Positions 1-35,914 of a DNA stretch of 35,914 bases are shown here, one piece after another. Positions within the stretch are counted from its first letter, which is position 1, and each line of letters begins with the position of its first letter. This DNA comes from Gammaproteobacteria bacterium (lineage in GTDB: Bacteria > Pseudomonadota > Gammaproteobacteria > Pseudomonadales > Pseudohongiellaceae): positions 1 to 35,914 of the forward strand of contig JAQWOJ010000053.1 of NCBI GenBank assembly GCA_029245905.1, given 5' to 3'. Position numbers and translations under genes: made by a program. The notes beneath the pieces were generated by a model, which did not search any database, was not told the DNA's origin, and saw only the letters and a list, made by a program, of their open reading frames with translations.

Positions 1-130
1 GATTCTGTTTTGTCGCTGGGATCGCTTTGCCTTGCGGAAAAAGAAAGTTTCTAGCATAACCCGCCTTAACGCTTGCTGTATCTCCTAGCTCACCTAATCT
101 ACCTATTTTTTCAAGCAGAATTACGTTCAT
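1..130 (-). CDS. rplI: 50S ribosomal protein bL9 (N-terminal part, cut by window edge)
   Basis: This is the first 43 codons of bL9, which binds 23S rRNA domain V on the large subunit. The reverse strand reads [17 protein letters not shown] and then [16 protein letters not shown], the family's canonical N-terminal domain. The ATG is the complement of 128-130. A GAGGAAT Shine-Dalgarno sequence (complement of 135-141) lies just upstream and decides the start. The C-terminal domain lies outside the window. Its position after rpsF, rpsR and the DUF2232 gene is the usual order in Pseudomonas-like genomes. Identification is by recognition of the conserved N-terminus. Confidence 0.95.
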
Positions 131-198
131 ATCTATTCCTCACGCAGTCTTTAATATTTTAAATCACTCTTTCATTTGCCCAGTACAGTCTCAGAAAA

Positions 199-1026
199 TC
201 AGCTCGCTCGCTCTAAGTTTTTTCTAAAATCATACCAACTATCTATAAGTGCTAAGAACACAATTATCTGTACCGTTATAGGCAACAGCAGCAAAACATA
301 AAACATCACTAACGCTAGCGTCGGCAAATCTCTTTTCTCGCATACAGCATGTGCCAAACTTATACCCGAAAACACCAATGGCAGCGTAAAAAACAACACC
401 CATGCCTGCGGTATTAAAATCTCAAAACTTGCCAAAATTATAAAACCAAGCAGAAATAAAGCCACTCTTTTTTCGATACGCAATTGGTGAAATTCTTTTT
501 GGAACCCACCTGGATTATATAACTTCGCCTGCATCCAGCGTGCTAACATCGTCAAAACAATCCCAAGAAACATATAGACCGAACCGAAAATACTGATCAC
601 AATGCCTCTAATCTCTTCGATCTCAAATCCTTCAACATTGCTCTGGCTAAGATATGGTTCAAGTTGTTGAAAGACCAAATCGAGAACCCCTGGTTGAAAT
701 CTGAGGTAGGCCTCAACACCTAACCCAATCCCTATAGCGGATATAAGAGTATATTCCCAGGACTCGGTCCTTCTTAATATCCAGGCAAGTCCGTATACTC
801 CTATGAGCATAAGGCCTGGAACAAAGTCGCCAACCAGAGTCCACGCAATTAAAGGTAATATTGCCCAAGCAAAAACTGTAAATGCCTCTTGTGCACCTTT
901 TCGTAACAATACCAAGCCCACAAGAACAGGACTAAAGAGGTTAATCAATGGCAACAAGCCAAAGCAAACTGAGGCTAAAATAGCCTGCTTTCTTCCTGTC
1001 ATTACGAATTCAGCAAGGCCGCGCAT
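199..1026 (-). CDS. DUF2232-type polytopic membrane protein
   Basis: A 275-residue hydrophobic protein of unknown function. It has about seven or eight predicted membrane segments, for example around residues 15-40, 45-75, 140-165, 185-205 and 210-265. It starts 13 bp after the rpsR stop, with an AAGG-type ribosome site in the gap, so it is probably translated from the rpsF-rpsR transcript. Genes in this position between rpsR and rplI in pseudomonads are annotated DUF2232 (YybS-like). The family call rests on position, length and hydropathy; no catalytic residue can be pointed to. It may be cotranscribed with the ribosomal genes without acting in translation. Confidence 0.75.
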   Translation of the reverse strand: MRGLAEFVMTGRKQAILASVCFGLLPLINLFSPVLVGLVLLRKGAQEAFTVFAWAILPLIAWTLVGDFVPGLMLIGVYGLAWILRRTESWEYTLISAIGIGLGVEAYLRFQPGVLDLVFQQLEPYLSQSNVEGFEIEEIRGIVISIFGSVYMFLGIVLTMLARWMQAKLYNPGGFQKEFHQLRIEKRVALFLLGFIILASFEILIPQAWVLFFTLPLVFSGISLAHAVCEKRDLPTLALVMFYVLLLLPITVQIIVFLALIDSWYDFRKNLERAS

Positions 1027-1039
1027 TTCTATGCCTTAT

Positions 1040-1270
1040 CTAAACCTGATGGCTATCCGTATAAGGAATAAGGGCCAAATACCTTGCTCGCTTTACAGCT
1101 GTAGCAAGCTGACGCTGATAACGAGCCTTCGTTCCAGTAATCCGGCTCGGTACGATTTTTCCTGTTTCCGAAACATACGCTTTCAATGTTTCCAGGTCTT
1201 TATAGTCAATTTCTTTGGTGCCTTCTGCAGTAAATTTACAAAATTTACGTCTACGAAAATAACGAGCCAT
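1040..1270 (-). CDS. rpsR: 30S ribosomal protein bS18
   Basis: A 76-residue basic protein starting [13 protein letters not shown] and containing [20 protein letters not shown], which is diagnostic of bS18. It binds 16S rRNA in the platform of the small subunit as a heterodimer with bS6, whose gene lies immediately upstream. A GGGGAAAGG ribosome site precedes the ATG by about eight bases. Length is normal for the family. It is cotranscribed with rpsF (18 bp gap) and followed by the DUF2232 membrane-protein gene. Confidence 0.98.
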
Positions 1271-1288
1271 AATTTTTACCTTTCCCCT

Positions 1289-1873
1289 TTAGCCTTCAGG
1301 CTCTTCTTCAGAAGTAGTTGATCCATGAGCTTCAGTTTCTATAGCTTCTACGCTTGTAGCGGATGTATCTTGGATTATTTCATCGCCGTCATTTTTTTCG
1401 GCAATTAATTCAGGCGCTGTCTCAACAGTAGCTTCTTCATCCTGCCCAGACTCATCATCAGAAGCACTTAGTCTCTCTTCCGTTGACAAGGCTTCTGATT
1501 CTTCTTCTATTTTACGCTTTTGCTCTACGCGATCTCTACGTTCTTTGTTCTCACGCTCACCCTTTAAGATAAACGATTCCTCAGTAACCGCTTCCTTACG
1601 TTTTATGATGAGATTTCTTAAGACAGCATCATTAAAACGAAATAACGTAGTCAGTTCTTCAAGAACCTCCGCACTACATTCTACATTCATCATCACATAA
1701 TGGGCTTTGTGAATCTTATTAATAGGGTAGGATAGTTGCCGACGACCCCAATCTTCCAAACGATGAACGTTTCCACCATTATCGGCAATTAGCTGTGTAT
1801 ATCGCTCTATCATTCCGGGTACCTGCTCGGACTGATCCGGATGAACTAAGAATACTACTTCATAGTGTCTCAT
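1289..1873 (-). CDS. rpsF: 30S ribosomal protein bS6 with long acidic C-terminal tail
   Basis: A protein of 194 residues. The start is placed at the ATG complementing 1871-1873 because [17 protein letters not shown] is the canonical bS6 N-terminus and an AGAGGAG ribosome site lies seven bases upstream; the reading frame stays open for 17 more codons upstream. Residues 1 to about 110 form the usual fold, which pairs with bS18 on the 16S rRNA platform. From about residue 110 there is a charged helix ([15 protein letters not shown]), followed by roughly 60 residues rich in Glu, Asp, Ser and Thr that end in EEEPEG. E. coli bS6 is about 130-135 residues, so the tail is an unusual extension. In E. 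coli, RimK adds glutamates to the bS6 C-terminus; whether this tail is modified is unknown. Confidence 0.97.
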
Positions 1874-1955
1874 AGAGACTCCTCTTGGTTTGGGCCTTCC
1901 GACGATGCGAACGCGGTAAGGCAAGGAGTTGTGTAGTGGAGCGGATCTCCACCCA
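1874..1955 (-). promoter_or_regulatory. Candidate structured leader of rpsF-rpsR mRNA
   Basis: Read on the minus strand, the rpsF leader has a perfect hairpin, GUGGAG-AUCCG-CUCCAC (complement of 1936-1952). It is followed by a segment beginning CCUUACCGCG and ending CGGAAGG, which can fold back on itself, and then the AGAGGAG ribosome site. Many bacteria control rpsF by binding of the bS6:bS18 dimer to a leader structure with a conserved CCG trinucleotide. A CCG is present here, but I did not match the full consensus. The hairpin is seen directly; its regulatory role is inference. Confidence 0.35.
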
Positions 1956-2009
1956 TAACAAAAAGAGGCGAGATTTTAGAGATTTTAGGCGTATGTTGCA
2001 ACAAAAACC

Positions 2010-2771
2010 CTAATCTATATCTACGACTCGCTGTCTCACTGCCTCGAAAAGCAGGACTCCGGCCGCTACCGAGACATTTAAGCTACTTAAATCCCCTGCC
2101 ATCGGAATGGAGACAAGAAAATCACATTTTTCTTTAGTAAGGCGACGCAGACCATCTCCCTCGGAGCCCAAGACTATCGCGGTCGCTCCGGTAAAATCCT
2201 GGTCATAGACAGATTTTTCTGCCTTATCATCGGCGCCAACAACCCAAAAACCGAGCTGTTTTAGTCTATCTATACAGCGCGCTAAATTTGTAACGGGGAT
2301 TAGCTTAATTGTCTCTGCAGCACCACTAGCTACTTTCCGCACCGTTTGATTGAGGGATGCTGACTTGTCCTTCGGGATAATAATCAATTCTACGCCAGCC
2401 GCGTCCGCTGAACGCATACAAGCACCTAGGTTATGAGGATCAGTCACACCATCTAATATAAGTATGAGTTGCGAATCATTTATTTTCAGGTGCTCAATTA
2501 ATTGTTGTTCAGTCATTCCATTGCCATCTGAAAATTCTAATGAGCTAAGACGAGCTACCACTCCTTGGTGAGCTCCTTTTACATTTTTATCTAAGTCTAA
2601 CCGTGAAAGCTCGAGAACAGGAAGATCAGCTTGCAACGCTAATTCTTTTATCTCGATCAACCGTCGGTTATTTGTCTCACCCAAAATCAAAATCTTGTCT
2701 ATGGTGCGCGCTTGCTTTTTGATCGCTTCCTTAACACTGTGTATTCCAAAAATTATCTGATCAGTCTTCAT
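2010..2771 (-). CDS. rlmB: 23S rRNA (guanosine-2'-O-)-methyltransferase RlmB
   Basis: A 253-residue SPOUT (TrmH-family) methyltransferase that 2'-O-methylates G2251 in the peptidyl-transferase P loop of 23S rRNA using S-adenosylmethionine. Residues 1-75 form the substrate-binding domain (IFGIHSVKEAI). The knotted catalytic domain carries motif 1 DGVTDPHNLGA with the family Asn-Leu-Gly-Ala, motif 2 VLGSEGDGLRR, and motif 3 IPMAGDLSSLNVSVAAG. Length matches the family. It begins 12 bp after the rnr stop, the usual rnr-rlmB pair, so the two are very likely one transcript. Confidence 0.96.
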   Translation of the reverse strand: MKTDQIIFGIHSVKEAIKKQARTIDKILILGETNNRRLIEIKELALQADLPVLELSRLDLDKNVKGAHQGVVARLSSLEFSDGNGMTEQQLIEHLKINDSQLILILDGVTDPHNLGACMRSADAAGVELIIIPKDKSASLNQTVRKVASGAAETIKLIPVTNLARCIDRLKQLGFWVVGADDKAEKSVYDQDFTGATAIVLGSEGDGLRRLTKEKCDFLVSIPMAGDLSSLNVSVAAGVLLFEAVRQRVVDID

Positions 2772-2783
2772 GAGTATCTTGTG

Positions 2784-5267
2784 CTAATGCGATTTCTTAC
2801 TTGACTTACTAGCCGCTTTCCTGGTGCGTTTCTTGATTTTCTTCTTCTCAGTGCTTGACCGCCCGGAAACCAGCCGCTTTTTAGAGTTCACATTTTTCTT
2901 TTTGCTTTTCGTGTTTTTCTTTTCAGATTGTTGCGTGTTTTTCTCCTTTGACTTAGACCCTCGCACAGTTGGATCCTTTTTTGTCCGTCTTTGATTTTTA
3001 ATTTTTGAATTACTCTTGTCAGGCAATCCTTTTATTTGTAGATCTATTTTTTTCTCTTCCAGATCTACTCGGACAACTCGCACGTCAATCTTATCGCCCA
3101 AACGATATATTTTTCGTGTTCGCTCTCCTTCAAGACAATGGTTAACAGGATCAAAATGGTAATAATCATTGCTTAGCTCTGATATGTGAACCAACCCTTC
3201 AATGTAAATATTATCTAATTCTACAAAAAGCCCAAAACTCATCACCGTAGTGATAGTTCCTAAAAACTCATCACCAACACGCTCTTGCATGTACTCACAC
3301 TTAAACCAATCAAGAACGCTGTAACCCGCAGAATCTGCCCTCCTTTCACTATCTGAGCACGCAACTCCGAGTGAGTTTATTTCTGCTTCGGTATATGGAT
3401 AAATTGCCGGTTTCGAAGCTGCCTGTGCGGGATTTTTTCGCTTCAAATGAGCGCTTGATTTATTATGAATTAGATACCTAATCGCTCGATGCACGAGCAA
3501 ATCTGGATACCGACGTATAGGCGAGGTAAAGTGGGTATATGCAGAAAAACCTAAACCAAAATGACCAATGTTGTCGGCTTGGTATACAGCCTGCATCATT
3601 GAGCGAATTAGCATAGTGTTGAGCAAACGACTATCAGGGCGCGAACTCGCCGCCAATAATACTTTCGCATAATCGCTAGGAGCAGGCTTCTCTCCCCCTC
3701 CGAGATACAGGCCTAGCCCGCTTAAGAATTCACGAACATTTTTAAGCTTTTCCGGGTTGGGACCTTCGTGAGTTCGAAAAAGCGCTGGCAGTTTAAAGCC
3801 TTCGATCAGCCTCGCAGCTGCTATGTTCGCGCACAACATACATTCTTCGATCATCCGGTGTGCATCGTTTCTCTCCACGGGAATTATTTCTTTTAACTTT
3901 TTATTCTCTCCAAAAATGAGACGCGTCTCGGTCGACTGAAAGTCCATAGCGCCGCTTTTCTCTCGCGCTATTCTTAGTGCGTAAAACAACGAATTAAGAT
4001 TATCGAATTGGAGAAGGAGCGCCCTATGCTTGTTCTGCAATTTACTCTGCAATTTCTCTTCAGCAGAAGTGTTTGGCTTACGCAAAATGTCTGCGACTTC
4101 TGTGTAGGTCATACGCGCATGCGAATGAATCAAAGCTTCGTAAAAGCAATAGTCTAGCAAATCTCCATCCTTTGAAATTTCCATCTCACACACCATCGCC
4201 AACCTATCGACTTTAGGCTTCAGCGAGCAAAGTCCATTGGAGAGCTCCTCCGGTAGCATCGGGATTACATGACCAGGAAAATATACAGAAGTGCCGCGAT
4301 CGGTGGCTTCTTGGTCCAGAGCGGAGCCGACCTTGACATAATGCGAGACATCAGCGATCGCGACATAGAGAGTCCAATTTCCCCTCTGGTGCTTGTGGGC
4401 AAATATCGCGTCATCGAAATCTTTCGCATCTTCTCCATCAATAGTGACAAATGGTAGATCGCGCAGATCAAACCTATCTCGCTTATCCTCCTCTCTTACA
4501 TATCTTTCAATCTTACCGATTTCTCCATTAACAGCTTCCGGCCAGTTGTGAGGAATATTGAAACTACGCACCGCGACATCGATCTCGAGCCCAGGCGTCG
4601 TGATATCGCCTAAAATTTCGGTAATCCTTCCTACAGCCTTCCTTCGCTTGCTCGGATATTCGATTAGCTCGGCAACTACAAATTGGCCATCACCTGCATT
4701 CCTGCATTCTCTTTCCGGAATCAGGATTTCATGGGCTATGCGTTTATTATCAGCAATAACCAACCCATAGCCCTGCTCGGCATAAAAACGCCCGACTATT
4801 TCCTTATAACGCCTCTCAAGAATTTCAACGACTACTCCCTCGCGACGGCCCCTAGAGTCCAGTCCGTTGAAGCGCGCTAACACTTGATCTCCATCGAATA
4901 ACTTTTCCATCTCTCGGACGCCGAGAAACAAATCGTCCCCGCCACCAGATGGTACGAAATAACCAACGCCATCTTTCGTCCCTTGAACAGTTCCTTTTTT
5001 CAATTCCATATGATCGGATAATCCATATGCTCCTTTCCGATTACTAATGACCTGTCCGTCTCTGCGCATCGCAATTAGCCGGCGCCTAAGAGCCTCCTCT
5101 CTCTCATCGGTTTTTATGTCCAAGTGATCGCATAACTCTAAGTAAGTAAGAGGCACACCATGTTCTTCAAGATGATTAAGGATAAATTCTCTAGACGGGA
5201 TAGGGTTTTTGTAATTCTCAGACTCACGAAAAGCGAAGGGGTCCGCGAATTTACGTGATTTAGGCAT
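2784..5267 (-). CDS. rnr: Ribonuclease R
   Basis: An 827-residue 3'-to-5' exoribonuclease that degrades structured RNA, including rRNA fragments and mRNA. An N-terminal winged-helix region spans about residues 25-85, followed by two cold-shock domains (about 90-260). The RNB catalytic domain starts near 265 and contains TIDGEDAKDFDDAIF at 275-289, giving metal-binding Asp277, Asp283, Asp285 and Asp286. The domain ends around the GLGFSAYTHFTSPIRRYPD region. An S1 domain (about 655-735) follows, and then a Lys/Ser/Arg-rich tail of about 90 residues. E. coli RNase R also has a basic tail; this one is long and low in complexity. No clear Shine-Dalgarno is visible. Downstream rlmB is 12 bp away. 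Confidence 0.97.
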   Translation of the reverse strand: MPKSRKFADPFAFRESENYKNPIPSREFILNHLEEHGVPLTYLELCDHLDIKTDEREEALRRRLIAMRRDGQVISNRKGAYGLSDHMELKKGTVQGTKDGVGYFVPSGGGDDLFLGVREMEKLFDGDQVLARFNGLDSRGRREGVVVEILERRYKEIVGRFYAEQGYGLVIADNKRIAHEILIPERECRNAGDGQFVVAELIEYPSKRRKAVGRITEILGDITTPGLEIDVAVRSFNIPHNWPEAVNGEIGKIERYVREEDKRDRFDLRDLPFVTIDGEDAKDFDDAIFAHKHQRGNWTLYVAIADVSHYVKVGSALDQEATDRGTSVYFPGHVIPMLPEELSNGLCSLKPKVDRLAMVCEMEISKDGDLLDYCFYEALIHSHARMTYTEVADILRKPNTSAEEKLQSKLQNKHRALLLQFDNLNSLFYALRIAREKSGAMDFQSTETRLIFGENKKLKEIIPVERNDAHRMIEECMLCANIAAARLIEGFKLPALFRTHEGPNPEKLKNVREFLSGLGLYLGGGEKPAPSDYAKVLLAASSRPDSRLLNTMLIRSMMQAVYQADNIGHFGLGFSAYTHFTSPIRRYPDLLVHRAIRYLIHNKSSAHLKRKNPAQAASKPAIYPYTEAEINSLGVACSDSERRADSAGYSVLDWFKCEYMQERVGDEFLGTITTVMSFGLFVELDNIYIEGLVHISELSNDYYHFDPVNHCLEGERTRKIYRLGDKIDVRVVRVDLEEKKIDLQIKGLPDKSNSKIKNQRRTKKDPTVRGSKSKEKNTQQSEKKNTKSKKKNVNSKKRLVSGRSSTEKKKIKKRTRKAASKSSKKSH

Positions 5268-5477
5268 TAATTAAGGAAAAATGAAAAGAGCATCTTCGTA
5301 GAGTATACACACCCACGCACTGATTGTCTGCGGTATTCCCAGAGTCTAGGCTGGAAGCACGCTGCGGGTTTGTACTTCGACATTCTTTGATATGGTATGT
5401 AAAAGAACTTTTTTATGGCACACTATTCAAATAAGAAGAGAGCAACCTCTCAATAGGTTGGCGATTTCAGAATAGAC

Positions 5478-5702
5478 ATGCACCGATTACTTCTTTTTTT
5501 TACATTTTGCATGGCCGGCTGCGCTGCCGACTATGAATATAAAGATTGTGGCGTTTTCTATGAGCGGCCAGAGGGCAGTCCTGTCACCAGTCAATCAATT
5601 CCTCTAACCATAGACAATTGGGGTGATGCAATGGCAGTAGCACGCGGTATTCCTCCAAATAGATTTGTCGAAAACAATGCATGCGTACTTACCGGCAAGT
5701 GA
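5478..5702 (+). CDS. Small putative lipoprotein, unknown function
   Basis: A 74-residue protein with a hydrophobic N-terminus, MHRLLLFFTFCMAGC, in which MAGC resembles a lipobox. Cleavage would leave Cys15 as the lipidated residue, with Ala at +2, compatible with outer-membrane sorting. The mature part is short and has two further cysteines (in YKDCGV and NNACVL) that could form a disulfide. I do not recognise the family. The ribosome site is weak, which lowers confidence in the start. It is the first gene of the accessory block, divergent from rnr, so 5268-5477 must hold promoters for both; no clear sigma-70 pair stood out there. Confidence 0.5.
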   Translation: MHRLLLFFTFCMAGCAADYEYKDCGVFYERPEGSPVTSQSIPLTIDNWGDAMAVARGIPPNRFVENNACVLTGK

Positions 5703-5767
5703 CGGACAACAAGAAAGACTCCGACTAAGCGACCCTGCTTAACATGGGAGCAAACGGTGCCCATTGG

Positions 5768-6133
5768 TTATCTGGCCAACTCCTTTCTCAGTAAAAATTC
5801 TAGTACGACAGCAGCAATTAGCAATGCCGGAATATCTCCCAAAAAATGTCCGCGCTCGGTGGCATCTGTTAGTGCCTGACCGAACATAATCATTCCATGC
5901 ACTAAACTGCTATATATGACAAACCTTATGAATAGGACGTGCTCGAGGGGCGCTTTTGAAGCCTGAAAAATCATCATTAAGCCCATCACCAAATAGATAC
6001 CAACAATCATCAACTGGTATTCAGGCTGTGACGGGGACCATGCCCAACCGCCAAACAAATCAAGCTGAAACAGCCCGTAAACAGAACAGAATACTAACCC
6101 AAAGCCAATTAAAGAAATTTTTAGCAGATTCAT
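5768..6133 (-). CDS. Small four-helix membrane protein (DUF6632-like)
   Basis: A 121-residue hydrophobic protein with about four membrane segments (near residues 5-25, 40-60, 68-88 and 98-115). The conserved-looking stretch HGMIMFGQALTDATERGH followed by LGDIPALLI resembles small proteins annotated DUF6632; that family name is from memory and not certain. An AAGGTG ribosome site lies about eight bases before the ATG. It is convergent with the small lipoprotein gene and divergent from the GNAT gene. No function is known for such proteins. Confidence 0.7.
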   Translation of the reverse strand: MNLLKISLIGFGLVFCSVYGLFQLDLFGGWAWSPSQPEYQLMIVGIYLVMGLMMIFQASKAPLEHVLFIRFVIYSSLVHGMIMFGQALTDATERGHFLGDIPALLIAAVVLEFLLRKELAR

Positions 6134-6309
6134 TGTTGTTCACCTTAATAATATTGAGGATCTGAAGCTTACGTTTTAAGTAATCCCGTGTCATCCACGT
6201 CAGGATAAAGAACTGATTAAAAAAGATGTTTTCACCAAAATGAAACAGCCGCGTCAATTTTAAGATACACTTCGTTATTTCCGAATAAATCTCTACCAAT
6301 GGAGCCAAA

Positions 6310-6888
6310 ATGATTCCCAAGATCTCAAGCGCCGACCCCAAAAATAGGAACAAAGTGTTAGACACGATTCTAGTAGGATTCTCGGCCGATCCGTTTGTGA
6401 GATGGATCTGCCCCGAGGCTCACAATTACTTGAAATTTACGGAGGCGTTTGATGCTTACGGTGGTGGCGCTATTGAAACAGGCTCAGCCTACGTAGCAGG
6501 CGGGTATAGTGGGACGGCTCTTTGGCTGCCACCAGGCGTCGACGCTGATGAAGAAAGATTTATTGCGGAAATTGAGAAGAACGTAGCAAAAGAAAAGCAT
6601 GAGCCCTTATTTAAAATACTAGAAGAGCTAGAACATTATCACCCAACTGATTCATGTTGGTACCTTCCAATAATAGCAGTCGACCCGTCTTATCAAAACA
6701 AAGGCATTGGCTCGTTACTAATGAAACATGCATTGGAAATAGTTGACTCAGAAGGCACGCCCGCTTACCTAGAGTCTTCCAATCCAAGAAATATGTCTCT
6801 TTACGAGCGCTATGGTTTCGAGACGATGGGACGAATACAGGTCGGGGATGCACCGCCTCTTCACCCTATGATAAGGGCGGCCAGATAA
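6310..6888 (+). CDS. GNAT-family N-acetyltransferase
   Basis: A 192-residue single-domain acetyltransferase. Motif A, the acetyl-CoA pyrophosphate-binding loop, is VDPSYQNKGIGSLLMKHAL at about residues 124-142 and has the Q/R-x-x-G-x-G/A form. Motif B follows as YLESSNPRNMSLYERYGFE (about 153-171). The N-terminal half, with the segment DPFVRWICPEAHNYLKF, resembles GNAT proteins of uncharacterised substrate found next to many different genes. A GGAG lies six bases before the ATG. It reads toward the SDR gene 176 bp downstream but need not be cotranscribed with it. The acceptor cannot be predicted from sequence. Confidence 0.9.
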   Translation: MIPKISSADPKNRNKVLDTILVGFSADPFVRWICPEAHNYLKFTEAFDAYGGGAIETGSAYVAGGYSGTALWLPPGVDADEERFIAEIEKNVAKEKHEPLFKILEELEHYHPTDSCWYLPIIAVDPSYQNKGIGSLLMKHALEIVDSEGTPAYLESSNPRNMSLYERYGFETMGRIQVGDAPPLHPMIRAAR

Positions 6889-7064
6889 ATTTCCAAACTG
6901 CGATATAGCGATGGAAATTAAATTCAATATTTCGGATTACTAAGCTATTTCGTATGTGTAGAAGTAAAAACCAAGACAACTAATTTCTAAAATAGCCATT
7001 TCTCCCTCTCTACGTGACGCCGATTAATTTTAGATGACGATTAGGACAATTTTAAGGAAAGCAT

Positions 7065-7838
7065 ATGAGGCTAGCTAACAAAGTCGCGATTATAACCGGG
7101 GCAACTGGAGATATTGGTGCGAGCACGGCAAGAAAATTTCTAGATGAAGGGGCCCGTGTCATGTTGGCAGGCCGCTCTGTGGAGAGGCTTCAATCGCTAG
7201 CTAAACACTTAAACGCTGGGGACAGAGTTAAATTTCTAGCTGGAGACATAGGCGATGAATTAGACGTTGAGGCGCTCGTGCATCAAACCGTTAAAGGTCT
7301 TGGGCAACTAGACATATTCTTTGCAAATGCCGGAACCGAGGGGGCAACTGCTCCCCTTGAAGATCAGACTTTAGAAGATTTTACAGAAGTCCTTAAAACA
7401 AATGTTATAGGCGTTTGGTTGTGCATCAAACATGGCGCTAAGGTGATGAGAAACAATGGAAGTGATTCATCGATCATCGTAACCTCCTCCGGTGCTGGCG
7501 TGCTCGGCTATGAAGGCGGAGGGCCTTACATAGCTTCGAAACATGCGGTAAATGGCTTGGTAAAGACTGGGGCGGCTGAGTTAAAAGACTCCGGGGTCAG
7601 GATTAATATTGTCGCGCCAGGACCTATCGATAACCGGATGATGAATGACCTAGCCACTTCCATGAATCCTGAAGACCCCGGCGCAGTTAGGACAGCCTTT
7701 GAACAGAATATCCCGATGCAACGCTGGGGTGAGAATAACGAGGTAGCGAATCTTGTCGCTTTCCTCGCATCGGAAGAGGCTTCATTCTGCACCGGTGCCG
7801 TGTATGCTGTGGATGGCGGCATGACAGCGACTCTTTAA
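7065..7838 (+). CDS. Classical SDR-family NAD(P)-dependent oxidoreductase
   Basis: A 257-residue Rossmann-fold dehydrogenase. The cofactor loop TGATGDIG is at residues 11-18, followed by NAG at 88-90, Asn113 and the catalytic set Ser142, Tyr155 and Lys159 (YIASK). The C-terminus has the classical INIVAPGPIDNRMM and FCTGAVYAVDGGMTATL segments. Arg37 in AGRS suggests possible NADP preference, but this is weak evidence. An AAGGAA ribosome site precedes the ATG. The family covers alcohol, ketone and sugar substrates and the actual one cannot be inferred. The TonB receptor gene follows after 216 bp that include its own regulatory site, so the two are probably separate units. Confidence 0.93.
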   Translation: MRLANKVAIITGATGDIGASTARKFLDEGARVMLAGRSVERLQSLAKHLNAGDRVKFLAGDIGDELDVEALVHQTVKGLGQLDIFFANAGTEGATAPLEDQTLEDFTEVLKTNVIGVWLCIKHGAKVMRNNGSDSSIIVTSSGAGVLGYEGGGPYIASKHAVNGLVKTGAAELKDSGVRINIVAPGPIDNRMMNDLATSMNPEDPGAVRTAFEQNIPMQRWGENNEVANLVAFLASEEASFCTGAVYAVDGGMTATL

Positions 7839-7967
7839 TCCAGTCATATATATAACCGATTCATGCTCGCAAAGCTGGAATAATTTTCGTTACAAAATGT
7901 CACTTTTTTAGTGCGAACGCCTTAAAAAGGTGCGAGAATATGCCCGATTAAAAATCCGGCATCTTAG

Positions 7968-7988
7968 TAAGAATAAAAATCATTCTTA
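7968..7988. promoter_or_regulatory. Fur-box-like inverted repeat upstream of TonB receptor
   Basis: A perfect 7-bp inverted repeat, TAAGAAT (7968-7974) and ATTCTTA (7982-7988), flanks the 7-bp spacer AAAAATC. The central 19 bp (7969-7987) agree with the classical Fur consensus GATAATGATAATCATTATC at 13 of 19 positions by my count. It lies about 67 bp before the chosen receptor start, where an operator could block RNA polymerase. Fur control of TonB receptors is common; that this site is a Fur site is inference. Confidence 0.45.
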
Positions 7989-8054
7989 TTCATTTCTTTT
8001 TGCCAACCAACATTATGCATGACAAATAACGAGAATACTTTTCGGGGGGAATTT

Positions 8055-10859
8055 ATGAAGAGAATATTTACTTATTCTTCTAGTATGGCGCTAGCGCTTT
8101 CAATGTTGACTGTTAACTCATCAGAGGTCCTTGCACAAGGAGCAGAGATAGAAGAGATTGCGGTCACGGGCACCAGAATTAGAGGCGCGAATCCAGACAG
8201 CTTTTCACCGGTGGCAATAATCACCGCGGAGGATATCCAGATTTCTGGGTCAATATCCATCGGAGAGTTACTGCAACAGTTGCCATCACAGGGCTCTGGG
8301 CTTAATAGAACCTATAATAATGGTGGTAGCGGTGCGGTTCGAATGGATTTTCGAAACTTGGGTGCCGGAAGAACTCTTATCTTAGTAGACGGAAAGCGCT
8401 GGATCAACAGCGGCGAGGGCGCGAACAGCTCCGTTGACCTTAATACAATCCCTACGGCTTCCATAGCAAGAGTCGAAATCCTAAAAGATGGGGCTTCTGC
8501 GGTATATGGATCTGACGCGATAGGCGCGGTAATTAACATTATTACCAAGGATGATTTTGAAGGGGTCGAATTCCAGGCCCAAACAGGTGAATACTTTGAC
8601 GGTGGCGGCCTGGCCAACAACTACCAGGTCACTGCAGGGACTTCATTTGATCGTGGGTCTTTTATGCTGGGGGCGTCCCTAGTAGAAATTGAAGATCTCG
8701 GGAATGGCGATAGAAAGGAAACTGCGGCAAGACCTGCGGGGGGAGGCTCGTCTGGCACGCCTCAAGGCCGCCTCGCTTACGGCGATGTGGTTCCAGGCTG
8801 TAGCAACTTTACACCAAGCGATGGAACAAGCGGGGCATCGGCATCAGATTTTCGGTGCTGGACCAGCCCAGATGACAGATTTAATTACAACCCTTATAAC
8901 TATGTCGAGACCCCCAATGAACGAGTAAATTTGTTCGCTAAGGGCCGGTTCAACCTGACTGATAACACCGATCTGACGTTAAACGGCACATACCAGAACC
9001 GCGAATCAGATCAACTCTTAGCTCCTATGCCGCTTTTCTATGGCTTTGGTGACTTTGGAGGAAGCGAGGGTATTTCAAGAAATAACCCCTACAACCCGTT
9101 CGGAATTGAGTTTTGCGACCTAACCGGGCTGTCGGTTGAAGGCAAAGCTTGTAATGACGCAAACTACCCAGATGGCTATGCAGAAGGATGGACGGGACGC
9201 CGACTCTTGGAGGCGGGAAATCGAAACTTCATTCAAGACGTTCAAACCTATCGGTTTGAAATGGGCATAGAGACTGAATTCAATGGATGGGATGTCTCAG
9301 CCTATGCGATCACAGGCCAAAATAAAAATGTTACGACTACTAATGGCTTGCTAAATACCGGCAACATTAAGAAAGCGTTAGAAGGAGACTGTGCAAGCCC
9401 TTGTGTACCCTTGAACCTTTTTGGCGGACAAGGAGCAGACAGCGCTTATATGGGTGATGGTTTGTGGAGCGGCTCAGGGTCGATTACACCTGAAATGGTC
9501 GATTACATTACCTTCGAAGCTCATGACACGGGACGAAATGAGATGAAAAGCTATGGCTTCGACATCGCTGGAGACCTTATGGAGATTCCCGCTGGTACTA
9601 TTGGTCTAGCTTTTGGCTATGAATTTCGAGAAGAGAAAGGAGCATACTCTCCCGACGCTTTTATAGCGGCTGGCTTGTCATCTGGAAATGCATCTAGCCC
9701 AGTTTCAGGTGAATATGATGTTAACGAGTGGTATGCAGAAGTAGCAGTACCTATTCTCGAAGGCCTTGAACTCAGCGCGGCCACTCGCTTTTCTGACTAC
9801 TCAAGTTTCGGTAATACGACCAATAGCAAAGTGGGTCTAACCTATGCGCTTAACGAGATGGTTACCTTCAGGGGAACCTACTCAGAGGGATTCCGAGCGC
9901 CTTCCATTGGGGCTTTGTATAGCGGCAATAGCGATAGCTACCCAGACTTAGCGGATCCGTGCGATGTCAATGCTAGTAATTTTACCGGTGGCGCGGGCGG
10001 AACTCAGGCAGGTCGATGCGCGGCTGACGGAGTTCCAAATGGGTTTACACAGCCTAACACGCAAATACGCACTACTGTCGGCGGCAACCCAAACACTCAA
10101 CCAGAGGAATCTGAAAGCTTTAATTTCGGTGTTATAGTCAATCCTTTAGACAATTTGACCGTCTACCTTGATTATTATGACGTTGAAATCACTGACACCA
10201 TTTCTTCAATTGGATCTCAGTTAATTCTGAACGGGTGCTATGAGGGTACAAATCCAGGCTACTGTAACTTGGTTACCAGACTACCAACGGGTTACATGAA
10301 GGATTTGCGCAATACAACAAACAATATTGGGAAGCTCGAGACCTCGGGTTATGAAGTCACCGCGATGTACGACTGGGATACCAGCTTAGGTAGCTGGAGA
10401 GCAGTTGCAGATTTTGCGATGTTAGATGACTACGATGTTACTAAAGCTAACGGCTCAGTAGAGCATTACGCCGGGTTAATTGTTGGAAACGCAAGGAACC
10501 AGTTTAAGGATGTTAAAGGCAACCTCCAACTTTTCTGGTCTAAAGGTGATTTCTCTGCTGGAGCCACAGCCCAGTATCATGGAGAAGCGGACGGTATATT
10601 TTCAACACCGCCGAAAACGCTTGCTGACGGCACAAAAGATGCTGGTGATTCAAAAACCAAACTTGATGCCACTTGGTACTTAGATTTGCAGGCTTCGTAC
10701 AACATGGATAGTTTCAATTCCGTAATATCCGTTGGAATTGACAACATCCTTGACGAAGACCCTCCTTATTTTACTGATGCGTACGCCAATGACTTTGACC
10801 CTTCATACAGGACCTGGGGTTCTCAGTTTTGGTATGCACGGATAACCACGAGGTTCTAG
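8055..10859 (+). CDS. TonB-dependent outer-membrane receptor
   Basis: A 934-residue TonB-gated transporter of the outer membrane. The start is placed at 8055 because a GGGGGGA ribosome site (8044-8050) lies just upstream and the signal peptide begins there (MKRIFTYSSSMALALSM, cleavage near VLA/QG); an in-frame ATG at 8019 would add 12 residues. A TonB-box-like EEIAVTGTR follows at about 33-41. Next come the plug domain (about 50-170, with RTLILVDGKRW and DGASAVYGSDAIGAVINII) and a beta-barrel ending in a terminal Phe (ITTRF). Cysteine pairs occur in extracellular-loop regions. The plug type resembles large receptors in marine gammaproteobacteria, whose ligands range over siderophores, sugars and peptides. 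The ligand is unknown; the Fur-like site upstream slightly favours iron-linked regulation. Confidence 0.95.
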   Translation: MKRIFTYSSSMALALSMLTVNSSEVLAQGAEIEEIAVTGTRIRGANPDSFSPVAIITAEDIQISGSISIGELLQQLPSQGSGLNRTYNNGGSGAVRMDFRNLGAGRTLILVDGKRWINSGEGANSSVDLNTIPTASIARVEILKDGASAVYGSDAIGAVINIITKDDFEGVEFQAQTGEYFDGGGLANNYQVTAGTSFDRGSFMLGASLVEIEDLGNGDRKETAARPAGGGSSGTPQGRLAYGDVVPGCSNFTPSDGTSGASASDFRCWTSPDDRFNYNPYNYVETPNERVNLFAKGRFNLTDNTDLTLNGTYQNRESDQLLAPMPLFYGFGDFGGSEGISRNNPYNPFGIEFCDLTGLSVEGKACNDANYPDGYAEGWTGRRLLEAGNRNFIQDVQTYRFEMGIETEFNGWDVSAYAITGQNKNVTTTNGLLNTGNIKKALEGDCASPCVPLNLFGGQGADSAYMGDGLWSGSGSITPEMVDYITFEAHDTGRNEMKSYGFDIAGDLMEIPAGTIGLAFGYEFREEKGAYSPDAFIAAGLSSGNASSPVSGEYDVNEWYAEVAVPILEGLELSAATRFSDYSSFGNTTNSKVGLTYALNEMVTFRGTYSEGFRAPSIGALYSGNSDSYPDLADPCDVNASNFTGGAGGTQAGRCAADGVPNGFTQPNTQIRTTVGGNPNTQPEESESFNFGVIVNPLDNLTVYLDYYDVEITDTISSIGSQLILNGCYEGTNPGYCNLVTRLPTGYMKDLRNTTNNIGKLETSGYEVTAMYDWDTSLGSWRAVADFAMLDDYDVTKANGSVEHYAGLIVGNARNQFKDVKGNLQLFWSKGDFSAGATAQYHGEADGIFSTPPKTLADGTKDAGDSKTKLDATWYLDLQASYNMDSFNSVISVGIDNILDEDPPYFTDAYANDFDPSYRTWGSQFWYARITTRF

Positions 10860-10922
10860 GCGACGGTCAAATGGTCGGCGTATTTGGTCGCTATTAAATG
10901 AAATACGCTAGTTAGCTTTGAC

Positions 10923-10966
10923 GCATAAAAAAACCCGAGCGGATAAACGTTCGGGTTTTTTTATGC
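10923..10966 (+). terminator. Strong intrinsic terminator after TonB receptor
   Basis: GCATAAAAAAACCCGA (10923-10938) pairs with TTCGGGTTTTTTTATGC (10950-10966) around a short loop. The GC core is followed by a run of seven T on the plus strand. On the minus strand the arms likewise give a T-run, so it may also stop the leftward transcript of the 58-residue gene. It lies 64 bp after the receptor stop. Confidence 0.9.
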
Positions 10967-11020
10967 AACCAATCAACAAATTGACCTTAAAGATTAAACT
11001 TATACAGCATTCTCACTTAA

Positions 11021-11197
11021 CTAACCTTTCACTCTTTGTTTGCTTACTTTAGAAAGTTCTCTAGCAAATTCATCCAACCTCATCCTTATCTCATCTTCTT
11101 TTGCTTTTCTTAGGAGCGTTTGGTCTGTATCGAATTCTGTTAAGCGGTTTTTTTCGCTTAAAGTTTCTTCAACTAATGCCTGAGCGAGTTTAGTCAT
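11021..11197 (-). CDS. Small charged helical protein, unknown function
   Basis: A 58-residue protein, very rich in Lys, Glu, Arg and Leu and almost certainly all helical (for example LVEETLSEKNRLTEF and RLDEFARELSKVSKQR). The ATG complementing 11195-11197 is preferred because a GGAG lies nine bases upstream; a TTG five codons earlier in frame is the alternative. I do not recognise the family. It sits between the bidirectional-looking terminator and about 530 bp of repeat-bearing non-coding DNA next to the transposase. It could be a small regulatory or mobile-element cargo protein; the sequence does not show which. The clean ribosome site and codon use support a real gene. Confidence 0.5.
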   Translation of the reverse strand: MTKLAQALVEETLSEKNRLTEFDTDQTLLRKAKEDEIRMRLDEFARELSKVSKQRVKG

Positions 11198-11266
11198 TAT
11201 GTTCAACTCCAAGTTCTTTTAAATAACTTGCTAAAGCTTTTGCACTCAAATTCTAACCGTTCCCCT

Positions 11267-11308
11267 GTTTCTGTCCGAAACTGAACAAAATGGACAAGGT
11301 ACAGAAAC
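11267..11308. repeat. Inverted repeat in transposase flank
   Basis: GTTTCTGT (11267-11274) and ACAGAAAC (11301-11308) are perfect reverse complements separated by 26 bp. A second inner pair, GTCC (11273-11276) and GGAC (11292-11295), allows an alternative fold. The position, about 420 bp from the transposase end, fits an element-associated palindrome, but the GTRG tetranucleotide typical of REP sequences is not evident. Confidence 0.5.
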
Positions 11309-11494
11309 GCAACATATAGTGTTGATAAATTAAAGTCAAACAATATCTAGACACATTCTATGATTATTGAAGCCTATCAAACAACATGATCAATATGGTG
11401 TACCAGCCCCCTAAATAATTCAAACCACCTAATCTTAGAAATTCTAGAAAATTCTGACACTTAGAAAAAAAAGATATTAGATTTTTGTATTAAT

Positions 11495-11529
11495 AAAGGA
11501 CACCCAATGGAAAATTAAAGTACACCCAA
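11495..11529. repeat. Tandem 13-mer pair AAAG(G/T)ACACCCAA
   Basis: AAAGGACACCCAA (11495-11507) and AAAGTACACCCAA (11517-11529) differ at one base. They are spaced 22 bp start to start, close to two helical turns. They lie on the 3' side of the Y1 transposase gene. The regular spacing suggests protein binding sites on one DNA face or short mobile-element end repeats. Confidence 0.6.
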
Positions 11530-11723
11530 GAATTAAATAAATTGAAATTTCTATCTTGCTCAGTGTTTTTAAGCCGTGTTTTTATAAAACCAGAAAATAT
11601 TTAGCGAAACCTAAGCAATTTTTGATAAGCGACATCGAATAATTATCGAACAGAAGGTAAGCCCTGATAGATTAATGTCTAATAATAGAAGATAGAGATT
11701 GGCAGTAAGAAAGATTAAGGATT

Positions 11724-12818
11724 TTAAGATCCATAAAGTAGGTGTGCAGCACACCGCCCACGTATCCATTTTTCTGGATACTTTAAGTCTACTCCTGCCT
11801 TTATCCTACTTTTATGAAAATTCACTAACGCAATTTCATCGCCGACAGCAACTCCATAATGGCGATGAAACCCCTTGATACTCTTCATCCATGTCGCGAA
11901 GGAAGTATCTAAGGCCTCTAATAATGAATTTTTAACACCTAATTGACTGTCGATCTTTGTTTGTCCGTGCTTACCTAAAGTCAGATTTCGAGCCGTAGCT
12001 TCGAGCAAATTGAAATATTTTGCCTGAAAAAAAATGTGTGGCCCTTCGGCAAGTCCAAATATTTTGGATAGGGGTTTGAGTTGGCGCCGCTTTTTGGAAC
12101 CAGGCTTTGATAGCAAATGTTTTACTGTTCTTCGTCGCAATAATTTATTTTGGCGGTGGTTTCGGTTTTTTACTCTCCTGGCTTGGATAAGTAAACGTTC
12201 TTGAATCGATGTAAAATCGCTAACCTCTAGCGAACTTGAATTGCCAGATCTAATTGGATTTAAATCTACGTAAGCCATACACGTAACTAATGCTCTTTCA
12301 TCAAGCAACGCCTGGCTTTTAAATCGACCTTCCCAAAATCGCCCCTTGCAATTATCCTCTATGTTAGCATGCCTAGCGATATACTCGTTTAAACAGCGCA
12401 TAAACCAACTAATATCAGTCAATCTCTCTCGCCATAAAGCCACGTTATCTTTTAATTTTTTCTTCGCTGATACGTATTTAATATTTTGTTCGAGGGTTTC
12501 GATTATTGCAGTATTGCGAGGAAAAATTTTGGACCATCGAGCAATCACCTCCCCATCCGTCCACCTGTCGGCCTCTTCTCGATTGACATACAAAACCAGA
12601 TGGTAATGATCACTCATAACAGCATAAGCGCACACATCAACTGCGAACTGCGAAGTAAGGTCCTTTACTCGATTAACCAACCAAGCCTTACGATGATCGA
12701 AGTTGTGGCCGCTTACAGGATCTTCTCCGCACAAGTAAGCTCGCCTTACGCAACGCGAGATGCAATGATAATAGGGAGTATCATCGAGAGACACTTGCTG
12801 ATAACGAGCTCTAGTCAC
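11724..12818 (-). CDS. Y1-type (HUH) REP-associated tyrosine transposase
   Basis: A 364-residue protein of the IS200/TnpA-REP group, single-strand DNA nucleases that use a tyrosine. The N-terminal VSLDDTPYYHCISRCVRRAY and the HUH metal motif in AVMSDHYHLVL (His71 and His73) are diagnostic. A helix carrying the likely catalytic Tyr (NEYIARHAN) precedes WEGRFKSQALLDERAL and AYVDLNPIR. A basic linker and an extra C-terminal region of about 130 residues follow. The GTG complementing 12816-12818 is chosen because it matches the family's start and has AAGGA ten bases upstream; a TTG start at 12890 is possible. No accessory tnpB or clear IS ends flank it, so it looks like a domesticated or solitary RAYT. 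Confidence 0.9.
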   Translation of the reverse strand: MTRARYQQVSLDDTPYYHCISRCVRRAYLCGEDPVSGHNFDHRKAWLVNRVKDLTSQFAVDVCAYAVMSDHYHLVLYVNREEADRWTDGEVIARWSKIFPRNTAIIETLEQNIKYVSAKKKLKDNVALWRERLTDISWFMRCLNEYIARHANIEDNCKGRFWEGRFKSQALLDERALVTCMAYVDLNPIRSGNSSSLEVSDFTSIQERLLIQARRVKNRNHRQNKLLRRRTVKHLLSKPGSKKRRQLKPLSKIFGLAEGPHIFFQAKYFNLLEATARNLTLGKHGQTKIDSQLGVKNSLLEALDTSFATWMKSIKGFHRHYGVAVGDEIALVNFHKSRIKAGVDLKYPEKWIRGRCAAHLLYGS

Positions 12819-12946
12819 AAAAAACAGATCCTTACGTAAACCTTTACCAACACGGATCGGAGATTGTAGTGTCTTTGTAGTAGTATGCAAGTCATTGTTA
12901 TGTCAGTATTTTTGTGACAGTGACACATAAAATAATGAGAATTGAA

Positions 12947-13843
12947 ATGCGCATAGGGTTAGATTTAGGCGGTACGAAGATCGAAGGAATACTACTTTCA
13001 AATGGAGGTGCCATTGAGCAAAAAGTTCGAGTTGAAACCCCGTCTGATAATTATAGGAAAACTGTGGATTCAGTTTGCCGTTTGATAAAAAACTTGCAGC
13101 CGCCTACCCCAGTACCGGTTGGCATTGGAACACCAGGCTCTCTAGTTCTTCCGGAAGGATTAATGAAGAATTCCAACTCGGTGTGCCTTAATCACAAGCC
13201 GCTCCAGCGAGATGTTGAGACAAAGCTTGGTTACGAAATTCGAATCGAAAATGATGCAAATTGCTTTATATTATCTGAAGCTATTTATGGGGCGGCCGCG
13301 GCCGCCCAAAGTGCTTTTGGCGTTATTTTAGGGACCGGTTGTGGTGGCGGCTTCGTCTTTAATAAGCGGCTTGTTACAGGGCCCAATGGGATTGCGGGCG
13401 AATGGGGTCACAACTGTATTCCAGTGTCGGTAAGAGATTTAATTAAACAAGATCGTATCTGTCACTGTGGGCGCACTAATTGTATCGAAACAGTAATTTC
13501 TGGGCGCGGGCTGACACAAACTCATTTCGAGAATTTTAATCAAACGTTGGAGGCAAGTGAAATAGCGCAGCTGGCGGAGAATAACAACTCAGACGCCATG
13601 AAGAGCATAGATACATATGCCAAACAATTGGCTTACAGCCTCGTTACAATAGTCAATATGGTTGATCCCCATTCGATAGTCCTGGGTGGGGGTGTCTCAA
13701 ATATTAAAGCCCTTTACGAGTTAGTCCCTAAATATCTTACCCATGTTATCTTTAATGACGCGGTGCACACAAAAATTTTACCTCCTGCGTTTGGAGATGC
13801 CAGCGGCGCGATCGGTGCCGCTTGTTTATGGCCAGAAAATTAA
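12947..13843 (+). CDS. ROK-family sugar kinase, Mak-like fructokinase
   Basis: A 298-residue kinase that resembles E. coli Mak (YajF), a manno(fructo)kinase of 302 residues. Visible are the phosphate-binding LDLGGTK (5-11), IGTPGSL, ENDANCF with the catalytic-base Asp, LGTGCGGGFVFN, GEWGHNC, and the zinc-binding set CHCGRTNCIE. The adenosine motif IVLGGGVSNI lies near the end. The start at 12947 gives the canonical MRIGLDLGG; ATG 12935 and GTG 12914 are open alternatives but lie in the TGACA repeat region. Ribosome-site support is weak (GAGA). It converges on purA with only 3 bp between stop codons. Fructose is the most likely substrate by similarity; other hexoses are possible. Confidence 0.88.
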   Translation: MRIGLDLGGTKIEGILLSNGGAIEQKVRVETPSDNYRKTVDSVCRLIKNLQPPTPVPVGIGTPGSLVLPEGLMKNSNSVCLNHKPLQRDVETKLGYEIRIENDANCFILSEAIYGAAAAAQSAFGVILGTGCGGGFVFNKRLVTGPNGIAGEWGHNCIPVSVRDLIKQDRICHCGRTNCIETVISGRGLTQTHFENFNQTLEASEIAQLAENNNSDAMKSIDTYAKQLAYSLVTIVNMVDPHSIVLGGGVSNIKALYELVPKYLTHVIFNDAVHTKILPPAFGDASGAIGAACLWPEN

Positions 13844-13846
13844 GCA

Positions 13847-15184
<1,338 letters not shown>

Positions 15185-16381
15185 TTATTCAGTTATGAGA
15201 CCAACAGTCCAGGAATCATCTTTACGAATAATCTCTCGATTACAATTTAATTCCTTGAAAAACCCATCGCTTAAAATTTTATTCCCCAGGTTTACGATAA
15301 CAATCTCACCCTGCTCTCTTAAATTATCAATCACAGCACTTAACTCTTCGTCCACGATATCAGGTGCTAATATCCCGGGTACTCTATTTAGTACTTTTGA
15401 TGAAAGTTTTGCTAAGACTTTTAAATCACTATCAAAACCAGAAGCTGGACGAGACCTACCAAACACTTCACCTATATGATCATAGCGCCCGCCCTTAGCA
15501 ACGGCCCGACCATAAGCTGGCGTATACGCCGCAAAAACAATGCCCGTATGATACTCGTAGCCTCGGAGCTCACAAAGATCAAAAAATAAATTGATATCTG
15601 GAATACGTTGCTTTACTGCTCTGACCACCGTAACCAATTCCTGTAATTCGATCTTAACGCTTTCAGGGGCATCACCAAATATGGTTAGGGCCTTAGCCAG
15701 AGTACTTTCATCTCCGGAAAGACGCGTAAGTCTTTGCAGCATATCCCTAAGAATTGAATTTGGAACAGCATCACCCAGCACCATATCAATTTCATCGAAT
15801 GCCTTACGTTGCACAGCGTCAAACAAAACTTCCTCAGTAGCTCCACCTAACTTTGCTTCGCGAACCAATGCGCGAAAAATACCTACATGACCGAGAACGA
15901 TGTGAATATTATCAACCCCAACCGAATTAAGCGTTTGGTTCATTAAACATATTAATTCAACGTCACACTCTTCTCCACTATGACCAAATAATTCTGCCCC
16001 TATGCGAATAGGAACGCGCGATGTCATGAGTCCTCTTGGCTTGGTATGCAACACATTATCGGAGTAACATAACCTCACTGGGCCATCTCGATCCAAACAG
16101 TGCGCGTCGATACGAGCTACCTGTGGTGTAATATCCGCCCTAATTCCCATCATCCGACCGCTCAGCTGATCAGTTATTTTAAAGGTGTGGAGGTCTAAAT
16201 CATGAGAGGATCCAACAAATAATGAATCCAAGTATTCTATCAGCGGAGTGATAACAAGCTCATAACCCCAGGACTGGTAGAGGTCTAGCAATTCTCTTCG
16301 AAGTGCCTCTAGCTTATGAGCTTCTCCAGGAAGTATTTCCTCAACGCCATCAGGGAGTAACCATCGTTTCATGTCAGTCAT
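15185..16381 (-). CDS. hisZ: ATP phosphoribosyltransferase regulatory subunit
   Basis: A 398-residue catalytically inactive paralogue of histidyl-tRNA synthetase. HisZ binds short-form HisG to make the active, histidine-feedback-inhibited first enzyme of histidine synthesis. The start MTDMKRWLLPDGVEEILPGE and the segments LDLHTFKITD, GIRADITPQVARIDAH and YYHTGIVF-like YEYHTGIVFAAYTP match HisZ proteins in this same chromosomal position in pseudomonads. Its presence predicts a short-form HisG elsewhere in the genome. An alternative start is Met4. It lies 21 bp after the DUF2065 gene and 36 bp before purA. Confidence 0.93.
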   Translation of the reverse strand: MTDMKRWLLPDGVEEILPGEAHKLEALRRELLDLYQSWGYELVITPLIEYLDSLFVGSSHDLDLHTFKITDQLSGRMMGIRADITPQVARIDAHCLDRDGPVRLCYSDNVLHTKPRGLMTSRVPIRIGAELFGHSGEECDVELICLMNQTLNSVGVDNIHIVLGHVGIFRALVREAKLGGATEEVLFDAVQRKAFDEIDMVLGDAVPNSILRDMLQRLTRLSGDESTLAKALTIFGDAPESVKIELQELVTVVRAVKQRIPDINLFFDLCELRGYEYHTGIVFAAYTPAYGRAVAKGGRYDHIGEVFGRSRPASGFDSDLKVLAKLSSKVLNRVPGILAPDIVDEELSAVIDNLREQGEIVIVNLGNKILSDGFFKELNCNREIIRKDDSWTVGLITE

Positions 16382-16402
16382 TAAACCAATGAGAACCTAA
16401 AT

Positions 16403-16588
16403 TTAGTTAACGATTACGAGCAAGATAGTACCCAACAACATGCAACCCAAACCCACAAGTCGCATTGTATTGTCATCGACTTCACTTAACATCAATACCA
16501 AATCACGCCAACGTTTTGGTGCTATAAAGGGGAGCATACCTTCTATAACAAGCATTAAGCAGAAGGCTAATGTTAGCTCATGCAACAT
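16403..16588 (-). CDS. DUF2065 (YjeT-like) small membrane protein
   Basis: A 61-residue protein with two membrane helices (about residues 2-22 and 43-60) joined by a short hydrophilic loop containing PKRWRDLV. Proteins of this length and pattern sit between hflC and hisZ/purA in many gammaproteobacteria (YjeT in E. coli) and carry the name DUF2065. Function is unknown; the constant position next to HflKC suggests a link to the same membrane complex, which is inference. Confidence 0.88.
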   Translation of the reverse strand: MLHELTLAFCLMLVIEGMLPFIAPKRWRDLVLMLSEVDDNTMRLVGLGCMLLGTILLVIVN

Positions 16589-16660
16589 AATCCAGAATTT
16601 TCTACAAGATTTTTAGTTGATCCAACACTTGAAAAGTTTGGAATTTCCCGCCAAAAAATA

Positions 16661-17527
16661 TTATCGAGACACACCATCCTTCAAATACTTGAAATAATCG
16701 CTGTCCGGGTCCAATAACAAAACGTCGCTCTTTGAGCTAAAAGTTTCTCTGTATGCATTTAAACTGCGGGTAAAAGCATAAAACTCTTCGTCTTTAGAGA
16801 ACGCCCCAGCATATATTGATGTGGCTTCGGCGTCACCCTGACCGCGTATTTGCTCTGCGTCTCGATAAGCTTCTGCCTCAAAAATGACAACTTGACGATC
16901 AGCGTCCGCCCGAATACCGATAGCAAGCTCATCGCCTCGAGACCTGATTTCCTGAGCTTCCCGGTTACGTTCCGTAATCATTCGTTCATATACCGAAGAA
17001 CGGACGTCATCCGGCAAATCTATGCGCTTGACCCGAACATCAATGACCTCAATCCCAATATCAGAAGCAGTGGTCTCATTAAGTTCTGCAGTTAGATCAA
17101 GCATTAACTGATCCCGCTCCCCGGCGACGACTTCGATCAAAGTACGAGCGCCGATTTGGTCTCTCAATCCATCGTTAATTCTTTGCGCCAACAGGTTTCC
17201 TGCCGTAGCAACGTTACCACGAGTAGATATATAAAATTGACCAACATCAATGATCCGCCACTTGGCATAGGAATCTACTTCCAACGCTTTCTGCTCTAGA
17301 GTTAAAAACCGTTCCGGAGTCGTATCTTCAGTCTGAATCCTAGCGTCAAATTTTCTTACAGTATTCACCCAAGGAATTTTGAAATGAAGTCCCGGCTCAA
17401 TATCAGAATTTACCAATTGGCCAAACTGAAGCATCACCGCGCGCTCTGTTTCCTTTACAACAAATAGCGCATTCCCAGTAATCACGACAACCACAAATAA
17501 AACCCCTATAGAAAAGAAATTTTTCAC
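16661..17527 (-). CDS. hflC: HflC, SPFH-domain modulator of FtsH
   Basis: A 288-residue inner-membrane protein with one N-terminal helix (about residues 5-22) and a periplasmic SPFH/band-7 domain, followed by a long helix rich in Glu, Ala and Arg. With HflK it forms a cage around the FtsH protease. Family features are ETERAVMLQFG, GLHFKIPWVNTVRKFDARIQ, and VRSSVYERMITERNREAQEIRSRG split over residues 175-200. It starts with GTG overlapping the hflK TGA (GTGA, 4 bp) and uses an AGGAGGT site inside the end of hflK, so translation is coupled. Length is normal. Confidence 0.96.
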   Translation of the reverse strand: MKNFFSIGVLFVVVVITGNALFVVKETERAVMLQFGQLVNSDIEPGLHFKIPWVNTVRKFDARIQTEDTTPERFLTLEQKALEVDSYAKWRIIDVGQFYISTRGNVATAGNLLAQRINDGLRDQIGARTLIEVVAGERDQLMLDLTAELNETTASDIGIEVIDVRVKRIDLPDDVRSSVYERMITERNREAQEIRSRGDELAIGIRADADRQVVIFEAEAYRDAEQIRGQGDAEATSIYAGAFSKDEEFYAFTRSLNAYRETFSSKSDVLLLDPDSDYFKYLKDGVSR

Positions 17528-18729
17528 GGTCTACCTCCTCTAGTCCCACTATTTAATCGAGACCTATCTACTGCACCAGAATTCGATGGCCCCGGAAGAT
17601 AAGGTGCGATTTCATTTGCAATATCACGCCACTCCTGAGCTGAGCGGCTACCCGAACTGATTGAGCTAGCGTTCTGTTCAAGCATTTTATCAAGAGGCAG
17701 GTAAAGCATGTTATTGCCCCCCTCAACGTCTATCATTATTTTACTACTTGCTGTCATTACGTCCTGCAATGAATCGATGTACATACGCTGCCGCGTAACC
17801 TCTGGCGCCTTTGAGTACTCGGTCAATAGTTGGTCAAACCTTGATGCGTCTCCATCCGCCACGGCAATTACTTGCTCTCTATATGCATTCGCTTCTTCCA
17901 TTTGACGCTGCGCTTGACCCCTTGCTTCTGGTATTACTCTGTTTGCATATTGCTGCGCCTGGTTCTGTGCTCGTTGTTCATCTTCTCTGGCCCTTATTAC
18001 ATCATCAAAAGCAGCTCGAACAGCATCTGGTGGTTGCGCTTGAACCACGTTCACCTGGCTAACAAGTATCCCTGTGTTATAAACGTTCATGTAATTTTGG
18101 AGGCGATCTTCAACATCGGCAGCGACTCGATCTCGACCGTTTGTCAAAATTTGCTCCATAGTGTTCCCACCCACCACATGACGTATAGCAGACTCGGCAG
18201 AGTTATCTAGGCTGCGCTCCGGATTTTGTACCGCAATCACATATTTAACCGGATCCTGGATCAAATACTGAACCGTCACATCAATATCAATGATGTTTTC
18301 ATCCGTTGTTAACATAGCTCTATTTTCATAAGTTTTAGCGTTCAACTCGGAAACGTTTACTAGACTCACTTCGTCTACTAATGGTGGATTCCAGTGCAAC
18401 CCTGGCTGCACGGTATTATCGAGTACTTCACCAAAACGCAAGACAACACCCCTTTCAGCCTCATCGACGATATAGACTCCCAAGAAGCCCCACGCTACCA
18501 GTGCTAAGGCTACTACTCCAGCCAAAAGACCTCCGGACAATCCTCCCTTTGACGACCCACCAGATCCTCCGCTAGAACCCGAGCGGGACCCACCGAAAAG
18601 GCCATTCAATTTCTTAGAGAGATTTCTAATTACTTCGTCTATGTCAGGCGGCCCCTGGTCGCTACCGCGACGACCACCACCCCATGGATCGTTGTCGTTA
18701 CCGTTATTTCCAGGTTCATTCCAAGCCAT
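17524..18729 (-). CDS. hflK: HflK, SPFH-domain modulator of FtsH
   Basis: A 401-residue partner of HflC. The start is the ATG complementing 18727-18729, giving the canonical MAWNEPGNNGNDNDPWGGG with a GGAG ribosome site; the upstream in-frame extension of 13 codons is not conserved. A glycine- and serine-rich N-terminus leads to one membrane helix near residues 80-97. The SPFH domain follows (EAERGVVLRFGEV, GLHWNPPLVDEV), then a helical region with ARGQAQRQMEEANAYREQV. It acts in the periplasm to modulate FtsH. It lies about 100 bp after hflX and overlaps hflC by 4 bp. Confidence 0.96.
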   Translation of the reverse strand: MAWNEPGNNGNDNDPWGGGRRGSDQGPPDIDEVIRNLSKKLNGLFGGSRSGSSGGSGGSSKGGLSGGLLAGVVALALVAWGFLGVYIVDEAERGVVLRFGEVLDNTVQPGLHWNPPLVDEVSLVNVSELNAKTYENRAMLTTDENIIDIDVTVQYLIQDPVKYVIAVQNPERSLDNSAESAIRHVVGGNTMEQILTNGRDRVAADVEDRLQNYMNVYNTGILVSQVNVVQAQPPDAVRAAFDDVIRAREDEQRAQNQAQQYANRVIPEARGQAQRQMEEANAYREQVIAVADGDASRFDQLLTEYSKAPEVTRQRMYIDSLQDVMTASSKIMIDVEGGNNMLYLPLDKMLEQNASSISSGSRSAQEWRDIANEIAPYLPGPSNSGAVDRSRLNSGTRGGRP

Positions 18730-18831
18730 TGTTTTCTCCATAGCCTCAAAAAGAGACACAAAATTCATTTTAGCTAATATTAGTGAATTAACACAGTTTT
18801 TTAAAAGGTTATAGACCCAAACATCGCCTTA

Positions 18832-20169
18832 TTAGCCGGTAAGGGCCTCACCCACTTCTAAGCTTTCAGCGTTTTTACTTGACACGACTAAAGAGACAGC
18901 TTCAATTACCGCTCCCTGCCGAGTCAGCCTCTCTAGTTCGGCGTCTGGTAAACGTACTCTCAGATGATAATAACCTTCCTCATCGATATGTTCTTCCTCA
19001 ACGAATCCCTTAGAAAATATTTGGCTGCGTAAGCGAGTTAAATTTGGCGCTAACCGGATTTTCTCCGAGACTACTGAGCCCGCAAGAATTTCAGCAATCG
19101 CTTTTCTCAGAAGATCAATACCTGCGCCTTCGGCGGCCGATATCCAAACCTTTGAGGGCTTATCGAATTTATCGCGCTCTATCTTGGGCTCAAAATCACC
19201 AAGCAAATCTATCTTGTTGAACACCTGTAATTGGGGAATAGCATGAGCATCGATCTCAGTTAAAACGCTGTTTACGTTGTCTATAAATTTATCTTTCTCT
19301 TCATTAGAATAATCGATTACGTGCAACAAAAGACTTGCAGAGGCGGTTTCTTCTAGAGTCGCACGAAAAGCCTCTACCAATTGATGGGGTAGCCTGCTTA
19401 TGAAGCCGACAGTGTCAGCTAAAATTGCAGATCCATAATTCGGCAGTTCAATCCGCCTCAAAGTAGAGTCAAGTGTAGCAAACAGCTGATCAGCAACAAA
19501 AGTTGACGCATTCGTAAGCTCGTTAAAAAGCGTGGACTTGCCGGCATTGGTGTAGCCCACGATTGATATCGTGGGAATCTCAGCACGAGACCGCGACCGT
19601 CTTCCTTGATTTCTTTGACTTCGGACCTTAGCCAGCCCTTTATTAAGGGCCTTTATTCTAACCCCGATCATTCTTTGGTCCAGCTCTAATTGTTTCTCTC
19701 CAGCACCTCGCAAACCGATCCCACCTTTCTGCCTATCTAAGTGTGTCCAGCCTCGCTTCAATCGTGAGCTCAAGTGCTTTAATTGAGCGAGCTCAACTTG
19801 CAACTTGCCCTCATGACTTCTGGCCCTTTGCGCAAAAATATCTAAGATCAGCCCAGTTCGATCAAGAACTCTGCACCGAAGAGCCTTTTCAAGGTTCCTT
19901 TCTTGGCTTGGGCTAAGTGTGTGGTTAAAGAGCACCACTTGCGCACCATGAGATTTGACAGCCGCGGCAATTTCTTCAAGCTTGCCAGCCCCTACGAAAT
20001 AAGTTGGTGAGGGTTGTTTGCGAGACCCACTTATGAACTCTACCGACAACGCGCCTGCGGACGACGCAAGCTCTTCGAATTCGTTTGGATCCTCCCTTAC
20101 AGAATCAGAATCGATCGCAATATTAACGAGTATGGTAACTTCGCCAGAATCCGGCCTCTCAAAAAACAA
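18832..20169 (-). CDS. hflX: HflX, ribosome-splitting GTPase
   Basis: A 445-residue GTPase that splits or rescues stalled 70S ribosomes, notably under heat stress. The N-terminal HflX domain has PSPTYFVGAGKLEEI and VLFNHTLSPSQERNLE, followed by the helical linker with RTGLILDIFAQRARSHEGK. The G domain contains IVGYTNAGKSTLFNELT (G1), TLDSTLRRI and ADTVGFISRLPH (G3) and VFNKIDLL (G4). It starts at TTG with GAGGATA upstream. The MFFERPDSGE N-terminus matches the MFFER start of Pseudomonas HflX, supporting this non-ATG start. It is 32 bp after hfq. Confidence 0.96.
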   Translation of the reverse strand: MFFERPDSGEVTILVNIAIDSDSVREDPNEFEELASSAGALSVEFISGSRKQPSPTYFVGAGKLEEIAAAVKSHGAQVVLFNHTLSPSQERNLEKALRCRVLDRTGLILDIFAQRARSHEGKLQVELAQLKHLSSRLKRGWTHLDRQKGGIGLRGAGEKQLELDQRMIGVRIKALNKGLAKVRSQRNQGRRSRSRAEIPTISIVGYTNAGKSTLFNELTNASTFVADQLFATLDSTLRRIELPNYGSAILADTVGFISRLPHQLVEAFRATLEETASASLLLHVIDYSNEEKDKFIDNVNSVLTEIDAHAIPQLQVFNKIDLLGDFEPKIERDKFDKPSKVWISAAEGAGIDLLRKAIAEILAGSVVSEKIRLAPNLTRLRSQIFSKGFVEEEHIDEEGYYHLRVRLPDAELERLTRQGAVIEAVSLVVSSKNAESLEVGEALTG

Positions 20170-20201
20170 ATAATATCCTCAGTATTTAAGCCAAATTACC
20201 C

Positions 20202-20486
20202 TTAGGCGCCGGCTACCGCGTCGCTCTCTTCGTCAACCTCTATTGATTCAAGTACTTCCGATTGGCCCGGGTTTGGTACTTTCACCATTCTCGCAGGAAC
20301 AACAGTAGAGATAGCATGTTTATACACCATTTGACTAACCGCATTTCTCAACAAAATCACGAACTGGTCAAAGGACTCTATCTGGCCTTGTAACTTAATT
20401 CCACTAACCAAGTAAATCGACACCGGCACCCGTTCTTTCCGACAAGCATTAAGGAACGGGTCTTGTAGCGTATGTCCTTTGGACAT
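20202..20486 (-). CDS. hfq: RNA chaperone Hfq
   Basis: A 94-residue Sm-like hexameric protein that pairs small RNAs with mRNAs. The start [20 protein letters not shown], the Sm1 segment [20 protein letters not shown] and the Sm2 segment with YKHAIST and VVPAR are canonical. Proximal-face Gln8, Phe42-type and Lys-His residues are present. The C-terminal tail (VPNPGQ onward) is acidic, ending around [11 protein letters not shown], as in species where the tail gates RNA release. Position between miaA and hflX is the conserved one. A GAGAAGA ribosome site precedes the ATG. Confidence 0.98.
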
Positions 20487-20580
20487 TTATCTTCTCCTAA
20501 AAAATTTCACATCGTCTTTATCAACGAACATCAGTAGGTAGCAGATTTAAGGCTCTCTAACATCTCATTTTACTACCATG

Positions 20581-21552
20581 TCACTCATATAATGAGGTGG
20601 TTTCGACGTAATTCAAGATGTAATCAATAGATTTGGCCGACGTATTCCTTACTGTCTTCAAATTTTCCCATCTACGGAGCCAAGTCAGTTGGCGCTTAGC
20701 CAATTGTCTAGTAGCCGCTAAACTCTGTTCCACCATCTGTTTATACGTTATCTCATCAGACAAGTGTCTCCAAATTTGCTTATATCCTACTGATTTTATT
20801 GCTGGCAAACCTTCGTGTAGCTCTTCTCGATCATAAAGAGCTCCAACTTCATCTACAAAACCCATCTCTAACATCTTATTAAAACGCTCAGCTATCCTGT
20901 TATGGAGTACGACCCTGTCATCGGGTTGGATTCCAAAAAAATGGAAATTATACGGTTCAACAAAATCAGCTTTTTCAGTATTAAAGTCGTCCTGCGAATG
21001 CAATTCAGTCAAGTTTTTACCGGAAATGAGAAAAACTTCCAGCGCCCTCTGTATTCTTTGGGGATCATTTGGATGAATCCGATCCGCCGACTCAGGGTCT
21101 ACCATTGCCAGCCACTTATGCACATGACCCCAACCCTGATTGAGTGCAATTTTATCGATTTGAGCTCTAATTCCATTATGCGCTTGGGGCATATCAGAAA
21201 GCCCTTCTCGAAGCACCTTAAAATAAAGCATCGTGCCACCGACCAACAAGGGGACCTTACCCGCGCAGATGATCGTAGAAATTTCATTTAAGGCGTCTCT
21301 GCGGAAATCAGCAGCGGAATAAACCTCACTTGGATCTCTAATATCTATGAGGCGGTGTGGCGTTAACTCAAGAATCTGTTTCTCTGGCTTAGCTGTCCCA
21401 ATATCCATTCCACGATAAATCTGGGCTGAATCAACGTTGATAATTTCAAAGGGATAACGATTCGCGAGCTCAATTACCATCTCTGTCTTACCAGAGGCGG
21501 TCGGACCCAACAAACAATAAATATCGAACTGAGAGCTAGAACTATTGACCAC
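20581..21552 (-). CDS. miaA: tRNA dimethylallyltransferase MiaA
   Basis: A 323-residue enzyme that transfers a dimethylallyl group to N6 of A37 in tRNAs reading UNN codons. It has the P-loop GPTASGKTE, followed by [37 protein letters not shown], and [20 protein letters not shown]. The catalytic Asp-Ser pair is in the DSAQIY segment. The C-terminal [12 protein letters not shown] is typical. It starts with GTG 11 bp before the end of mutL, without its own clear ribosome site, so it is probably coupled to mutL translation. hfq follows after 94 bp. Confidence 0.97.
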
Positions 21553-23347
21553 GAAGAAAAAGTTTATCTAATTCATCTAGAGACTGGAATATCCATGTTG
21601 GACGCCCATGATTGCATTGTCCACTTCTTTCTGTCGATTCCATATCACGAAGTAAAGCATTCATTTCAGGAAGGCTAAGTTGTCTATTGGCTCTAACTGA
21701 TCCATAGCAAGCCATCTTTGACAAAAGCTCGTCCTGATGTGACTGAATTCTATCGCTAACTCCATATTCCAAAAAATCAGATAACACATCTCTTATCATC
21801 TGCTCGATATTGGAATCTTTTAGCAAAGAAGGGATTTGTCTAACAACAATGCCCTCATCGGAAATGCGTTGTAATTCTATTCCTAAATCTGCAAGAAGCT
21901 CCGCTTTCTCCTCCGCGCAATCGGCTTCCTGCTTGCTGATTACTAACGATAAGGGAACTAAAAGTGGCTGCATTTTTAATCCTTCGCTCCGGGAAGCTAT
22001 TTTGAGACGCTCATAGGTTATTCGCTCATGTGCCGCATGCATATCGACAACAATTAGCCCTTGTTTATTTTCCGCCAAAATAAAAATACCGTGGAGTTGA
22101 GCTATAGCATATCCAAGCGGCGGAATGGATTCGTCCTTTTTGCCTATCGAAGGAACGCTAGCAGATTGGCTCCCTCCAAATCGGTAATTTTTAGAACCAT
22201 GATAAGTATGCAAGAAATCAGGTGATTTATTCAGGGATAAGTGATTTTGATCTGGGAAATTGTTCTCACATCTATTTTCTGCGACTGCTTCATTGCTGGA
22301 GCTATCCAGCGCCGCAGTATTAAACTCATTCATTCGATCTGATGGAGCCAATTTGGCCAAAGCCTTGTGCAATGAACTAAAAAGAAAATCATGAATGAAA
22401 CGACTATCTCTAAAACGCACTTCATGCTTCGTCGGATGCACATTAACATCGACTAAGCTTGGTTCGAGTTCTAGGTAGAGGATATAAGCAGGATGCCGAC
22501 CATGAAATAGCACATCTCGATATGCTTGCTTTACTGCATGTGTAACGAGCTTATCCCTCACCACCCTCCCGTTTACATAAAAATACTGACGATCAGCTTG
22601 GCCTCTAGAAAAAGTAGGTAACCCCACCCAACCCCAGAGCTTTAAACCCGCCCTTTCGGCATCAATTAAAACTGTGTTTTCAGTAAAATTAGGACCACAT
22701 ACCAACCCTACCCTTCTTTTCTTCTCTGCGTCAGATATAGCCGGCAATAGATTTTGCACTAACTTTTGATTGTGCTTTAGCGAAAAATGCACGCCAAATT
22801 GACTCAAAGCAAGTCGCTTTAAAATTTCATCTATTCTGGAAAATTCTGTTTTTTCCGTTTTGAGGAACTTTTTCCGCGCTGGCGTATTAAAAAACAGGTC
22901 TCGGACTTCGACGGTAGTGCCTATCAAATGAGCCATTGGCATTAGGCTAGGCTTCATATCCTGGCCCTCCGCCTCAACGGACCAACCATTATCACTTAAG
23001 TCAGATCTGGAAGTTAATGAAAGTCTAGACACAGAACTGATACTCGCTAACGCTTCGCCACGAAACCCTAGCGTCGAAATATTTTCCAAATCCTCAAGTT
23101 CCGAAATTTTGCTGGTTGCATGACGACGCAAGGCCAGCAAAAGATCATCCTTGGGGATCCCGCATCCATCATCTTGTACTTGCAATAATTTGACACCGCC
23201 TTGTTCTATATCGATATCAACCTTGCTTGCTCCTGCATCTAAACTATTTTCTAACAATTCTTTCACGATCGACGCAGGGCGCTCGACCACTTCGCCGGCT
23301 GCAATCTGGTTTGACAACCTGTGACTCAGCACTTTTATTTTTTTCAT
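21542..23347 (-). CDS. mutL: DNA mismatch repair protein MutL, endonuclease type
   Basis: A 601-residue protein with a GHKL ATPase domain: [11 protein letters not shown]-like [31 protein letters not shown] and [14 protein letters not shown] linker follows (about residues 335-410) and then a C-terminal dimerisation domain. The C-terminal domain carries [14 protein letters not shown], the DxHA(x)2E(x)4E metal-binding motif of MutL nucleases, plus ACYGSVRAN and CNHGRPTW. This predicts nicking activity and mismatch repair without MutH, as described for Pseudomonas. The start [11 protein letters not shown] aligns best with the family; an upstream in-frame GTG would add five residues. No strong ribosome site is visible. 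Confidence 0.96.
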
Positions 23348-23442
23348 GGGACCGTTTAGCACTATAAAGATTCTAGCATTGTAGCACTATCTGTTCGGAA
23401 TCCTAATGTGAGATGGTCGGGTAAACTAAGTATTAACTGGAT

Positions 23443-24960
23443 TTATTGGGGGGGAATTTTCAGCACCTGGCCAATCAAAATACGATCACCCGACAGATTA
23501 TTTATAGCACTTAATTTGGTAACGCTAACCGCATAACGCGATGCTATTTCTGATAACGTCTCACCACTGCGAATAGTATGCTCAGAAATTCTAATGCTTG
23601 TTTTACCCTGCAGCTTAAGTACCTGACCGATCTGAATAACATCCGAAGAAATTCCGTTGAGTGATTTAAGGCTCGCAACCGACATACCATATCCACTAGC
23701 AATTTCCGATAAACTATCTCCACTCTTTACAGTATATGTACCCCCTGTAATCCCATTTTTTTTCTGCCAAGCAACGAGAGTCCCCTCAGGTGGGGCTTTA
23801 TAAAAATAATTCATTATCCCTTGGGCGATGGCTTGAGCCATGGTTTTTTGAAAACTCGGAGAATTCAAGCGCTTTGCTTCTTCAGGGTTAGTTAAATATC
23901 CTGTCTCTATAAGTATCGAAGGTATGTCTGGAGAATTCAGAACTTGAAACGAAGCTTGCTGAACTTTATCTCGACGGAGTCGCGTCACAACATCAAGCGA
24001 CTCAAGAATACTAGTCCCCGCACTTAAGCTTTGCTCCATACTCCATGACATTTGCAATGAGACTAATGTTAGCGCGACATCATCATCAAACGAGTCAATG
24101 GACAAGTCACCACCCACTCCTCCCAACAAGTCCGATCCATTTTCTTTTTCCGCAACGCGTCGAGCGTTTTCTCGGTCTGCTCGATCACCTGAGAGAGCAT
24201 AAATAGTAACGCCGTTTGCACGATCACTGCGATACCAATCCGCATGAATCGCAACGAACAGGTCTGCTCTCTGATCGCGAGCGATCTGTGGGCGGCGTCG
24301 CAGCTCAACATAATAATCACTGTCTCGGATCATAACCGTTCGGTATCCAGGAATAGCGTTTAACTGGTCGCGCAAATTTTTGGAAATAGCCAGAGTCACG
24401 TTTTTTTCCTTTATGCGACCGTCATATCCAATGCTGCCTGGATCCTCCCCACCATGGCCAGCGGATATAGCTATGACCAGCTCTCTACGATCATCGAGCG
24501 CTGCAGGTACTATCGGACTTTCGATTGTTACGGGGTTAATGCTACCAGTCTCGGCATCATATAAATCGACGACCAAACGATTCCCCAGTTCATCGCTTGG
24601 CTCAAGCGTAAACGCGGCAGGCTTAATTTTGGCATTGAGGTCGATAACAATTCTCATGTTGGTGTTATCCCGAATACCGCTCCTGATGCGTTTAATTGGG
24701 GTATCAGCCAACACAACGTCCGATAAATCATCTTTTAATTCAGAATTAGCAATATCAATTACTACCCGATGAGGATTGTCTAAAGCGAATAATTCATAAG
24801 ACGCAGGATCGCTAAGATCAAACACTAACCGAGTATGGTCAGGAGCCCGCCACAATCGAACATCATCTATACTGGCGGCTGAGGAGATTATTGCCACTGA
24901 TAACAACAGGCCAAATACAATTAACCGCACTATCTTTCTGAATTTTGTGCAATATTTCAT
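23443..24960 (-). CDS. amiB: N-acetylmuramoyl-L-alanine amidase AmiB with LysM repeats
   Basis: A 505-residue periplasmic amidase that cleaves the lactyl-amide bond of peptidoglycan at division. The signal peptide spans residues 1 to about 29 (cut near SSAAS). An AMIN domain follows (about 30-130) with DHTRLVFDLSDPASYELF. The Amidase_3 domain (about 160-390) has zinc ligands in ISAGHGGEDPG, KEKNV and AIHADW and the catalytic Glu in SILIETGYLTN. Two LysM repeats end the protein (TYTVKSGDSLSEIASGYG and HTIRSGETLSEIASRYA). In this position the gene is usually amiB. Activation by an EnvC-type partner is expected from the family. Confidence 0.96.
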   Translation of the reverse strand: MKYCTKFRKIVRLIVFGLLLSVAIISSAASIDDVRLWRAPDHTRLVFDLSDPASYELFALDNPHRVVIDIANSELKDDLSDVVLADTPIKRIRSGIRDNTNMRIVIDLNAKIKPAAFTLEPSDELGNRLVVDLYDAETGSINPVTIESPIVPAALDDRRELVIAISAGHGGEDPGSIGYDGRIKEKNVTLAISKNLRDQLNAIPGYRTVMIRDSDYYVELRRRPQIARDQRADLFVAIHADWYRSDRANGVTIYALSGDRADRENARRVAEKENGSDLLGGVGGDLSIDSFDDDVALTLVSLQMSWSMEQSLSAGTSILESLDVVTRLRRDKVQQASFQVLNSPDIPSILIETGYLTNPEEAKRLNSPSFQKTMAQAIAQGIMNYFYKAPPEGTLVAWQKKNGITGGTYTVKSGDSLSEIASGYGMSVASLKSLNGISSDVIQIGQVLKLQGKTSIRISEHTIRSGETLSEIASRYAVSVTKLSAINNLSGDRILIGQVLKIPPQ

Positions 24961-25007
24961 CTTTTCCTATTGATCCCGGGTCCCACCTACCTCTATTCTT
25001 TTCGGCC

Positions 25008-25529
25008 TTACTTACACAATCTTGCGACAATCTCAGATCCTTTTTTTGTCAAATTGCGGCAACGCAAGAGTCGGCCGGTTCCTTTATCAACAACATTGAT
25101 CACCACATCTGCTTCCGGAATTGATTTCCCTCCGTTCTCCGCCCATTCAAATACGCATATATTTTCTGGAGAAAAATAATCCTCGACACCCAGGTATGCA
25201 ACTTCCTCGAGGTCATTTAAGCGATAAAGATCAAAGTGATAAATATTGCATCTATCAAACTCGTATGGCTCGACAATAGTATAAGTTGGGCTTTTTACTG
25301 CTCCATTGTAGCCATATCCCCTCATTACTCCCCGCGCAAGGGTCGTCTTTCCTGCGCCTAGCCCGCCCATCAAATAAATCACCGCGCCCATGGTTTTAAA
25401 ACCTTCATTTTCCGGTGGGTTCGGGGGCTTACCTGCAGTAAATTCATCTAAAAAAGTTGCTGCAGCCAAGTTTCGACCAAATCCTATAGTCGCTTCCTCG
25501 CTTTCCAAAAAAATCTCGAATTCATGCAT
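25008..25529 (-). CDS. tsaE: tRNA threonylcarbamoyladenosine ATPase subunit TsaE
   Basis: A 173-residue ATPase needed with TsaB, TsaC and TsaD to make t6A37 in tRNAs reading ANN codons. The P-loop is GGLGAGKTTLARG, followed by KSPTYTIVEPY, IYHFDLYRL and FEWAENGG, all typical of TsaE. The protein is a little longer than usual because of an insertion with GKPPNPPENEG before the P-loop. It begins 10 bp after nnr, so the two are very probably cotranscribed. Confidence 0.95.
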   Translation of the reverse strand: MHEFEIFLESEEATIGFGRNLAAATFLDEFTAGKPPNPPENEGFKTMGAVIYLMGGLGAGKTTLARGVMRGYGYNGAVKSPTYTIVEPYEFDRCNIYHFDLYRLNDLEEVAYLGVEDYFSPENICVFEWAENGGKSIPEADVVINVVDKGTGRLLRCRNLTKKGSEIVARLCK

Positions 25530-25539
25530 CGTTATTTCA

Positions 25540-27102
25540 TTATTTCAAGCAAGGATTAACTAGTTCGCGAAGATGAGGGAATAAATCTGATGCCAACAGA
25601 CCCCGTTCTCCTCCAAATTCTTTCGCTAGATCCCCCGCTTTTCCATGGATACATACGCCACAGTTTAACGCATCAAAAAGAGAAAAACCTTGTCCTAACA
25701 AACTAACAATAATGCCACTCAGAACATCACCCATTCCTGCGCTCGCCATGCCAGCATTTCCTTCCGAGCACAGACACATCGAATGAGAAACACCGATATT
25801 GCAAGTAAGACTGCCACTGCCCTTTAGCAAACATGCACCACCCCATTCCGTTGTTAATTTTCTTAAGGCCGCAAATCTATCATTTTGGACTTCTTCGATT
25901 GAACACCCCAAGAGTCTCGCGGCTTCGCCAACATGCGGAGTAAGAATCCAATTATTACATCGAGCCATCCTTTCTACATCCAATTCTTCGGAGAGCAAGT
26001 TTAATGCATCCGCATCAACTACTATTGGGATTGAAGACGCCTTGTTTAACGTTAAAACTAATTGGAGAAGTTTTTTAGACCAATCGCTTCTGCCGAGACC
26101 AGGACCTACTGCAATGGCAGTCGCTCGGGCGAGAACTGACTCAAGGTCCGCATCTTCGTCTTCTGTTCCAAAGATCATTAACTCAGGCCTCTTTGATAAA
26201 GCTGCTGATCTATGCTCACTGCGGGTGATCAAACTAACTAAACCGGATCCGCTGCGCAGTGCCGCCTCCGCCGCTAAAATTACTGCTCCTCCAAAACCAT
26301 GATCACCTCCGATAACAACAGCGTGACCATGATGTTTTTTATGAGAAGATTTCTTTCTTGGGGAAAGATGACTCTTGGTAAGATTAATGTCTATCCTTTG
26401 CGCTGATGGCGCGGGCGATAAATTGGACTCGAAAATCGAGTCAGGAAGGTCAAGCTTTTCAAAAAAAATACGCCCGCAATAGTCAAGACCTTCACCGGTA
26501 AGCAGCCCTTGCTTCATCCCTATGAAAGTGATTGTTATATCTGCCGCAACCGCCTGACTCGTTGGCTTCCCTGTATCTGCGTTTAAACCAGAGGGAACAT
26601 CTAAAGCCAATACTGGACAGCCCGCTGAATTTATACCTTCTATAGCGCGCCTATAATGTCCTGACACGGTTCGGCAAATTCCGGTTCCTAATAATGCGTC
26701 AATAATTATCGTGTCGAAGCCAACCTTCTTTCCAATCTCGCTTAAATTGGTAAAAGCCTGCATACTAACATCGTGAGAGCAGGCAAAATCATAGGCTAAT
26801 TTTGCATCCCCTTTCAAATCATTGCTCCTACATAACTGCAGGACCCGTACGTCTAATCCCTCTCTTTTGGCCAAACCGGCAATTATATAGCCGTCCCCAC
26901 CGTTGTTACCGCTGCCACAAAGAATCAAAATCTCGCAAGCTTTAGGCCACGCTTTCTTAGTTAATTTAAGGGCCGCTGCCCCAGCATTTTTCATTAATTG
27001 AAAACTGTTAATACCTTGCCTTTTACACGCTAGTTGCTCAAGTTTTTTTACTTGGGAAACGCTGTATAGATCATTTGGAAGTGGGGGCGTAGGAATGTTC
27101 AT
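25540..27102 (-). CDS. nnr: Bifunctional NAD(P)HX epimerase/dehydratase
   Basis: A 520-residue two-domain metabolite-repair enzyme. The N-terminal epimerase (about residues 10-225) has LCGSGNNGGDGYIIAGLA and IIDALLGTG; the C-terminal ADP-dependent dehydratase (about 250-510) has GDHGFGGAVILA, AVGPGLGR, LTPHVGEAARLLG, LLKGSGSL and GNAGMASAGMGDVLSG. Together they restore damaged, hydrated NADH and NADPH. The ribokinase-like C-terminal fold is clear from these motifs. The gene starts 17 bp after the MarR gene on the same strand. In Pseudomonas and E. coli the neighbour here is queG; it is not present in this window. Confidence 0.96.
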   Translation of the reverse strand: MNIPTPPLPNDLYSVSQVKKLEQLACKRQGINSFQLMKNAGAAALKLTKKAWPKACEILILCGSGNNGGDGYIIAGLAKREGLDVRVLQLCRSNDLKGDAKLAYDFACSHDVSMQAFTNLSEIGKKVGFDTIIIDALLGTGICRTVSGHYRRAIEGINSAGCPVLALDVPSGLNADTGKPTSQAVAADITITFIGMKQGLLTGEGLDYCGRIFFEKLDLPDSIFESNLSPAPSAQRIDINLTKSHLSPRKKSSHKKHHGHAVVIGGDHGFGGAVILAAEAALRSGSGLVSLITRSEHRSAALSKRPELMIFGTEDEDADLESVLARATAIAVGPGLGRSDWSKKLLQLVLTLNKASSIPIVVDADALNLLSEELDVERMARCNNWILTPHVGEAARLLGCSIEEVQNDRFAALRKLTTEWGGACLLKGSGSLTCNIGVSHSMCLCSEGNAGMASAGMGDVLSGIIVSLLGQGFSLFDALNCGVCIHGKAGDLAKEFGGERGLLASDLFPHLRELVNPCLK

Positions 27103-27119
27103 TGCAATAATAAATTTTC

Positions 27120-27557
27120 TTAATTAAATTTTTTAATCAACCTTCTAACGAGTCGAAGGCCAGTTTCTAATTCTTCGATAGGTATGTCCTCTGTCGCATC
27201 GATTGCCCAAGGGTCCTGAACTTCTCTAAGGGTGTTGTAGATTTCCTTTCCGTTTTCGCTAAGCAACACTAAGACGGATCGTTTATGGTTAGGGTTTTTC
27301 TGATATTCAAGCACTCCATCGTGCACCATCACGTCCGTTATCCGCTGAACCGCCTGTCTAGATTGACCCAGTACTCGGGCGATCCCTGGAACGGTTAAAC
27401 CATTATTTGATAACGCTATCGCACCGATAACTTTCCACCTAGCATGAGTGAGATTAAGTTCTTCAGTCATGACATCCCCCTCCGCAATTAGCAACCCATT
27501 TAAGCGAAGAACTGAGAGCACTAGATCAAGAAATAAAACCCTTTTTGAGGTATGCAT
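27120..27557 (-). CDS. MarR-family transcriptional regulator
   Basis: A 145-residue regulator. The winged helix-turn-helix covers about residues 35-105: LTHARWKVIGAIALSNNGLT, then PGIARVLGQSRQAVQRITDV as the recognition region and KNPNHKRSVLVLLSENGKE as the wing. Helices at both ends would form the dimer interface. It lies 17 bp upstream of nnr on the same strand and may be cotranscribed with it. A perfect inverted repeat 45 bp upstream of its start is a candidate operator. Ligand and targets beyond possible autoregulation cannot be inferred. Confidence 0.9.
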   Translation of the reverse strand: MHTSKRVLFLDLVLSVLRLNGLLIAEGDVMTEELNLTHARWKVIGAIALSNNGLTVPGIARVLGQSRQAVQRITDVMVHDGVLEYQKNPNHKRSVLVLLSENGKEIYNTLREVQDPWAIDATEDIPIEELETGLRLVRRLIKKFN

Positions 27558-27601
27558 ATAATGATTCCGTTGGTCTCTTGGATTGGCAGTATGTTGTCAG
27601 T

Positions 27602-27622
27602 TGATTGATTCAGAGTCAATCA
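27602..27622. promoter_or_regulatory. Candidate MarR operator (inverted repeat)
   Basis: TGATTGA (27602-27608) and TCAATCA (27616-27622) are perfect reverse complements around the 7-bp spacer TTCAGAG. The 21-bp size and the location 45 bp before the MarR start fit a MarR-dimer site. On the minus strand the right arm overlaps TTGACT, a possible -35 element, but no convincing -10 at normal spacing was found. Confidence 0.5.
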
Positions 27623-27854
27623 CTCAAGTACCATTTTTATTGACCAAAAAAGACAGGGATTATCGTCGTCCACAATCCAACAAATTTTGCTGTGAGTCTT
27701 TCAGAATATGAACTTAACTTACCTGCTGGCTTATATAGTGATTTGGAGTTCTAACAACAGAGTAAGTATGGAATTGAAAATTCATTTTATACTGAATCAT
27801 GTAAACGCGTGACTGCTACCTTTTACAAAAAATTAAAAGTTATCTGAAAGGTCT
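27623..27854. other. Non-coding spacer between VOC gene terminator and MarR operator
   Basis: Part of the 376-bp gap 27558-27933. Apart from the operator candidate at 27602-27622 and the terminator at 27855-27892, I see no gene or repeat here. Possible reading frames are very short and lack support. Confidence 0.5.
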
Positions 27855-27892
27855 TAAAAAACCCGCTCCTTATCGAGAAGGCATGAGGCAGG
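27855..27892 (-). terminator. Candidate intrinsic terminator after VOC gene
   Basis: On the minus strand an outer stem of CCTGCCTC with GAGCGGG (one bulge and one G-U pair) encloses an inner CCTT/AAGG stem and is followed by TTTTTT. It lies about 40 bp after the VOC stop codon and would end the five-gene run from 31526. Confidence 0.5.
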
Positions 27893-27933
27893 TGTGACAA
27901 ATAATGCAATTAAGCAAGCTCCATGTAGAAATC

Positions 27934-28713
27934 CTAATCAGGCTCCACAACTTCAATACGAACTCCATCAGGCCCTTCAATAAATGAAATTCGAATACCT
28001 CTAAATGGTGTCGGTTCCATTGTGAAATCTACGTTGTTAGTTAACAAATTTCGTCCAAATTCATCAAGGTCATCTGCCGCCCATCCCAAATGATCCATAG
28101 ATCGACCCAGGGTAGGAGTAATTTCTCCATCCGACTGTCCTACCATTAACCACACATCGCTATAATTGATGGCCGGGAGCACTCCCTTCCAATTTGAGAC
28201 CTCTCCCCCAAAAATATTCTCGTACCAAGTCAGAGTGACTTCTGGATCAGGAGACGAAAGATGCACATGGTGAAGGCCACGGGTTTCAGGATCATTTATT
28301 AGTTCAATTTTGGTTCCCCAAGGATCTTCCACAAAGGCTATTTGCATTCCAGCGAATTCCACAAAATCTCCTATTTGCGTGCCGCCGTCGGCAATAACTG
28401 CAGCTGTGATTTGATCAACATTCGCCATTGAAAAGCCGATGTGATCAACTCCGGTGCCAACCGAGCCACCCGTGGGTTCACGTTCAAAAAAGATGACAGA
28501 CAATCCATTATAGAAAACACGATTAATTGGGTATTCCACGCGATCAGCGTCTCCGCGGTTAAACGCACCTGCTTCACCACCAAAATGCTTGACGTACCAA
28601 TCAACGGCGTCTTGGGCATTGCTTGCAGTCAAGTGCACATGGTCATACGGCACCGCCGCGTTTAGAGTCCACCCAAAAAAAGTAATACAAAAAATGAAAG
28701 CGAGTTTGTTCAT
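27934..28713 (-). CDS. Exported two-domain VOC (glyoxalase-fold) protein
   Basis: A 259-residue protein with a signal peptide (MNKLAFIFCITFFGWTLNA, cleaved near residue 19). Two vicinal-oxygen-chelate domains follow (about residues 23-128 and 132-257). Each begins with a His-containing strand (DHVHLTAS; HHVHLSSP) and ends with a Glu-containing strand (TKIELIND; VRIEVVEP), the expected metal ligands. The start is placed at the ATG complementing 28711-28713, with AAGGGG upstream, rather than five codons earlier. VOC enzymes include glyoxalase I, dioxygenases and fosfomycin-resistance proteins, mostly cytoplasmic; periplasmic export is less usual. Substrate unknown. It lies 67 bp after the DUF4159 gene. 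Confidence 0.88.
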   Translation of the reverse strand: MNKLAFIFCITFFGWTLNAAVPYDHVHLTASNAQDAVDWYVKHFGGEAGAFNRGDADRVEYPINRVFYNGLSVIFFEREPTGGSVGTGVDHIGFSMANVDQITAAVIADGGTQIGDFVEFAGMQIAFVEDPWGTKIELINDPETRGLHHVHLSSPDPEVTLTWYENIFGGEVSNWKGVLPAINYSDVWLMVGQSDGEITPTLGRSMDHLGWAADDLDEFGRNLLTNNVDFTMEPTPFRGIRISFIEGPDGVRIEVVEPD

Positions 28714-28780
28714 GATATACCCCTTCAAAACTTTGAAAAACCATAGTCCTTAATACAGGCTAGATTATCTAAGCAAATTT

Positions 28781-29575
28781 TTAATGTGTCATCGAATACA
28801 TTAAGTAGTTAATACCAAGCCTGTAGGCGGAATTAGCGTAACGCGTTGGATATGCTGGATGGTAAGTGTGCTCCCACCCATCTCCCATATCTGAATTCCA
28901 ATTAATAAGCACCATCACTCTCCCCTCATCATCCAATATAGCGTGATTAGAAGCATGATTTATTCCTTGCTCACCATATTCATCCGATCGATAAAGCGCA
29001 GGAATTAATTGAGGTCCATCTATGTCGTAGTAAACATGGAAAATTTCATGTTCTGGCTCTAACTCGACCACCTCTCTGTCAGGGAAAACTTGTGAAAACG
29101 CGGCATAGAAGTTATTCCATTGTTGCTGACCCCAAAAATCATCGATAAGAAGGAAGCCGCCTCGCAGCAGATATTCTCTTAAGTTTTCAATTTCTCTTGG
29201 ACTGAGAGTCAGTCCTCCTCCTTGTCCAACCTCAAGCATGTACAAAAATGGGTAGTCGAAAATTTCTTCATCATCAACCCTTAGAACAATTGGGTCGCTC
29301 ATTACTCGAATATTCGTGAGACGAGATACCCCCCTCAAAAAATTCATATCCGCGTCAGGAAAATCTATCGACCAGGCTCCGAAACCAAAGCCCTGACCAT
29401 AGTAAGTATCAAACTGTATCCTTACGAAATTAAATTCCCCGGCTTCATCATACTCTAAGTTAATCGACTGATCATCAAAGCCAGAGGCTTGAGGATAGAC
29501 TTGCGCGTTTAAGGGTAAAACCACACCAACAAGAAGTGACCAAGCTAGCAAAAAAATTGCGGTTTTTTTTCTCAT
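28781..29575 (-). CDS. Exported DUF4159-family protein
   Basis: A 264-residue protein with a signal peptide (MRKKTAIFLLAWSLLVGVV, cut near LNA/Q at residue 24). The body has the features of DUF4159: NFVRIQFDTYYG near the start, YPFLYMLEVGQGG, NLREYLLRGGFLLIDDFWG at about residues 130-148, then LEPEHEIFHVYYDIDG and a closing RLGINYLMYSMTH. The fold resembles a glutamine-amidotransferase-like domain often attached to larger membrane proteins; here it stands alone and is exported. Function is unknown. It is 101 bp after the ChaN-like gene on the same strand. Confidence 0.85.
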   Translation of the reverse strand: MRKKTAIFLLAWSLLVGVVLPLNAQVYPQASGFDDQSINLEYDEAGEFNFVRIQFDTYYGQGFGFGAWSIDFPDADMNFLRGVSRLTNIRVMSDPIVLRVDDEEIFDYPFLYMLEVGQGGGLTLSPREIENLREYLLRGGFLLIDDFWGQQQWNNFYAAFSQVFPDREVVELEPEHEIFHVYYDIDGPQLIPALYRSDEYGEQGINHASNHAILDDEGRVMVLINWNSDMGDGWEHTYHPAYPTRYANSAYRLGINYLMYSMTH

Positions 29576-29676
29576 AATTTAATTTTCAAAACTAATCTAT
29601 TGCGATCAATTACTTATTTTAGATTAAAAACGACACAAGAATAACATGAACGTCGAATCTAAATAACCAGAGAAAA

Positions 29677-30615
29677 TCACTGCCGAAGCGACGCGCAATA
29701 ATCCTCCTCTGATACCACAGGAGTAAACCATATATAGTCGTACGCCGCAGTCTCGCTATACTGCTGCAAATAATTTTCTGGCTCAGTCTCTGATGGATCA
29801 ACTTCCATTAGCGAAAGAGAAACTATGTCTTCCAAAGCCAAACCAAAATTACTTTCCAACAAGTAATTGGGCACGCCTAGGTCTCTTCGGGCATGATAAT
29901 TACCAGCAATAAGGACTTTTGTTGCCTCACTATCTATAGGGCCCAAACTTTGCGACATTGAGTGGTCTCTTCCTTGCTGAACTCTGACCATCGCGGGAAA
30001 TTGGGACTCTGGCAATAAACCACAATGACTCTCATCGATATCTGAATTTAACTGTTGCTTTGTTGACTGTTCAAGAATATCAATCTCCGGAGGCAAAGCA
30101 GTTAATCCGTATAGTTCCATCATTGTAGAGCTTGAAATATTAGCGCCAACCATAGGCACAGCAGCATCATAGGCGCTTTTTATTAGTGGCCCATAATATG
30201 ACCATTCCCATCCTTCAGCGTCCCAATCAAGATATTCTTTGATTTCGCCAAGGGTCTCTAAACTCTCAGATTGAATATCATCTAAGAGTGTCTGGTAATC
30301 CGGACCCATCATCTCAAAAGCCAGCAGCGATAGATTATTATCGACTATCAAATGTTCAATGATTGATAGCTGCAAAATATGATGATCAGGGTTATCGTGC
30401 TTCTCTCCTAAAATAAGATAATTGGCACTTAATATAGCATTTTCAATTTCTTCAGTAGACAAAAATGTTTTTGACTTACTACTCCATATCTTACCTATAA
30501 GCGGATGGTCGCCGTATAACTTTGAGTTCCACTGAACTGGTTCTACTATTTTTGCTTGTACAAATGAGCTTATGCATAAAAGAAAAACAACTCCGCGAAT
30601 TTTAATTTGCGCCAC
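29677..30615 (-). CDS. ChaN-family (haem-binding, DUF399/Tiki-like) exported protein
   Basis: A 312-residue protein with a signal peptide (cut near VQA at residue 21) and no usable lipobox, so probably periplasmic and soluble. Family motifs are YLILGEKHDNPDHH (66-79), SLLAFEMM, EWSYYGPLIKSAYDAAVPMV, MVRVQQGRDHSM, and IAGNYHARRDLGVPNYL. ChaN of Campylobacter binds haem, and the wider Tiki/EreA-like superfamily includes metalloproteases. The GTG start overlaps the cytochrome gene by 14 bp and has GGGAG seven bases upstream inside that gene, implying translational coupling. A haem or redox function alongside the cytochrome is inference. Confidence 0.9.
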   Translation of the reverse strand: MAQIKIRGVVFLLCISSFVQAKIVEPVQWNSKLYGDHPLIGKIWSSKSKTFLSTEEIENAILSANYLILGEKHDNPDHHILQLSIIEHLIVDNNLSLLAFEMMGPDYQTLLDDIQSESLETLGEIKEYLDWDAEGWEWSYYGPLIKSAYDAAVPMVGANISSSTMMELYGLTALPPEIDILEQSTKQQLNSDIDESHCGLLPESQFPAMVRVQQGRDHSMSQSLGPIDSEATKVLIAGNYHARRDLGVPNYLLESNFGLALEDIVSLSLMEVDPSETEPENYLQQYSETAAYDYIWFTPVVSEEDYCASLRQ

Positions 30616-31027
30616 CCATTAACTCCCATCGGTAATATACTTCATCGGTCCAATAATTTTGAAAATATGCTATCACCGCAAGCTTGTCGTCATCCTGCAA
30701 AATATCAGAAAAGCCGGGCATCATGCCACCAAAAGATGCTCCTCCTTCATTTATAACCTGCAGTAGCATCGAAATCGGATGGTGCCAGGCGTGCGCGGAT
30801 CCATTAAGCGGCGGCGGAGGTAACGAGCCGTCATCAAGCCTTTTTTTCCAGTCGCCCGCAGAACCTTGCGCCTCTTTGCCGTGGCAAATAGCACAATTTG
30901 CGGAAAACAGTGTCGCCCCCAAGGCAACCTGGTCCTGACTATACCACCTGGCCGGCGCGCTTGATTTACGATCCTCATCACAAGAGACAATGAAAAGCGA
31001 GGCCAGTAAGATGAAATGCCTAAACAT
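30602..31027 (-). CDS. Lipid-anchored monohaem cytochrome c
   Basis: A 141-residue class I cytochrome c. The N-terminus ends in the lipobox IVSC, giving lipidated Cys16 with Asp at +2 and Glu at +3; Asp at +2 favours retention in the inner membrane by the Lol rule. The haem-binding CAICH is at residues 45-49 and a likely axial Met is in GGMMPGF (102-103). Residues 105-126 form the final helix (DDDKLAVIAYFQNYW). It overlaps the phosphatase gene by 8 bp and the ChaN-like gene by 14 bp. It could pass electrons to or from a periplasmic partner; the partner is not evident from sequence. Confidence 0.93.
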   Translation of the reverse strand: MFRHFILLASLFIVSCDEDRKSSAPARWYSQDQVALGATLFSANCAICHGKEAQGSAGDWKKRLDDGSLPPPPLNGSAHAWHHPISMLLQVINEGGASFGGMMPGFSDILQDDDKLAVIAYFQNYWTDEVYYRWELMGGAN

Positions 31028-31526
31028 TCGATTCGCTTAAATTTTTCGGGTAGTCAAATTTCACAGAGATCCCCTGACCCAATTCTATTTTTGACCAACA
31101 ACTTATCGCTAATGTCATTTCTATGAGACTGCAAGTTGGCATACTGTCAATGCTGCTATTTGTCATGCGATTTGCAAATTCTGTGATAGTCGGATTGTGC
31201 CCCACCAGCATGGCCGTTTCAAACCGATCGTCTATTGAGCCAACTACCTTCAAAAAAACACCAACTCCTGCTAAATACAATTCAGACTGGCGAATCACGT
31301 TATCTGGAGGAAAACCAGTCTTTTCTGCCATTAGGGTAGCAGTGTGATTTGCTCGCTTAGCCGAGCTCGAAATTATAGTTTGCAACGACGAATGACGCTC
31401 GTTGAAACGTTTTGCCATTAGAGTTATATCCTTCAGTCCGCGATCGCTCAAGGGGCGCTCGAAATCCTTTATAACCGGATTTGAGGAAGAAGATTTAGCA
31501 TGACGCAGTAAATAAAGTGTTTTCAT
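31020..31526 (-). CDS. SixA-type histidine phosphatase
   Basis: A 168-residue histidine-phosphatase-superfamily protein. The catalytic LYLLRHAKS (Arg8, His9) begins at the fourth residue, RPLSDRG follows, and the second catalytic His is in LVGHNPTI. The start MKTLYLLRHAKS is canonical, so the ATG complementing 31524-31526 is chosen over the 15-codon extension. E. coli SixA dephosphorylates phosphohistidine on ArcB or the PTS-Ntr protein NPr, but many homologues have unknown substrates. It is the first gene of the overlapping run phosphatase-cytochrome-ChaN and is divergent from the DUF481 gene; no clear ribosome site was seen. Confidence 0.93.
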   Translation of the reverse strand: MKTLYLLRHAKSSSSNPVIKDFERPLSDRGLKDITLMAKRFNERHSSLQTIISSSAKRANHTATLMAEKTGFPPDNVIRQSELYLAGVGVFLKVVGSIDDRFETAMLVGHNPTITEFANRMTNSSIDSMPTCSLIEMTLAISCWSKIELGQGISVKFDYPKNLSESNV

Positions 31527-31723
31527 TACAAGTGAAATCAATTGGCTTAGTCGCTGATTTTTATATCGCAAAAGACAGTCTATATCTATATATAAACCAC
31601 CTCAATTAATACATAAGCTTTGAAGAAGTAATGTTTTTTATAAAAATCTAAAAGTTGACTAAGCGATCTAAGGGAAATGCCGAAACACTATAGGATAGTT
31701 AGAATGATTTAAGGAATATAAGC

Positions 31724-32437
31724 ATGAAACTCTTTTTAACCTCAACCCTTTTTATTTTGGTGGCCTCCATTAGCGGAACCATTCTAGCTCAGCAACAAAA
31801 TGGGGTAACTCGAGAAGTGGAGGTAGGGGCTCTATTTACGAGCGGTAACACTGACAACCAGGCATTAAACTTCGCTGGCAGTATAGAAATCATTCAAAAC
31901 GGTTGGGAATATGGCTTTACAATCGATGGCCTCTACACGTCAAGTGACGATGAGACTATGAGTCAGCGTTTTTATGGGGTCTCAAGTGCTAACTATGAGT
32001 TTTCTGAAGATACATTTTTTCAAGCACGCGCCTCTCATGAGGATGATCGATTTAGTGGTTACGATAGCCAGTCTGACCTGACGTTTTCAATCGGAAGCAG
32101 ACTACTGCAGAACAGGTCTGATATGGACTTAAGTCTCGATGCCGGTATCGGTATTCGGTGGTCGAGGTTAAATGGATCAGATTTTGATGAACCAATCTTG
32201 AGGTTAGCGGGGGATTATGAGTGGGTATTATCTAATTCCGCCGTATTTAGCCAAGAACTTGCAATAGAGTATGGCTCTGATTCAAATATTTACCGATCCG
32301 ACACCGGTATCACTACCCAAATTCGGGAAAATTTGTCACTTAGATTTTCTTTGCGACTCAAACACCAGACAGAAGTTCCTGCAGGACGCAAAGAAACAGA
32401 CTCTGAAACTGCTGTTACTTTCGTCATGGATTTTTAA
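31724..32437 (+). CDS. DUF481 (YdiY-like) outer-membrane beta-barrel protein
   Basis: A 237-residue protein with a signal peptide (cut near ILA/QQ at residue 22) and alternating beta-strand pattern throughout. The start VTREVEVGALFTSGNTDNQA and the later GFTIDGLYTSSDDETMSQRFY match DUF481. The chain ends in FVMDF, a terminal Phe typical of BAM-inserted barrels. AAGGAAT precedes the ATG. Function is unknown; E. coli YdiY is acid-induced. It is divergent from the SixA-type gene, and the 186 bp after it show no strong terminator. Confidence 0.88.
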   Translation: MKLFLTSTLFILVASISGTILAQQQNGVTREVEVGALFTSGNTDNQALNFAGSIEIIQNGWEYGFTIDGLYTSSDDETMSQRFYGVSSANYEFSEDTFFQARASHEDDRFSGYDSQSDLTFSIGSRLLQNRSDMDLSLDAGIGIRWSRLNGSDFDEPILRLAGDYEWVLSNSAVFSQELAIEYGSDSNIYRSDTGITTQIRENLSLRFSLRLKHQTEVPAGRKETDSETAVTFVMDF

Positions 32438-32623
32438 CTAAAGAACTTGATTCGTAACCCCTTCAGTTAAAGTGTTTATAGAAATCACTTACCCACGTAG
32501 TATGTTTATAAGTCAGGGAGAGTAGCATTTTTATTAAACCTCAACCCGCCAAAGAAATGATTGGAATTTAGAACTTCAACGAAGATATACTCCCGAATCA
32601 ACAGGCAAAAGCGGAGTAGTTGA

Positions 32624-33172
32624 ATGAAACTTCTACACTTATTTTTAGCGAATCTCTTTTTCGTGAATTCCCTAGCCTATGCTGATCAAACGGACGAGCG
32701 GCTTGATGGCTTATTTTTGACGCTTAGCATAAGTTCTGACTTGCCTACGATCCGTAAAACGGAAAGCCAAATATGGGAAATCTGGTTCAACCATCCAAAC
32801 AAGGATGTTGAACAGCTGATGCAAATTGGCATGACTCGCATGAACTATAATCGTTATGCGGACGCCATGTTAATCTTCACCCAACTGATAGAGAGTTTCC
32901 CAGGGTATGCGGAAGGCTGGAATCGCAGAGCGACCCTTCACTATGTGCTGGGTAATTATAGAGAATCAATAGCGGACATCGAGCAAGTCTTAGCATTAGA
33001 GCCACGTCATTTCGGCGCATTATCGGGATTAGGGATGGTATATCTGCGGCAAGAACAGCTAAGTAAAGCCAGAAACGCGTTCGAAAGCTTGATCGACGTG
33101 CACCCACACAGTCCTAATGCCAAACAAAATCTAGAGCAGATCACCCAAGATTTACGGCTGAATGTCATTTAA
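32624..33172 (+). CDS. Periplasmic tetratricopeptide-repeat protein
   Basis: A 182-residue protein with a signal peptide (MKLLHLFLANLFFVNSLAYA, cut near residue 20). About three TPR units follow at residues 64-165: NYNRYADAMLIFTQLIESFP, NRRATLHYVLGNYRESI with ALEP, and LGMVYLRQEQLSKARNAFES. TPR arrays mediate protein contacts; the partner is not indicated. CGGAG lies seven bases before the ATG. Similar short exported TPR proteins are common in gammaproteobacteria. It reads toward the lipoprotein gene on the opposite strand. Confidence 0.88.
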   Translation: MKLLHLFLANLFFVNSLAYADQTDERLDGLFLTLSISSDLPTIRKTESQIWEIWFNHPNKDVEQLMQIGMTRMNYNRYADAMLIFTQLIESFPGYAEGWNRRATLHYVLGNYRESIADIEQVLALEPRHFGALSGLGMVYLRQEQLSKARNAFESLIDVHPHSPNAKQNLEQITQDLRLNVI

Positions 33173-33175
33173 AGC

Positions 33176-33201
33176 CTCAGGGCAGTAAAGAGGCCCCTGA
33201 G
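33176..33201. terminator. Short hairpin between convergent genes
   Basis: CTCAGGG (33176-33182) and CCCTGAG (33195-33201) form a perfect 7-bp stem just after the TPR stop codon. No strong T-run follows on either strand, so it is at best a weak bidirectional terminator serving the converging TPR and lipoprotein genes. Confidence 0.4.
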
Positions 33202-33223
33202 AACCCCTTTAGAACTGAGTTAG

Positions 33224-33583
33224 TTACTGACGATCGCCAGAAACACCGAAAGCGCCGAAATCACTCCCAAACTCACCGTTCATGGAATCGCCATCAACAG
33301 ACCCTGTGAATTCAAGCGTAAGACTTTGACCTTGGGCGTCAACTTCTGCCTGAAATGCTAGGGAATTGCCGTCAAAGGTAATCCCAGAAATTGGTGCTTC
33401 ACCGAGCCCCTCAGCTGCCATAAGACCACTGCCATCAGCGTTTATAGTCAAGGTGGCTGGAAGAGCTCCCAAAGGCGTGTTCATCTCCACACCCCAAACA
33501 CCGACTGCTGGCGGAGTGCTAGCAGCGCAGCCAACCAAAATCAAAAGAGACAAAGCCAACCAACCGCTCATTAATTTTTTCAT
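33224..33583 (-). CDS. Small outer-membrane-type lipoprotein, unknown function
   Basis: A 119-residue protein with a clear lipoprotein signal, LLILVGC, giving Cys19 with Ala at +2, so outer-membrane sorting is likely. The mature part is Gly-rich and strand-forming (TLTINADGSGLMAAEGLG, ITFDGNSLAFQAEVDAQGQ, LEFTGSVDGDSMNGEF), suggesting a small lipocalin-like or beta-sandwich domain. No cysteines are present besides the anchor. An AAGG ribosome site lies ten bases upstream. I do not recognise a named family. It converges on the TPR gene. Confidence 0.85.
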   Translation of the reverse strand: MKKLMSGWLALSLLILVGCAASTPPAVGVWGVEMNTPLGALPATLTINADGSGLMAAEGLGEAPISGITFDGNSLAFQAEVDAQGQSLTLEFTGSVDGDSMNGEFGSDFGAFGVSGDRQ

Positions 33584-33875
33584 AGAATTTCAACCTTCTA
33601 ATAGTTCAGAACCACAATGTATTAAACAACAGGGTTTATATCCTTCGGAAAATTCCTAGCAACTTACATAAAGCCCTAAATTCCTTTTCCGCATAGAGCG
33701 CCCAGCTGAAAAGAGGCGGTCTATTTTCCTTTAAATAGCGGACTAGTCAACCATACCTGGCCATATTGTGCTTCACGACGAATTAAAAGGCAAAGATATA
33801 CGATGATAAATAAATTAGTTTTTATCCCTATAGCAAAAGTTTTTCCCCAATAAATATAGACAAGTCGCATCGCTC
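33584..33875. other. Non-coding spacer upstream of lipoprotein gene
   Basis: Most of the 326 bp gap between the lipoprotein start and the alcohol-dehydrogenase stop. I saw no reading frame with a ribosome site and no RNA gene. It must hold the lipoprotein promoter, but no clear hexamer pair was found. Confidence 0.5.
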
Positions 33876-33913
33876 CTAACTCTTAGTTAGATCTTCTCGC
33901 CCAAACTAACTAA
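33876..33913. repeat. Overlapping inverted repeats at the alcohol dehydrogenase 3' end
   Basis: CTAACT (33876-33881) pairs with AGTTAG (33885-33890) over a 3-nt loop, and TTAGTTAG (33883-33890) also pairs with CTAACTAA (33906-33913), which covers the stop codon. The two folds are mutually exclusive. No T-run follows, so a terminator role is uncertain. Confidence 0.45.
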
Positions 33914-35082
33914 TCCCAAGCAAGGTTTAATATCTCCAGCGCTTGCTCCTTAGTCTCCAATGATCTCGGGTTAGTCCGAACAACAGGATGTTTGATCGCC
34001 CTAGCTGCAATTTCGTCTAGTTGATCTTCTTTGACACCAACTTGTTGCAAAGTCGAGGGCAAACCAAGGCTTTCCACCAAATGTCTAACCGCTTTACCAG
34101 CGCTTATTTTAGTCTGCCCCATAGCTTTGACAATTGGCTCTTGTTGATGCTCAAATTCCATTTTATTCCAATCGAGAACAGCTGGCAGCATGACGCATGA
34201 AGTGTACCCGTGCGGCACGCCACAGTAACTGCCCAAAATGTACCCTATACCATGGCTTGCACCATGAGAGACTTTTCCTAAGCCACAGCATGCTAACCAG
34301 ACAGCCTGCTGATTTAAAGATCTCGCATTTATGTTACCAGTTTCAGATTTAACCATAGGCAAGGAAGACGCGAAGAGCTCGATTGCTCTGAGAAAATGGG
34401 CGTCTAAGTAAGGCGAAGTATTTGCTGAACAAAAGCCCTCGATAGCGTGATCTAAGGACCGAATGGCAGTTGACAACCAAAGCCACTCAGGAGTTTTAAC
34501 TGACAAACCCGGATCATAGATAATTGCTTGTGGGCACAACCTTGGTCCCCAATAACCCTCCTTAGTAGAATTCTTCAAGTCTAAAATTCCGGCGTTATTA
34601 CTAAACTCAGCTCCAGAAAGGGTTGTCGGCACGGCGATTTGTCGTATTTTTGATGGTTTGGCAAAAAACTTTACATCCCCCCATCGGGGGCCGCATGACC
34701 CATCCGCCATTTTCACATAGGACAGCATCTGATTCTGATTCATGATTCCTTGATCAATACCTAATTGAACCGCCTTCGTTGCATCAATTATTGAGCCCCC
34801 TCCCAGAGAGACTAATAAATCTGGGTCAAAGTCTCGAGCAAACTCCAAAGCTTGAAGCACGTCCCCCCGAGGGGAGTGCGTTCCTATGCTGTCGAAAAGA
34901 TCAACTTGACGATTCCCTATCGAGTTTCTTAGGTCACTAAACTGCTGAGTAATCTCGCTTAAATTAGAGGACGCCATTAATAAAATGCGCTTGGCATTGA
35001 GCCTCTCTAAAACCCTAGGAAGAGCCTCGGCAACCTCTTCATTGGTAATCACTGTTTCTAACGGGCTGTAGCTAAATTCCAT
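33910..35082 (-). CDS. Iron-type (group III) alcohol dehydrogenase
   Basis: A 390-residue NAD(P)-dependent dehydrogenase of the iron-containing family, related also to maleylacetate reductases. The N-terminal dinucleotide-binding domain has LVSLGGGSIIDATKA (90-104) and VPTTLSGAEFSN. The helical C-terminal domain carries the metal-binding histidines in SLDHAIEGF and SHGASHGIGYILG, and GVPHGYTSCVMLP. The ATG complementing 35080-35082 is preferred to the TTG five codons upstream; neither has a strong ribosome site. It is divergent from the IorA-like gene. Substrate is unknown; primary alcohols, lactaldehyde and maleylacetate are all handled by relatives. Confidence 0.9.
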   Translation of the reverse strand: MEFSYSPLETVITNEEVAEALPRVLERLNAKRILLMASSNLSEITQQFSDLRNSIGNRQVDLFDSIGTHSPRGDVLQALEFARDFDPDLLVSLGGGSIIDATKAVQLGIDQGIMNQNQMLSYVKMADGSCGPRWGDVKFFAKPSKIRQIAVPTTLSGAEFSNNAGILDLKNSTKEGYWGPRLCPQAIIYDPGLSVKTPEWLWLSTAIRSLDHAIEGFCSANTSPYLDAHFLRAIELFASSLPMVKSETGNINARSLNQQAVWLACCGLGKVSHGASHGIGYILGSYCGVPHGYTSCVMLPAVLDWNKMEFEHQQEPIVKAMGQTKISAGKAVRHLVESLGLPSTLQQVGVKEDQLDEIAARAIKHPVVRTNPRSLETKEQALEILNLAWD

Positions 35083-35297
35083 CGTAGGCAATTTCAAATT
35101 TTAAAAGAAAGTGTTTTCGCATAGTCTTAATTGTTAACCCATATCAAACTAATTTGAAAAAGAAACCGTAGTCGTCACGTCCCTATAATGTTCAGTTTAG
35201 AGCGTACTCCAAAACACCCTCTGAAAGGCATAGATAGAACTGCAATATGTTACGATGTTAAAGGTAAATGCGTGTCTAATGAAGGGGGAGAAAAAGC

Positions 35298-35771
35298 ATG
35301 GCGAAGCTAAAGGTAAATGGTACAGAGCACGTTCTCGATATAGAACCGGAAATGCCCTTGCTATGGGCGATACGCGACGAAATTGGGTTAACTGGAACAA
35401 AATTTGGCTGCGGAATTGCTTCCTGCGGAGCCTGCACGGTCCATGTAAACGGCAAGGCGGTTCGCAGTTGCGTAACTCCTGTTTCAGCAGTTGATGGACA
35501 AAAAATCACCACTATTGAAGGGTTAGCGGTCGCACTTGGTGCGGAAAATACTTCTAGACCTGATCTTGCAGCTGTTCAACGGGCATGGATTGATCATCAA
35601 ATTCCTCAGTGTGGTTACTGCCAATCTGGAATGATTATGGCAGTGTCGTCTTTTCTTGCCGAGAACCCTAACCCCAGTGACGCCCAAATTGATGCTGGCA
35701 TTACCAATATTTGCCGTTGCGGCTCATATCCTCGCGTGAGAAAAGCAATACATGCACTGGCGAGTGCATAA
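35298..35771 (+). CDS. (2Fe-2S) subunit of IorA-type molybdenum oxidoreductase
   Basis: A 157-residue iron-sulfur subunit. The N-terminal plant-type cluster uses Cys38, Cys43, Cys46 and Cys58 (FGCGIASCGACTV and RSC). The second cluster uses Cys105, Cys108, Cys139 and Cys141 (QCGYCQSGM and ICRCG). This is the layout of the isoquinoline 1-oxidoreductase alpha subunit and related aldehyde oxidoreductases. GGGGGAGA lies upstream of the ATG. The matching molybdopterin subunit starts 10 bp downstream. The pair would oxidise an N-heterocycle or aldehyde in the periplasm and pass electrons to a cytochrome; the substrate cannot be read from these parts. Confidence 0.93.
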   Translation: MAKLKVNGTEHVLDIEPEMPLLWAIRDEIGLTGTKFGCGIASCGACTVHVNGKAVRSCVTPVSAVDGQKITTIEGLAVALGAENTSRPDLAAVQRAWIDHQIPQCGYCQSGMIMAVSSFLAENPNPSDAQIDAGITNICRCGSYPRVRKAIHALASA

Positions 35772-35781
35772 GGAGCCATAA

Positions 35782-35914
35782 ATGAAAGTAAATAGAAGAA
35801 ACTTCTTACTATCCACTGCGATGGTTGGGGGAGGAGTATTGATTGGATACTCGGCAAGTCGCCCAACTCGGCACCGTCGAGCTAACAATGAGATGGTTGA
35901 GGATACTGAACGCT
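35782..35914 (+). CDS. IorB-like molybdopterin subunit (N-terminus only, cut by window edge)
   Basis: The first 44 codons of the partner of the IorA-like protein. It begins MKVNRRNFLLSTAMVGGGVL, with a twin-arginine motif (NRRNFL) ahead of a hydrophobic stretch, so the folded cofactor-bearing enzyme is probably Tat-exported and may stay anchored, as in IorB-type subunits. AGGAG at 35771-35775 is the ribosome site. Catalytic domains lie beyond the window, so the assignment relies on the Tat signal and on the 10-bp gap to the iron-sulfur gene. Confidence 0.85.
   Translation, partial: MKVNRRNFLLSTAMVGGGVLIGYSASRPTRHRRANNEMVEDTER

Follow-up and report, generated by a model that had tools for sequence, protein, structure and literature searches.

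Organization of the locus

We analyzed a stretch of 35,914 nucleotides (here called the window) from a gammaproteobacterial assembly of the family Pseudohongiellaceae, most of whose members are uncultured. Positions 27934 to 31526 contain five minus-strand genes, encoding a SixA-like phosphatase, a cytochrome c lipoprotein, a ChaN protein, a DUF4159 protein, and an exported VOC protein of two modules. The features are as follows.

31020 to 31526, minus strand: SixA-like phosphohistidine phosphatase family protein (PF00300, E = 6.9e-8)
30602 to 31027, minus strand: class-I cytochrome c lipoprotein with CAICH haem site, lipobox Cys, and candidate axial Met (PF13442/PF00034)
30602 to 30615, minus strand: 14-bp stretch shared by the cytochrome and ChaN reading frames, including the GTG start of ChaN
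29677 to 30615, minus strand: ChaN-family protein, predicted to be exported (PF04187, E = 1.4e-37)
28781 to 29575, minus strand: DUF4159 protein, predicted to be exported, with a putative GATase-like fold and without cysteine (PF13709, E = 2.4e-44)
27934 to 28713, minus strand: VOC (glyoxalase/dioxygenase superfamily) protein of two modules, predicted to be exported (PF00903, two stretches)
27856 to 27882, minus strand: candidate terminator, a weak hairpin with a U-run (minimum-free-energy fold)

All Pfam matches exceeded the curated cut-offs; ChaN, for example, scored 130.2 bits with PF04187, for which the gathering cut-off is 27.7. The ORF coordinates agree with the preliminary description of this DNA, in which the first three of five same-strand genes overlapped by 8 bp (31020 to 31027) and 14 bp. 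Gaps of 101 bp and 67 bp separate ChaN from DUF4159 and DUF4159 from VOC, respectively, and an alternative TTG start of the VOC ORF is possible at 28728. The best NCBIfam match of the phosphatase was sixA, with a score (51 bits) under the cut-off of 74.5, and the protein is therefore labeled SixA-like; inspection of its sequence revealed no signal peptide. The other four products are probably exported, as had been proposed, judging from N-termini read by eye rather than with a signal predictor: the cytochrome has a lipobox (IVSC), and ChaN, DUF4159, and VOC have signal-like N-termini.

Several features were then compared with those of related loci. (i) The lipobox Cys, the CxxCH motif, and the Met of GGxMPxF were each present in all 61 cytochrome relatives, and haem attachment is predicted. 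The Asp at lipobox position +2 that had been pointed out is present in the window but is not conserved, since it occurred in only 2 of the 56 relatives with a recognized lipobox (5 further relatives had none recognized by pattern), 27 of which have Ser. (ii) Residues H30, H32, H96, and E142 of VOC module 1 and H154, H156, H213, and E259 of module 2 (L042 numbering) were invariant in 33 of 33 relatives and are candidate metal ligands. (iii) The DUF4159 model (pLDDT 70.5) matched structure 4i66 with a Z score of 20.3 (rmsd 2.3 over 186 residues), and GATase, ThuA-like, and IFT52 folds followed at Z scores of 7 to 9, values to be read in light of the modest model confidence. The catalytic cysteine nucleophile of class-I glutamine amidotransferases is absent: none of the 264 residues is Cys, and in an alignment of 42 sequences no invariant or nearly invariant column holds Cys. 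(iv) An imperfect hairpin (27882 to 27861) running into six U (27861 to 27856) does exist where a terminator had been proposed to close the run, but this stretch folds no better than shuffled sequences (z = -0.85; 37 of 200 shuffles as good), and a terminator pattern scan listed none at 27882 to 27856.

Conservation of the gene order within the family

Related loci, including records named Pseudohongiella and OM182, were drawn from public genome records; of 259 ChaN loci, the best 80 were used, a choice that favors the nearest kin. Among these 80, SixA was located upstream of ChaN in 75 and DUF4159 within 1.5 kb of ChaN in 75 (62 on the same strand and 13 convergent), whereas the cytochrome was present in 61 and VOC in 33 (33 of 73 where visible, as VOC was not visible in 7). 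In many loci, the order of the surrounding genes (FeADH, small lipoprotein, TPR, DUF481, MarR, YjeF, TsaE, and AmiC) was also maintained. The five-gene order is thus not chance, in agreement with the adjacency first described.

We placed the gene content on a ChaN tree that covered the 80 loci and the window together with three additional rows from the family and four from outside it, constructed by a quick method and with an outgroup that was not one clade. The presence of SixA changed once, that of the cytochrome and VOC three times each, and that of DUF4159 four times. In a sister clade of the family, ChaN occurred without the cytochrome in all 12 loci where this was visible, and a sister clade has DUF4159 on the reversed strand. 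DUF4159 can persist without ChaN, being kept in three genomes in which ChaN is missing. In four related, rearranged genomes (L114, L118, L119, and L121), SixA, DUF481, TPR, MarR, YjeF, TsaE, and AmiC were not found in the available locus DNA, and the cytochrome-ChaN pair was kept. In genera g2, g3, and g8, ChaN was absent except for one remote partial match (G027), DUF4159 gave only lower-scoring matches, and SixA, sought in 16 of the 22 sampled genomes, gave matches at 24 to 35% identity or none; this co-absence fits a single gain or loss in a clade and does not argue for linkage. Neither ChaN nor SixA was found in G093 and G095 of the window's own genus, which may be explained by assembly incompleteness.

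The locus appears to be vertically inherited and family restricted, and the SixA-like, DUF4159, and VOC genes are conserved neighbors with a hypothetical role alongside the cytochrome-ChaN pair. The adjacency is conserved, but the suggestion that DUF4159 and VOC are parts of one system is not supported: VOC occurs in fewer than half of the visible loci, and DUF4159 flips strand and outlives ChaN.

Search outside the family

At a threshold of 1e-4, profiles of SixA, cytochrome, DUF4159, and VOC matched nothing in the surroundings of ChaN genes from outside the family (68 loci with 52 distinct ChaN genes, 15 loci being wider cuts of the same), and the same profiles did find the window and family loci. 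The recurrence in unrelated lineages that had been put forward as a check on the idea of a system was hence not found among these loci. By eye, out-of-family ChaN genes adjoin RNase D-like, TraB-like, SfsA/DksA-like, or ABC transporter genes. Of 369 genomes sampled from the class, 108 had a match to the ChaN profile, in 41 cases a strong one (E below 1e-29), and 10 had a DUF4159 match, one being the window's own; outside the family, no ChaN-like ORF was seen by eye in flanks of up to 1.5 kb around DUF4159.

The overlap of the cytochrome and ChaN genes

The start codon of ChaN occupies one fixed position within the cytochrome gene, giving the 14-bp overlap, in 45 of the 61 loci that have the cytochrome, and the other 16 lack the overlap start; the count omits 19 loci without a recognized cytochrome, two of which are cut by a contig end. 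The overlapping Gly codon is GGT in 44 of 56 cases, versus 214 of 701 at the other Gly positions of the gene (p = 1.7e-13, uncorrected for relatedness). In 3 of the 44 GGT loci (L114, L119, and L121), the ChaN start is not at the overlap. Four of the 45 loci (L059, L066, L072, and L083) encode a residue other than Gly at the overlapped codon, yet ATG or GTG is kept. This held start and the retention of the pair in the rearranged genomes are the strongest indication of a functional link, and the cytochrome and ChaN would form the functional core of the run.

Fold and conserved residues of ChaN

The ChaN model (pLDDT 91.7) matched best the Campylobacter jejuni ChaN structure 2g5g (Z score of 27.4, rmsd 2.6 over 248 residues; profile E = 9.4e-30), the only sequence among solved structures that matched the ChaN profile. 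The next-closest solved folds were EreC and relatives, at Z scores of 13 to 14; families missing from the fold-search lists were not counted as excluded. Residues E71, H73, H78, E101, H197, and H241 were the same in all 44 family sequences and in all 53 sequences from outside the family (the latter including one genome counted twice). Cofacial haem binding by ChaN would involve a Tyr ligand, and two putative haem ligands, Tyr141 and Tyr169, were conserved in 44 of 44 family sequences.

Functional interpretation

The reading that we tentatively put forward, and that may well apply although it falls short of probable, is that of a family-restricted envelope locus whose core is a translationally coupled cytochrome-ChaN pair exchanging electrons. 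The two proteins would be made together by means of the overlapping start; the cytochrome, a class-I cytochrome c anchored in the membrane, would encounter the exported ChaN in the envelope and may donate electrons to, or accept them from, haem or iron bound by ChaN. The cytochrome-ChaN link singled out initially has the best support within the run, given the shared starts and the persistence of the pair after rearrangement, whereas electron transfer is inferred. Several observations weigh against a coupled pair. The few changes of the cytochrome on the tree mean that the 61 loci are not independent; its absence from the sister clade means that ChaN is not dependent on it; a nearby cytochrome was found for none of the out-of-family ChaN genes tested; overlapping genes are common in operons without contact between the products; and haem binding by ChaN is putative, and the protein also has conserved residues that would fit a hydrolase. 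The five genes could instead act separately and share only inherited company in a stretch that is syntenic in the family and has remained unbroken, an explanation that is possible and only slightly less likely than the coupled pair. It agrees with the synteny of the flanking genes from FeADH to AmiC, the few tree changes, the failure of any partner to recur beside the out-of-family ChaN genes tested, and the behavior of DUF4159; it leaves unexplained a start codon held within the 14-bp overlap and a cytochrome-ChaN pair that persists where other neighbors are gone. The more elaborate proposal of an undescribed envelope redox unit, in which the cytochrome is the dedicated, overlap-coupled electron partner of ChaN and DUF4159 an accessory binding or scaffold part, appears unlikely.

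It is similarly improbable that ChaN is an envelope hydrolase of the erythromycin-esterase/TIKI-like fold rather than a haem carrier, with the cytochrome as a bystander. The six invariant residues are laid out like a catalytic or metal site, presumably resembling those of esterases, and EreC and its relatives are the closest folds after 2g5g. However, 2g5g, which is titled as haem bound, keeps the same six residues, so that these cannot separate a haem carrier from a hydrolase; it is by far the closest fold (Z scores of 27.4 versus 13.7), and the fully conserved Tyr169 aligns with one of its Tyr residues. That the run is a haem-uptake locus, as has been proposed for Campylobacter ChaN, is very improbable. 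The PF04187 name and the 2g5g fold, the FecCD-like permease or hemin-ABC-like genes that by eye adjoin two out-of-family ChaN loci (L164 and L167), and a TonB-dependent receptor about 19 kb away in the window (8019 to 10859) would be in line with it. That receptor, however, scored 81.8 bits versus a haem-receptor cut-off of 316.85 and matched better as a B12-type receptor, also below cut-off; the only strong FecCD permease is encoded on a different contig, and the genome has its own ferrochelatase. By eye, no haem transport genes adjoin the locus in the window or among the relatives listed. HemS was unmatched in the genome (86% complete, which makes absences weak), and the mean best Fur-box match upstream of SixA was 10.4 of 19 positions versus 10.5 in shuffled controls (74 sequences). 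With no Fur-box excess and no HemS match, haem uptake looks unlikely for this locus. PhuW was dropped as a ChaN relative, since it is described as a putative coproporphyrinogen oxidase whose haem locus is under Fur control (PMC5511505).

Most ChaN proteins have no settled function, and ChaN biology receives passing mentions in the portions of the literature searched. A lineage that ties ChaN to an electron transfer protein offers a handle on whether it is a haem carrier, a haem or iron redox partner, or a hydrolase. The locus also places DUF4159, whose fold has no assigned role, in a further context; no mention of the term DUF4159 was found in the literature searched.

Comparison with known systems

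Escherichia coli SixA belongs to the histidine phosphatase superfamily, according to the accessible parts of the sources (PMC6282199, PMC7948535), like the window protein, which differs in falling below the NCBIfam sixA cut-off. The ChaN-like lipoprotein of Bacteroides fragilis shares its family name with the window ChaN; as excerpted, the source presumes a role in haem uptake because the protein drops together with haem-import proteins (PMC10102347). That inference rests on haem-import partners, whereas none was identified at the window locus, where the neighbors differ. The DUF4159-like protein 4i66 of Haliangium has the same fold as the window DUF4159 (sequence-profile E = 1.6e-8) and is entered as an uncharacterized protein, with no function to transfer. 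A DUF4159 paralogue of the same genome is located in a run resembling a MoxR-DUF58-BatA operon (L153; neighbors by eye), whereas the window DUF4159 is in the company of ChaN and SixA and adjoins no MoxR-like gene. C. jejuni ChaN is iron regulated, and its structure 2g5g, with cofacial haem, aligns with the window ChaN at all six invariant residues as well as at Tyr141 and Tyr169. The 2g5g protein is called a putative lipoprotein in the PDB, whereas the window ChaN has a signal-like N-terminus and no obvious lipobox. The window protein further has a conserved pair, C198-C307, of which C198 corresponds to a gap in the 2g5g alignment, and, unlike C. jejuni ChaN, it lies behind a cytochrome.

Conservation of the five-gene run

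The sequence was re-read for open reading frames and profile matches, and the five frames, their strand, and both overlaps were as in the preliminary description, namely, on the minus strand (31526-27934, 5' to 3'), a SixA-like phosphatase, a cytochrome c lipoprotein, ChaN, DUF4159, and VOC. The genome comprises 2.2 Mb at 86% completeness, the window being contig 53; among the public records that the ChaN alignment retrieved are some from OM182 bacteria and Pseudohongiella, and the name given to the family is tentative.

Gene order was counted at the 80 best-ranking of 259 ChaN loci. SixA lies upstream of ChaN on the same strand in 75 (absent in 4, not visible in 1). DUF4159 is within 1.5 kb of ChaN in 75, on the same strand in 62 and facing ChaN in 13; it is more distant in 2 and not found in 2, and 1 locus ends. 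Of the 80 loci, 61 carry the cytochrome and 17 lack it, the other 2 not showing the relevant stretch; for VOC, the corresponding numbers are 33, 40, and 7. These counts show that the five-gene arrangement is real, beyond chance. Since the flanks, from iron alcohol dehydrogenase through amidase, are also syntenic in many of the 80 loci, and since changes on the ChaN tree are few (SixA, 1; cytochrome, 3; VOC, 3; DUF4159, 4), the many loci amount to few independent observations.

L113 (CAMCRC010000005.1), a family ChaN locus with the sister-clade arrangement (no cytochrome, DUF4159 strand flipped), is in a record titled Klebsiella pneumoniae MAG, probably wrongly. A relative, L043, carries two additional genes, for which the window has no space at the corresponding places:
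10842-13511, pyruvate-dehydrogenase-E1-like gene, between VOC and MarR
4392-6011, glutamate-synthase-domain gene, between TPR and DUF481

Some relatives (L154-L156, L117) have a xanthine-dehydrogenase-like gene set between MarR and DUF481. Two further features were seen in the window:
35298-35771, close to the contig end, Fer2_2 protein, 2Fe-2S subunit of an enzyme of the molybdenum hydroxylase type; in NCBIfam it scores highest, but under cut-off, against glyceraldehyde dehydrogenase gamma
11724-12890, 388-amino-acid ORF resembling, by eye, a REP-associated (Y1-type) transposase

Search outside the family

Of 194 order-level genomes, 32 gave a ChaN match, and six of the 32 belong to the family; at class level, matches came from 108 of 369 genomes (41 strong), the window's genome being one of the 108. 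The neighborhoods of the best-scoring out-of-family ChaN were scanned at 24 plus 29 loci (flanks of at most 1.5 kb; one genome is counted twice), with 15 wider cuts of some order-level loci added. Around these loci, the SixA, cytochrome, DUF4159, VOC, DUF481, and MarR profiles gave no match at 1e-4; the same profiles recover the window and the family loci. Recurrence of the gene order in distant lineages, proposed earlier as a test, was thus not seen, and the cluster is, as far as tested, a family trait.

Cytochrome-ChaN overlap

The cytochrome and ChaN frames share 14 bp. The GTG start of ChaN derives from a Gly codon in the conserved cytochrome tail, and among Gly codons GGT alone yields GTG. 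A start codon occupies the exact overlap position in 45 of the 61 cytochrome-bearing loci. Among the 56 loci with a Gly-Gly tail, 44 encode the overlapping Gly by GGT, whereas GGT accounts for 214 of 701 codons at the remaining Gly positions of the aligned gene (P = 1.7e-13, with no correction for relatedness); in 3 of these 44, ChaN does not start there. At four loci (L059, L066, L072, and L083) the overlapped amino acid is altered, yet ATG or GTG is kept. The other 16 of the 61 have no overlap start, and three of them (L071, L076, and L078) show ATG one base past the cytochrome stop. In the sequence examined from four related genomes (L114, L118, L119, and L121), neither SixA nor the genes that usually flank the run were found; cytochrome-ChaN is kept in all four and DUF4159 in two. 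The data favor cytochrome-ChaN as a selected pair, the retention in these genomes being a single clade's event.

Functional interpretation

The envelope locus is real and bound to its lineage, and one coupling within it, cytochrome-ChaN, is well supported; the proposal that the five genes form one undescribed system was not borne out. In 61/61 cytochrome sequences, the lipobox Cys, CxxCH, and a candidate Met ligand are conserved (residue after the lipobox Cys: Ser in 27/56, Asp in 2/56). As the likeliest mechanism, although tentatively, the cytochrome may exchange electrons with heme on ChaN. Close behind in probability stands the rival reading that the neighbors are simply retained together by descent; the syntenic flanks are in line with it, and the codon bias at the overlap points to the selected pair. 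A role as a heme uptake locus is spoken against because no Fur-box excess was found, HemS had no match in the 86%-complete genome, the sole strong FecCD permease is on a different contig, ferrochelatase is present, and the window's TonB-dependent receptor scores well below the heme-receptor cut-off; we keep a reserve for the incomplete genome and for the ligand of that receptor.

In both modules of VOC, H, H, and E are invariant. The DUF4159 model (pLDDT 70.5) has the fold of 4i66, an uncharacterized Haliangium protein (Z 20.3), with weaker likeness to glutamine-amidotransferase and ThuA-like proteins; the protein contains no cysteine and is therefore no ordinary glutaminase. DUF4159 is better conserved than ChaN (41 relatives share 63 to 87% identity with the window's DUF4159, versus 40 to 71% for ChaN in 43), and it still adjoins SixA in L154-L156, three genomes of a single genus, with ChaN missing. 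The window's genome has two further DUF4159 copies, one separated by one gene from a DUF6351 tannase-like gene and the other inside an apparent MoxR-DUF58-BatA run (neighbors named by eye). DUF6351 (PF19878) occurs beside, or one gene off, two different DUF4159 paralogues in this genome and relatives:
L152, 4223-6532 and 8012-8824, Pfam test
L117, Pfam test
L155 and L156, by eye

The ChaN model (pLDDT 91.7) best matches C. jejuni ChaN (2g5g; Z 27.4), followed by erythromycin esterase EreC and relatives (Z about 13 to 14). E71, H73, H78, E101, H197, and H241 are invariant in 44/44 family and 53/53 outside sequences; Tyr141 is found in 44/44 and 51/53, and Tyr169 in 44/44 versus 21/53. These residues would fit a heme-binding protein or a hydrolase alike. 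C198 and C307 of ChaN (29677-30615) are conserved jointly (44/44 in the family, 52/53 each outside), a pattern as for a disulfide; in the C. jejuni ChaN structure, the alignment has a gap where family ChaN has C198.
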